Source: Labia minor | Taxonomy: Eukaryota > Arthropoda > Insecta > Dermaptera > Spongiphoridae | Reading direction: 5' to 3' | NCBI GenBank assembly: GCA_963082975.1 | Contig: OY720344.1 | Coordinates: 68,786,546 to 68,850,545 of the forward strand | DNA: 64,000 nucleotides | Shown: positions 1 through 64,000 of the stretch, piece by piece | Layout: each line of letters starts with the position of its first letter | Numbering within the stretch: the first letter of the stretch is position 1 | Position numbers and translations under genes: made by a program | The notes under the pieces: generated by a model | Seen by the model: only the letters and a program-made list of their open reading frames with translations | Database searches by the model: none | Told to the model about the DNA's origin: nothing

Positions 1-795
1 TTCTAGAATATTTTTGGATGCAGTAAATATACATATATCATCAGCAAATTGTAATATCTTCGTATGAGGATCTATAACTTTGCTAATGTTTGACATAAAC
101 AAATTGAACAGTAATGGGGAAAAAACTGACCCTTGGGCTAAACCTTTATATAATAATCGTGGACCAAATAATTTATTGTTAAATTTTATGTAGATTGTTC
201 TAGAATAATTTAAATTAATAATACAATTAATCATTTGACTAGGGATATTAATAGATTTTAATTTTACACTGAGAGTTTCTAATAGCACATTATCATAAGC
301 CGATTTTATATCTAGGAAGATACTTGTGAGACATTCTTGGCTGGCAAAAGTATTATATATTTCATTGGATAATATTATTAAGTTATCCATAGTGCTTCTT
401 TTAGTCCTGAATCCATACTGTTCCTCACCAAAAATATTATTTGATTCACACCACCATTCTAAACGATTTTTAATTAAAAATTCAAATATTTTAACCATTA
501 TTGACGATAGAGCTATCGGTCTATAAGAACTTGCTAATTGGGGATCTTTTTGTTTGTGGATTGGAATTATCAATTGAGAATTCCAAGATTCAGGAAACAA
601 ATTAAAATGGAAAAACTTATATAAATTCAATAGGTGGATTTTAGCGGATTTCGGTAGATGTTTTATCATTGAGTAACTAACTTGATCGATACCAGGCGCA
701 TTATCCTTTTTAGAATCAATTGCAATTTGGAATTCCTTAAGCGAAAATGGATTGGTCAACCAATTTGAATCTATTCCCACAGGGTCAGAAAAAAA
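1..795 (-). pseudogene. Non-LTR retrotransposon reverse transcriptase (partial, runs off window)
   Basis: The minus strand is open without a start codon from about 790 to the window edge and encodes a reverse transcriptase that would copy the element's RNA at the target site. Motifs appear in the proper order: SSYRPIALSS and YGFRTKRST (fingers), FLDIKSAYD (first catalytic Asp), LAQGSVFSPLLFNLFMSNI (RT block 4), and LQFADDICIF (catalytic FADD). The remainder of the palm and the thumb lie outside the window. A run of T near 795 shifts the frame from the endonuclease half, so the copy is probably dead. The clade looks Jockey/R1/I-like from the block 4 wording and the linked APE-type endonuclease; the exact clade is an inference. 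Confidence 0.9.
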
Positions 796-1106
796 GACAG
801 TTTATTCGGAACAAATGGTGGAGTTATCAGTTGAGAGAAATTTTCTATAGTTTCTTCATCCAAATTAGATTTCTGATTAGGAAAGGCCACATTCTTTAAA
901 ATTTTTATTTTATTCCAAATCGTTTCTATTTGAGTGTCTTTACTAAGTGAAGAGCAAAATTTTTTCCAATGCGTCCTTTTTTTTCTTTTAAAATTCTTTT
1001 AGTTTTTGCATCAAACATTTTGTACGACATAAAGTTTTCAAAATTAATTTCTTTAGTATATTTTTTAAATTAGGCTTTCCTTTCTTTAATTAAGCTGGTA
1101 GCCTCT

Positions 1107-1795
1107 TTATCCCACCAGGGGGGGGCTCTTAAAAATTGATCTTTTATTAATCTTAGATTTTGTGTTACAAGCCAAATTAGCTGTCCATTTAATTGAATTT
1201 ACAAAATTTTCATATGCTTTAATGGGATATTCACTATCCGTATGAACATGTATATCAGGGGTGGTTATAGTAAGATCAATTGGGTAGGAGTTACGATCTA
1301 GTCTTGGAACTGTGGTCTTTTTCCCATTGTTTAGAATAACTAAACCTTCATCATTTATATGATGATTTAACATTTCGCCTACACGGTCCTGGAAGTCCGA
1401 GCCCCAAGAAGCGAAGTGCGCATTGAAATCTCTTCCGATAATAATAGGATCATTTATTTGATTTAACATATTCTTCCAATTATTGTATTCAATAACTGTT
1501 GCAGGAGGAACATAAATGGATAGGAGATAAATTTTGAGTGTGTTGGATATAGATACCTGTATTCCATATAATTCAAAGTTCAGAGAATTTTTATTTAGTT
1601 TTGAACAAGCCATTTCGAAAAATATGGGCACAGAACTAAAAGTGCTACTCCGAGAGGGCCATCTTTCTGATTCAACATGCATGCCTTATCTCTTTTCCAC
1701 TTCCTTGACTTTCCCCCTCCTGTCCGGTTCGGAGTCTTGCTGTGTTTTCCGGTCTTTTTGGTCACTCGCTTACCTGCCTTTGAACTGAGCAAGTC
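1107..1795 (-). pseudogene. Non-LTR retrotransposon APE-type endonuclease (frameshifted 5' part of ORF2)
   Basis: This encodes the endonuclease that nicks the target for the reverse transcriptase just downstream on the same strand. In the 191-residue minus-strand ORF (1107-1682) the motif DFNAH lies at residues 85-89, followed by WGS and later by PIDLTITTPD, the usual endonuclease order. IYLLSIYVPP precedes it. The more N-terminal part (GPLGVALLV, a remnant of the GGVALL motif) sits in another frame at 1595-1792, so a frameshift near 1600 breaks the gene. The usual GDFN reads GRDFN, which suggests a small insertion. The 796-1106 interval is the degraded linker between endonuclease and RT. Confidence 0.85.
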
Positions 1796-2819
1796 ATTCT
1801 ACCTCTTCTGAGCAGCGTTGAGCCTGCTTTTTCCTTCGATTTCATTTTGGTGGATTGATCATCGGCAAAGAGTGTTTGTTTGAAGAGTTTGTTTGAGAAA
1901 AGTGTTTTAGATCCTTTTGCTCGAAGATATCACCATCTGAATCCCTTCTACCTCTTCCTTTCTATATTTTATTCCTTTCCTTTCTTCCTTCCCCGCAAGA
2001 GCTTTCTTTGATCGAATACGACCATCAGGCAAGAACTTCAAGCTTTATTTGAAGAATCTTGTAGCTACGAGCGAACACGGGTCTACGAGAGAAGCAGCGT
2101 CTTAGTTCTGTGCATTGGACGCATGGTATCATTGAAATTCCGGCCCTATTTACCTGGTTGTATCAATTTAATACTGTATATGTGTATATATTATTTGAGA
2201 ATCTTACGTTAAAGTATTATTCATTTTGGCGCATCTAACAATGGACTGGTTTGATCGATTCCATACGGTTTCGGTGTATATAGTTTGTTTTTTTATCAAT
2301 ATATGAATAAGTTTAAATAAAAGCTCAGAAAAGAATACATTTGAGTGTGTTTTCCTTATACCAACTATCACGAACCATTGCCTTTTCGCTTAGAATCAAA
2401 AACCCTATCTCTCTTCAGGCTATTTTCGAGAGAAAATAGCTTGTAATAATAAGAATCTCTCTCTGAGACATTCGAAGTTGAAGCTGGGATTATTACGTTA
2501 ATGTACTAAACAAGTTTATTAATTATTGTAAAATAATACCCCCGAGGTCACCTATAATCTGAGATATAAAGATTATAAAATATGAAATACACACACAATA
2601 CATCAATACAATATGATGCCAAAGAGAACATTTGTGTAATTAGTTTTAAACATGTACACTAAACACACATACACTCATCCCAAACATTTCACAAATACAC
2701 TCTTCACATTCTCACACATCTTAGATAAAAGTCAAAATTTTCTTTTAACGAGATTCAATATATCATATCTTTTTAATCTTTTGTTTGTATCATCCCTAAA
2801 AAGTAATTTTTTCACTAAA
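1796..2819. other. No gene seen; possible LINE 5' leader then AT-rich DNA
   Basis: From 1800 to about 2500 the sequence is less AT-rich than what follows and could be the 5' leader of the adjacent minus-strand LINE or an old LTR; no open frame supports a protein. A TTGGCGCATCTAAC string at 2226-2240 resembles a primer-binding-site context, but no LTR pair was found. After 2500 it is plain AT-rich DNA. Confidence 0.4.
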
Positions 2820-3132
2820 TCATTTTGATGGTTTTCCATTTTTTAATATATTTTGCACTCTTAAGATGTTTATTTCTTCTTATAAGTTTTTATTTCTAAA
2901 TCCCTTTGTAACATATGACTTTATTTGGAATATACTATAGGACTCTTAAAGATTTTTAAGTATTTTATTTTGAAAGCTTTGGAATTTTTTTAAGTTTGTT
3001 TTTGATGCAGAGATCCCCATAATTGTATTCCATACATCAGTTTTGGTTTAATTATAGATTTGTATAAAAGATCTTTGTTTTCTATTTCTAGGCCAGAAGG
3101 TCTTCCTGAAAGCCAATATAATTTTCTATATT
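2820..3132 (-). pseudogene. Jockey-like LINE, C-terminal region of RT ORF (degenerate)
   Basis: The minus strand reads, with frameshifts and stops, the conserved thumb region of Jockey-type elements: a YWLSGRPS-like segment, then LLYKSIIKPKLMYGIQLWGS, then QNKILK. The typical family wording is YKSIIKPIWTYGIQLWG. No other part of the element is attached, so this is a short decayed fragment. It may derive from the same family as the RT at the left edge, but the two do not overlap. Confidence 0.75.
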
Positions 3133-4100
3133 CTTCCCTTGAGTGAGTAAATTAATTAAATAATTTATCTATAATACCTCATTAGTTATATATTTGATAA
3201 CTAGAAGCATTGTTACATATATAAACCATAAAAACAAAAATTAAAAACACAAAAAGCTGGCCATTTAAACAAAGACTCACTCACTCAATATAAATTTTTT
3301 TTATCAATTTTTTCTTTGAAATCCTTCTCCGGAACATATTTCCCTACTCCATTTCAAATAAAATAAAATAAATAAATAAACAACATAACTAATAAACAAA
3401 TAAACAAAAATACACATTTTAAAATATGAATAAAAATTTGATCCTTTTTTTCTATTAAATATAATCATATTTATCATAAAACCTAATTATATTAAGAAAA
3501 ATAAATTAAATTTACCCTTCCCATTTTTTAAACATATAATATCAAATCTTCCTAGTTCATATAATAAAATTAAATCTCAATTCACACACACACATGATAA
3601 TTTGTTCTTTTTTGATGACGTTAGTGGGAAAAACTGCCGAAAGGACTATTCTTTGAATATTATTGATAAAATTTTTTGATGATAGCATCAGATGGTTATT
3701 CTAAAGCTACCCCTTTTTTCTATTAAAAAATGAAATAAAAATAATTATTTTAACAGGATTGTTTCTCATTGTTTAAAATATCTGCACATCATTACCAATC
3801 ACCAAAAAGAGCTATATCAAGAATCCGATAATTTTTAATATTTTTTAGCTGACAAGGCCATCTATTTTCAATTCTTTATATTTTTAGTTCATTATGTTGT
3901 CTGGTGTTGATGGTTAAAATTACGTATTGTAACGGGCGAGACTTTTTTATTTGTAAATAATAATTATTATGTTTAAACCTGGTGAATCCATCCATTGGTT
4001 TTGGCTCCCGGGAGGTGCTGCCCAGACGGAGCAAACCCAAACCATAAGGGATTCCCCAAAAAAATATGTAAACCGGCCCTTTGCCCACTATGAAAAGCAG
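3133..4100. other. AT-rich stretch, no gene seen
   Basis: This interval is mainly A/T with short A-runs and a TAAA-type simple repeat near 3358-3400. The last 100 bases are more GC-rich, but the small overlapping ORFs there show no recognisable domain. Confidence 0.5.
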
Positions 4101-4109
4101 TCCGTAGGG

Positions 4110-4200
4110 ACACGATATCGAAAGCTAAGTATCGATTCTTAGTGGTTAGGTATCGAAAGGCTAAGTATCGATTCTTCGATAGTATCGGACTCAAAAGTAT
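4110..4200. repeat. Short tandem duplication, period about 38 bp
   Basis: Two imperfect copies of a unit containing CTAAGTATCGATTCTT (about 4114-4139 and 4152-4178), with further TATCGAT words around them. They lie at the C-terminal end of the adjacent transposase remnant. Confidence 0.6.
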
Positions 4201-4690
4201 CGATACTCCAAGCCCACATAGCCCCACAGAAAGTAGTCTAGCGATGTTAAATCACAAGATCTTGGAGGCCAATTCACAAGTCCAAAACGTGAAATTAGGC
4301 GCTCACCAAACGTGTCTTTCTATAAATCGATTGTGGCACGAGCTGTGTGACATGTAGCGCCGTCTTGTTGGAACCACAGCTCCTGGACATCATGGTTGTT
4401 CAATTCATGGCTCTATACCGATCACCATTGACTATTCGTGTCTTCCTCAATGCTACGCTCTACAGTAGTAATAGCTTCTTCTGTAAGCACCGTATGGCGT
4501 CTCTGGGGATGCGAGTTATCAATAAGAGCAATTGCGAAAACGTTCCATGGTTAATCGAATTAACTGCTCTGATGGGCGATTTTTTCGACGATAAAATGGA
4601 CATAGTGCACGATACGTATTCCGCACAGAACCATTATTTTCGAAATAAAATTGCACTATTTGCAAGCGTTGTTCAGACGTGAGTATTCAT
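4200..4690 (-). pseudogene. DUF4817-type Tc1/mariner transposase, internally deleted
   Basis: A cut-and-paste DNA transposase relic. The minus strand from 4683 reads EQRLQIVQFYFENNGSV, the N-terminal DUF4817 helix-turn-helix region of this arthropod transposase group. After a frameshift it reads RRHTVLTEEAI. A large internal deletion follows, and the frame resumes with NGDRYRAMN, then WFQQDGATCHTAR (second catalytic Asp) and NWPPRSCDLTSLDYFLWG (third catalytic Asp). The segment holding the first catalytic Asp is missing, and a stop replaces a residue after ATIDL. The family is normally about 330-350 residues; roughly 120 are gone. No terminal repeats were identified. Confidence 0.85.
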
Positions 4691-4699
4691 GATGAATTT

Positions 4700-5000
4700 C
4701 CAAAAACTGAGAATAAATCACTTGACAGCTGTTAAATCGGTCGTCAACTTGAACAGTAATGCCAACTTAAAGTTCTATACCTCGCCGTAATCCGCTTGTT
4801 TTTATCAATTATTATTGGAATTTTTATTAAAGAATTGGGGATGGATTTTTCCGGGCATTTTAGTTTTTTTGGTACTCTCCTGAAGTTTCTTCGTTAAAAT
4901 CTTGTTCCTCAATCTCTAAATTGTTAACTCTATTGATAGGTAAAGTTTTTTTTTATTATTCCAGCAAAGTTGAACTGGATGAAATCTATAAAAGCCTAAA
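4700..5000. other. Spacer, no gene seen
   Basis: About 300 bases between the transposase relic and the gag remnant with no supported feature. Confidence 0.5.
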
Positions 5001-5003
5001 GAT

Positions 5004-6043
5004 TCACATATTTCTTTTCTTTTTATCCAATGTTTTACTTTTATTTTGATTATAATATGTATTTCTCTTGGTAGTTTCAAGGGAAGTTTTTCTCTCAAAG
5101 TTCTTACTTATACTGTAGGATTCTTCAATTTTTTTTATTTCCTTCATTAAGTCTTCAAATGTATTTACTCTTTCTCTGTCTATTTGATTTTGTACTTCCA
5201 CAGGAAGAGAGGTTACTATTTGATAAGTCCGAATTATTTCTGGTATTAATTGATCAATTCTTAATAATAAATTTTCTTTTTTTATAATGAATTCAATCAG
5301 TGATCCATTCATATATTTATAATTAAAGGCCTGTCGAATTGGAGTCCAAGTTTTATTTTCAAAAACCAATATAAATGATACTTTCCATTGTTTCCAATCA
5401 TTTAAAGATAGTTTTTTAAGATTGGAATTATACCATCCTAGGACACGCCCCTCTATAAATAACTTAAGGCATTCCCTTTACCACTATCTTTTTCAACATT
5501 ATGTCTATCACACTCTTTCTCAAAAGACTCTATCCAAGGCAAGGCATCATATTTCTGTCTGTTAAATTTATCAATTAAAAATTTTTTTCCTACTTACTGT
5601 AAATCCACTTTGTTGGTTTTGTATAATTGTTTTTCCAATTCTCGAATTCTTTCTGACAGACTTTCTTCTTTAGATACATCATTTTTTATCTTATTTTCAC
5701 TACTTTCCAATTCTTCTAACATATGCTCTCCAATGCAAAAGTTTCCATCCTCATCCAAAAAAATTTCCTTTAGTTCTTGCTTAAATGACACAGATATTTT
5801 TCTATATCCATTAATTTTTGTAATTGAAGACATGCTGTTTGTTATACTTTTTATTTTGAGCAGTGTAGGATATTTATTTATTCCTTTGATATCATTTAGT
5901 AATACATACCATGTTATTTTGTCCCAAGATAAAGCTTCCAGTTCAAATACATTCTCTTCTTTCTTTATAATATGAAGGTATAATTTTTCTAATGGATTCA
6001 TTTTATTTTGGGATAGAAATTCCTGTGTGATTGAAGGTGTCAT
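5004..6043 (-). pseudogene. LTR-retrotransposon Gag (frameshifted)
   Basis: The minus strand carries a gag-type gene in two main pieces. The first ORF (6043 to 5594, 149 residues) has a helical, lysine/glutamate-rich C-terminus (SLSERIRELEKQLYK) that looks coiled-coil. The region 5594-5369 reads YDALPWIESFEKEC and FIEGRVLGWYN in shifted frames, and the second ORF (5369-5004) reads WTPIRQAFNYKY and SLPVEVQNQIDRE. WYN followed by LPxxVQxQI is the pattern of the retrotransposon Gag capsid domain of Ty3/gypsy-like elements. No zinc knuckle, protease or pol was found downstream. It is on the same strand as the viral-like ORF 340 bp upstream. Confidence 0.75.
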
Positions 6044-6384
6044 GGGTCCAAGATTTATAATGATATTAGATTTAATCTAATAATTATGAAACACTTAAAA
6101 TTATCAATTAAAAACATAAAAGATTAAAATATAATTCAAAAAGATCAGATTGTTAACAAACATATAGTAAAACTACCACCACCAAAGATTTCTTCCATGT
6201 TAGTAAAAATCTTATAACTATATTAATCAATAACCTCCACCCAAAATTAAGTCTAACAAAAGTAGAATAAACTAAATCTATAAAAATATGAAAAAGCAAA
6301 TAAGTAATCTATACCTAAATATAAGTTTAACTTAAAACCTAAAAAACTAAAAGAGAGGACCCACGAAACCAAAGCGAGTACATT
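6044..6384. other. AT-rich spacer between Gag and viral-like ORF
   Basis: About 340 A/T-rich bases. Read on the minus strand, it follows the stop codon of the viral nucleoprotein-like ORF and precedes the Gag start. No AATAAA signal or obvious viral gene-end signal was seen. Confidence 0.5.
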
Positions 6385-7680
6385 CTATTGGATAATTTGA
6401 GAGTTCTGTGATTGTATCATCGGATTTGGGAAAGCAACATTTGCGGATCCAGATTCGTTAATAGTATCCTTTTCCCTCCAAGATATAATAAAACTTCTTG
6501 CGATCTCCTCGCTCTCCATCTGGGTAGAATGAGCGGAGGACGAGTGTAGCATACCTACTGGAGCAAGAGCATTTCTTGATGCAAGGTATCTAAGGATACA
6601 ATCTTCTAATATCTTGTAAGTCGCGTCACTTTGGGCACCCATATAATTAGTCATAGAAAAATTCTCATAGCGAGCCAAAATGGTTGCTGCCATAGACAAA
6701 ATTCGAAAGTTTCCACGGTTGAGATACGCAGTCTCAGTTTTGTTATAAAGGAGTTTTATGTATCCGTGCTCATTTGCATCCTTCGAACATATAAAATTTA
6801 TCGCTTTGTTATATGCTCTCATTTCATCCCTGATGATCCGGATTTTAAAGATCTCTTTGTACTTACCCATAATATAGTTTTCAATATTATGCAGATGCGT
6901 CATCTCTACGCCATCGAGTAAGTGTACAATAGTTTGAAAGAAACTCCCGACCAATCCCGGAGCATTGCAAGCACTTAAGAACATCTCGAAGATGCTACGC
7001 GGGAGATGAAAATTCGCAGAGAAGACTGCGTACAGTGTGCTCATTGTCGTTTGGGTAGCGAACGACCTTTCTGTCCATATAGACCTTTGAGATACACCTG
7101 CTGTTCCGGCGAATGTTCTCAATCTATTGTTAATCCATCCGGAATAGCCTTGGGCTTGACGATTTTTCCCTATCATCAAGAAATATACTCCCAACCCCAC
7201 AAGCTGCTGCTCCCTCATCGAAAAGAAAGAATCCTCCTCTTCCTTACTGGCCATAGTGGCACAGAATTTACGAGAATGATCGGAATGGAATAGTTGAGCA
7301 GTTTCTTCATGGGTTAAGTCTTGGAAGATGATGTTATATTGTGTTTCGGCAAGGGCTGCAGAAAATTTACTCATAGACCCGGAGATATTCAATGTGTTCA
7401 CCAACATGGTAAAGAATGATGTTAAAGACATATCTATATTGGATCCTGAGTCTAGAGCCATCCCGTATGCATAAGATAATATTATACCAATCCTCTTTGA
7501 TCTTACATTTCCTTCATACACTCCATGAGCTCTGAACACTACAAGATCTCTTCTTCCAGTTTGCACGACTTCCACACTACCTTGAGTACTAGAAGGTCTT
7601 AATTTTGAGAGATAACTCTCGGCAAGAGCTCCAGAATTTGATGAAATGGGTAAACCCTCTATCAATTTAAAATTAGACAT
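6385..7680 (-). CDS. Nucleoprotein-like ORF of mononegavirus type (endogenous viral element, intact)
   Basis: A single uninterrupted ORF of 431 codons, by far the longest in the window and visibly richer in G+C than its flanks. The protein appears soluble, with no signal peptide or membrane segment. The central region holds GWINNRLRTFAGTAG followed by YAVFSANFHLPRSIFEMFL, and an earlier ILSYAYGMAL. From memory these resemble the conserved core of nucleoproteins of arthropod non-segmented negative-strand RNA viruses (nyami-, arto-, lispi- or chu-like groups). Such a protein would coat viral RNA; in a genome it is a non-retroviral endogenous element. The start has A at -3 (GCAAAAATGTC), a good eukaryotic context. 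No introns, other viral genes or poly-A tail were seen. The viral family assignment is uncertain; an unknown host gene is the alternative. Confidence 0.6.
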   Translation of the reverse strand: MSNFKLIEGLPISSNSGALAESYLSKLRPSSTQGSVEVVQTGRRDLVVFRAHGVYEGNVRSKRIGIILSYAYGMALDSGSNIDMSLTSFFTMLVNTLNISGSMSKFSAALAETQYNIIFQDLTHEETAQLFHSDHSRKFCATMASKEEEDSFFSMREQQLVGLGVYFLMIGKNRQAQGYSGWINNRLRTFAGTAGVSQRSIWTERSFATQTTMSTLYAVFSANFHLPRSIFEMFLSACNAPGLVGSFFQTIVHLLDGVEMTHLHNIENYIMGKYKEIFKIRIIRDEMRAYNKAINFICSKDANEHGYIKLLYNKTETAYLNRGNFRILSMAATILARYENFSMTNYMGAQSDATYKILEDCILRYLASRNALAPVGMLHSSSAHSTQMESEEIARSFIISWREKDTINESGSANVAFPNPMIQSQNSQIIQ

Positions 7681-8069
7681 TTTTGCCTTCTGGAACTAGA
7701 GCATTGTTTTCTTCTTTGAAAACCTATCCTCAGCATTACAAATTGAATTTCTGTTCTTTTATCAGGTTTATTTTAATATTCACAATTTTACCAAATATGA
7801 GATAAATCTTGTTTATGTTTATTATACTCGTCACTGCCCATATTAAAGTAGTAACTAACAGTAAATACACTAAATACACTAACTCCATTAGATGGCGCCA
7901 AATACAATTTTACATATATATATATTTATGTGATTAATATTCAATGAAAAAAAATGTTCGGGCGTCATATATTTATGTGACCTTAAATTGTACTCACGGT
8001 ACTATACAAAAAAAATAAGAGAGAAATTTTAATAAAAAAAAATTAAATTTTATTTAGTTATTAATATTA
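7681..8069. other. AT-rich upstream flank of viral-like ORF
   Basis: No gene seen. It includes a short AAATACACT direct duplication near 7864-7880, a TGGCGCCA palindrome at 7892-7899 and a short TA run. On the minus strand this would be the upstream region of the nucleoprotein-like ORF; no clear TATA or initiator was assigned. Confidence 0.5.
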
Positions 8070-9338
8070 GGTTGTCAAATATCTCCCTTCCGCCTTTTTG
8101 TCTTATGAATTTAGCGGTTATGTATAAAGCGCTACAGAGCTCGTATCTGGTAATACTATACATCATTTGAAAGGTCTTGACATAATCTACAAAACGACGC
8201 TATGCATGATTAGTTTAAATATTGCGTTTAACAGTTATAGACGTGTAAACATGGAGTTCACTAACGCCGAAATGCGCTCTATTTTAAAGTTTTCCTTCGT
8301 TAAAGGAAAATCCGCTAGAGAAACGTTCCGTGAGATTAATGGTGTTTTGGGGGATGGTACTCTATAACTTCGAACCGCGGAGGAATGGTTTCGACGATTC
8401 AGAGCCGGTGAAAACGACTCCATGGATAAGCCACCCGGCGGAAGACCCGTGACGACGAATACCGATCAAATCATGGAAAACATCCAGTTAAACCGGCATG
8501 TGGCATCTCGTGACATCACCCAGGAGATGGGAGTTATTTTAAAACATCTGCAGAAGGCTGGATACAAAAAAAGGCTTGATGTTTGGGTGCCGCATGATTT
8601 GAAGCAAAAAAACCTTCTGGATCCAATCAACGCCTGCGAAATGCTGCTGAAACGAAACGAACTTGACCCATTTTTGAAGCGGATGGTGCCTGGCGACGAA
8701 AAATGGATCACATACGATTATATCAAGCGAAAACGGTCATGGTCGAAGGCCTGTGAATCGCTCCAAACAGTGGCCAAGCCGGGCTTGACGGCCAGGAAGG
8801 TTTTGCTGTGTGTTTGGTGGGATTGGAAGGGAATCATCCACTTTGAGCTGCTCCCATATGGCCAGACCCTTAATTCTACCATCTACTGCGAACAACTGGA
8901 CCGCTTGAAGCAGGAGATCGACCAGAAGCATCCAGAATTGGCCAAAAGGAAGGGTGTAGTGTTCCACCAGGACAACGCAAGACTACACACTTCGTTGATG
9001 ACTCGTCAAAAGCTACGGGAGCTCAGATGGGAGGATTTATCACATCCACCATATAGCCTGGACATAGTGCCAAGTAATTACCACCTGTTCCTGTCCATGG
9101 CGAACGCCCTTGATGGTGTAAAGTTAGACTCAAAAAAGGCTTGTGAAAAGTGGCTGTCCGAGTTCTTCGCAAATAAGGAAGGGGGTATCTACGAGGGGGG
9201 TATTATGAAGTTGCCGTCTAGATGGAAACAGATTGTCGAACAAAATGGCGCATATTTGAACTAAATCCGATCATCGTAACATTTTTTATAAAGCATTGAA
9301 TAAAGAGCAAAAAAGCGGAAGGGAGATATTTGACAACC
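8070..9338 (+). mobile_element. Mariner element, complete with terminal inverted repeats and TA duplication
   Basis: A 1269-bp mariner. The left end (8070-8100) begins GGTTGTCAAATATCTCCCTT and the right end (9308-9338) is its reverse complement; the 31-bp repeats differ at one base. TA flanks both sides (8068-8069 and 9339-9340), the hallmark mariner target duplication. Size and layout are standard for the family, so the insertion is structurally whole even though its transposase is broken. Confidence 0.95.
8251..9264 (+). pseudogene. Mariner transposase with premature stop and mutated catalytic site
   Basis: The transposase starts at 8251 (MEFTNAEMRSIL) and stops at 9264. A TAA at 8365-8367 interrupts it, but the same frame continues through EEWFRRFRAGE, so this is a single nonsense codon. 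A few residues are missing near ITQEMGVILKHL, where the second helix-turn-helix normally lies. First catalytic Asp: GDEKWITYD. Second: FHQDNARLH. The third position, 35 residues later as in DD34D enzymes, reads PSNYHLF instead of PSDYHLF, an Asp-to-Asn change that should abolish catalysis. The normal length of about 345 residues agrees with the 338 codons here. It lies entirely inside the 8070-9338 element. Confidence 0.92.
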
Positions 9339-9340
9339 TA

Positions 9341-9721
9341 TTATAAACACTATACATAAAATTTATTTTACGGTACATATATATTTTCGTACAATATAAG
9401 ATACATAAATCTCCTAAGCCTAAACTTAGGTTGCTGGATAGAAACTCATCGGGGGGATCTACTGATTTTTATTAGTTACTCTAGTACGAAATCACTTAAT
9501 AATAATAATGGAATTAATGTTAAATGGCGGTACGATACAGTAGTGCTGTCTTCTCCACTTTCTTCTTCAATCAGAAGATTTTCTTCTGCGGTAAGTTAGG
9601 TATGTGTATATTTTCTAGGTCGGCAATATTCTGATTTTCAGCTAGAAACTATTAAATAACTTAGATTCCAGCAGGAGGAGAGCGTTCGAGGACAAGCAGT
9701 CGTCGACAACCATACCGACTA
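9341..9721. other. No gene assigned; moderately GC-rich patch
   Basis: Contains a GGTAAGT string at 9589-9595 that would make a good plus-strand splice donor, preceded by a serine/phenylalanine-rich open frame. No acceptor or homology supports an exon. Confidence 0.35.
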
Positions 9722-9922
9722 ATGAGTCACTCATTACATATTTATTTTTTATTATATTTTAATCAGCTTTAAGACTTTCCTCTCTTGGTCGGTTTGACAG
9801 TCGAGGGAGGTCGCTGTGTAATTCTATGCATATAAAACACAATACCACACATAATGTATACACATATAATACATACAATGTAGAAGTATATCAAAAAAAA
9901 AAAAAAAAATTAAGAGTGAGTG

Positions 9923-10501
9923 TCAGTAATTAAACTGAGAGACCAGAAAATATCGATAATTCCAGGCGCTCTTACAATATTTAATTAATTCACTGATATT
10001 ATTATTATCATTTACATATGACTTAATGTCCTCTAAGCTTAAGAGTTCATTCTTTAAATACAACAATCTAAAATTTCTGAAGATTGGGCATTTGCCAATG
10101 AAATGGAATATATCTTCCTCCACATTTAAATTACAGAGAGAGCACAGTTTTATATCGTTTTTATGTGAGTATTTGTTTAAGTAAAGGTGTTCTCCCCTAA
10201 TTTTAATTACCCATGCAATACTCTGAGAATCAAAATTGGTATTGACTATTTTAAAACTGATGTCTAGATCTTTGTATAAGTTAGGCGTCCTACCATTCTG
10301 CGCCACAGACATGCAGTCACTAAATAATTTATTTTTAATGACATCCAAGGCCTGTGTGACAGGAATTCTTCTCTCCAACAAATCCTCTAGTGACACAGAA
10401 TATAAGTCAGCAATCACTCCCCAGTCGTTATACCAGAATAATTTTCTCTTAATTATTTCCTTAACAAGAATGGCCGGATATCTGTTGTCAGGGAGGTCCA
10501 T
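9923..10501 (-). pseudogene. LINE ORF2 C-terminal region with Cys-His motif
   Basis: This continues the RT of the same LINE in a different frame. It carries a zinc-binding-like cluster C120-x2-C123-x9-H133-x4-C138 (CSLCNLNVEEDIFHFIGKC), the usual C-terminal Cys-His motif of R1/I/Jockey-type elements. It ends at a stop just before an A-run at 9894-9909. The same spacing recurs in the LINE fragment at 38.2 kb. Confidence 0.85.
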
Positions 10502-10518
10502 GCATCTATATATATATT

Positions 10519-11130
10519 TTAAATGAAGTTTAATAGCATATAAAAAAGTTGGGTGTTCTGTAGGTGAACCAAAAATTCTGGTGTAAATTTTGGAAGATTA
10601 AAATTTTTTTTAAAGAAATATTTAAAGGGCAACTCCACCTTCCCATGCATCTTAGAACCCCACACTTGGGCTCCATAACAGAGAATTGCTCTTGATACAG
10701 CAAGGGAGATGTGCAACTTTGAAGAAAAGGGTATATTTTTATTATTTAATACATTATTATAGGAGTTTAAAGCAAATTTTGCTTTAGTAACCCTCTCCTC
10801 CAAGTGTTCCTCCATTGATAGCCTGGATGTAAGAGTTATCCCCAGATATTTATAGCTATTAACTACTTGGATGTTCTCCCCTCTATATTTCCACACTTCG
10901 TGCTTGGCAGGTCTTCTTCCATTCCTAAAAACTACTATTTTGGATTTATTTAAATTTATTATTAAATTCCATTTTTTACAGTAATCATCCAGTTGGTTTA
11001 CCATTTTTTGCATATCAATTTTATTTGTGGCAAGGAGTAGGAAATCATCTGCGTACGCGAGGAGTTTGATCACCGTTTTTTCAATTTGGATTCCACCATC
11101 TAAGTAATTTTCATATCATTTAAAAATAGA
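10519..11130 (-). pseudogene. LINE reverse transcriptase, palm to thumb
   Basis: The minus-strand ORF opens with LLAYADDFLLLAT, the YADD catalytic box, followed by NLNKSKIVVF and YKYLGITLT, the classic post-catalytic RT blocks, and then SRAILCYGAQVWG, the thumb motif of R1/Jockey/CR1-like LINEs. A frameshift near 10510 separates it from the C-terminal part. Upstream sequence (SPILFSLFL) continues in frame to the truncation point at 11147. Confidence 0.9.
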
Positions 11131-11160
11131 GAGAACAAAATCGGGCTATGAGTCACTCAT

Positions 11161-11640
11161 AGAGTTTGATATTTTTCAAATTTATCTATTTATTATAATA
11201 AAATCCAGGGTCTCTTCCTTGCAACCATTTCAATAGTTTTCATATTTATTTATAATTATTTTTATTTAGTTATTTATAATTTTTTTTTTGATAACTTATA
11301 TTTATAATTAAAGTTTTATTCATTTCTCATTATTTATCCATTGTATTCCAGAAGATTTTCAATCTTCTCTCCGAGCTTCTTATTTACTTGTATCTGTGGT
11401 TAAACTACTTTATTTTTTCTGATTTAGCAATACTTCGAGTCTTTAGAATCCGAATGATCAGTTACTGATTCAAGATTCTGAAAATGTTATGCGCGCGCAA
11501 GTTTATATAGAACCGTGAACAGTTGTTAATTTATTAATTTTATTAGAAAATAGCTTGATCTTGGTTGGTCTCAAACTTTCTCTTGAAATTCTTTTTTCTC
11601 CTTAAAATGTCTTCTCAATAACATAATATTATTCCCAGAT
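11161..11640. other. AT-rich, no gene seen
   Basis: Flank of the LINE insertion. Contains nothing I can assign. Confidence 0.5.
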
Positions 11641-12180
11641 ATTAATAGTTATTCACTGTTTCTATTTTTTGTTTCCATAGCCCCAATACGACTAATTTGA
11701 ATTTTTCTACTTTGTCTTTTCTTTTAATTCCAAGAATACTTCTTGTCATAGCCCTTTGAGTTGACTCCAGTCTGTTTTTTAATTTTTCAGTTATTGATCA
11801 TATTTGAGCTCCATTTCTTTAGAACGTTAATTTTAGATTGTATGTTTATTTCTTTATTTTTTATTATAAACTTGAGTAACCAATATTTTTTTCCATCCAA
11901 GGCTTATTCTTCTGCTAATTTCTTTTATTGTCCTATCCTCGAAACTAATAGTTCCCAGATAAATGCTTTCTGTTTTGGGCATTATAGGTGGTTGATTTTT
12001 TATTCTCTTCACAATTATCATTAGTTAGTAAAATGGATTTGTTCGAATTTATTTGAAAACCGACTCTTTTACTTTTTTCATTTAGTTCTATTATCATTTG
12101 AGTGATTTCTTCTTTTTTATTTGCTATAATAATTATGTCATCAGTAAGCAGAAGGTGCGGCCTTAACTTGGGGAATTTCA
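11640..12180 (-). pseudogene. RTE-like LINE reverse transcriptase fragment, heavily shifted
   Basis: Reading the minus strand across frameshifts gives, in order, LLTDDIIIIAN (decayed catalytic box), SKRVGFQINSNKS, a YLGTISFEDRT-like block, GWKKYW, GAQIWSITEKLKNRLE, and TQRAMTRSILGIKRKD. This order and wording match the C-terminal RT and thumb of RTE-clade elements (family wording: ADDIVLIA, TWSLT, AMERRMLGI). Many indels are present, so it is an old copy. A related RTE thumb is embedded in the Helitron-like copies of this window. Confidence 0.8.
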
Positions 12181-12439
12181 GGACACATATTTAAACTAGT
12201 AAAGTCCATATATCCGGGCCGTTTTAGGGATGGGTATTCTTCTTTTCCGAAGTGATACCCCGAATCAGCGGGGTTCGAGGTGTCGAACCCCCCTCGTTCA
12301 ATTCATCCATTTGGCGATTTGTCAATGGAAATATACATTAATTTAATTAATTATATAATTTAAAATAATTAAATGATAGTTAAAAAAAGAGAATATATAA
12401 AAATATTAATTAATTATTTTTAATTAATATTTGTTAGAA

Positions 12440-13098
12440 TAAAATAAGTTGACCTGTGGCCAGGTCCGAACCGACCGACGGTTTGAAATAAATTAATTTC
12501 CAGCTACAGAAACAATTTCAAATAATTTTAATATATCTATTAATCTAATAAAAAACAGATATGGATATAACATAAATATTTTTAATTTAATTTTATTTTT
12601 AATATATAGCTGAAGTAGCCGGCGTTGACCGTGATCATAATAAGGAGACTGTGACGTCATGAAGGGCTGGGTGACGTCACATAATTTTAAATTAAGAAAA
12701 ACATAATGAAGATGATTTTTCCCGAGGATAAAACGAATACATTCGTTGTGATATGTAAAAAAATCTCCTCATGTGAAATTTGGTGTGAAAATAACCCTTC
12801 CCTTCCTATCGTCGATCGCTAATACTACCACTTCCGGTTTCCGGATTTGCACCAAAAGTTGATCAATTCATCCCACTGATGCATTAAGTAAATATACCAA
12901 ATTTCATCAAAATCGGTTGAGCCGTTCAGGCTGTACACATTCATACGGACAGACGGACGGACGGACGGACAGACAGACATCATGCTAAAAATACTTTTTT
13001 CTGTTAAGAAAATGCATGATTCGTGGAGATATGTAAAAATCTCCACATGTGAAATTTGGTGTGAAAACAATACCTCCCTTACTATCGTCGGTCGGTAA
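12440..13098 (+). repeat. Interspersed repeat with GGAC/CCGT tetranucleotide core, copy 1
   Basis: It begins at GTTGACCTGTGGCCAGGTCC and ends at CGTCGGTCGGTAAAAATT. An inverted pair CCGACCGACG/CGTCGGTCGG lies near the two ends. The middle has two TGACGTCA(C/T) sites (12650-12680), an AAATCGGTTGAGCCGTTC motif (12910-12930) and an ACGG/ACAG tetranucleotide run (12950-12978). An inverted copy lies at 23797-24857 and fragments lie at 44578 and 47232. The small ORF through the tetranucleotide run is not a gene. Confidence 0.85.
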
Positions 13099-14593
13099 AA
13101 ATTATAGAAAGAATAAATATTAATGTTAGAAATATGAATAGAAAATTATCTGGTTAGAGTGCAGCACAGGTCTTTCCAGTTGAACTACCAGAACATGAAT
13201 GTCTTATCTTACATATTTTTACTTTTGTAGATGTTTTCTAATTCTTTTTAATGTTCATTGTTCCTTCATTCTCAAAAGCACATGTTTTCTATTTATTTTA
13301 ATTAATAAAAAAAATCTGTTATAATTGTTCCACTACTAAATATCTATCGTTGAATATAACATTTTTAATTAACTTAATTAAAATATTAATTTTCTATTTG
13401 AATTAAATTTGTTTAATTCTAATTAAATGAAATGCAAATAAACTCATATAAAATAAATGAATCGCATATTTCAATGGATTTATATTAATTAAACAGATTT
13501 GTATTAAATTAATCAAAATGTTTCTTTAATAATTTAACATTAAAAAAAAAATACTTTTCAAAATGACTTTCATAAAATTTAAATTTTTAATTATTTTAAT
13601 ACTTTTTAATTCTTTTTTTTTGTTGTCTGTTTTTAATGAATAATGCATAATTGACTTTTGTTTGGCAGATGATAAAAATTGACTTGGCTGTCCAGTAAAC
13701 TATCAAAGTTGAAAATTTTTTTAACCGATTTTCCTTTCACCAAATTCAAAGGGACATTGTTTTATATTTGACAGACACTATATAAGATTTCCGGACAGTC
13801 CAGGGAAAAAGTGTCATAGGAAAGGACAACAAGATAGGCGGAAAATAAAAATAGAAATGGAATATGAAATCAGATTTAGTTATTTGATCAGACACAACAG
13901 GAAATTGAAATCAAGTTTTTGAAACGAATTTTTATCTATAGAAAAAAAAATTATTAATTTTATTTTAAAATCCCAATCTACATAAGTTACGCGTATTAAG
14001 AATATATGAACTTAAAAAATATAAATTATAAGAATATTATTCTTTTAAAAAATTTTTCCTTACTGAATATCAAACTTATTTATATAATTATACAAATGTT
14101 ACTGTTTTATATGATGCAACTAACCTGATTTTTTTATTTATAAAAATTAAATAGCTTAATAAATTTCAAGCCTTATTTGTATTTATATATTTTGAAATTT
14201 CAGTTAACAAACGATTATCTTTTAATAATATTTTGTTAGTTTGTGATTTGAAATTAATTCATGGTATTAAGTAATTAATTAAGGGAGAGCTATATGGAAA
14301 AAAGAAAATAACACCCTAATCAATTTAGTCTTTAGATCAAATTATTATTTTTGAAATCCATTGTTCTTTGTCTACTATAGAATTTATTCAGGAAGATGTA
14401 AAAACAAGAATGATTGAAAATTTAACAAACTAAATTGATTAAATATTTTATTCTATGTTTAACATGACATGAAAAATTACAGTTGAACAATTAATTTTAA
14501 TTTTTCATAATAACCACTTTTTCGCAGCAAATATAATTCAAATTATTATTCAATGGTATCAATCTAAAATCAATAAATTGATAAATACATTAC
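13099..14593. other. AT-rich; 3' flank of receptor exon, no further exon recognised
   Basis: Very A/T-rich. If the receptor gene continues on the minus strand, this is intron; I searched it for the Cys-Cys loop C and membrane-helix exons and saw none. Confidence 0.5.
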
Positions 14594-14777
14594 CTGGTAG
14601 CCATCATAAGTCCAGGACGCCCATTTCATATTACAGTCCTGGATATCGAAGGGGAAAAACTCGACATTGATATCACAGGAGCTTCGAAAAATGCCATGAC
14701 TCAGCCAGACAACCTCGCCATTGTGACTGACAATCACGTTTGTGTTGATTACCGCACTATTATATTGAGAATCGGCA
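14594..14777 (-). CDS. Nicotinic acetylcholine receptor subunit, Cys-loop exon (partial gene)
   Basis: Internal exon of a pentameric ligand-gated ion channel subunit that sits in the neuronal or muscle membrane and opens on acetylcholine binding. On the minus strand, TTTTAG precedes the exon and CAG|GTAATG ends it, giving 184 bp. It encodes [13 protein letters not shown] (loop E region), [17 protein letters not shown] (loop B and the first Cys of the Cys-loop), [10 protein letters not shown] (second Cys, spaced 13 residues as in all family members) and [12 protein letters not shown]. It starts with one base that completes the AA left by the upstream exon at 30903, restoring Asn. The transmembrane part is not in view. 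The subunit class cannot be fixed without the YxCC loop. Confidence 0.93.
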
Positions 14778-16514
14778 CTAAAACAGAGACACATACACCA
14801 ACCAATTGATATCGGTGAATTTTTGAAGGGGTACAATTCAAGGGTAGAAGAAAAGCATATGAAATTCGGTTTGGAAAATTAATTGACTTAAATTCAGAAG
14901 GGGCAAATTTCTTATCACAAGAATGAAATGAATCACTTCCTTGACGGGAGGAAAATTAAATCATTTATTACCATTATCTTACTTTTGTTAAAAAGGAGAT
15001 TTATGCTTTTGTGTGCTCCTTTTTTGTTTTTGTTTTGTTTTTAAGATTTCTCAAATCATGTTTAATTTAAATCTGTTAAAACTCTTTAACCTAACTTACA
15101 CACAAACAAGAATTGTGAATTACATAAAAAAAACCAAAACAATTATAAATTATTATAAATCGATACGAATTTCCAAACTTCACTTGCTATTCTAAGCATT
15201 TCTACAGTAAAAAAAAATTTCCAACATGAGATATTTATTTTGGGACAATATTAGTAAAAAAAAAAATTAAAAACTTTTACTGGTTTAATATTAGTTTTCA
15301 AAAATGTAAAATTTTTATTTCAACTTTCTGTTAAGACTTTTTGGGTGCAAAGTCGCTTAATATAAATTGTATATAATTTTTTTATTTGCACTTATTCAAT
15401 AGTATATATTAAGCTTTGACATATTTAAATCGATAATAATTAACAACTTTCTATTCCTGAGGGGAATGGCGCGAATTATACCAAAAACTTCATAATAAGA
15501 AAAAGATCTTTCACCTTCGCAGGCACTCATGCTTTTGTTAAATAAAAGTTATTGCCATGTATTAATATTTCCAAAAAATATCTGTAATTTTATTAAATTC
15601 TGGCACCCATATATAGGCACATGATTAGTGTGCCTGATTGGTAATCCGCCACTGACAATGAGTATACCTATTAATAAATTAAATGTAAATTGAGAGTTGC
15701 GGTTGCCTAAACGCTAGAGGCTCCTATCATTTATATTCAAGTTTCAGTCGGTCTGAGTCGTCACGAATATCCTCTCCTAAGGCAACATTGACGCCCAACG
15801 ATTGATTATAGAATGAAAGGAAATTTCATTAAAATCAAGGAAATAAATACCTATCTAAACCAAAATCAAAAATAAAACAAAATTTAGTTTTAAGATTTAT
15901 AATTTATAAAATATCTTAGAATGACTGTAAATAAATAAAATTTTTAGTAGAAAAATCAAGAGCTTCTCTGGAGAAATAAGCCAGGTGAAAAAAAAGAAAA
16001 TACGTTTTTTATACATTCTGATTTATTCTAATTATAATTTCATGCTGATGTTTCGAATGCTTGTCGCAATCTTTTTCAAGGCGCAATTGTCATAAAAATG
16101 GCAAAAAGTTGTTGAGGCATTTCAAAGAAAACATGTATATACATGTTAGTATTTTGGCAATGTAATAGAACTTTATAAATATAAATCACTAATAAGAAAA
16201 CAATGTTATTAAATAAAACAATCTAATTCTTTGATGACGTCAGTCACTTCTTGGAAGAACATTGGGGCCTGCTTGGAACGGTTTCTATATGAAATATGGA
16301 GTTCATGTCATATATGAGAAAAAAAACGACAATTAACAACAATGTTGAAAATTGAATTGAATCCAATTTTCTCCTATGTTTGAAAGTTTTTCTTAGTTAT
16401 TTCTTCTTTATTTTATAGTTTAGTTAATATATTTAATAATTATAAATAGTTTTTAATAATTTAATTTGTATCTAATATTAAATTATTTTTTATTAGATTC
16501 TAACTGGATTCTAA
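14778..16514. other. Receptor intron: AT-rich, no gene seen
   Basis: Intronic sequence of the receptor gene. Around 15685-15720 lies a GCGGTTGCCTAAACGC segment that resembles GCGGGTTGCCTAAATGCC at 45267. Around 16040-16200 is a repeat shared with 25795-26000. The 60-codon ORF at 15013 shows no domain. Confidence 0.5.
16040..16205 (+). repeat. Dispersed repeat shared with 25795-26005
   Basis: Both places read GTTTCGAATG near a CTTTTTCAAGGC/CTTCTTCAAGGC word, then AATTGTCATAAAAATG, GTTGTTG and TTTTGGCAATGTA, in the same order. The ACGTTTCGAA...TTCAAGGC string is of a kind found in Penelope-like and some other retroelement tails, but no coding part is present. Confidence 0.6.
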
Positions 16515-17506
16515 GGGGGGCCATACACTATGCGATTGCCTGCAGGCCGTCGCCTCAACAGGCGATCGTAGGACCAATATCGCCGAGTTCCATACACTAA
16601 TAGTCAACCGCCTGCAGGTGGCCGTACTGAACTGTAGATGATAGCCTGAAGATAGCACACACTACAGTTCGGTACCTGCAGGCGGACTGTCGGTCAATGA
16701 AACAGAACTGCAGGAGATCCCCAGTTTTTTACCATCCGTCTGAAACGTTGCGCTATGTTTGTTTTGTCAGTTCTTGGGGAACCCCAAGAAAAAAGGGTCT
16801 GGGTAAAAAGTTGGCTGCGAGATAGAGAGGCTAGCTCACATTCCTCACTCCCAATCGTCGCTCTAGTTTCTTCATGGTCGGCTGTAAACAATAGCAAGTC
16901 GAAATACCACAGTGACGGGGTGTATACGTCATCACCCAATGAGCCCGACTTTTGCTGTTTACCTTTCTTCAACTCTTTACGGAACGCACATCTCAAGTTA
17001 TTAATTTTTTTTTCACTGTGTCAATGGTGGCTGACGGCACAGTTTTTTGATAGAACTTCAACAACTCACCGTACGCCTCATCCCGCGATCTTTTATTAGC
17101 GTAGGCATCGTTCTTGACTTTCCATAAACAGGGGTAGGCCCGATATAATTCAATAAATGCAGAAATGAAAGGAGGTTTCCCGTCCATCTTTCCTCGTCAG
17201 TCCAATCTCGGCTGGTGAATAATCTCACGAAAATTATCTCACGCAAAACTGATGGAAACGGTGACAACAGATCGTTTGCCTGCAGGCTAACTGACAGTGT
17301 GTGGTGGGGGGCACATGAGATCATTATCCGACAGGCCGCTGCCTGTCGCGAATCTCTCATCCTATCCCCGCCTGCCCGGCGACCACACACCTTCAGTCCG
17401 GGCGAACTGCAGTCCATTATCTTCAGATCAACTGATAAATGTGTGGGCAATCCCGATCTACGGCCTTACGATTATCTTCAGTTAAACTGACAGTGTATGG
17501 GGCGCT
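16515..17506. mobile_element. PIF/Harbinger-like DNA transposon (non-autonomous, carries MADF gene)
   Basis: A 992-bp G+C-rich island. It is flanked by TAA on both sides (16512-16514, 17507-17509), the three-base target duplication of PIF/Harbinger elements. The ends share CCATACACT (left 16521) against AGTGTATGG (right 17492). Subterminal regions are packed with CTGCAGG, GCAGGC and CCTGCAGG words, consistent with transposase binding arrays. A second, internal copy of the right end (AACTGACAGTGTGTGG at 17288) suggests a rearranged or nested end. Only the MADF gene is present; no DDE nuclease was found. Confidence 0.75.
16694..17187 (-). pseudogene. MADF-domain (Myb/SANT-like) protein of Harbinger-type element, one frameshift
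   Basis: A DNA-binding accessory protein of the kind that PIF/Harbinger transposons encode next to their nuclease. It starts at 17187 (MDGKPPFISAFIELYRAYPC), followed by LWKVKNDAYANKRSRDEAYG and then VKKK, the first MADF helices. The next part, NLRCAFRKELKK and YTPSLWYFDLLLF (third helix, conserved W), is in another frame. The switch is at a run of nine A (minus strand) near 16996; one extra A would rejoin the frames, so the break could be a sequencing or polymerase error. The tail after ADHEETRA is unrecognised. Confidence 0.8.
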
Positions 17507-17984
17507 TAAGACCAGGTTAGGTTTCCGCCTGGGTTTAGGTTATAGACAGGTTATAAATAGTTGTTATTTTATTTTAGTTTTTAAAAATAATTTTCATGGC
17601 ATGTTCGCAATGTTCCCTCCCTACCTCCCTGGTTTATTTAAAATAATACCAACTGCTCAGCATGGCAGAAAACCTTCATTAGAAAAAATATTACCAAAAA
17701 TTCCTAAATGGTCGTTATCCATTGAAGAATTTTAACATAAATCAGGTAGTCGATATATGAAAATGCGCTCAGTAGCTATCCAGTTTATTTAATCCAAGAT
17801 ACAATTTTAAAATCAATAAAGATATTGTAGTGATTTTTTGGGCAGTAAGGAAGAGAATAAAAAAATAATTTCATAAAAAAATGTTGAACAATTTATTAAA
17901 ATTTGTATGTGTGTAATGGTATAAAAAAGGGTTATAAAGGATCAAAAAAGGGTGTAATGGTATAAAAAAGGGTATAATGGTAGC
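17507..17984. other. AT-rich with a short imperfect tandem repeat
   Basis: At 17918-17978 a GTAATGGTATAAAAAAGGGT unit occurs twice, with a partial third (GGGTATAATGG). Otherwise there is nothing I can assign. Confidence 0.5.
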
Positions 17985-18520
17985 ACTTTGGAATAATAAA
18001 GCAACTTCAGGGTTATTTTCTGGAAAGAGCAGGGTTGAGAATCCGATGAAAGCTCGGCTGCTTGATCAGGTGGTTCCAGGGAGAAACCAGGGCTGCTCCA
18101 ACGACTTCTTTTGGACTGCCGGATGTGTTGTTGATCTTTCCGACGGAGGAAAAGTTGGACAGTGATATTTGTTTCCGGCTCCTCCTGCAGACACTGCACG
18201 ACCGTCTTTTTCTTCTCGTGTTGTGGTGGCACAATGGCAGATGGCAACCACGCTCACTCTTTCGCGGGGGATCAATTTTTTTATATCTTGCTTCTTCGCT
18301 CTCACTTGGACAAGTCCTCAATCAACCTCTCGTCTCTACTTCATGACTCTGCATCTCGAATCTGCTTCTCGACTGCCTCGTCAATCGCTGGCAATCGTTC
18401 GCCTCAGGCTCGTTTTTGCCCTCCGTTCTTCATTTCCCCTCGCAGACATCCAATCAAATTGTTCGGTATGGACCCAAATCGGGGAAGGTTTTATTTGACC
18501 CCGGCTTAGAAGAATTTCTT
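17985..18520. other. GC-rich island of unknown origin
   Basis: About 530 bases clearly richer in G+C than the surrounding intron and open for 60-115 codons in several frames on both strands, with no domain I recognise. Its composition resembles the gypsy and Harbinger islands of this window, so a decayed retroelement segment is the likeliest explanation. A receptor exon is unlikely because no channel motif is present. Confidence 0.4.
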
Positions 18521-20576
18521 GAAACATTATTTTTTGCACTGATTTTCCTTTAATCAGCTTTTTTCTTGAGAAAAATCTATTTTGAAGCCGTTTAACAAGA
18601 AATTCAACGCAAATAAAATTTCACACGAACCACTACACTATTAAAATTTCAATTCAATATATTAAGAAGAAAACTAAAAGTTATAATAAAAATTACATAA
18701 AAAAGTAGAGTTTAAACTTTAAACACGTATGACAAAGACCGTCCAGGTCTAATCATTGGTTTTGGTAAAATTTACCAAAAATTTACATGCAGTTTTTCTA
18801 AATAACATATTATTTTTAATATTAAAAAAATAAAACGATATACGCCCTTTCCTATGTGCCAATTGACCTTATTGTTCCATTCAGAACTGTAACTCTACTT
18901 TGCATATTAACCTTCCCCAGGCCAGCCATCGAGTGATCAATCAAACGAGCTGATGGTGAAACCATATATATATATCGTACTATTTACAAAGTGTTTGTTG
19001 TGTTTATTATCTCACTCTCTCCTGAACACTTAATTTATCAACGTTCTGTCGGGGATTGTATAATAGCGACCGGGAAAAATAACTGAAGCCGTTTCAATTA
19101 TTCTATGGAAAGTCATTCATATCAATATATTATTTTCCAAATATCTATTGTGTCAGGGGAAATTGTTTAATCTGCATTTTTTTTATTTTCACTGAGTTCA
19201 AATAGATATAGCTTAAATATTACAAATTTTATTTTTATTTAAAAGTTTTTGTAATAGTTCCTATATATCATTTGATTTTAAATTCGATCAATCAATTAAT
19301 ATTATTTAATTAATAGCATTAATATTAGTGTAAAAATATATTCCTTGGGATTTTCATTTATTTATATATTAGGGTTAAAAAATGTGTCCCTGTCCTTACG
19401 ACCGTTTATGGTGGGTCTATATCAAAATCTAAATGCCTTTTATTTCATATATATAACATAATTAAATGTTTGATTGATTCATTAAAAGAAAATAAATTTT
19501 CCATTAATTTTTACACATATTCATATCTTTTAATTTTATTTTTAACGATATACAGAATCAATAAAAACGAAAAGCCATTAACAAAATTGGCATGATTTTT
19601 TTTTATAGAATATTAGAACGTATAGAACCATCAATCGTTTATTTTTTCCGTAGATTTAACAAATGCATTATGATGAAGGTAATTATAGAAAAAGAGATAC
19701 TTATATCTAAAAGCTTTACACGATAGAAAGATAAGAAATAGAAGCAATCGACTGAAAAATTGTAACAAAAAAAAAAAAATAAAAAAAAAAAATAAAGTTA
19801 TACATTCAAAGATCATACCCAGAAACCACACAACATAAACATAATTTTTAATCAAAATAAACAATTACTTCAAATTGCTCTTTATTTGAACAAACGCAAT
19901 TTTCTAATATTTATTTCTGTTGTTGAAAATACCCGTAAAACTTCTCAATTGAGATCTCTTGTGTTACCTAGATCTCAAAAATCTTCCCCTTAAGGTCTTA
20001 ATCCTGAATTACGCTTCAGTTCATTTTATAAATCTGTGTTAATACAAAGCCGATTTTCCTATTACTCTATCAAACATTGCGACACTATCAGTAGATTTAC
20101 TAGCGGTGCGTCTGAGCGTAATGATATATGAGGGCTACTACTAATACTAGGTAGGTATGATTTCTGATCACTCACCTCAAATTTGATACGAAGCTACTTT
20201 TGTATATCCTTTCATCTATTATATAATAACCATATCCAGTCTTTAAAATCAATTATTATTATTAAAAAAAAATTGTTATTTCTAATATTTATCATTTCCA
20301 AGTTACAAACATAATATGACAAAAGATAATTAATTAATTTTAAAGGAATATTTTTAGTAAAGAAAAACATGGAGAAATTCAAGAAATTTGTGTTTGTCAC
20401 GAGCCTTATAATGTATACAATCAGCCAGCCTCCTGCCGCTTCGTTAACTGTGCTAATTGGTTGCTTGGGGTCTATTAATATATTACATTTTGCTTTTATT
20501 TGGCAGATAGCTTATGGAAGCAAGTAAATTTTCAGGAATTGCTAAAACAATATCCCTCAGCCAAGCATATATATAA
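18521..20576. other. Receptor intron: AT-rich, no gene seen
   Basis: Long A/T-rich intron sequence with A-runs at 19770-19800. The short ORFs here are leucine/phenylalanine/isoleucine-rich products of base composition. Confidence 0.5.
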
Positions 20577-22551
20577 TCTATATATATAAAGGAGACTGTT
20601 TGTATGTATGTATGTATGTAATTCGTTTACTTTTTTGCTGTCATAGTGTAATATGTTAAAATGTAAATAACTTACATTTTAACATAAAATAGAAAGTAAA
20701 TTAGTGAATATTTTAAAAATAAGACAATTTGTGGAAATTGAAATAACTAAGAAATGAGAGGTGGAGGGGATGAGGAGAGAGGTGGGAGTGTGTGTGAGCG
20801 GGAGAGAGAGAGATTTAAAGTTTATATATAGTTCTCCGTGTTCATTCAAGAGCCAGGCGTGGCCCACTGACTGGCGGACTCATTTTACACAATGTATATA
20901 ACTAGCAATCAAAGAATTATTATAAATTTTAACTTTTTATTTTAAATTCTAATATTCAAATATCATTTCAATTAAATAATTTATTCTAAAAGTTCTCATT
21001 TTAATTAATATAATAAAATATTTAAATCATATTTAACTTAAATTATTTTGTATTTATTCTTTCCATATTTGAATAGGTACTTCTTTTATTTTAAGGGAGG
21101 GAATTAACTATGATCTAAAAAAATTAATAAATGAACTTAATAATAAAAAATCAAATAAATCCATTAATTTAAATTAATACTATTAATGAATGTATATATT
21201 GTTAATTTATCTTTAGTTTTATCAATACTTTTATACCGTTAATTTTTATAAATTAATTTTTATAAATTGTCTCAAGTCTCTAACTTTGCATTTTCTCAAA
21301 TTTTATTATAATTAAAAATATTCAATAAAAATCAAGCAATGAAATTAAAATATCGAAATGAAATGATCAAGAAATATTATACTCTATTATAACATATACA
21401 ATACTTATAAACTATAGGCGGAGGAAATATTAGACGATATCATTGCGGGTTCAGGCCAAATCGATCAACATTAATTAAGATATTTTCATTATGACAGATA
21501 TTAAAAAAACCGCGAATTCAATATCTCTGTTCAATAATTATTTGTAGACTTTAGTAAAACCTACGCATGACTCAATAGATCCGGATAAACTTTTTCAAAT
21601 TTTGATCTTAAAATTTATCTTGAAGGTAGTAAAGAAAGAGTAAGATGCGGAAATCAATTGTAAAATATTAGGTGATTCAGACGACTTAAAAATTAATCGC
21701 GGTAGGAAAAGAGATGAGGTTTGAAATTAATAATGATAAATAAATATATTTAGAAACAAACAGGAGCAGTATTAACATACAAAATGTAGAATTTGAATAT
21801 GTAGAAAAATTGAATGTAATCACGAAGGATAATAATATTTAAGAAGAATTTAAATCGAGGTATCAATCGGGAAACGCCTGTTATCATGCAGTAAAGAGGC
21901 TTATCTCATCAAAATTATTATAAAAGGGAATGAAAATTAAAATATATAAAACAATTATTTTGTCTGTTGTATTATATGAGTGTGAGACATGGTCTATGAT
22001 CTTAGGAGATGAGAGTGGATTCAGAGTATTTGAGAATATAGGATTCTCGCTAGCATTTATGGGCCAAAGAAAGATGAGTACATCAGGGAATGACGTACGA
22101 AAGATGGAACAGAGGCTCAGGATAAGGACACTTGGAGAAATGTGGTTGTAGCTGCCAAGAACTTTCGAGTACCGTTGAGCCACGCATGGTCTATGAACCT
22201 GGGAGATGAGAGTAGATTCAGATTATTCTTTCCAGCATTTATTGGCCAAAGAAAGATGAGGTCACCGGGGACACTTGGAGAAATGTGGTTGTAGCTGCCA
22301 AGAACTTTCGAGTAGATAGATATAACATATTCAATAATAATATATATAAATAATTTACTAAATAAATTAAAATATATTTTAAATAATCACACAATAAGAA
22401 ATGAATGTTTTATGTTATACATTGTTTGAAACAAAATGGATGAAAACCTTTTACTACTTTCAACCACCAAATACTATGTACCACTCGGGGGTACAGGGGG
22501 CGGAGCCCCCGTCTAGATGTGAAGAGCGACGAAGGAGCTCTGAGCAGCTAT
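20577..22551 (+). mobile_element. Helitron-like element, copy A (non-autonomous)
   Basis: The left end is A|TCTATATATATAAAGGAG, followed by a GTAT tetranucleotide run. The right end is GGGGGCGGAGCCCCC, then a hairpin GAGCGACGAAGGAGCTC, then TGAGCAGCTA at 22541-22550. The sister copies end CTAG|T; here the final G is lost. A 5' TC, a hairpin about 11 nt before CTRR and insertion between A and T define Helitrons. No Rep/helicase is present. The interior holds a decayed RTE fragment. Confidence 0.8.
21410..22160 (+). pseudogene. RTE-like reverse transcriptase remnant inside Helitron copy A
   Basis: With frequent stops and shifts, the plus strand reads CGFRPNRST, FVDFSKT-like, YDSID, KMRCGN and then, from 21930, IYKTIILSVVLYECETWS. 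This is the finger-to-thumb order of an RTE-clade RT with internal deletions. The same remnant, in the same position, is present in copies B, C, D and F, so it was acquired before the family amplified. Confidence 0.8.
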
Positions 22552-23796
22552 CACTAAATAATAGAGAACAAACTAAAGTGATTTATCTTCTGTCACATTC
22601 AGTAAATTTCTTTCAATAATTTAATCAACTTAATCAAGTTAGACAAGTAATAAAATCGGTTTTGTCAGAAATATTTTTAACAATTTAAAATTTTTCTCAA
22701 TTATGAAATTAATCTTGTCGTGATATAGGTACTATAACTAAAACGGTCATTTATTAAACAATTATCAGTTTGATGAACATTACGGCATTAAACAATGAAG
22801 AAAATTTGTAAAAAATCAAAAATGACTTTTGAATGTTTTTTTCATCTAAATATCCCTTCTCTAATCATTTATTATCAATTTATATTTATTTTGCATTTAT
22901 ATAATAATATAATACCTATAAAACATACTCTGAATTATTACTATTAACAAACTAGATTTAATATTGTAATCTAATACTTGAAAAAGATTGTCCAATATTT
23001 ATTTATAATAGAGCATTGTTTGTAAACGAGCAAGGATATAAATCCTATTTGCTTTTGGTTCGATACCTTCGTCGTCTTACTAGGATTTTGGATTAAGTTT
23101 GTTTACCATGGAATGATCCCCAAAAGGGCGCCAATTAGCCTTCTATTAAACGCATAGTCTGATCTATTTAGTTAAACCCCTCGAGCATCGACATCATATA
23201 GCTCAGATAAGATGTCAATAATCAGTTCCGAACCACCTCTCGACTATACTGAGACATTGCTGAAATTGTAAATGCCTAGACTTATTTGAACCTGTTCGCA
23301 ATTGACGCCTCCATGCAAATGAGGGTTGCCTTTCGAGAATAGAGACAATCCGGTGTAGTGAAGTTGATAGGCGGAAAGAGTTGAAAATCAAGTTTGTAAC
23401 TAGTGAATTGGATTACCCCAATTGGTGTGACACAAACCTCTTTATCTCTTTATCACATTACTTAATTGTTAAAAAAAAATCAAATTCTTATATTTTTTTG
23501 ATTATCATGATTTTTTGATAAGTAGATTCTTAATCTAGTAAAATTTTCATCTTTCTTAATACATTCCAATAAATTTGATTTATGCAGTTTAATTAAGGAT
23601 TTACTAAAATCTTTACTTTATATTGTATTTCTAGTTAAATTCTAAAAACATTAAAAAAATGTCACTATTAAACAAATTATTATTACATCTACACAAGAAA
23701 AAAACTTTGAACTAGAAGATGTTTGATTGATTAATAGTGAAATTAAAAGATATTTCAAATTAAACAACGTAAAAACCTTTTAGAGAAACAATTTTT
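22552..23796. other. Receptor intron; one GC-richer patch at 23010-23460
   Basis: A/T-rich except 23010-23460, which has normal base composition and includes GGTTCGATACC (23059-23069), a word like a pol III B box. No matching A box or tRNA fold was found. No coding region was recognised. Confidence 0.4.
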
Positions 23797-24857
23797 ACCG
23801 ACCGACGATAGTAAGGGAGGTATTGTTTTCACACCAAATTTCACATGTGGAGATTTTTACATATCTCCACGAATCATGCATTTTCTTAACAGAAAAAAGT
23901 ATTTTTAGCATGATGTCTGTCCGTCCGTCCGTCCGTCCGTATAGATGTGTAGAGCCTGAACGGCTCAACCGATTTGGATGAAATTTGGTATATTTACTTA
24001 ATGCATCAGTGGGATGAATTGATCAACTTTTGGTGCAAATCCGGAAACCGGAAGTGATCCGTCCGTCCGTCCGTCCGTCCGTATAGATGTGTACAGCCTG
24101 AACGGCTCAACCGATTTTGATGAAATTTGGTATATTTACTTAATGCATCAGTGGGATGAATTGATCAACTTTTGGTGCAAATTCGGAAACCGGAAGTGGT
24201 AGTATTAGCGATCGACGATAGGAAGGAAAGGGTTATTTTCACACCAAATTTCACATAAGGAGATTTTTTTACATATCACCACGAAACATGCATTTTCTTA
24301 ACAGAAAAAAGTATTTTTAGCATGATGTCTGTCCGTGCGTCCGTCCGTCCTTCCGTCTGTCCGTATAAATGTGTACAGCCTGAACGGCTCAACCGATTTT
24401 GATGAAATTTGGTATCTTTACTTAATGCATCAGTGGGATGAATGGATCAACTTTTGGTACAAATCCGGAAACCGGAAGTGGTAGTATTAGCGATCGACGA
24501 TAAGAAGGGAAGGGTTATTTTCGCACCAAATTTCACATAAGGAGATTTTTTTACATATCACCACGAATGTATTGGTTTTATCCTCGGGAAAAATCATCTT
24601 CATTATGTTTTTCTTAATTTAAAATTATATGACGTCACCCAGCCCTTCATGACGTCACAGCCTCGGGTAACGCCGGCTACTTCAGCTATATATTATAAAT
24701 AAAATAAAATTAAAAATATTTATGTTTTATCCATATCTGTTTTTTATTACATTAATAGATATATTAAAATTATTTGAAATTGTTTCTGTAGCTGGAAATT
24801 AATTTACTTCAAACCGTCGGTCGGTTCGGACCTGGCCACAGGTCAACTTATTTCTAT
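23797..24857 (-). repeat. Interspersed CCGT-core repeat, copy 2 (inverted, internally triplicated)
   Basis: Reverse complement of the 12440-13098 repeat, with matching ends (ACCGACCGACG at 23798; GGCCACAGGTCAACTTATTT at 24833). Its core is expanded: the segment TCCGTCCG...GAACGGCTCAACCGATTT...CCGGAAACCGGAAGTG occurs three times (about 23915-24055, 24057-24200, 24330-24480). The TGACGTCA sites (24630-24658) are conserved. Confidence 0.85.
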
Positions 24858-27544
24858 AAGACTGAAATACCATTAAATAAAAAAATTGTATATTAATTAA
24901 AATAAACAAAACATCTAGGATGTTTTTATACTCATTGCTACTTCTATTAATTTGTATTGTATAAGGAAGTCAATTGCCGGATTTATAATAAATAAAAATC
25001 CAATAATTCTTTTCATACAAGCTATTATATTTGTTTAATCTTTCATTAAGATTAATTGACATTATTTTCTATATTGTAACTTTTCCAATTTCTATATATA
25101 TTCATTGTTCAATAACTATTACTTCTATCAAGATATAGAATATTTGGAAAGATAAATGTTCTTAAATTAGTAAAGTGCCTCGAAAGCTGCTCCAACTAAC
25201 TCTTCTTGTTCTTCAAGACTCCAACTCATAACTCTTAAGAATTCATTTCATTTTCAACTTAGGATAATATGTGTGTCTGAGAAATGGAATTCATCTTAAG
25301 TTGAGTCTTTTACTCTTGTTTCGAATAAAGAATTGAAAATTTCACATTCTCTATCTCTTTGCTTTTATGCGAAATAATAATTTGTTTGGTGTGATATACA
25401 AAGCTTTCTTCACATTTTATCTTTTTATTTTCGTAAAGGCGGTAACGTATCACAGACTCAGAACGTTTTGTGTATAATGACTAAAAGAACGACAGTATCA
25501 GAACGGGTTCCTATTGATGGTTTTCTATTCAATTCATTAAATGTTGATAAGCTAGCGGCCTGTGCGACCAATGTAAATCGATAAGGCCTTAATTGATTCT
25601 AACTTTTCATTAGTTTTGTGTAGATTTGTTTGAATATGGTAGATGGGAGAGAAATTAAATATATTACACAAACTACCTAAATTTTGTTGTTTTTTAGTTT
25701 AATCCAATTAAATAATTATACTAGGAAGAATCAACCAGGCGTAGATAAAGAAAATATTTTTTACTTATATATTCTCTTTATTTAACAATTTTCATTGCCG
25801 ACGTTTCGAATGTACGTCACATTCTTCTTCAAGGCCTAATAACATCAATAATAATATATGCTACTGTTTGAATATTAAAGTCATATTTACTTACAAGAAT
25901 TGTCATAAAAATGACAAATGGTTGTTGGAGCATATCTGAAATGTCTTTTATTTTGGCAATGTATTAATCAAACTTCAAAATATACAATACAAATAAGAAA
26001 AATATTTGTATAATATTTATATTAACATTAGATTTCAAAAATTTTGAATAAATATGTTTTTTTTTATATGAAAAATAATGGAAAATTAAATTCTATATTT
26101 TTTTTCTTTTATTTATCATTTCCTAAATCTTGAATTTAATTCGTTGGATATGGTATAAAGAAAACTGTTTACTCCAAGGTTCTGTCAGTCACAAGATCCC
26201 ACCTTATTTATTCACAATATTAAAATCTTTCAAAAGAAACTTTCTCAATTTGACTCAACGAATATAAAAGATAAACCCTTTTATAAATTCTTTGACTTCT
26301 TTCCTTATCAGGTACTTTTTAAGTCTCTTGTAGAAATCGAAATGGAATATATACCTACATTCAAAAAGCAGGATCTAAATCCAACCTTTCAAAAGAAATT
26401 GATGAAAAAATTATAGGTTTATTTTTCGAATACTTCTAATAATTAGTTCATAATTAGGAATTTATGTATGAATAATTACTTATGTATAAACGGAATAATT
26501 AAAAAGTTAGAAACATTTAAAGACGGGATTGAATGTAATTTCTCTTTGTTCATTAATAGATTGAGATCTCAATTCATCTTTATATTGAAATCGAATTATA
26601 ACCATTTTCATTCTTATATTTTTGGAAACAAAACTCGAAGGATAATGTTTTAATATACTATATTTTTTAAGTTTTATGATTAGTATTTAATAAGAAAATT
26701 TTAATTTCTTTGTAAATAGGATTTTTATTTATTTTAGTCATTTTGGTTCTTATGTTTATAAATATTTTTGATATTTGATATATATATACCATATATATAG
26801 TAAATAACAAAATATTGTTACATAATTCTTAATGTCTTTTCAGAGTTGTTTGATAACAAATTAGCGCTGATCCGCACTATCTACCCCATCAAATTTTAAT
26901 CTAAGACAATAGTCCACTTTATAACTTCTTGTATAAATAGTAGTAGAAAATCAAAATAATGGCTGAGAAGGGCTATTGTACTGATCAAATAACACCTCTA
27001 CCTATATATTAAAACTTTAATGAAACTAAAAAGAAAAAAAATTATCTCGTTTATCTTCTAAAATATATTTTAGCTAAATCTGACTTTTCCTTTCACTTGA
27101 AAATGTTGTTTACTTTTGATTGTAAAAGATCTCTTTTAAATTTCAACTTAATAAAATTCATATTTAAAAAATGATAAAGCTTTTCTTATCATTTTTTTCC
27201 TTTATATTTTTTCAACAAATATTATCTACATGTTAAAACTTGATATCTTTTTTCATATTCATTTTTTATTAGATGTATTTTATATGAAATTGGAATTTTG
27301 AAAAATTGTTTAGATTGTAATTTCAAAATTAAGTTTTTCTTTCTTGATTTATTAGCAAATATTATTAAAAAATTTTATTATTTTAATATTTGAATATTTT
27401 TTTTTCTTTGCATTAGGTGCCTGTATGTAATCTGATCATATTTTCACTTTAAAAAGGCAATTATTCAGAAAAATTGGTGCAATAAATATTAATCAAAATA
27501 TTTTCAATTATTTTTTATAATTTTACTCATCTTTCTTGCAACTT
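24858..27544. other. Receptor intron: AT-rich, no gene seen
   Basis: Contains the second copy of the dispersed repeat (25795-26005). The remainder is A/T-rich, with weak short ORFs such as 26468-26653 that carry no domain. Confidence 0.5.
25795..26005 (+). repeat. Dispersed repeat shared with 16040-16205
   Basis: Reads GACGTTTCGAATGTACGTCA, CTTCTTCAAGGCC, AATTGTCATAAAAATGAC and TTTTGGCAATGTATTA in the same order as the copy at 16.1 kb, with a 60-70 bp insertion between the second and third blocks. Confidence 0.6.
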
Positions 27545-28053
27545 AGCGGTACCGTGTCAAAAAAGCGATGTTGATTTGTCAGCGATCCAATCATCGATCC
27601 ATTCTTGCACTTAAGCATTTCAAAACCGTGTTCCAGTCAAGCCATGCTGTATCGATCTGTAAAGTGGTGATCAGTCAATAAAGAAGATGCCTTTTCGTCC
27701 ATGAATATTCCGCTTGGGTGTTGATGTGGAGGATTCTCCGGGACTAACCCATGACTTTTTGCGCTTGGGATTGTCGTAGTACACTGGTGGATAAAATTAA
27801 GAGATGGAAATCATTTTCACACATTTTTTCAAAAATACCGCACAAAACATTGACAGTTGGTTTCCATATAATGTCACTGTTGCGCTGGTAACGCTGAGAT
27901 GAGTTTTCATATTAATGTGGGCGTGGCTAAGCGAACAAGGAGATATAAAAGTCAGTATCGAACTGCTCAGCTCATTCCTCTCTACAACGAATTAGAGATT
28001 TTTATTGTGTTTTTTTATATAATATCCTTCTTTTTTTCTAATCTTTTGGTGAA

Positions 28054-29035
28054 ATGAGTGAGCTTCATCGTTTAGACCAGTGTTTCTCAACCTTTTTGGA
28101 CCAAACGCCCTCTTTATAAGACCCGCTTCTTAATTCGCCCCCCTATAAATTTTTATAGATAAAAATCCCTAATATAAGGTAGGTACACTAGGTGATACTC
28201 GAGTTTCAGAACCTGATTGCAAAATCATCTGACCTTTTTTTAGAACCATAAATTTTGAGGTGGAGAATTGAGGCAGGGCAGTCCCAAACTCAAGTTGTTA
28301 GGGAATAAAATATAACGCAAAGCGTCGTTTCAAAGTCGCCCGAGAGCAACGACGCCTAATGAAGACCGATATTTGGTACGCCAAGCGCCAGAGGAAGTCT
28401 ACAGCTACACAACTGTCTAGGGACCTCGCTGCTGTCACAGGAACATTAGTTTCAAGGAAGACAGTTGCCAGGAGACACCATGAAAGAGGACTGTATGCTA
28501 GAAAGCCCGTTATTTGCATCCTACTCGCTCCCTGCCACAAAAGAGAGCGTGTACAATGGTCCAAACAACACCAACACAGCTCCAATGGGCTAATGTTCCC
28601 GAATGAGTCCAGATTTAGTCTACAATCTGATTCTCGGTGAACCTTGATATGGAGGGAGCCAGGGACCCGATACCATCCCACCAACATCATGGAAAGGAAT
28701 CATTATGTTGGTGGAGGTCTGATGGTATGGGCAGGGATCATGCAAGATACCCGCACATGGCTTCATGTGTTTGACACTGATTCAGTGAATGCCCAAAGGT
28801 ACAGGCAGGAGATTTTAGAGCCCTATGTGCTTTTCCGGGTAACTGTTGGCACTGTTACACCTGGTTGATGAGTATCTGGAAAGCGAGGGTATAGACCGAA
28901 TGTGGATTGGCCTGCAAACTCTCCTGACCTTAATCCCAGAACCATTCCGGAATTAAAAACTGCTTTCGTTGAAGAGTGGGAAGGTCTTTCACAAACACTT
29001 CTAAACTCTCTTCTTAACAGCATGCATACTCGTTG
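28054..29035 (+). pseudogene. Tc1-type transposase, multiply disabled
   Basis: It starts at 28054 (MSELHRLD), then is broken by a hAT fragment at 28078, and resumes near 28262 with GQSQTQVVRE (helix-turn-helix). The main ORF reads LVSRKTVARRHHERGLYARK and RERVQWSKQH. FPNESRFSLQSDSR is where the family has FSDESRFSL, so the first catalytic Asp is Asn. A TGA at 28638-28640 replaces an Arg codon, and the frame continues with LIWREPGTRYHPTNI, GGGLMVWAGI and RQEILEPYV. The block with the second catalytic Asp is deleted near 28845, and the tail (DWPANSPDLNP) follows in another frame without the expected Glu. Confidence 0.9.
28078..28260 (+). mobile_element. hAT terminal fragment inside Tc1 transposase
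   Basis: CAGTGTTTCTCAACCTTTTT at 28078 is a typical hAT-type end. It interrupts the Tc1 transposase between MSELHRLD and the helix-turn-helix. A matching right end and an 8-bp duplication were not identified, so the right border (about 28260) is approximate. Confidence 0.55.
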
Positions 29036-29342
29036 TGCATGCTGTCAGAGGTGACCGCACACCTTACTAGAGGCAAACCGCACCGTGCTAGCCTCACTTT
29101 CACTGCCTTCTAATATCATGAATTTCAGACCACATCGGACTATTGACCATAACTCTTGCTAATGAATTTCACTTTCATTGTTGTTTTACACACTTCATTG
29201 TCATTAAATAAGATTTTCAAATTTTCAAATTTTATTTCTTTTCAGTATTTATCGAGATATTTAGAAAAATTTACTCCATCTCTTAATTTAGTCCACCATT
29301 GTAGATTCACTTTTCATCGTCAGTTACAATTCGCCACATAAA

Positions 29343-30260
<918 letters not shown>

Positions 30261-30902
30261 TACTGAAATCAGAAAATAATAAACAAAATAAAACCTTCAA
30301 TATTATATTAACAATTTAAACAATCCAATAAATCATTTTCGATTATTTGAAAAGTGGGTAGCAAATAATATGACTATATTTCACTCATTATTGTATTATC
30401 ATAAGAATTTGAAATAGCACGTATTGGTCATAATTTAAAGAGTCATATGGATCTAGTTGCCTTATTATAAAAAAAACTTGTTGGTTGAACTTTCAGTAAT
30501 GGATTATTTGGTTTAACAGCTGGTCAAAGTGGTTTGCTTTTTTTCCTCTATAATTAATTTTCCTCCTTTTAGTGTGAACAACTTAAATCAAACTGTTATT
30601 AGTTATTTAGATTTGTCCCAAGATATTAAAGAGTGTTAATTAAATGGACTCATTATACGATCCTATTATTATTGTACGTGTATATCAAATCAATTAAATA
30701 CATTATTATAATAAACTAAAATCTAATTAATTAATATATATATATATATACAATTAATAGTAATTTTTATATGAGACAAAGAAATTGGTTTCAAAATAAT
30801 ATAGAAATTGTTTTTATTTTTTTATTTTTAATAACTCATATACCTGTTCGATACTAAACGATTGTTTTATTTGTAAAAATTTAAATTTATTAGTATACTT
30901 AC
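30261..30902. other. Intron sequence next to receptor exon, no gene seen
   Basis: A/T-rich with a TA run at 30735-30751. Confidence 0.5.
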
Positions 30903-31057
30903 TTGTTATATAAAATTATATCTGGCCGCCATACGTTTTGATAAGGCACACGTATAACTCGAATACCAGAAAACTCGGATGCATTCCATTTTAAATGATG
31001 ATCTGTCCAAATTTGTGTCAGCCAACAATTCGTTGTTAAAATTTGATTTTTTTCATC
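30903..31057 (-). CDS. Nicotinic acetylcholine receptor subunit, loop D/loop A exon (partial gene)
   Basis: Internal exon of the same receptor gene, upstream of the Cys-loop exon at 14594. On the minus strand, TTTTTTTTCAG precedes it and AACAA|GTAAGT ends it; it is 155 bp, phase 0 at the start and phase 2 at the end. It encodes DEKNQILTTNCWLTQIW, then TDHHLKWNASEF, then VIRVPYQNVWRPDIILYNN. KNQxLTTN is a family signature, the Trp of QIW(TD) lies in loop D, and WRPD with the following Tyr is loop A of the acetylcholine site. The trailing AA joins the T that opens the 14594-14777 exon to give Asn, so the two exons are consecutive across an intron of about 16.1 kb. Exons for the signal peptide and N-terminal helix must lie further right and were not recognised. 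Confidence 0.93.
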
Positions 31058-32746
31058 CTGAAAAAAAATCACCAATAATTAATTACTTATTAAACATTAG
31101 CAAAAACTATATTTTACTTTTATTCTGAGAAATAATATAATCCAAATATTAGAACAAAATTTAAGTAATAATTAAGATCAATAAGAAAACACCTACATTC
31201 TGAAGAATGTAGATAATATAGACTAAACTAGAGTGGTGCAATGAATAATCAATGGTAGACATATCAATAATATGAAACGAATTAAGGGATCTCAAGGGTT
31301 GTCTTAATAAATTCCTAAGTTATTTCAAGAAACAGAGCGTTGCATCAGGATGTTCTAACCCGACTCTTGACACCTAGCCCTAGGAAACTGACAATTTAGG
31401 GAAGATATTCAACTCAATTCTATCGGTTATACGTGGCTGGATTTACCAATTATAAATAAAAGATGGTAATTTGTTTTGGTAATTTAAAACACATATTTCT
31501 ATAGGCTTATTTATATGATTAAAACTTAGGTGATTATGTTAAATACAGGAATTTTGTAAATAATACCTCATATTTATATTTTATTGCAATTTTATTAAAA
31601 AACACCAAAAATATATATTGTACCTGACATTTCGATTGCTCTTTCTTCAATCGTTATCAAGCAATTGCACTGTCCGGGCGACCAGAACTGGCTAATAAGT
31701 TTATTTATATTTTTTCCATAGATCAATAATATGAAGAGCATTTCTTATATGGCTTATTTATAAATTTTGATTAGGAAGTAATTTTTTTTTAGTAATTACA
31801 TGATTTATACTATTGCAGGATGTTATTATGTTTTCGATGTAATTGAAGGACGAGACACATTTGAGTGACAAACAACATCCGGTTAGTTAGTTCATTGTCA
31901 TCCCTCATCTCAAACTTTCGTCTTTGATTGAGGTTTTCATTACCATTCAGTTTATTAAATGGTCAACGATGAAATATCTTATCAAAGCAATCATCTATAT
32001 TTGTTGATTTTCCCACAAGACTAAATAGACATTATTAATTTGTTTTTCTTTACTTTCATATCCGATTTGTTCTTAATCTGAATTAGAAGAAAATTATAAA
32101 TTGCTTCATCCTCATTGATTATTAGTTCAACTGGTATAACTTTGAAATTAAAGTATGGGCAATCAGTCCTCAATATATTGATCTATCTTTTTTGCATATC
32201 CTCATATTATATGTTATATATCCACGGTGGCCAAACCGTGGACCTTTTCAAGTTTATTGTGGCTCAATTAAAAAATTTAAAGTCATGACACAAAAAAGGT
32301 AACATTTCCGATTTTTTTTTCAATTTTTTCAATATGACTTTTAAAAAAACAAAAAAAGGTAAACATTTTTCCCGATTTGGTTCTTAAGCATTTTCGATTT
32401 TTAAATCCATAACTTAACACTGGTTTTAATATTTGATTATCGATTAGTAATTTCTTCTCAATTGTTCTAAAAACCAATACTGTACATTTTAAACTTGATG
32501 GTGAGTTTTTATATTTTATTTATTTTTATTTTTATCTACTCTTTCCATCTTAGTTTAGTCCTAGTATTTAAGTATTTTTCATTGTATTATCGTAACTAAT
32601 TGTTTCAGCACCTTATTAGCATGCACTGAAATATGGGTAAATTTTTATTAGTAAAATTAATTAATAATTATAAGTATTTCTTAATTAACTATTATAGTTA
32701 GATCATTAATCTATTATCTAGGTATTATTATCCGCTGTTAAGTACA
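31058..32746. other. No gene seen; upstream intron or flank of receptor exon
   Basis: A/T-rich. Around 31620-31690 is a GACATTTCGATTG...CTTTCTTCAATCG string loosely like the 16.1 and 25.8 kb repeats. At 32222-32290 a GGTGGCCAAACCGTGG word matches the left end of the hAT MITE at 37643, so 32222-32480 is probably a truncated copy of that element (about the first 60 bases and the later TTCTTAAGCATTTTCGATTT are shared). Confidence 0.5.
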
Positions 32747-33966
32747 TCTTCTATAATAATAAAAGCAAGTGTAATGTGTCTGTCTGTCCGCCTGTCTGCC
32801 CCTCTGTCTGTCTGTCTGACCGAGCTCTCCAGCCAAATCTATCGCACGCAGGGACCTGGAATTTTTTACACGGAAGCACAAAGGGGCTGGCCACCAGACC
32901 TCGAAGCCCGATTTTCGATTTTTGAATTAGAAAAATTTTAAAAAAATTATAAAGAATATAATAGTTTAGTTGCCATTACCAGTTTAGTTACCATACTAGA
33001 TCATAGAGGCGCTGGTGCCGATAATTTGGCGGTAATTTAAATTCTGAGCAATGTGCAGATAAAAATCTTTTTATATATCTATTGATATTTACAATATCTC
33101 AATTGATCTTATTGGCCTTTTAAACTTTGAAAACATTCACATTACGGCTATAATTTAATACTATTAATTTTTAAGATTATGTGAGTAAATTATTTTAATT
33201 AAGAAAATTTGATCTCATAATTGGATTTTCACGTAAGATTTTAATATATAATATATTTTTTAATATTATTTTTATAGTAGTTTAGTGTTATGCTAATTTT
33301 ATATTTTATTTTTATTTTGTTTACTTTGATTTTTTTTTAAATAAATTAATAACATTTAAAGTAGCATAAAAAAATTAATCGAGGCAGGAAAATTGATGGG
33401 GTTTGAAATTAATAGTGATAAGACAAAATAATTAGTATCAGAGAGAATAATATTTGCAAAGAATTTAAATCGAGGTTGCAATCTGGAAATTATTATCAAA
33501 GGGATCAAAATTATTAAATTATTAATTGTATTATATGGGTGGGAGGCATGGTCTATAACCCTGGGAGATGAGAATAGATTCAGAGTATTTGAGAATAGGA
33601 TTCTTCCCAGCATTTATGGACCAAAGAAAGATGAGGACACCGGGGAATGGCGGAGACTGCATAACAAGGAATTCCATGACCTCTAAGCATCTCTAGATAT
33701 AGGTCATAAAATAGAGAAGGCTGGGATCGGCAGGGCACATGGCTAGAATGGGAGAGGAAAAATATATTGGTGGGGAGTTCGATTGGAAAACGTCTGTGTG
33801 GAAGACCAATTGTGAACAGGGTGGACAATGTAGGAAGGAACGTGAGAGAGATGGGACAGGTTAGGAGTTAGATGGTTATAGCTCAGAATAGGGACACTCG
33901 GGGCGGTACAGGGGGCGGAGCCCCCGTCTAGATGTGAAGAGCGACGAAGGAGCTCTGAGCAGCTAG
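32747..33966 (+). mobile_element. Helitron-like element, copy B
   Basis: The left end A|TCTTCTATAATAATAAAAGC is followed by a CTGT/CTGC run. The right end has GGGGGCGGAGCCCCC, a hairpin GAGCGACGAAGGAGCTC and TGAGCAGCTAG, with T next (33967). Length 1220 bp. The interior 33360-33880 holds the RTE thumb remnant (GDENRFRVFENRILPS, TGEWRRLHNKE). At 32985-33060 it shares ACCATACTAGATCATAGAGG and ATTCTGAGCAATGTGC with copy D. Confidence 0.85.
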
Positions 33967-34939
33967 TTTGGAAATAAGATTAATTTTTCAAAGTGTCAAA
34001 AAAATGTCATTTGCATTTTCTTAACTTTTTTGTTTAACTAATCCTCTTCCAGTTTCACTCATTCAATCTTTTAGTGGATTCGATTTTTGTTCATTGTTCA
34101 ACTTGAGTAGTTCCAGATTGATTCCATTTAAATTCAATATTCTAAATTGGAAAATTAATTAGCCAAAAAGTTTGTCTTTATATCTTTTTAATCATTTTCG
34201 TCTCTTTAAACTTTTTAATTTTTAATCCCGTTCCCCTCTCTTTTTTTAATGGTGCAATAGAAAAAAATAACGCACAAATTGATATTGAGACAAAAAAGTT
34301 TTTCATCTTCTGGAATATGAACCCTTCCATTTAACTTTTTTCAATAAACCTTTCGCATTGACCTGTTTACTGTTTCCAGATTAAGGGAACTTTGAAAAAG
34401 AGTGTTTCATACACTTCTAATCCATCGATAAATTTCAAAACTCACCGCACAACACCCCAAAAGAGGATCTATTCAAAAAGGTTTTCCAGTTTCAATTTGC
34501 GGTTAATTAAAGTTGGAATAATACAAAGCAACTACTATTTACCAAGGAGATGGTTTCGTTTTTAACATAATATTTAATGTATCTAGAAATAAAATAAATT
34601 AACTTTTAAAAATCACTGGCATGTGAAGGAGATAGTGAAACATAGGAAGGAGGGAGATGGGCTATAGTGAAAGGAATGTAGAAATTAGTGTCTTACTATG
34701 CAGTATCTAAAAATTAAATTGAAATTAAAGATAACAAGAAATCTGAAACTCGCTTAATAAAATAAAAGATATAAAAACAAAAATAGAAAAAGATAAATGA
34801 AAAGAATACAATTTTTTATAATTGTTCAAAACTTTTACAGAACTAATACCTTACTAAATAGATATGTACACTTGTGAACAAAATTTTTTTTTTTAAATTT
34901 CAATTATCACCGATCAAATATGAATAATTATTGAAATTT
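33967..34939. other. AT-rich, no gene seen
   Basis: Nothing assignable. Confidence 0.5.
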
Positions 34940-35287
34940 CGAAGTTAACAAATGAAATGAAATCAAACCAAAAAACATTTGAATAAAAATTTCCTAAAAT
35001 ACGATCACATTTTTTGTACTTCAATTAATATAAGATAAGTGAAGTTTATAAAAAAAAGTGGGTGAAATAAAATAATTTAAGCTATTATGAGAAAAGTTTG
35101 AAAAAATTGTGGTTAATGTTTGCTTTAAATTTCTCATAATAGCTTAAATTATTTTATTTCACCCACTTATTTTTTTTATAAACTTCATTTATCTTATATT
35201 CATTGAAGTACAAAAAATGTGATCATATTTTAGGAAATTTTTATTCAAATGTTTTTTGGTTTGATTTCATTTCATTTGTTAACTTCG
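34940..35287. repeat. Long inverted repeat (hairpin), arms about 155 bp, loop 35 nt
   Basis: The left arm 34940-35094 (starting CGAAGTTAACAAATGAAATG) is matched in reverse by the right arm 35130-35287 (ending CATTTGTTAACTTCG), with only a few mismatches and one-base indels over the whole length. The loop is about 35 bases. RNA from either strand would fold into a long near-perfect duplex. It could be a foldback MITE or a hairpin-RNA locus; no target duplication was seen. Confidence 0.9.
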
Positions 35288-37634
35288 ATATATTATGGGT
35301 TTTATTTATTTATTTATTTACAATGCAAATACAATATATTGATTGTACAACCATTTAGGAAAATTCCCAAAATATTAGTTTGTATATTTCTCCAATCACA
35401 AGTTAAACTTTTTTTGATTTTTATTGATAAAGGTATATATCATTTTTTTAACAATTAAAATTAGAAGGGATTTTAATTTTAATCTTCTATCAATATTTGT
35501 GCCTTTTCTGCAAAGTTTTAGCTTCCATGTTCTTATTAGATTTCAGGTGTTCATAGTATTTTCTTGCAATTTAACTTATTAACTCAATCACCATCTTTAA
35601 ATAGAGTTTCTTGTGTTGTTTATTCTCATAAAAGGTGGCGAGTTTGCAATTTGCTCTAAGACTTCTATGTATAATATTCACTTACATTGTTTTTTCCCCA
35701 ATTTTGAATTCCGTACGTCCAGATTGGCTTCAAGATTTGATTATAAATTAATATTTTATTTCGTACTGAAGGTTTGGAACGTTGTCAAATTATTCAATAG
35801 GAGTTTTTTTTTTATCTTAATTAAACATTTTTTTAATTAATTAAGTTATTGTGTATTAAGAAGATCATTAGTAATAATATTTTTAGCTTCATTATTAAAA
35901 TAATTCATTATTATTCATCTACTTAGACAAAATGAAAAGATAAAAAATATTTTCCTACTTCAGATAAAATAGGCTTTCATTTTAATGGATGAATGATGTT
36001 TCTCTAACTGACATCAGAAAGAAGAATGCTAATCAGAACCCACTCATGCACTTCATTTACTCAAATACGTCAAAGATTAATGGACAATGGGCTTTACAAA
36101 AACCCTCTAAAGACAAAATTTTTCACACAACCTTTGATCGATTTTTCCACTATAATCAGAATTCACTCTCTTTTTTATTTTCTATTTTTTTTATTAATTA
36201 ATTTTCACTAGAGAATATAAATAATTGCGGAATTTTTTATCAGATAGATATAGAAACTCATTTGATTAAAATTACATTCAAAAGTGCTGAAATGCTAAAA
36301 TAACTCTTAAGAAAATAGCTATATTGAAGAATTTCGAAAAGTTGGAGTAAGATGTTCAAATTAAATGATATTTTAATGAAGATATCTTTCTTTTGAAAAC
36401 AGATGAAAAATAATACAATCGAAAGATTTAAATTAAAATGTTTAGTAGAAAAGAAAATTTTACTAAAAGAAATTGAATTAAAAATAAACACCAAGAAATT
36501 TAAATTTTTTTGGAAATGAATAAACAAATATTAGATAAATTAGATAAGAGTTTAATATTCTAAAGTTTGAAACGAAATTAAATATTCAAGAAATTCGTCT
36601 GATGAGTATTAAAAATTATTAGTTTAAAATAGAACCACAACTTTTTGTAGAGTGGACTGTATCTGGTCAATATACATTAGTAAACCAACTTTTTTTTTTC
36701 AATGGAAAAATATATAATTGAATAAAGGCTTATAAATGGACGGATTGAGAAATGAATAAATAAACATACATCATTGAAAAAATAATGTACAAGTGGTTTT
36801 CACACACACACACATACACACAGATATATATATATCTAAATAAAAAGCAAAAAAAATAATCTAGATCTCAAAGCAATACCTGATTTTCGATATCTTGACT
36901 TGCTCTCTCAACTTTCTTCTCTATGCCCTCTAACTTTTGCTCCCATAGTGATGAATTTTATCAAATTGAATATCTTTACTAGCTTATTTTAGCCCAAAGG
37001 TTGCAAGTAGGTTACCAATCCTGATAACCGATTTACAGGTGAATTGTTCTATATTTATTGAAAATTGTTTGCTTACTTTCTTCAATTTTTTGACCCCACT
37101 GAACCCCCATTAAACTTAATTAATCAATCACCTTATCATTATAGTTCATTACCCTTTTTTAATCTCCTCCTTTGTTCCTCTTCCTCCCATCTCCCTCACC
37201 CTTTAGGCCGCTTACTCTCTAACAAGTCTCCTTGGCAAGGACTCGAGGGATCAGAAGATTATAACCCTCTCCTCTCCTCCCCTTCCCCCTATCCCCTTCC
37301 TTTCTAACATCATTTCTTTCTTCTCTAACTTTGTTTATTAATAATATTAATTAATTGTTTGAAAAGAGAAAAGTATTTTATCTATTTATTTATTTAATTA
37401 AAGAGATTATATTCAAAACTAGGTATATCTCTATCCTCCCCTTATTTGAGGTAGAGGATTTACAGAAAAAGAAAATAACAGAAACAAAACATAAGCAAAC
37501 AAAAATTCAACGTAACAGGAATTAAATTTTTAAAAACCAATACACCTCTATGTCTCCCAAACAAATCAATATAACAAAGAAATCATTCATTCATTATAAA
37601 TTATCTCATTTTTAGCATTCCATTTTTGTAATAG
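35288..37634. other. AT-rich, no gene seen
   Basis: Contains CA and TA microsatellites at 36800-36836. Near 36880-36965 the minus strand has a short charged open segment (WEQKLEGIEKKVERA) ending at CAG|GTATTG, but a stop lies just upstream with no acceptor between, so I do not call an exon. A pyrimidine-rich patch lies at 37150-37310. Confidence 0.45.
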
Positions 37635-37642
37635 AATAGACC

Positions 37643-38085
37643 AACGGTGGCCAAACCGTGGCTCGTGGACCACATGTGAATCTTTTTGAGTTAATTGAGG
37701 CTCAATTAAAAAATTTTAAGTTATCACAATTTAGAATTTACATATATTAAACTGGAAAAAGGCTACATCATGACACATATTTATTTACATATAATTATAT
37801 AAAGGAAATTTAAAATTTAGTTATTTCTGCAAGTTTTAAAAACTTGTAAAATGTATCCGATCTATCCCAACTCTGTCTACTTTATTACAATAGCAACAGC
37901 ACAACTATTTCATGCGGGGCGTACAACTTATTATTAAAAGAATTAGGTATTTTAATCGCGCACGTATTCGCAATTTTAGCTACTGTGACTACGAATCCCC
38001 CCCCCCCCCCCAAAAAAAAGTGGTTCTTAAACATTTTCAATTTTTCAATATTGCTCTAAGTATCACCAATTGTGGCCACCCCTGG
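37643..38085 (+). mobile_element. hAT-type MITE with 8-bp target duplication
   Basis: AATAGACC flanks both sides (37635-37642, 38086-38093), the 8-bp duplication typical of hAT. The left end reads AACGGTGGCCAAACCGTGGC and the right end GTGGCCACCCCTGG; these are imperfect inverted ends of the GGGGTGGCCA kind. It is 443 bp long with no transposase. A run of 15 C then 8 A lies at 37997-38019. It is inserted in the tail of a LINE. Confidence 0.85.
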
Positions 38086-38093
38086 AATAGACC

Positions 38094-38720
38094 ATTTGTT
38101 TTATCCTCGCTATCTGCTTTCATAATAGTTTCCCGGTTGAATCTCGCCAGGTAATGTTCCCTGAGGTTCCAATATTGTAGACATCGAAACAGCAAATGAT
38201 CCAGACTCTCACTTTCTTGCATGTTACATACAGCGCACAGTTGTTTGTGGTCAACCCTATGAATGTTCCCACTAGAGACGAGGAGTAGTATTCACTCGTT
38301 TGCTACCCTGCATTGACATATTAATCTTATTTTTGTCAATGGACCACGATAATTGTAAATAAATTCATTTTTCTTTAGATTTTTATAATTTGTGCTGTAG
38401 GTGGATTCTGTGATTTTATTGAGATCCCATCTCCTATATATATTTAACAATTTATCGGTCATATCATTTATTTTGCTTCTGATTGAGGATTGACATTGCC
38501 TTTCTCAAAGTGGGCCCTCCCCAAGTTCATAAAATATAGTTTTTATTTGACTTACCCAGTTGTATGTTGGATCGGTGTTTTCACACAAATTAAGGAGCCT
38601 GCGATAACATATACGAGGGTGTCTAATTATTGGCTTAGCTAGAATCGGTGCTACTGTAGTGTGTGCTATACCTACACTAAGCACTTTACCAATACTGCAG
38701 GTAGCGTATAGCACATACTA
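38094..38720 (-). pseudogene. LINE ORF2 C-terminal region (fragment)
   Basis: The minus strand reads, with breaks, CSIGKVLSVGIAHTTVAPIL, RRLLNLCENTDPTYNWVSQI and then, nearer 38220, LCAVCNMQESESLDHLLFRC, the C-x2-C-x9-H-x4-C cluster of LINE C-termini (same spacing as at 9.9-10.5 kb). LREHYLARFNRE follows. The hAT MITE at 37643-38085 separates this from a few further residues at 37600-37634. Confidence 0.75.
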
Positions 38721-39163
38721 TAAATAGGTGTAATAATTAGATAAAAGATAGAAATAAATATAAACTGATTATTTACATAAATAAGTATTTTTTTGTTTGT
38801 TTTTCAAGACGGGGGACTATTTCCATTTAGGAAAGTATATTCCATACTTGAAACATAGAACTACTTAAGCTCTGTCCCGGCTTTGAATCCCGACAACACT
38901 TTTTCGGTCGTGTCAAGGCGGGGTGGGTTTCCATTAGGAAAGTACATTCCATACTTGGTATATATATCCTTACTTAAGCATAAAGAAAGCAGGTAGAGCG
39001 CACGTTGCAGTATTGGTAATATTGGTATTGGGAGAATACTTTATTTTGGTAGAGCACAGGCGACAATAGCACCTTAGAATTTTACATAACCATCTTAGAG
39101 CTCTCCTGAAAACAATTATTGCAATGTGTGTTAACTTGAGTTGGTTCCTTATTATGTTGAAAA
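38721..39163. other. Non-coding, contains an imperfect direct duplication
   Basis: A block around 38816-38870 (ATTTCCATTTAGGAAAGTAT, CCATACTTG, ACTTAAGC) recurs at about 38926-38982 (TTTCCATTAGGAAAGTACAT, CCATACTTGG, ACTTAAGC), roughly 110 bp apart. No gene. Confidence 0.6.
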
Positions 39164-41497
39164 TCTATATATATAAAAAAAGGTTTTTGTCTGCACATTG
39201 CTCAGAATTTAAAATTTTTTGCATATCTTCGCGTTTCATGACCTCTATAATCCAAAAGTGACTTTAGAATTTTTCATGTCTGTCTGTCTGTCTGTCCGGA
39301 AAATTACTATTTTATAGACTCAGAATTGGCTGAACCGATTTCTATGAAATTACATCACAATATTCTTATATACCCCTAGAGTAACATAGGCTATAAATTT
39401 TATCTATATCTAAACAATAACCGCAGAAATTAATTTTTTAAAGTTTATATAATTCTCCGCGTTGTTCATTCAAGAGCCTGGCGTGGCCCACTGGCTCTAG
39501 CGGAATCATTTTAAACAATGAATTATCATAGCGATTCCCAATTGAAGAATTATTATAATATTTCACTTTTTATTTTAAATTCTAATATTTAAATATCAAT
39601 TCAATTAAATCATTTATTCTAAAAGTTCCCATTTTAATTAATTTAATAAAATATTTAGATCATATTTATATTAACTTAATTTTTATTTATTCTTTCTATA
39701 TATTTCTTCTTTTCTATTTGAAAGTGAAAGGTTAAAAAATCTCGCTAAGAACATTCAATATTTATATACACAAATTATTCAGAGTATTGGCAAAGCGTAT
39801 CACTCACAATCAGTGTAAATTGAAATTTATATAAATTAACAAAGTGAAAATTTTTATTTGTTTAAATTTTATTACAATGAATCACAAAAAAAAAATTAAA
39901 TATATAGATCACATGATTAAGAGATGCAAGAAACTTGAGGGAAATAACTGTTGGATGGAGGTCGGACATGACAGAAACTGTAAGCGAAATCTTCATATTG
40001 CGACTAATAATTTTCAAATCCCCTAGCACCACAGAATTAGAAAGGTTCTTTTAAGGGAGGAAAATAACTATGATATAAAAAAATTAATAAAAAAACAAAT
40101 AAATTAATTAATTTAAATTAATACTATTTATGAATGTATATATTGGTAATTTATCTATAGTTTTATGCCGTTAATTTTTATAAATTGTCTCAAGTCTCTA
40201 TTTTTGCATTTTCTCAAGTTTCATTATAATTAAAAATATTCAATAATAATCTAGCAATGAAAATAAAATATCAAAATGTAATGATCAAGAAATATTATAC
40301 TCTATTTCACTATTATAACATATACAATACTTAAGAACCATAGGCGGAGGAAATATTAGGAGATATCATTGCGGGTTCAGGCCAAATCGACCAACATTAA
40401 TTAAGATATTTTCATTATGACAGATATTAGGAAAAAAACTGCGAATTCAATATTTCTGTTCACTAATTATTTATAGACTTTAGTAAAACATACACATGAC
40501 TCAATATAGATCAGCATAAACTTTTTCAAATTTTGATCTTCAAATTTGTCTTGAAGGTAGTAAAGAAAGAATAAGATGCGGAAATCAATTGTAAAATATT
40601 AGGTTACCCAGACGACTTAAATATAATAGGAGATTAGGAAATTGCAATTGCAGATAGCGAGGAAAAATTAATGGAGGTTTGATATTAATAGTGATAAGAA
40701 AAAATATTTAGTAACAACAAAGAGGAAGAGTATTAACATACAAAATCTTAAGATACAAAATGTAGAATTTGAATATGTAGAAAAATTGAATGTAATCACG
40801 AAGGATAATAATATTTGAGAAGAATTTAAATCGGGGTTGCAATCTGGAAACGCCTGTTATCTTTTCAATAAAGAGGCTTATCTCTTCAAAATTATTATCC
40901 AAGGGAATAAATAAAAAAATTATTTTGCCTGTAGGATAGGATTCTTCCCTGCATTTATTGGCCAAAGAAAGATGAGGTCACCGGGGAATGGGGGAGACTG
41001 CATAACAAGAAATTGCATGGCCTCTCTGCATCTTCAGTAATAGTTAGGGTTATAAAAGGGAAAAAGCTGCGATAGGCAGGGCACGTGGCTAGAATGGGAG
41101 AGGAAAAAGATATTGGTGGGGAGACCGCTTGGAAAACCAATGACGCGTAGGAAGGGACGTAAGAGAGATGGGACAAGGGCTCAGGATAGGGACACTTGAA
41201 GAAATGTGGTTGTTGCGGCCAAGAACTTTCGAGTATCTTTGAGCCACATAGATAGATAGATATACCATATACAATAATAATAAATATAATTAATTTACTG
41301 ATTAAATTGAAATATATTTTTTTAAATAAGAACACAAAAAGAAATGAATGTTTTTTGTAATATACGGATTGAAACAAAATGGATGAAAACCTTTTACTAC
41401 TTTCAACCAAATACTATGTACTTTCAACCAAATACTATGTACCACTCGGAGCCCCCGTCTAGGTGTGAAGAGCGCCGAAGGCGCTCTGAGCAGCTAG
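39164..41497 (+). mobile_element. Helitron-like element, copy C (longest copy)
   Basis: The left end is A|TCTATATATATAAAAAAAGG, then CTGCACATTGCTCAGAATTT and a CTGT run. The right end is a perfect 7-bp stem GAGCGCC/GGCGCTC with GAA loop (41470-41486), then TGAGCAGCTAG and T. Length 2334 bp. The segment 39430-40340 matches copy A at 20815-21420 and copy E at 62785-63080 (GTTCATTCAAGAGCC, GCGATT, CATTTTAATTAATTTAATAA). Confidence 0.88.
40330..41240 (+). pseudogene. RTE-like reverse transcriptase remnant inside Helitron copy C
   Basis: The same broken RT as in copy A: CGFRPNRPT-like near 40375, FVDFSKTY-like near 40475, then GRVLPCIYWPKKDEVTGEW-like near 40940 and ARMGEEKDIGGE near 41090. It is riddled with stops and deletions. 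The reverse-strand ORFs over it are shadows. Confidence 0.75.
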
Positions 41498-42004
41498 TAA
41501 ATAAATAAAGAAAGAATAAAATAAATAAATAAATTTATTATTTTGTTTTATAGAAAGTAATTTTATGCTGATAATAAAAATAAAAATCAATTTTATTTCT
41601 GATAAGTAAATGGAAAATTAATAAATAATACTTGAGAGTTTAATACAAGAGAAATCGGGAGTTACCCTTCGGATTCCCAAGGATTAAAAGCCTGTAGCCA
41701 CTTCAATGAAGCTAGGATGGCAGGCCGTGGACTACAAAAGCAAAAATGACCAGAATCTTTTTCGAATTTTTTCGTCACGGTTTTTCTTGAATTGGCGCCA
41801 CTTTCCTTTCTGTCTCCAAATTGCCGGCTATTTCAAATTTGCATATATAGAATATATATAAAGTATAAAAAAAAATACTTTTAAAATTTGAATTAAAATG
41901 ACTAGTAAAACATAACACTGAGCATCAGATAAACACCACGCCTGGCCAGCCGGTGGTCGCGCAAGCCCGCTGCTTGGCTCCTGATCGAGAGAAGATAGCC
42001 AGCA
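41498..42004. other. No clear gene; left end of gypsy-like island from about 41930
   Basis: 41640-41830 has mixed composition, with nothing recognised. From about 41930 the base composition rises and a scrambled piece of the gypsy integrase N-terminal zinc region appears to begin (see next entry). Confidence 0.4.
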
Positions 42005-42843
42005 TGTGTGCAATGCCAGAGAGCAAAGGTAACCCGTCACACAGTTACTCCGCCAGGGCAGTTCCCAGTAGTTCAGGCTAGATTCCTGCACATTCATGTC
42101 GATATAGTGGGCAGGATACCGTTACCTGATGACCGCCGTGAACCGCTACACCAGTTGGCCGGAGGCTTACCCTTTGGAAAACATCACGGCAGAATCGGTC
42201 GCTAAAACCCTCTTGAACGTTTGGGTAGCAAGATTCGGCTTTCCGGAAACGATCACCACAGATCAGGACCGGCAATTTGAGTCAGCCCTGTTTCGAGAAC
42301 TGGGTCGCTTCTGTGGGTTTCAACGGATTCTGGGATTACAGGGACCCTTCCACCCAATTTACAACGTGCTCGTGGAACGCTTCCATCGAACGTTGAAGGC
42401 GGCGATTATGTGTCACGCAGACAAATGGACTGACTCGCTTCTACTGGTCCTTCTAGGGGTTAGAGCGGCGTATAAAGAAGACCTACAGGCCTCGAGCGCA
42501 GAGTTGGTTTACGGCGAGCCGCTGCGGGTCCCGGGGGAGTTCTTCACATCAGAAGCATCGGAGCCTCCGATGCATCAGGAACTGATCCAGAGGTTGCGGG
42601 CCCAGGTAAGATCACTGCATCGTCATTGCTCTGGTACTGCTTTCGTGCATAAGGCCCTGCAAGACACAACCCACGTATTCCTCAGACAGGATGCCCTTCG
42701 CGGGGCATTAGATCCCCCTACACAGGGCCCTATCAGATGGTATCCCGGGATAAGAAAACGGTCAACATCGTCGTAAGGAGCAAGTCGATGAAAGTTTTGG
42801 CGGATAGAGTGAAGCCAGCATTTGCTTGTTCCGATGATAGTTA
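42005..42843 (+). pseudogene. Ty3/gypsy integrase (fragment with two frameshifts)
   Basis: The DDE enzyme that inserts LTR-retrotransposon DNA. It opens with VQCQRAKVTRH (end of the HHCC zinc domain) and then ARFLHIHVDIVG, with the first catalytic Asp. A frameshift near 42120 leads into RYTSWPEAYPLENITAESVA, TTDQDRQFESALF (second Asp) and NVLVERFHRTLK (catalytic Glu). D to E is 38 residues here because two extra residues sit before PFHP. SAELVYGEPLRVPGEF follows. A second shift near 42725 leads to YQMVSRDKKTVNIVV and DRVKPAF, the usual gypsy C-terminus, ending at a stop at 42841-42843. No LTRs or RT were found. Confidence 0.92.
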
Positions 42844-43918
42844 GTCAGGAGTGGAGCGAATTCCAGCGCAGGAAAAACACCGAGCAGCACACAATACAAT
42901 AGCTTGTATTATAAGAAATGCGTTTTAGGTGTTAAATAGGATTTTTATTGAGAGGGATTATAATGGGCCTTTGGATACATAAACGTCTAGATTATGACGT
43001 TAGCCGCACACTTTCAAAGGTTGAAAAAACTATATTTTTTTCGTTCTTCGTATCCAGTAAGAATACATAAGTGGAAGGGGATGGAAGGGGTTTCCTAAAA
43101 TTAGACTATGCTCCAAAAATATTTAATCTAGCCAAAAAAGAAGGGAAAAGATATCAAACACAAAAATTGTATCAAAATTTCTTAATAAATTATTTAGGTG
43201 AATTTTCTGATATATATAAGTAAGTATTTGTTATTTTAAATTGTCTAAGTTAATTAACGTACTTTTGAATATAAATAACAAGGAAAATCTTTTTGATTTT
43301 TTTCCCTAACATAATAATATATTATAATAATTGGCCATTAGTTGAAATTCAATTTTTCATTGATAGATGCTTCTTTAGAAAAAGAAATGTGTGCAATCTA
43401 GAAGATTGTTGAAATGTGGTAGACAAGACGTGTATTATAAAGCAACCCATGCCCCTGGAGTATAATTCAAGGCAATATTTTGTGTTTAAAAGGTACAACT
43501 TTTTATATTTAATTTTATTATTATCCCCATTAATTTAATTTTTTACATTAAAACTTTGGTTAGATTTCATAATTGTTAATTATTAAGCATTAATAATTAG
43601 TGTTGTTCTATGGACTGATGGGTAGAGGTAGAATAATACAGTTAATTGGTGGGATTTCAAGACTTTGTATGATTCAATTAATTACCTTCTTTATATATAT
43701 ATATATATATATATATATTAGCTTGATTATATTATATTATATATATTAGCTTGATCAATTTCTTTAAATTAACTTTTTTCCAATTTGAAATAGGTAATAA
43801 TAATTATTAAAGCCCTTGGCTTTAACATCCTTATTGGATGATTGACGAATGCCGCTTTGCGAGTGAAAGGTGGACTACTGTGATTGGCTCAAGTGGAAGG
43901 TGAACTATTGTGGTTCAG
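42844..43918. other. No gene seen; TA microsatellite at 43692-43720
   Basis: May include gypsy 3' sequence just after 42843, but no LTR was identified. The 43800-43918 stretch (GGTGGACTACTGTGATTGGC, then GGTGAACTATTGTGG, a short near-direct repeat) probably belongs to the BEL/Pao tail on the minus strand. Confidence 0.45.
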
Positions 43919-44078
43919 TTACATTTGATTGACATCAGTTTCTTCTACTAGTAATATAGTAATATTGGTAACTGGTTTTTTGATTCTTCCATTAGCTGTC
44001 TTCAATATTATCACTCTCACAACTGAAGCCTTCCTCGGGTGGACAGCTACAATTCTGTCTAACACGAACAGGTTGAAT
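43919..44078 (-). pseudogene. BEL/Pao retrotransposon integrase C-terminal domain (DUF5641-like)
   Basis: The minus strand reads FVLDRIVAVHPRKASVVRVI and then LKTANGRIKKPVTNITIL, ending at a TAA at 43919-43921. This matches the wording of the Pao integrase tail (usual pattern: LGRVxEVHPGKDGxVRVVxVKT then RPxxKLxxL). Only this short end is preserved. Confidence 0.75.
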
Positions 44079-44269
44079 AATAATTTGTTTAATCTTTACG
44101 TATACAAATTGTCTATTATTTTTATAACGATTTTCCAATGTATTTGAGTATGATAGGATAAATTTGCAAAGTTTCATTTAGCATCATCTTAAAAGTAACA
44201 TTTAGTTTTCAAGAACAAGTTTTATCATATAAAAAGAAAATGACCTGGAGTGAGGAGATCGGATGATTC

Positions 44270-44600
44270 AGGGTCAGTATCGAGTATGATTAGTGGCGGT
44301 GATTATTATTGTATACTATCATCTAGTAATATAATAAGCTAGCAGCTAGTAATATAATATTTTTTTTTATTTTAAAACCACAATCTAATAAATTCTATAC
44401 AATACTAAATACTAATAAGTGACAGTTGTATACTGTGTCTCTACAGTTTTCAAAAGTTCTTAGCCGCAGTATCCACATTTCTCTGAGCGTCCCCATCCTG
44501 AGCTACAACCAAATCCTACCCTGTCCCATCTCTCCCATGTCCCATCCTTCATTGTCCAACCACCAATTTGTACCAATTCGGATCTGGCCACAGGTCAACT
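44270..44600 (-). repeat. Helitron-family/CCGT-family mosaic fragment
   Basis: 44305-44490 matches 47445-47615 (ATCATCTAGTAATATAATAA, GCTAGCAGCTAG, TTAGCCGCAG). 44486-44560 is the reverse of the AGAGATGGGACAGG...CTCAGGATAGGGACAC segment of the Helitron interior. 44580-44605 is the CGGATCTGGCCACAGGTCAA end of the CCGT-core family, so two repeat families abut here. Confidence 0.65.
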
Positions 44601-44605
44601 TATTT

Positions 44606-44880
44606 ATAATTTATTTTAATTATTCTTTATATTTCCAGTTTGTTTCTATATATTTACAATTCTTATCCATTTAATCGCGTGGTTTAAATTGGAAATTAAC
44701 CTATTTATTTTTTAAACATAATTTATTTTTTCAAATGATATATATTTAAAATAAATGTGTATAACTTTCTTAATTCATATAAAAAATTTAATAAATATGA
44801 TAAAATGACATTACTTGAATGAAAATATTAACTTTCATGATAAATTAGATAATTAAGATTAAAATTAATATAAAGTTTAT
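44606..44880. other. AT-rich, no gene seen
   Basis: Nothing assignable. Confidence 0.5.
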
Positions 44881-45908
44881 ATATTTTAATAATCCAGCTA
44901 ATTGATAAAGCATGACATGAACAGTGTCTTCGAATTGAAATAGACATCAAATGAATTCTTATTAATATAAATGTTTTATAATAAATATTAATTTATGGTT
45001 TATTCAATAAATATATAGATTCTATATATATATATATATATAAATAATAATTATTATTTAATTATAAGATAAAAATACCAGAAGAGAGTATAATCATAAT
45101 AAATCAATATACTCAATCAATTTACTAATTCACATTTAAGAATATTATTAAAATTAATTAATATTATTAAAACAGTTAGTAAAGTATACATTTTTAATCT
45201 TCTGAGCGGCTGCTGGATAATCCAGGTACTTTAAATATGAAAATTTTAAATTTGGAAACTAGCGCAGCGGGTTGCCTAAATGCCAGGGGCTCTTCCTAGC
45301 CTGCCGCTCGAGCGGTAGTGAGTCTATCGGTGTTGGTGTGTGAGTGCGCACGCATAGCCAGGGAGCTCGGCGAGCGGCGCTGTTCCTGTCAAAATTCAAC
45401 CTCGGGGTGAGGTTTATTATCATTTATTATAACTCGATAACCAATTACAACCCTCTCAACTCCTCCTCATAATTATCATTGTAAAATTGTCCCAAAATTA
45501 TTTTTCATACTTTTCATTTAATTATATACGTATAATATATCTTCCATATGTATTTATTCTATTTAATATTAATTTAAAATATTTTAATTTAAATAAATAA
45601 CAAAAAAATAAAATTATATAGCTCTATATAAACTTATAAAAATCTTTTTTCAATATATTACATAAGAATAATTTTTTTTTATTTATCTTTTATATTTTAT
45701 ACTGGGATAATCTAAATAATAATATATTGTATTTTTATATTTATTCGAGATTATTCTGATGCATGGCACTTTTTAAGGGTTTTTATATAATTTGAATAAA
45801 CCATAAATTAATATTCATTATAAAACATTTAATAAGAATTCATCTGATGTCTATTTCAATTCAAAGTCACTGTTCATGTTTTATCAATTGGCTGGATTAT
45901 TAAAATAT
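44881..45908. mobile_element. Foldback-type element: about 120-bp inverted ends, about 780-bp core
   Basis: The left arm 44881-45008 (ATATTTTAATAATCCAGCTA ... CATCAAATGAATTCTTATTA ... TTATGGTTTATTCAA) is matched in reverse by the right arm 45792-45908 (TTGAATAAACCATAAATTAA ... AATAAGAATTCATCTGATGT ... CTGGATTATTAAAATAT). The core contains a TA run and a GC-rich patch at 45210-45420. No transposase ORF. A target duplication was not identified. Confidence 0.8.
45210..45420. other. GC-rich patch inside foldback element
   Basis: Includes AGCGCAGCGGGTTGCCTAAA and GCCGCTCGAGCGGT (a GC-rich palindrome at 45302-45313). The first word resembles one at 15695. It could be a small tRNA-derived SINE or a gene-derived piece; no confident A/B boxes were found. 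Confidence 0.35.
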
Positions 45909-46340
45909 TTAATTTATTATAAGTTTTTAATTAATTAAATATCATTTAAAATATTTAAATCATACTAAAAATAATTATATTAATTTATTTCATAAATTAG
46001 GTCAAACTTATTTAATATTTTGATAGAAATTAAGATTTAATGTTTTTTAATTTTATCTATTTAAATGAATATATCAATTTAAAAAATGAAAATTGTTTTT
46101 AAGAGATTATTATATAAAAAATATATACTATGCTATAAATATATATTCCAAAATCTAATAATTAAGTCACCCTGAAATAAATATTTTGATTTTAATATTT
46201 CTAAATACTATTTATTAATTTATCTTAATTAATAAAAAATACATAAATTGAATTTCCTCATGAGACTTAAACAGTTTGATTCACCTCTCAAAGTCATTTG
46301 GATATTTTTCAAGTTCAAAAACATATATCAGTATATACCG

Positions 46341-46373
<33 letters not shown>

Positions 46374-47231
46374 AGTACTAAATGAGGTTAAAATCTAATT
46401 TGTTTAAAAAAAAATATATTAAGAAAATTATTATATGATTTTATATCATAATAAATTGGAATCAATTGCCTAAATAGTTTCTACAAGTATTTATTTTAAT
46501 TCTATTAAAATCTAATTAAAATTAAAAATAATGATAAATCATTCAAATTAATAAATTAAATCCCTACTAAATTTTCATTGAGAAAACAATTAAAAATAAC
46601 TTTTTCCACATTTTTTTTAAATTAAATCTAAATAATATAATTACGAATTTTCTTAATTGACAAAAATGGTAAATTTTATGCGCAATTTATTCTAAAATGC
46701 GGATGTCCAGTCCTTTCTCTTATGATTGTCAATATCGAAGAGAGGGAGAAATTCTATATACAAATTCAAATCAGTTATTTTGTTTAAATAGTTTCATTTG
46801 TGAAATATAAAGAAGTAATTAAAATATAACAAAAATATAAAACAAAAAAGATATAATTAAATTCAATTGAGCCAAATTTTATATAAGGTAAATGTACCAG
46901 TGGTGGACCATGTTAAAAGAAATTTTCATTAAAAAACACTATTATTCTGTAATAAAAGTGAGAATAACAACAAAACAAGTGCTAACATATTGTACAACTA
47001 TTTTTAATTATCACTACAACACAAACATTCAGTTAATTTATATTTAAATATTTTTTTTTTATTTTTTTCAAAACGTATTTTTTGTTCTAGTAGTGGGTCA
47101 AATGAAAATCGAAAGTTTAAGTAGTGGGCCACTTTTTGATCCAGTAATGGAAAATCAACCTAAAATGGGTTTAAAATAAATAAATGGATTAAAATGCACT
47201 AAGGATTGGTTTTATTAATATTTTTTATAAT
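45909..47231. other. AT-rich, no gene seen; TA run at 46341-46370
   Basis: At 46908-47170 the plus strand has CAGTGGTGGACCATG and, later, TAGTAGTGGGTCA, TAGTGGGCCAC and CAGTAATGG, which may be a worn hAT-type remnant. No coding sequence. Confidence 0.45.
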
Positions 47232-47327
47232 TTTTACCGACCGACGATAGTAAGGGAGGTATTGTTATCACACCAAATTTCACATGTGGAGATTTTTACA
47301 TATCTCCACGAATCAAGCATTTTAGTT
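47232..47327 (-). repeat. CCGT-core repeat, terminal fragment
   Basis: TTTTTACCGACCGACGATAG through CACACCAAATTTCACATGTG and TACATATCTCCACGAATCA is identical in order to the 23797 copy end (and reverse to 13000-13098). It stops before the tetranucleotide core, where the Helitron-family sequence begins. Confidence 0.85.
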
Positions 47328-47334
47328 GAAAGTG

Positions 47335-48170
47335 TGTATATAAAAGGTTTTCATCCATTTTGTATCAATCAGTATAAGTAGATAAGACATTTATTTGTTT
47401 TCTTGTAAAATATATTTTAATTTAGTCAGTAAATTAATTATATATTATCATCTAGTAATATAATAAGCTAGCAGCTAGTAATATAATTTTTTTTTATTTT
47501 AAAATCACAATCTAATAAATTCTTTACAATACTAAATACTAATAAGTGATAGTTGTATACTGTGCATCTACAGTTTTCGAAAGTTCTTAGCCGCAGCATC
47601 CACATTTCTCTAGTCATCGGTCAACATGAAAAATAATTGTTTTATATATTTCAATTTTGATCCTATTTGATAATAGATTTGATGAGATAAGCCCCTTTAC
47701 TGCATAATAACAGGTGATACTCGATTACAACGTCGATTTAAATTCTTCTCGAATATTATTATCCTTCGTGATTACAGATCTTAAATATTTAAATATTTAT
47801 ACTTTTTCAAATTCTACATTTTTTATGTTAAGACTTTGTGTTACTAAATACTTTGTCTTAGCACTATTAATTTCTAGCTCCACCTCTTTTCCTGCTTCGA
47901 TTAATTTTCTTACGCTATCTTTGATTGCAGTTGTCGAATCTCCTATAATATTTAAGTCGTATCCGTAGCATAATTCTTGAATTTTTTTGTTTAATTACAT
48001 TTCGGTTGATTTTTCCCCAATTTCTCTAATCACAAGTCTCCTCTTCCAGTTCAATTCATTTACCTATCCATGTTGCATAAGACATTTAAATTTCTTTTTT
48101 TTTGTTTCTATGACAGCAAAAAAGTAAACAAATTACATACATACAAACACTCTTTTATATATATAGAAGA
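47335..48170 (-). mobile_element. Helitron-like element, copy F (3'-truncated)
   Basis: On the minus strand the 5' end A|TCTTCTATATATATAAAAGA lies at 48170, followed by GTATGTATG and TTACTTTTTTGCTGTCATAG as in copy A. The RTE remnant follows at 48000-47640. The hairpin/CTAG 3' end is absent; the copy stops near 47335 at AAAACCTTTTATATACAC, next to the CCGT fragment. Confidence 0.75.
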
Positions 48171-50250
48171 TACAGACAGGTTATGTAAATAAGAATAATG
48201 ATTATACTATCAAGCCAGAGGATGCATGCCTGTAGAACTCAAGTTGATATCCAATAAAAGGTATATTTTGAATATACATTAACATATTTTCCCATTATAG
48301 GACATATATATATATTTATTTATTTAACCAAAAGTGATGATTTAGTTTTGTATTTTTTTTTATTTTTTTATTTCTTGCTAAAAGTTGTTACTGGTCACAT
48401 TAAGATGAAAATATGTAGTAGAGATTAACCCTGAGAATCGGGCTCAAATCTTGTTTTCTTAACTTTAATAGGAGGTATCAGAGCAGCCTGAAAAGGAGGC
48501 GGGGTAGAGGGAAGAGAAAACCTACGAGGAGAAAAAGAATTTCGATTTGAAAGGAAGTGAACCGAGAAAGGGGGGTATCTTTCTATAGACTCAGAAAAAT
48601 TAAAAAAAAATATTAATAAATATTATATATATAAATTAAACCTTTTATAAAAGAAAAATATGAAAAAGTCAAGGGACAAAAAAATTAAATCTCTCTCCAT
48701 TTTTCTCACTTTTAATTAATTAGATATAATAGGATCTAAAAAACGTTTTCATATTTTGATTTGTGTGTGTTTGTAAGCAGTTCAGTTTCAAAATTGCGAA
48801 ATGTATGAAGAACCAACATATACTTAAATTAAATATTTTTTTCGAATATTACAGCTAAATTGCTGGAACAAGTGTGCAAAAATATAAAAATAAATTCGAA
48901 GAAAAAAATACCTAGTAACTTTCCCTTAAGTTAGTTAATCCTGTTATATATTACTTCAAGGTCCTCTTTTTTTGGTGGTTATTTCTACATAAAAACGCGT
49001 AATGTTTATACTCCTCCCCATTGATTTACGTAGGCAGCCCTTGTCAAGTTGACCATTAAACTCTGCGAAGAAATCCCTACTAATTCACTTTTTAATGATT
49101 TTGATGCCACGTTCCATCTCTCCTCTTAGCTGTATAACGACTCGATATTTTATTATATAGTATAATAATAATAATAATAATAATTCATTAAAATACAAAA
49201 TAAATAATTGTTAGTTATTTTATTTAACATATATTATTATAATTTATATAATATATTACAATCATTGAATATTCTTAAATTAATTTATTTTCATATAATA
49301 ATAATCTTTAATTTATATATTCATATTAATCATACAATTTAACATTCATATGTGTTGATTTTGTTTTAACTCTAAGACTTGAAAGGAAAATTCCACTTGT
49401 AAACGTCTCTTTGAAAATCATTAAAAGCATTGTTTAATCACAGACGAGTAGATGTATAATTTCTCTTAACAATCATTACATGTGCTATATATATATATTA
49501 TAAATGGTTAGGTAAAAATTTATATATACTATATTTTCTCTTTGAACTAAAATAAAAAAACATAAATGCTTTTTTTGATTAGGCAAATTGCTTTAATAGC
49601 AATTATGAAGTTAACAAGGTGTTTTAAGCTCAAACGTTTTATACCATCTAAAAATTTATTTGCGAACGAGAAATAAAACCCCCTTCCAATTAGGATTAGG
49701 ACCAAATTCCTTTGTATTGGCTTCCGATCTTTCACGAATCAATAGAGGTAATTCTTTGATTGATAATAGGCTTTAGTATAGCCGAAGGATTAAAGCGGAT
49801 CAAACAATGTGTATTCTGCCTTTCAATTTATAAAAATGGAATAAATCCAATGACAAGATCTCGACACTAATTGCAAATGGTCTGTCGATCAAGTTATAAA
49901 GCTTTCACCGTATCTAAGCTTATTTCTTGAGTTCAGTGAACAATTCAATTGAATTATTAATTTCCTATTGGCATTATAATTCAATAAGACACAATTTCTA
50001 TTCTTTAAAATCCATTGAAATTTTTTAAATATTAATATTATTGTTTTTTTTTATTTAATGAATTGTTTCATTCAGTGGAAATATATCAAGAAAATAAAAT
50101 ATATTTACATTTATAAATTTTTCAAAATAGATAAAAGAAAAAATGTTCCACTATTTGTTGGGGCAATCAACGATAGTTGCCTTATGATGCAAGAGATGTG
50201 GTATTATTACGGTCACCTTGTTCTATATTTGCTTTTTAATCATTAATAAA
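48171..50250. other. AT-rich, no gene seen
   Basis: Contains an (ATA)n run at 49160-49183 and a TA run near 49486. A purine-rich patch at 48460-48600 has no recognisable coding. Short ORFs (49547-49735, 50058-50246) have no domain. Confidence 0.5.
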
Positions 50251-50658
50251 AAGTACCGGGACCCCGAGCCTCGGCTCGGTAATTAAGTTAAAAAAAAATG
50301 ATTCATTATTATTGGGTTTGGCTGGTAATATTAATACCTGGGACACCGAGCTCTCGCTCGACCCTTTAAAAAATATTGATATACAATTCTTTAATTATTT
50401 ATTACAATTATTTAATGTTGCATCATTGCATCAATCTGATTAAAATGAATGGAACTGGGGTCCTCAATAATAATACCTGCTTCACCGAGCCACCATTCGG
50501 TCAATAAAAAAAATGATTCTTTATTATCGGGTTTGGCAGGTAATATTAATACCTGATTCACCGAATCGCCATTCATATAATAACATACAAACAGAAAAGT
50601 AGGCGTGTTGATATAAAATATATACCTGGGACACCGAACTATCACTCGACCCTTTAAC
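50251..50658 (+). repeat. Irregular minisatellite with CACCGAG hairpin units (5 units)
   Basis: Five units start with (T)ACC(T/G)GG-type words and contain ACCGAG/ACCGAA: near 50255, 50335, 50475, 50550 and 50623. Spacing is about 75-80 bp, except one of about 140. Units 1 and 3 share TGATTC(A/T)TTATTAT and GGGTTTGGC(T/A)GGTAATAT. Unit 1 has a perfect 7-bp stem CCGAGCC/GGCTCGG with a 2-base loop (50264-50279). No protein is encoded. Confidence 0.8.
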
Positions 50659-51354
50659 CAATTTATACAATTTATTTTTATATACTTTAAAAATTTTACA
50701 ATTTTTTAATTATTTAATATAATTGTTAAATGGGATTTCTGAAAATGACCCATTAAAAATTTGTTTCCTAAAATGTTTCAAATTAAATTGTATAAATTGT
50801 AAAATCTATATATCTGTGAGTTGTCGCCAAAAATTTTCGATTTTTTAAATTTTAATTTTGGATTCGATTAGAGCTTAAAAATGTGTAAATGTAAAGAGTG
50901 GTCTTGGTTTTTTAAAATTCGTTTGGGAACATGGTCAAATCGGCGGTCAAAGTTGAAAATTCCCCATATATTATAACTATGTACTATAATTAGTATTATT
51001 ATAATGTAAAATTATAAAGAAAAAAAATGTTTAGATATTATTATAGACATTTTCATTATGTAAATTAAATAGTTTTATTTCATTTAAATAAATATCTATA
51101 GATATAAATCTCACAGGCGGTGGCTGTGACGTCACATCTATTTCAATTAAAAAAAAACTAATAAAGATGAATTTTTCCAGAGATGTGATCAATAAAACTC
51201 AATTTTTCTTTATAAATACTATTTCTGGTGTGAATTTCAAAAAAATCGTTAGAGCGGTTTCTGAGAACTCATTTACATATATATATATATATATATATAT
51301 ATACAAACATATATACAATTTTTACTAGCTTAATATGATTAGATAGATAGATAG
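50659..51354. other. AT-rich; ends in repeat-like sequence with TA run
   Basis: 51120-51300 has TGACGTCAC (51128-51136) and AAAATCGTTAGAGCGGTTTC, features shared with other repeat families of this window, and then a TA run (51280-51302) and a TAGA run (51342-51358). No gene. Confidence 0.5.
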
Positions 51355-52660
51355 ATAAGATATATGGAGTGTCTCCACTCCTCTATCTCGCAATTTGAAT
51401 TGGATTAAATAACATATATTATATTTAAATTAATTAATTAAGTTATAAACTAAAATTATTATATAATATTTATTAAAACAGCGCATGTTTGGCTCTTTGT
51501 TGATGGCACCACGTTACGGGCTGGCGCGTGATTTGCAGTGATAAAAATTTAATTCCAGCACTTTCAGCCATTCAATCAAACTGAAATTCTTTACGAGGGT
51601 GAGATGAAAAGTTTCCGACCTGACCAAGAAAAACGATGTTTTTAAATTTTTTTTTTTTGCTATATTTTTCAACATAATCTCCATCAACACTGATACATTT
51701 CTCATAACGGTGTTCTAATTAATTTAATTAATTAATAAATTATTTAATTAATTAATTAAATTTGATTTAATTTAATTTAAGTCTCATCAACAGTTATGAA
51801 TCGACGCAAAAATTCGTTTGGATTACGCCTACAGCGCCAAATTGTCGGTAGAAATGGTTTTTCGAAGCAATTTTTGGTCTAACGTTAGGAAATGCGGCAC
51901 CCACATTGCACATAGCTTTCCATATTCAAATGGTTGTGCAAAATATTTCGCACACGTTCAGCTGACATCGTACAGGTCTCAGCTATCTTGAATTTTGAAA
52001 AATAAAACAAAAGAAAAATTGAAAAACATCGTTTTTCTTGGTCAGGTCGGAAACTTTTCATACCACCCTCGCAGTTTTATAGAATTTTTAATCATGTGAA
52101 AAACTATCAAACATATATCTTTATTTTTATGGTCAGTTTAGTTCTCAAAAGATGATAGAAAACTACGAATTTTTAATAATGCCCTTGTACCTCATCAAAC
52201 AACTTTCACCTAGCAATTTTGAAAATTCGTCATTAAAGCCCCCTCAGAGAATTTCCACGTGGATAACACCAAACTCATATTATAGATTACTTAATTTAAC
52301 ATCGATATAGCGAGTTTAATCAAAATCGTTAGAGCCGTTTTGGAGAAAACCACAAAAACGTGTAAAATCAATGATGTGAAGTGGCACTTCCGGTCAACTG
52401 ATTTAAACGAAAAGTTGCTGTAACATTCCGAGTATATGCCTATTCTAAATACGGAGTTTCAGTTTCGGACAGCTTCTCGTTTCTGAGCTAGAGTGATCAC
52501 ATACACACAGACACACACAGACCATTTTTCGGAACTATGATTTTTGGACTCAGGAGACCTCAAAACGTGTATTTCCGTTGAAAACTCAAAATCGAATTTT
52601 TGCACGATCGCAATACTTCCCCTTACTATATATTATGTATATATATATATATAGGTAAGT
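51355..52660 (+). repeat. Interspersed repeat, copy 2, interrupted by a mariner MITE
   Basis: Counterpart of the 29343-30260 repeat, with the same ordered blocks on both sides of the MITE. It extends further right, through CAAAATCGTTAGAGCCGTTT (52320), a short CA tract (52500-52522) and GACCTCAAAACGTGTA (52556-52571). A TA run near 52637 closes it. Confidence 0.8.
51594..52071. mobile_element. Mariner-derived MITE with about 48-bp inverted ends
   Basis: The left end CGAGGGTGAGATGAAAAGTT (51594) continues through TCCGACCTGACCAAGAAAAA. The right end is the reverse (TTTTTCTTGGTCAGGTCGGA ... ACCACCCTCG, to 52071). TA precedes the left end; CA follows the right. On the minus strand the interior still reads AERVRNILHNHLNM and RRNPNEFLRRFIT, pieces of a mariner-type transposase, with the catalytic core deleted. 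An AATT-rich run at 51715-51780 has expanded inside it. Length 478 bp. Confidence 0.88.
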
Positions 52661-54420
52661 GAAATTAAAAATATAAAAGTGAAGGATAAAGAAAATATTA
52701 CTTTTTATTTGACAAATAACTTGATTTTAGAAATGATAAGTTAAACTTGAGTAGATGGTGTGAATAACAGAAGATAACCAGATTCAAAAGAAGAAGATAA
52801 TACCTTCTGGTAATCGAAACTCAGAGGGAGACTTAACAATAAGACTTAAAAGACTTCAACCTCATGACTTATTAACAATTAGACCCTGTCTCCATTGATG
52901 CTAGCAGACTGTTCCCTTCTCTCTCTCTTAATTATATCCAAATCCAATTCCTTATTTCTTTTCTTCTCTTACTTCTCATCTCCCTCCTGTCCATCCTAAT
53001 TTCTACTTTGCTTTATTTTTTTCTCGCTTCAAGTAATCCTTTTTCCTAAACAAGTCTCACGTGTATATAATTTATTGTTATTTACTATTTATTATCTTTG
53101 TATTGAGATATTTTATTATTGCCCTATTTGTGGGCAGATGTAAAAGTTATTTTGAAAAAAAAAATATTCCCATCTGATTGATAATTGGTTAATATTACAA
53201 AGGTGAAATATTTCTCTTTATGAGTGAAGCAGTTATTGAGTTCAAACAATACTTATATTTAAATTCGTAGAATAGCTGACAATATTAATAATAATTTTAT
53301 TAAATTAATAAGAATAAGTTTTAATTAAAACTTTCGATAAAATTTCAAATTTCCTGAAAAATATAAGGATAAAGGTTCTATTGATGGTGTAATAACTGAA
53401 ATGTACATAATAAAAAAATCAATTATTTGGAAACTTCGCTGAGTGTTTTAATTAAAAATAATTTTTGTTAGATTGTTTTTAATTTTTAGATTTAATTTAC
53501 CTTTAATTCAAGCAATTTCATTGCTTTGAAAATAAAAGATGTTTCTTTACTAGAAAAGCAATATCTCGTTGTTATCTGTATATTATTTTTCTTTACTTTT
53601 ATTAAATTATACATTTTATTTTAAAATCAAATTTCGATTACCTTTTTTATTACAAATCCTCCTCACCTCGCCCTTTCACTCGTAAACTAATCGTCTGATC
53701 ACTGTCAATTTTGATTCATAATTTGAAAGATGGCTGAATCAAGATATATTTGAAATTTAGTGCCCCGATCTGTCTGACATCCTTTTGAATGACATGCATA
53801 TCCATTCTACATATGCATAAACAGTTTCTATTTGTTTCTCCTAATTTTCTTTTTTATCAATAACACTTGTTAAGATTTCGGATCAGATGTCATTTCAGTC
53901 CTTTGTCTATTTTCTTTATTTCCAAAAGTTCCTATTATTCATTTACAAAAATTCCATTTTGTATCCTATCACTCATCTTAATCCATTCCACGTCCTTCTG
54001 TCCCTCTCATTTTACTCTTCATTTACTAAATAGTCCTCTGTCATTATTCCTGCCTAAAAGGGGCAGTAAGTTCCTCATTTTTAATTCATTTCACAAAATT
54101 ATTTAAATTTCATAAAGGAGAAAGCTCCATATTAAGTGAGAAAGATATCCATATACAATGTTGGGGCAATCTTTAGATGAAAAATGCCCGTAGAAATATA
54201 TAGATAAAATAAATAATTAATTGTCCTTACGGTCATCGCGTGTAGTCCTGAAAAGTGCTCAAATTGTGTTTTGAAGGCAAAGAAATAAAAGGTTACTTTT
54301 CTCTAATGATATAACAAAATTATGTGTTATTTCAACAAATATATATATAAATCCAACAGTTATTATTTGAAAACTGATGAATAATTGACATTAAATACAA
54401 TAACTAATAGATTTGATATT
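52661..54420. other. AT-rich, no gene seen
   Basis: Contains a pyrimidine-rich patch at 52900-53040. The ORF at 53867-54106 is low-complexity Ser/Phe/Leu. Nothing assigned. Confidence 0.5.
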
Positions 54421-54429
54421 AATTAAGCC

Positions 54430-54960
54430 GTTCATATATTAGTCGCCTTTTACGACAGTCAGCAACTACCTTAGGCATATTCTATCCCCGGACCTAAAAG
54501 GGCGCAGAGGCAGCTTGTAGTTTCCCCCTTAAGGGGTACTTACAGCGAGAACCTATAGAAGTTAGCTGCTTGCTAACCATGGTCCTCCTTGTAGTATATC
54601 CCCTTGGAGTATGGCTGCAAATCCACTCCAATACGGAGACAAAACTAAATCAACAAGAGATTATTATTTATTGAATCACCCGTAAAATGGCATGTTCCAT
54701 AAAGAGATGGTGCACCATACTGGCCGAGAAATCAACGAGATTATTATTTAATAACCATCTCTATTAATAAGATAGGGACAGTGGGAATCTCGTTAATTCA
54801 TTCGTGCGCGTCACTAATTAGATGAAAGTTAAACTGGCGGTAGAGTGGGACTCAGAGAAATAGCAAAGTCCATTCCCACTAAAACGCCTCCTCTGTCTGG
54901 ACCCTATAGATGTTCGGGTTCCTATGTTATAATGCCGTTGTTCTTCTGGTTTGACTAATA
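54430..54960 (-). other. Mixed-composition segment, possibly LINE non-coding region
   Basis: On the minus strand it ends with GTCGTAAAAGGCGACTAAT, a word that, from memory, recurs in leaders or tails of arthropod retroelements. TAGGTCCGGGGATAGAATAT lies just upstream of it. It adjoins the ORF1-like remnant to the right on the same strand. No ORF in 54430-54870. Confidence 0.4.
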
Positions 54961-55470
54961 TGGCGTCTGGCTTCTGTTTTATCTTTCTCTATGACCCACA
55001 TTTGGACGTACAGTATTTTTTGGCAACATTTTCTTGTCCATTCTGTTTCTAGGATCTACTATTTCAGCCTTCTTCCTCTGTTTCCTTGATATGTCTGTGG
55101 TAAAAGACTTGACTTCATGTGTTAAGTCTTCTTTTTCCATGGAAAGGTCAATATTTGACTTCTTTCTTCTTTCCTCTTTCATGGCAAGCGGACTTTCGCT
55201 GGCCTTTTTTTACTTTCATTTTGTTTGTCTATTTTTGTTCTCTTCTCAAGATTCAATGATTTTAATTCCTCAATAGCTTTTTTTCTCGTATTTCCGCAAG
55301 TTTTGATTGCTTTAAGACATTCTCCGATGGCGCTTATGATGTTTTTGACATCAATGCTAATGTTTTTCTATGTTCTGTTCATCCTCGCCTTGATCTGTTT
55401 CTTCGAGAAGACGTTGAATTTTTTCCAAACTGATTCCTTCGATTTGGTGCAATTGCTTCATCTTTGATAT
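54880..55470 (-). pseudogene. Possible LINE ORF1 (gag-like) remnant, several frameshifts
   Basis: The minus strand begins MKQLHQIEGISLEKIQRLLE at 55465, then, in shifting frames, has VKNIISAIGECLKAIKTCGN, an ELKSLNLEKR coiled-coil-like stretch, the 67-residue ORF 55182-54979 (very Lys/Glu/Arg-rich) and, in another frame, KPDAILVKPEEQRHY. A basic helical region followed by PDAILVKPE is the pattern of ORF1 proteins of R1/I-like LINEs. The assignment rests on that short motif and the coiled-coil character. Confidence 0.5.
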
Positions 55471-55551
55471 TCAATGATGATAACTAGAAAAATATATATA
55501 AAACAAAAGACATTTTCAATTTTCTTTTATTAAATTAGAATGATATCTATG

Positions 55552-55875
55552 CTATAACATATTTGCATTAGAGTTAAAATAAATATAGAAAAATACAATA
55601 CATACTTTTTTGAAAATATCATCCCAATCTTCCTTATTTTGTGTTTGTTGCTTTCTAAATTCAGCTTTCGCTTTAATTGCGATATCTCGAAGCTGATTTT
55701 GTTCGAGTTCATCTTCTGATGAAAAAGAATTGCCATCAGGATAGTCATTCACTCGAAATAAAAACTTATTATTCATTTTAATCACTGAATTATTAAAAAT
55801 TAAAACAACAATGTTTGTCAGATATAGTATATATGTTATGTATTTAATTAAATCTAAAAAATAAAACTCTTTCAT
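55552..55875 (-). CDS. Unassigned acidic/charged ORF, candidate host exon
   Basis: A 107-residue minus-strand ORF. The informative part reads FLFRVNDYPDGNSFSSEDEL, EQNQLRDIAIKAKAEFRKQQ and TQNKEDWDDIFKK and has the balanced, helical character of a real protein. It is followed immediately by GTATGT, a good splice donor, after which translation turns hydrophobic and A/T-driven. A possible acceptor (TTTATTTCGAG) lies about 110 bp upstream. I do not recognise the family. It could also be part of the LINE ORF1 remnant 80 bp downstream. Confidence 0.4.
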   Translation of the reverse strand: MKEFYFLDLIKYITYILYLTNIVVLIFNNSVIKMNNKFLFRVNDYPDGNSFSSEDELEQNQLRDIAIKAKAEFRKQQTQNKEDWDDIFKKVCIVFFYIYFNSNANML

Positions 55876-56851
55876 TGCAAGAAGAGATTTGTTGAATTAA
55901 AAGCTGCAATCCCATCGATGGGTATGAGAAAATTCGAAAATCCAATACTACCCTCTGAGATCTTCATGCATGAAAATCTCCCCAGGGTCTGTCTAGTCAA
56001 TTTTCTAAAATTCTCTCTCTCTATCTTTCTATTTTTGTATACTATTCTAACAGAACTTGTTCAAAGTTAAATAAATTTATTCTGTAAAACAAACCGAATG
56101 ATATAATAGAAAATCAACTGATGTATATATATTATATTATTTATATTATTTATTACTTATTGAAGAAAAAATTGAAATTATTATAAATATTAAACTTAAA
56201 TTAAATTCAAGATGTGCTTAAAAGTTTTTTCACTAATGGAAAAATTTAATTCTATTCTTCTTTAAAGTAGTAAAATACATGTATTATCTGATAATCAACT
56301 CGAATATAATTGTTTTTAAAATGAAATATAATAATAAAGGTGAGAATAATTTGATTAATCTTTTTAAATGAAATCTAACTGAAGATAATAGGGAGAATTG
56401 TTTTAATAATAATAATAATAAAAATAATAAAAAAAAGTATGTAAAGTAAAAACAAAATTTCCTAATTAATTCCTTTAATGCCTTTGTCACGTCTTTAATT
56501 CAAAAACCAAAATGCTTTTTATTTTATTCCACATCTCTTAACCCCCTTATTATTATTATTATTATTTTATTATTTCCCACTCTTTTTATATAGATCATTC
56601 ATTTCAATTAGCATTTCTAGCTATGATTGCAAATTAAGAAGGAGAAACGAATCAAATCCAAAAAGAATATATATATTTTTATATTATTTCTTTATAATGA
56701 TGTCAGGTATTTTTAATTACTTGCCTTTCCTTTTCATTTCATCGATTCTTTATATATATCCAAACTTTTTTTTAGGGTAGTAATGATGTTCATAAAAATA
56801 CAAAAAAAAATTTTTAAAGAAGAATATTTTTGAACATTTTTCACACCTACA
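55876..56851. other. AT-rich, no gene seen
   Basis: Contains short (AAT)n/(ATT)n runs at 56404-56425 and 56547-56570. No gene. Confidence 0.5.
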
Positions 56852-57600
56852 TTAATTTATCGTGTGTTTGATCATTTTTATGTGGTTACGTAGTACTGTT
56901 TCTGAATTAAAAATTTCATCGCACTCCTCAATCGTTGCAAATCTCCGTCTTTTCATAGGTCTCTTTAGTTTTGGTAACAAGAAAAAGTCACATGAGGCCA
57001 AATCCGGTAAATATGGTGGCTGAGGCATGATTGTGGTGTTGTTTTTGGCCAAAAAATCTCTCACAAACAAAGATGAGTGAGCAGGGGCATTATCGTGATG
57101 CAAAAGCTATGAATTGTTTTTCTACAATTCTGGACGTTTTCTTCTCGCAAACGGCGCATAACTTCAAGATAATACTGTTTATTGACCGTACTGCCATGTG
57201 GTAAGAACTCCTGATGCACCACGCCATGGTAATCGAAGAAAACACTGAGCTTGGGCGTCATTGGCATCTTCCCTGCCATCTTGGAAGAGTTTGTACCACT
57301 TGTAAACATTTTTTTTACTCAGAACAGTTTCACCGTATTCCACTGTCAACATTTCAAGTCTATTGAAGCACTCTGTTTTATTTAAAATTTGATGCAAATC
57401 TTTTGATCCATATTTTTCGATAGCAAAAAATCGCCGAGCACGCAAAACACTTATAATCTTTACGCCTCTCACAACCAAACAAAAAATGCTATACACTTGA
57501 AACTTGGTACAAATGTTCGGGAAGAGGGTACCAACATAACAAAAGAAAAAATCGATAATCGAAAGTACGTTTACCGCGAAATTTGAAAAGTCACCTTACC
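56852..57600 (-). pseudogene. Mariner-type (SETMAR-like) transposase, internally deleted and frameshifted
   Basis: Cut-and-paste transposase relic. From 57496 the minus strand reads a degraded N-terminus, then LSKKNVYKWYKLFQDGREDA, the end of the first helix-turn-helix domain. The second DNA-binding helix and the first catalytic Asp are missing. It resumes with FFDYHGVVHQEFLPHGSTVN and RRLREENVQ, shifts frame, and continues with HHDNAPAHSSLFVRDFLAKN (second catalytic Asp) and MPQPPYLPDLASCDFFLLPK (third catalytic Asp retained in CDFF), then LKRPMKRRRFATIEE. It ends near 56852. An ACAAGGTGAGGTAAGGTGAC word at 57592-57611 (minus) may be the 5' inverted end; a matching 3' end was not found. Confidence 0.88.
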
Positions 57601-57660
57601 TCACCTTGTATAATATAAAAAATTATTTCACTTAGGTACTTGCTGTTCAATATTTGTTAG

Positions 57661-58345
57661 CAGGGCCGGCGAACATCTTCATAAACAACAAAAAACTTAT
57701 TGTACGATGATTATACGGAATATTTATTCTCCAATCATGAATTAAAATCGTCTATAATAATGATATAACATAGCACTTATCGTAGGAGGTGACCGTCCGG
57801 GCTCCTACATCTAGGGAAGAGACGCAAAATTATTATGAAATGGCAAATAAAATAGCAAGCGTAACAAATTTTTTAACTTTTTATTCAAACACGCTTTGAT
57901 TTAATTGTAACTGTATTTTTACCGTTAGAAAGTTGAAATATTAAAATGTATCACAATGTAATAAAACATGATAAATTGAATTTATCAATAAATGTGGCAA
58001 CTGGTGAACGATCATTTTTAAAACTAAAATTAATTAAAACATACTTACGAACAACCATGTCACAAACAAGACTAGACAATTTGGCTTTAATTTCAATTGA
58101 AAATAATATTTGTGATTAAGAATATAATTGATTATTTTGTAAATATTAAAATACGAAAACTCAAATTTTAATAAATAAGTATGTATGTATGTATAAATAA
58201 TATGAAAAAAAAATTGATATGTAAGTTTATTTTACCCTGAACATAAATCTATACCTATACAACAAAAATTTTAAAGGTAGGTAAATAATAATTAAAAAAT
58301 ATTTAAAAATTTTGGGGCGCCCAATTCGGACTTGTGCCGGGCCTG
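57661..58345 (+). mobile_element. hAT element, non-autonomous, 8-bp target duplication
   Basis: TTTGTTAG flanks both sides (57653-57660, 58346-58353). The left end CAGGGCCGGC and right end GTGCCGGGCCTG are imperfect inverted repeats. It is 685 bp long, with only the C-terminal end of a transposase inside. It is inserted within a minus-strand gag-like fragment. Confidence 0.88.
57967..58119 (+). pseudogene. hAT transposase C-terminal dimerisation domain (remnant)
   Basis: The plus strand reads HDKLNLSINVATGERSFLKL, KLIKTYLRTTMSQTRLDN and LALISIENNI, ending at a TAA at 58117. The TxERSFSKLKLIKxxLRxxM motif is the hallmark of the hAT C-terminal dimerisation region (ZMYM1/hAT-type family). The catalytic core is absent from this 685-bp element. 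Confidence 0.88.
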
Positions 58346-58353
58346 TTTGTTAG

Positions 58354-58512
58354 CCTTAAATATTTATCCGAAAGTCTCTTGTATTCTATTTCAATTAAAT
58401 ATTTTGACGAGTGCTCTTCTTTTAAAAAAGTATTTATCTTGTTGTAACTATTTGTGAAAATCCATCTCAATTGAGTTCTTTCCATTTTCAATCTTATAAG
58501 ATTGTTTTCCAT
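58354..58512 (-). pseudogene. BEL/Pao Gag-like N-terminal fragment, interrupted by hAT
   Basis: The minus strand starts MENNLIRLKMERTQLRWIFT at 58512 and continues with helical SYNKINTFLKEEHSSKYLIE and RLSDKYLRL until the hAT insertion at 58353. The length of the helices and the RxxxRTQLR start resemble the N-terminal helical region of Pao-type Gag. The residues read through the hAT end (RPGTSPNWAPQ) are not part of it. Confidence 0.45.
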
Positions 58513-61018
58513 CTTTTTCGATTCGTTCTATTCATAATCATTAGATAAAGCCATCTCGATTCCCCACAAGGGATGTCAATTGTTCATAAAAATAAGTACA
58601 AAAAAATACAAAGAAACAGAAATCGTTTTATAAATCTAATTGTAATCTGTTAAAGTATAAATAATTTACATTTTAACATAGAACAGAAAATATATTATTT
58701 AAGGGATTAAAGAATAAAAATAGAAAGTAAAGGAGGAAAGGAAGAGAGGTGGGAGTGTGTGTGAGCTGCAGACAGAGATTGCTGACGAGCATGATGAGAT
58801 GGTTAGCCTTTTAAGCGGTTAGTGAATTTTATAAAATAAAGGGTGAAATATTAAAACTGGATGCATCCGGAATTTGTAATAATAGTAAGTGATCACTTAG
58901 ATTTGTTTATAATTTATTTTGAAATTACCTTTATAATATTAATTATTTTTTTTTCTTTCTTTGATAAAAAATATCCTAATTGATTTTTTTTTACCACTAT
59001 TTTTTGTATATTATATAAATATTATAAATTATATTGTTTGAGCAGTATCTTAAGTGTACGTCCACCTCCCTTCTCTTTCAGACACTCAGGCCTTTGAACC
59101 ATAACTGTCGGTATTAAAAGCGGGAGAGGGGAAACGCGATACTACATAATCAATATACATTTGATACATTTGTTTTTTATAAAGAAAATTCTTTCATTCC
59201 GAACTTAAACATTTAATAAGATTTATTTTTTTAAATATTTTTTTTAATTCTAGTGATTGAAAAAAAGATCAAAAGATATTGGTTAAGAAATAAAACAACA
59301 AAATAGAATAAAATTAAAAAAATTAATGCATTTTTTTATTGTCTCACGGTTCAAAGTCCATAAGTTTTTTAATAATAATCCATATTAAGTATTAAATTAT
59401 ATGTTACTATTTTTTTAATAAACTCAAGAAGTTCCAACCACCATTTTCACCAAGTTCAGTTGTTCAGCATTTTACCTCTGTGCTACCCTCTGACATATTA
59501 ATAATTCAAAGAATATTGAAACGATAATCATTATCAATTATATTTTAAATATTTAAAATTTTGATTTTTTTTAAATAAGTATTCCAATTTGCTTTCTAGT
59601 CAATTTTCTACTTATTTAAAAAAAAATTTTTTCTATTATAAAATTTTGATAAGGAACTGATGATTTGGCCTAAATACAATATTGTCCTTAGACAATATGA
59701 TTTTATCTTTCAATAGGTTTTCACTTCGTCACTTGCAAGTTTGTCTTTTCCATAACAACATTGTAGTTAATATAAACTTTTTGAATAAACATTGATTAAA
59801 TTTTTAACCCATAATAAAGTATATTATTATTTTTTTTCTATCTTTATATAGAAAATAAAAATAACTGTTTGTTTGTGGGTTAAATAAAAAAAATCTGAAT
59901 TCAGCCACCATTATGGGTTTGACGTGATTCAAGACGATTTAATTGAATTCATGCTTTTCCAAATTTCCAACTCTAAATTAATTGTATAGAGCAGGTGAGG
60001 TGGGAGTTTCCATTAGGCGGACGACATATTCATGTATGACATCCGCTTCTTGATCGATTTAACCCGTTCTATGTTCATTTTGCTGGTGTTGTTCTTTTTT
60101 GCTTTTGGGCCACGTGGAAAAGCAATTAGAAATGTCAATCGAAAGAAAACATTAACCCCCATAAGCCATCATGAAAAACTCTTGAAAGTCAATATTTTAT
60201 AGAAATTGCTATATTTATTTCTTTAGATAAAATTCAATTCAATTTAGTTTAAAAATAAAAAATTACCATGAATGAATCATGATTGTTAGATATTCTGTAA
60301 AAATTTTAAGAGTAAGTGTATTTTTTTATTAACTAAACATGTAAATGAAAATATTAGCTTAATATAATTATTTTAATATTCAATTTATGGCGAATACAGG
60401 AAAATAAGACAAGATTTAATGCTTTTTTATGTCAAAGATCTGAAATAATTGTTTAGATCTCACCAATTATTGGAATCAAGCAAATGATATCACAAATTTA
60501 GAAACTTTATCTAATTCTAGATTATTTTTAATTATGGATAAATAATCACTTTTGCTATTATTAGCTAATCTCATTCTTATTAGTTTTAATATTCAACTAT
60601 TCAAACTGAACATTGACTTAATTTAACTATATAATATTATGTTGATAACAACATATCTAAGTTAATATTGTTGTTTAATAATTTGAAACAAAACACTAAA
60701 CAAATATCAAAATAAAAGATTTGACTAGATTAACTCTGTCGTTGTCTGAATTCTCTAACTTTTGGCTTAAATACAATTTCAGGAAGTGGTATTTTACTCA
60801 CAATACTAAATAAAAATTCTTAGAACTAGTTTAAAATAAATAACAAAAAAGAATTAATGAATTAATATTTTAATAATTATTCATAATTAATCAAAATACA
60901 AATTCAAAATGTAGGAAAAAATATTTTTTCTCTAATTTCATATATTTGACGAATTAAGTGGTAATTTTGAAATTTTGAATGACAGTGCTTTTTAAGTATT
61001 ATATATATATATATAATA
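58513..61018. other. AT-rich, no gene assigned
   Basis: 58645-58770 matches 20645-20810 (TTTACATTTTAACATA, GAGAGGTGGGAGTGTGTGTG), a displaced Helitron-family segment. 59040-59150 and 59990-60170 are GC-richer islands. In the latter a plus frame encodes a 57-residue peptide starting MYDIRFLIDLTRSM with one hydrophobic stretch; nothing supports it as a gene. Confidence 0.45.
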
Positions 61019-62521
61019 CTAGCTGCTCCGAGCGCCTTCGGCGCTCTCCACATCTAGACGGGGGCTCCGCCCCCTGTACCCCCCGAGTGGTATATAGTAT
61101 TTGGTTAAGAGTAGTAAAAGGTTTTCATCCATTTTGTTTCAATCAGTATATTACATAAAACATTCATTTCTTTTTGTGTTCTTATTTAAAATATATTTTA
61201 ATTTAATCACTAAATTAATTATATATATTATTATTGTATATGTTATGTCTATCTATCTCTGTGACTCTAAGGAACTCGAAAGTTCTTTACTGCATGATAA
61301 CAGGCGTTTCCCGATTACAACCTCGATTTAAATTCTTCTCAAATGTTATTATCCTTCTTGATTACATTCAATTTTTCTACATATTCAAATTCTACATTTT
61401 GTATATAGATTTTGTTACTAAATATTCTAAGTCTAATATACCAAGTTGATTTTCAAAATTTTCCATTCGTTATGCATATGATTGATTACATGTGTTAAAA
61501 TTTAAAAAAATTCAAATATTCTAATTTTTAAATTTATATATAATTTAATATTATTTTTTATTAATATCATATCAAAAAAGAGAATTTATTAAAAATTAAA
61601 AATAAAAAAGAAGCCTATTAATAAAAAAATATAATTGAATACAATAATTTTGATTTAAAACAAATGTTAATTTTAAAAAAATACTCAATATAAAAAAGAC
61701 ATAAATTTAAAACATCTCATTTATATCATTTGTCTAAAAAACATATTTTAATTAACCAAGAAATCATTTTTGCACTTAAAATATATTTGTAATAATAATT
61801 GATACAAAATCAAAAATAATATAATTTAGTTATTTTAATTTACGTTTTGAAAATATTTTTGTATTCATAAAACATTAAAAATAATATATTCTGTTTTTTA
61901 ACTTTTCACTTTCAAATAGAAAAGAAGAAATATTCAAATATATAGAAAGAATAAATAAAAATTAAGTTATATATGATCTAAATATTTTATTAAATAAATT
62001 AAAATGAGAACTTTTAGAATAAATTATTTAATTGAATTAATAACGGAAATTTGTAAATTAAACCACATATTGATATTTGTTATTGTAAATTTATTCAAAA
62101 AATACAAAAATATACACAATGTTTCGATTGCAGAAGTAGCAAATATCAATATGTGGTTTAATTTACAAAATTCCGTTATAAATAAAAACAACCACCAAAG
62201 CTTTAATAATTTAATATAATTGAATTGATATTTGAATATTAGAATTTAAAATAAAAAGTGAAATATTATAATAATTTTTAAATTCTGAGCAAATGTCAAA
62301 TTATCGCCACCAGCGCCTCTATGATCTAGTATGGTAACTAAACTATCTTTAATTAATTAGCATCTCCTGGACACACCTTACCAATTAGCGGTTTTATAAA
62401 GGAAGTCTGACATGCCCTGAGACCTACTGAATATACTTAAAAAATTTCATAAGAATCGGTCCAGCCGTTTCGGAGGAGTATTCTGTCAAAGTTTTGTGAC
62501 ACGAGAATTTTATATATAAGA
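61019..62521 (-). mobile_element. Helitron-like element, copy D (minus strand)
   Basis: On the minus strand the 5' end A|TCTTATATATAAAATTCTCG lies at 62521 and the 3' end at 61019: GGGGGCGGAGCCCCC, the perfect hairpin GAGCGCC-GAA-GGCGCTC, then CTAG followed by T. Length 1503 bp. It contains AGAATCGGTCCAGCCGTTTC-type sequence near its 5' end (reverse, 62454), the RTE-remnant end (61290-61440) and a smaller nested insertion at 62038-62225. Its 5' end abuts the 5' end of copy E head-to-head. Confidence 0.88.
62038..62225. mobile_element. Small palindromic insertion nested in Helitron copy D
   Basis: Copies A, C and E lack this stretch. AATTGAAT occurs at 62030-62037 and 62218-62225 as an apparent 8-bp target duplication. 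Inside, TAACGGAAATTTGTAAATTA (62041) and its reverse TAATTTACAAAATTCCGTTA (62159-62178) form arms of about 40 bp around a loop of about 60 bases. It is a tiny MITE. Confidence 0.8.
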
Positions 62522-63085
62522 TATATAAAGGTTTTTTTCTGCACATTGCTCAGAATTTAAAATTTTTTGCAAATCTTCGCGTTTCATGACCTCTAGAATC
62601 CAAAAGTGACTTTAGAATTTTTCATGTCTGTCTGTCTGTACGGAAAATAAGGATGTTATAGACTCAGAATTGGCTTAATCGATTTCTATGAAATTACATC
62701 ACAATATTCTTATATACCTCTATAGTAACATAGGCTATAAATTTTATTAATAATAATCAATAACCGCAGAAATTAATTTTTTAAAGTTTATATAATTCTC
62801 CGTGTTGTTCATTCAAGAGCATCTCGCGCCGCTCACTGACCCTAGCGGAATCATTTTATGAATTATCATAGCGATTTTCAATCAAAGACTTATTATAATA
62901 TTTAACTTTTTATTTTAAATTCTAATATTCACAAATATCAATTCAATTAAATAATTTATTCTAAAAGTTCTCATTTTAATTAATTTAATAAAATATTTAG
63001 ATCATATTTAACTTAAATTTTATTTATTCTTTCTATATACATATTTGAATATTTCTTCTTTTCTATTTAAAAGTGAAAGGTATAA
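62522..63085 (+). mobile_element. Helitron-like element, copy E (5' part only)
   Basis: It starts at the junction with copy D (ATATATAAAGGTTTTTTTCT) and follows copy C: CTGCACATTGCTCAGAATTT, CATGTCTGTCTGTCTG, GTTGTTCATTCAAGAGC and ATTTTAATTAATTTAATAAA. Similarity to copy C stops near AAAGTGAAAGGT (63070-63082). No hairpin/CTAG end follows, so it is truncated. Confidence 0.78.
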
Positions 63086-64000
63086 ATTTTATCATTGTCT
63101 AATATATCAAACAGAATATATTATTTTTTGTGTTTTATGAGTACAAAAATATTTTCAAAACGTCAATTAAAATGACTAAATTATATTATTTTTTGTTTTT
63201 GTTTCAATTATTAATACAACTATTTTTTAAATGAAAAAATGATTTCTTGATTATATCAAAATTTTTTCAAAATTAAAATAGTATCATAATAAAAAGTTGA
63301 CACCTATTTCATAAACTGAATAAACTTTGTGATAGTTTGAACTAAAGTAAATTTACTCTTGAAAGGGAGAAACTCTACATAAATCTACAATTTAAATACA
63401 TACAAATAAATTTCCCTCTTTGTAATTAGTTATCTGATATTCAAATTAGACATAATATGAGATTATGAATCAGGAAGGTTTGCATCCATTTTGTAATCAA
63501 AATGGACTTCTTTCTTTTCTACAATATGATATTCATAATAATCATATCACTTTATAAACTTTTTTTCAAGAGCTCATTCAGCGGATTAATGTTTTATGAG
63601 TAATTTTTTTTATAAGTATTGTTTTTTTGTGTAATATTAAATAGTATCAACGGCTTATAAAATATATTTGGAGGAGAGGGAGGGAGAAAAATATCTTTAC
63701 AAAAATTTAAAAATAATTCTAAACTATATATTTTAACTCAAAAACATATTATTATTATTAATTTAGGTATTTAAGAAATTCTTTATACCATTTCTATACA
63801 ATTTTACAATCCATTTATTACTGAAATATGATTGAATTCGATTGCACTATAAAAAGATTATGAACAGTATATATAATTTCCGGTATTGATTTAAGTAATA
63901 ATTTGGTTAAAATTGAAAGTAAACGATTATTGGGTAAAATAAATATTATTAAATGTAAAAGATGAAATTCTAACTACATGGAATTCCTGACACGGTTAAT
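63086..64000. other. AT-rich to window end, no gene seen
   Basis: Plain A/T-rich sequence; nothing assignable. Confidence 0.5.

Follow-up and report, generated by a model that had tools for sequence, protein, structure and literature searches.

A probable lispivirid-like nucleoprotein gene in the genome of Labia minor and a satellite array derived from a related viral gene

A stretch of 64,000 nucleotides of Labia minor DNA (the window; C1:68,786,546-68,850,545 of a 604-Mb, 71-contig assembly, C1 being a contig of 126 Mb) carries one unbroken ATG-to-TAG frame of 431 codons on its minus strand (6385..7680, with the ATG starting at 7680 and the stop codon at 6387-6385). The explanation that we hold with good confidence is that this frame is a young insertion of a mononegavirus nucleoprotein (N) gene, that it is one of several captures made by this host line, and that one capture expanded into a neutral satellite array. 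The N gene would have come from an unsampled or extinct lispivirid-like mononegavirus, and its sequence would have been reverse-transcribed, probably by a host retroelement, and then inserted into the germ line, where the window frame would still be whole because the insertion is young. The five or more lineages found in the genome would represent separate captures from a virus group that repeatedly infected this host line, some of them placed close together, and a capture on contig C4 would then have expanded, probably by unequal exchange, into a large satellite-like array that appears to evolve without protein-level selection.

Identity of the ORF

The first-pass annotation of this sequence had described an intact 431-codon ORF with no strand given; the frame is real and lies on the minus strand. 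An origin by chance was ruled out, the longest stop-free stretch of the window spanning 436 codons against a maximum of 192 in 100 first-order Markov sequences of whole-window composition. The good start context attributed to the ORF was verified (ggcaaaaATG, with A at -3), both core peptides that had been quoted, RLRTFAGTAG among them, are present in the translation, and the base composition is distinct as described, with 40.3% GC in the ORF compared with 29.8% in the whole window and 25% and 24% in the immediate flanks.

Protein searches retrieved two database proteins, P0001 and P0002, which are similar in length to the window ORF and 46-47% identical to it over 95-96% of the query (E-values of 2e-115 and 7e-113; 6097 candidates scored), and whose contigs do not exceed 2.4 and 3.2 kb. 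Two further searches found no relatives beyond these proteins among their best 7995 and 7996 candidates. The annotation had assigned the ORF to the nucleoproteins of arthropod mononegaviruses and had suggested checking this by profile and by structure. By profile, no Pfam family was obtained at E<=10, either for the ORF or for any of three family members, an absence that is no criterion of membership, and the group may be one that lacks a Pfam model. PDB sequence searches returned nothing relevant, the single row obtained in one of them being a Duffy receptor (E = 0.72), and IMG/VR scans and a phage collection gave nothing useful.

By structure, two AlphaFold models were compared, a three-row window model (pLDDT 44) and a P0001-led model (pLDDT 41), both made from the same three sequences. 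For the window model, a Foldseek search against predicted viral structures (BFVD) gave four matches at E<=0.001, with 16-26% identity over near full length. The top match was the N of Jimsystermes virus (Lispiviridae; E = 1.4e-8, 26% identity over 438 columns), and the others were an acrida lispivirus protein, the N of OKIAV100 (arli-related) and a protein of Lampyris noctiluca rhabdo-like virus 1. The P0001-led model gave five matches at the same threshold, these four and, in addition, Hubei rhabdo-like virus 3, at 16-29% identity, with Jimsystermes virus again first (E = 1.1e-10, 29% identity). For each model, three matches (Jimsystermes virus, acrida lispivirus and OKIAV100) count as lispivirids from their names or from the literature, and Lampyris noctiluca rhabdo-like virus 1 and Hubei rhabdo-like virus 3 are viruses that we take to be akin to lispivirids. 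Paramyxovirus and filovirus N ranked next, with E-values of 0.005 or worse, and the ORF is closer to lispivirid N than to other N families in this comparison, which is mainly sequence-driven and uses low-confidence models.

Among solved structures, the top five PDB rows were all mononegavirus N, at E-values of 0.036-0.27 that are not significant. TM-scores in the structural matches were 0.17-0.27, and VIA-align was uninformative; given these scores and the poor models, the similarity was treated as sequence-supported homology rather than as proof of fold. The structural comparison supported the annotation where the viral models are concerned, with lispivirids in the lead, and was suggestive only for the solved N structures; as a mononegavirus nucleoprotein, the ORF had been correctly identified. 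With moderate support, and on sequence similarity, the window ORF can be narrowed to an endogenous N gene of lispivirid-like type.

The N proteins of the Lispiviridae Jimsystermes virus, Hymenopteran arli-related virus OKIAV100 and Hangzhou acrida cinerea lispivirus 1 have 431, 431 and 438 aa, compared with 431 here, show near full-length similarity, and provided the best-ranked matches for the two lead sequences, the window protein and P0001. In contrast, the window protein is 16-26% identical to them and is encoded in chromosomal DNA in which no P, M or G gene was seen, and the lispivirid label refers to a parent virus known here from its N sequence and not from its polymerase. Lispivirid gene order is N-P-M-G-X-L up to L in one example (PMC12642352), and only an N-derived insertion was found within the window. 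According to the available text of PMC7650761, Jimsystermes virus was recovered from termite RNA libraries and is placed within Lispiviridae.

Chromosomal setting of the insertion

The ORF is a viral gene inside a host chromosome, and hence an endogenous viral element (EVE), since it is embedded in the 126-Mb contig with a mariner transposon and retroelement pieces nearby. Long tandem arrays, such as those described below, can be mis-assembled, but it is extremely improbable that the ORF reflects an assembly error or contaminating exogenous virus, as the ORF stands beside the mariner and other mobile-element pieces within that contig and other copies of the gene, on two large contigs, carry stops and frameshifts.

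The GC profile around the ORF returns to host level near 7740 and 6330. On the 5′ side, 7681..7740 (minus strand) may be what is left of the viral 5′ leader of N, as judged from the GC profile and the sequence, with an uncertain outer limit; GC is down to host level by about 7740, past this putative remnant. On the 3′ side, 6201..6384 (minus strand) is a possible viral 3′ UTR or gene-junction sequence, with weak similarity (31 nt at 80.6%, E = 0.014) to the spacer of an array on C4, an AT-rich spacer that other stretches of the window match equally well or better. This similarity past the N stop hints that the template may have been longer than the trimmed N coding region.

The mariner (8067..9340, plus strand; terminal inverted repeats, with ends placed by eye) lies just upstream of the EVE, in host DNA outside it. 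Its transposase frame has one internal stop and is the next-longest stop-free stretch of the window after the N ORF, and the transposon is perhaps itself fairly young. Immediately downstream of the EVE, broken gag-like retroelement pieces (5004..6043, minus strand, like the ORF) were assigned by reading the sequence, and a Pfam scan gave no retroviral match for them. Other pieces in the window comprise endonuclease and RT fragments and an integrase-core piece below the Pfam cut-off (42129-42776), which is presumably of retroelement origin and lies in an unusually G+C-rich kilobase (51%). A tandem repeat with periods of 142 and 282 bp, 95-97% alike and with TCCG runs, occupies 23919-24567, and Rfam and tRNA scans returned nothing useful. 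The annotation described all other long coding stretches as broken, which is true of those examined (mariner, endonuclease, RT, integrase and gag-like pieces). The mariner shows, however, that the region is not uniformly old.

Capture of N within an LTR retroelement was considered and rejected. No long pair flanks the ORF among the 20 of 24 direct-repeat families listed for positions 1-14000, and the 341 bp downstream of the ORF matched only themselves in a search that skips common words.

Nucleoprotein lineages across the genome

The genome-wide N family and the C4 array are invisible from the window alone. Genome searches scored the best 97 of 657 and the best 99 of 570 candidates, and the inventory of copies that they yield is therefore a minimum. 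At least five N lineages are present, namely the window copy, C1b, C4_58, array A (with C4_62) and the array-edge lineage B. Among the matches listed, N copies occur on C1 and C4 only (C1:68.77-68.79 Mb, C4:49.53-49.82 Mb, C4:58.53-58.54 Mb and C4:62.24-62.25 Mb), and of all these the window copy alone is full-length and free of stops. The C1b copy is on the same strand as the window copy, about 21 kb from it, and has two frame changes and one stop; the flanks of the two do not align within the stretches compared, except for one 39-nt AT-rich match. Insertions of the mononegavirus L polymerase, several pieces with stops, were also found (8 matches) at C4:49,823,865-49,825,553 and C2:55,828,658-55,830,947; those on C4 adjoin array B, some 13 kb beyond array A.

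Codon comparison between lineages revealed an amino-acid identity of 71-89% with dS beyond estimation. The window and array proteins are 89% identical over 327 codons, and their fourfold sites are identical at 26/102 positions against a shuffle mean of 27.8; likewise, observed and shuffled values were 32/120 and 30.1 for window/C1b, 27/105 and 27.4 for window/C4_58, and 26/104 and 27.7 for window/B. Twofold-site identity was below the shuffle mean for window/array (56/138 vs 68.8), window/C4_62 (52/131 vs 65.4) and C1b/C4_58 (61/145 vs 73.3), a deficit that does not enter the argument. The protein tree groups the window copy beside the array lineage with a support of 92. Synonymous saturation in proteins that remain this similar favours separate captures of related viruses, that is, divergence as viruses followed by separate insertions.

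Base composition contributes to the same argument. GC3 is 0.40 in the window copy, 0.45 in C1b, 0.44 in C4_58, 0.56 in the array and 0.40 in B, each above 0.30, and the window and the array differ significantly (Fisher p = 5e-6). GC4 is 0.34, 0.47, 0.43, 0.38 and 0.33, respectively, the values of the window copy and B being close to the host bulk composition, and the high GC3 of the array stems from other sites. Since the lineages hardly differ at fourfold sites, the compositional argument for separate captures is partial.

Co-located copies and saturated synonymous sites would also follow naturally from a single old capture that was duplicated and conserved as a host gene family, most copies of which were broken recently, and the near-host GC4 of the window and B copies would fit such a history. 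This history is, however, decidedly improbable, as it needs recent independent loss of function in several lineages, GC3 differs between lineages, and the viral L pieces beside the array point to viral DNA and not to a gene family. Separate captures of related viruses remain the favoured reading.

Tandem arrays on C4

Array A extends over ~280 kb (C4:49,532,481-49,810,966). In the first 192.5 kb, which were read (C4:49,532,481-49,725,000), 184 N-derived segments are arranged head to tail on one strand and account for 87.5% of the bases. Further N copies were listed by the genome search in C4:49,725,001-49,803,000, the array was read again up to about 49,810,966, and extrapolation over the full span gives roughly 265 segments. 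The main unit is composed of N nucleotides 280-1283 and a 176-bp spacer (135/184 gaps), which starts just before the N stop and continues as 3′-UTR-like sequence; 95 of the 184 steps measure 1169 or 1152 bp, and 67 measure 890 or 1004 bp.

The frame is broken inside the unit, but a 218-codon end of it stays open in 127 of the 136 copies compared. Together the 136 copies fall into 24 haplotypes that are 96.9-99.8% identical over 585 nt. A stop is present in 7 of the 136 copies (582 nt compared), and the open frame is not universal. Protein-level selection on the array copies was rejected, as the 37 variant codons observed in the 136 copies, compared in a fixed register, are at neutral proportions (7 silent vs 8.7 expected, 27 missense vs 26.9 and 3 stop vs 1.4), such as would be given by neutral drift with homogenisation. 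Array A is a long, homogenised head-to-tail array, and the conclusion that an RNA-virus gene gave rise to this satellite DNA is well supported in this assembly.

Lineage B is organised in tandem units of 4,167 bp that flank array A, with one copy on the left (C4:49,528,182) and three on the right (C4:49,811,218, 49,815,385 and 49,819,552) in the stretches read, all in one orientation. The unit holds an L polymerase piece (a PF00946 match below the cut-off of 27 bits, with E = 1.6e-5 and 23.3 bits). A 701-bp probe from this unit gave 63 matches, four of them full-length at 49.53-49.82 Mb and the remainder partial or diverged on several contigs, a scatter that indicates that the unit includes some dispersed host repeat.

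It is possible, and we put it forward tentatively, that these loci constitute an RNA-level antiviral memory, in which the N insertions lie in piRNA loci and the C4 array multiplies anti-N piRNAs, an idea compatible with the young insertion and neutral satellite proposed above. Two pairs of lineages are close together (the window copy with C1b, and array A with array B), and the chance of any pair among five lineages falling within 22 kb in 604 Mb is ~7e-4. Moreover, the 184 mapped array segments share one orientation, as do the B copies read, viral L pieces are found in or beside array B, and a satellite-type piRNA locus is known in mosquitoes (PMC7919454). However, unequal crossing-over may have left the array as an inert by-product, the copies at C4:62 Mb point both ways, and the close lineages could also have arisen by local duplication and not by trapping. 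The clustered copies and the array make a putative piRNA source worth testing. A fuller version, in which N genes from one group of negative-strand RNA viruses were captured repeatedly at a few trap loci and two captures were amplified into adjacent arrays as a large, heritable, putative source of antiviral small RNAs, is rather doubtful.

Age of the window copy and selection

Tip-specific changes were counted over 247 positions common to seven sequences, at those positions where the other six are invariant. The window copy has changed at 2/91 positions, C1b at 4/93, C4_58 at 1/90, the array at 3/92 and B at 7/96, and the database relatives P0001 and P0002 at 12/101 and 14/103. The broken C4_58 has changed less than the window copy, which makes this count a coarse bound and not a clock. 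With all changes taken as neutral and a missense fraction of 0.72 used in the divergence arithmetic, the host-era change of the window copy would be about 1% at most (Poisson upper bound about 3%). At 1% neutral divergence, the expected survival of the open frame is 0.61 under substitutions and 0.18 with an assumed indel rate, and at 3% it is 0.22 and 0.005, respectively. With five lineages in view, one whole copy is explicable without selection; youth is enough for the intact frame, and selection is unnecessary.

The annotation had proposed that the ORF was either very young or kept by selection. Extreme youth agrees with the two changes among 91 invariant positions, and selection is without positive evidence here, as these changes fit youth as well as they fit purifying selection after integration, and recent duplicates within the sister lineages are near neutral (dN/dS of 0.42-0.93 in 9 pairs, all below 1 and with few changes; the tenth pair, two B copies, has no silent difference). 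A domesticated N, that is, a host gene under purifying selection that could, for example, interfere with the nucleocapsids of incoming relatives, a role discussed for bornavirus-derived EBLNs, would likewise account for the intact frame, for the few changes at invariant sites and for a pN of 0.06-0.13 against saturated synonymous sites between the window copy and A, C1b and C4_58. The intact or expressed non-retroviral EVEs reported in insects, in the available text of PMC10636211 and PMC11978097, make such co-option possible in principle. Nevertheless, low dN/dS is common to copies that are now broken, so the signal can date from the virus, and domestication is unlikely in view also of the near-neutral duplicates, of the neutral proportions of array variation, and of the flanks of the window copy and C1b, which cannot be aligned save for the single short AT-rich stretch. 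A young insertion whose frame is whole through youth is thus the reading that we retain.

Relation to known systems and significance

Intact N-derived EVEs are of an already known kind. According to Lay et al. (2020, PMC7650761), endogenous Mono-Chu sequences are commonplace in termites, some of them resembling Hubei rhabdo-like virus 3, itself one of the top matches of P0001. These termite and other insect mononegavirus-like EVEs are, as here, virus-derived host DNA, but those of termites appear in that text as disjointed ORFs, whereas the Labia minor genome combines one whole copy with a second lineage arrayed in tandem over ~280 kb. The afrotherian EBLNs are likewise N-derived coding sequences in an animal genome, and the accessible portion of PMC4982594 reports negative selection on them for over 83 My; in contrast, the N copies studied here show no sign of selection after integration. 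The satellite-type piRNA locus of mosquitoes is, like array A, a tandem satellite array in an insect genome, but a virus origin is not described for it in the part of PMC7919454 that was available, whereas the array here is virus-derived and its piRNA role putative. Searches of open-access titles and abstract openings brought up no account of a non-retroviral RNA-virus gene that builds so large an array, which leaves absence unproven.

The Labia minor genome presents several apparent captures of related viral N genes, one of which now forms satellite DNA with some hundreds of near-identical units. Should this be confirmed, the system would serve as a natural experiment on whether piRNA dose and resistance to the matching virus are set by EVE copy number, and RNA viruses would join the sources of satellite DNA.
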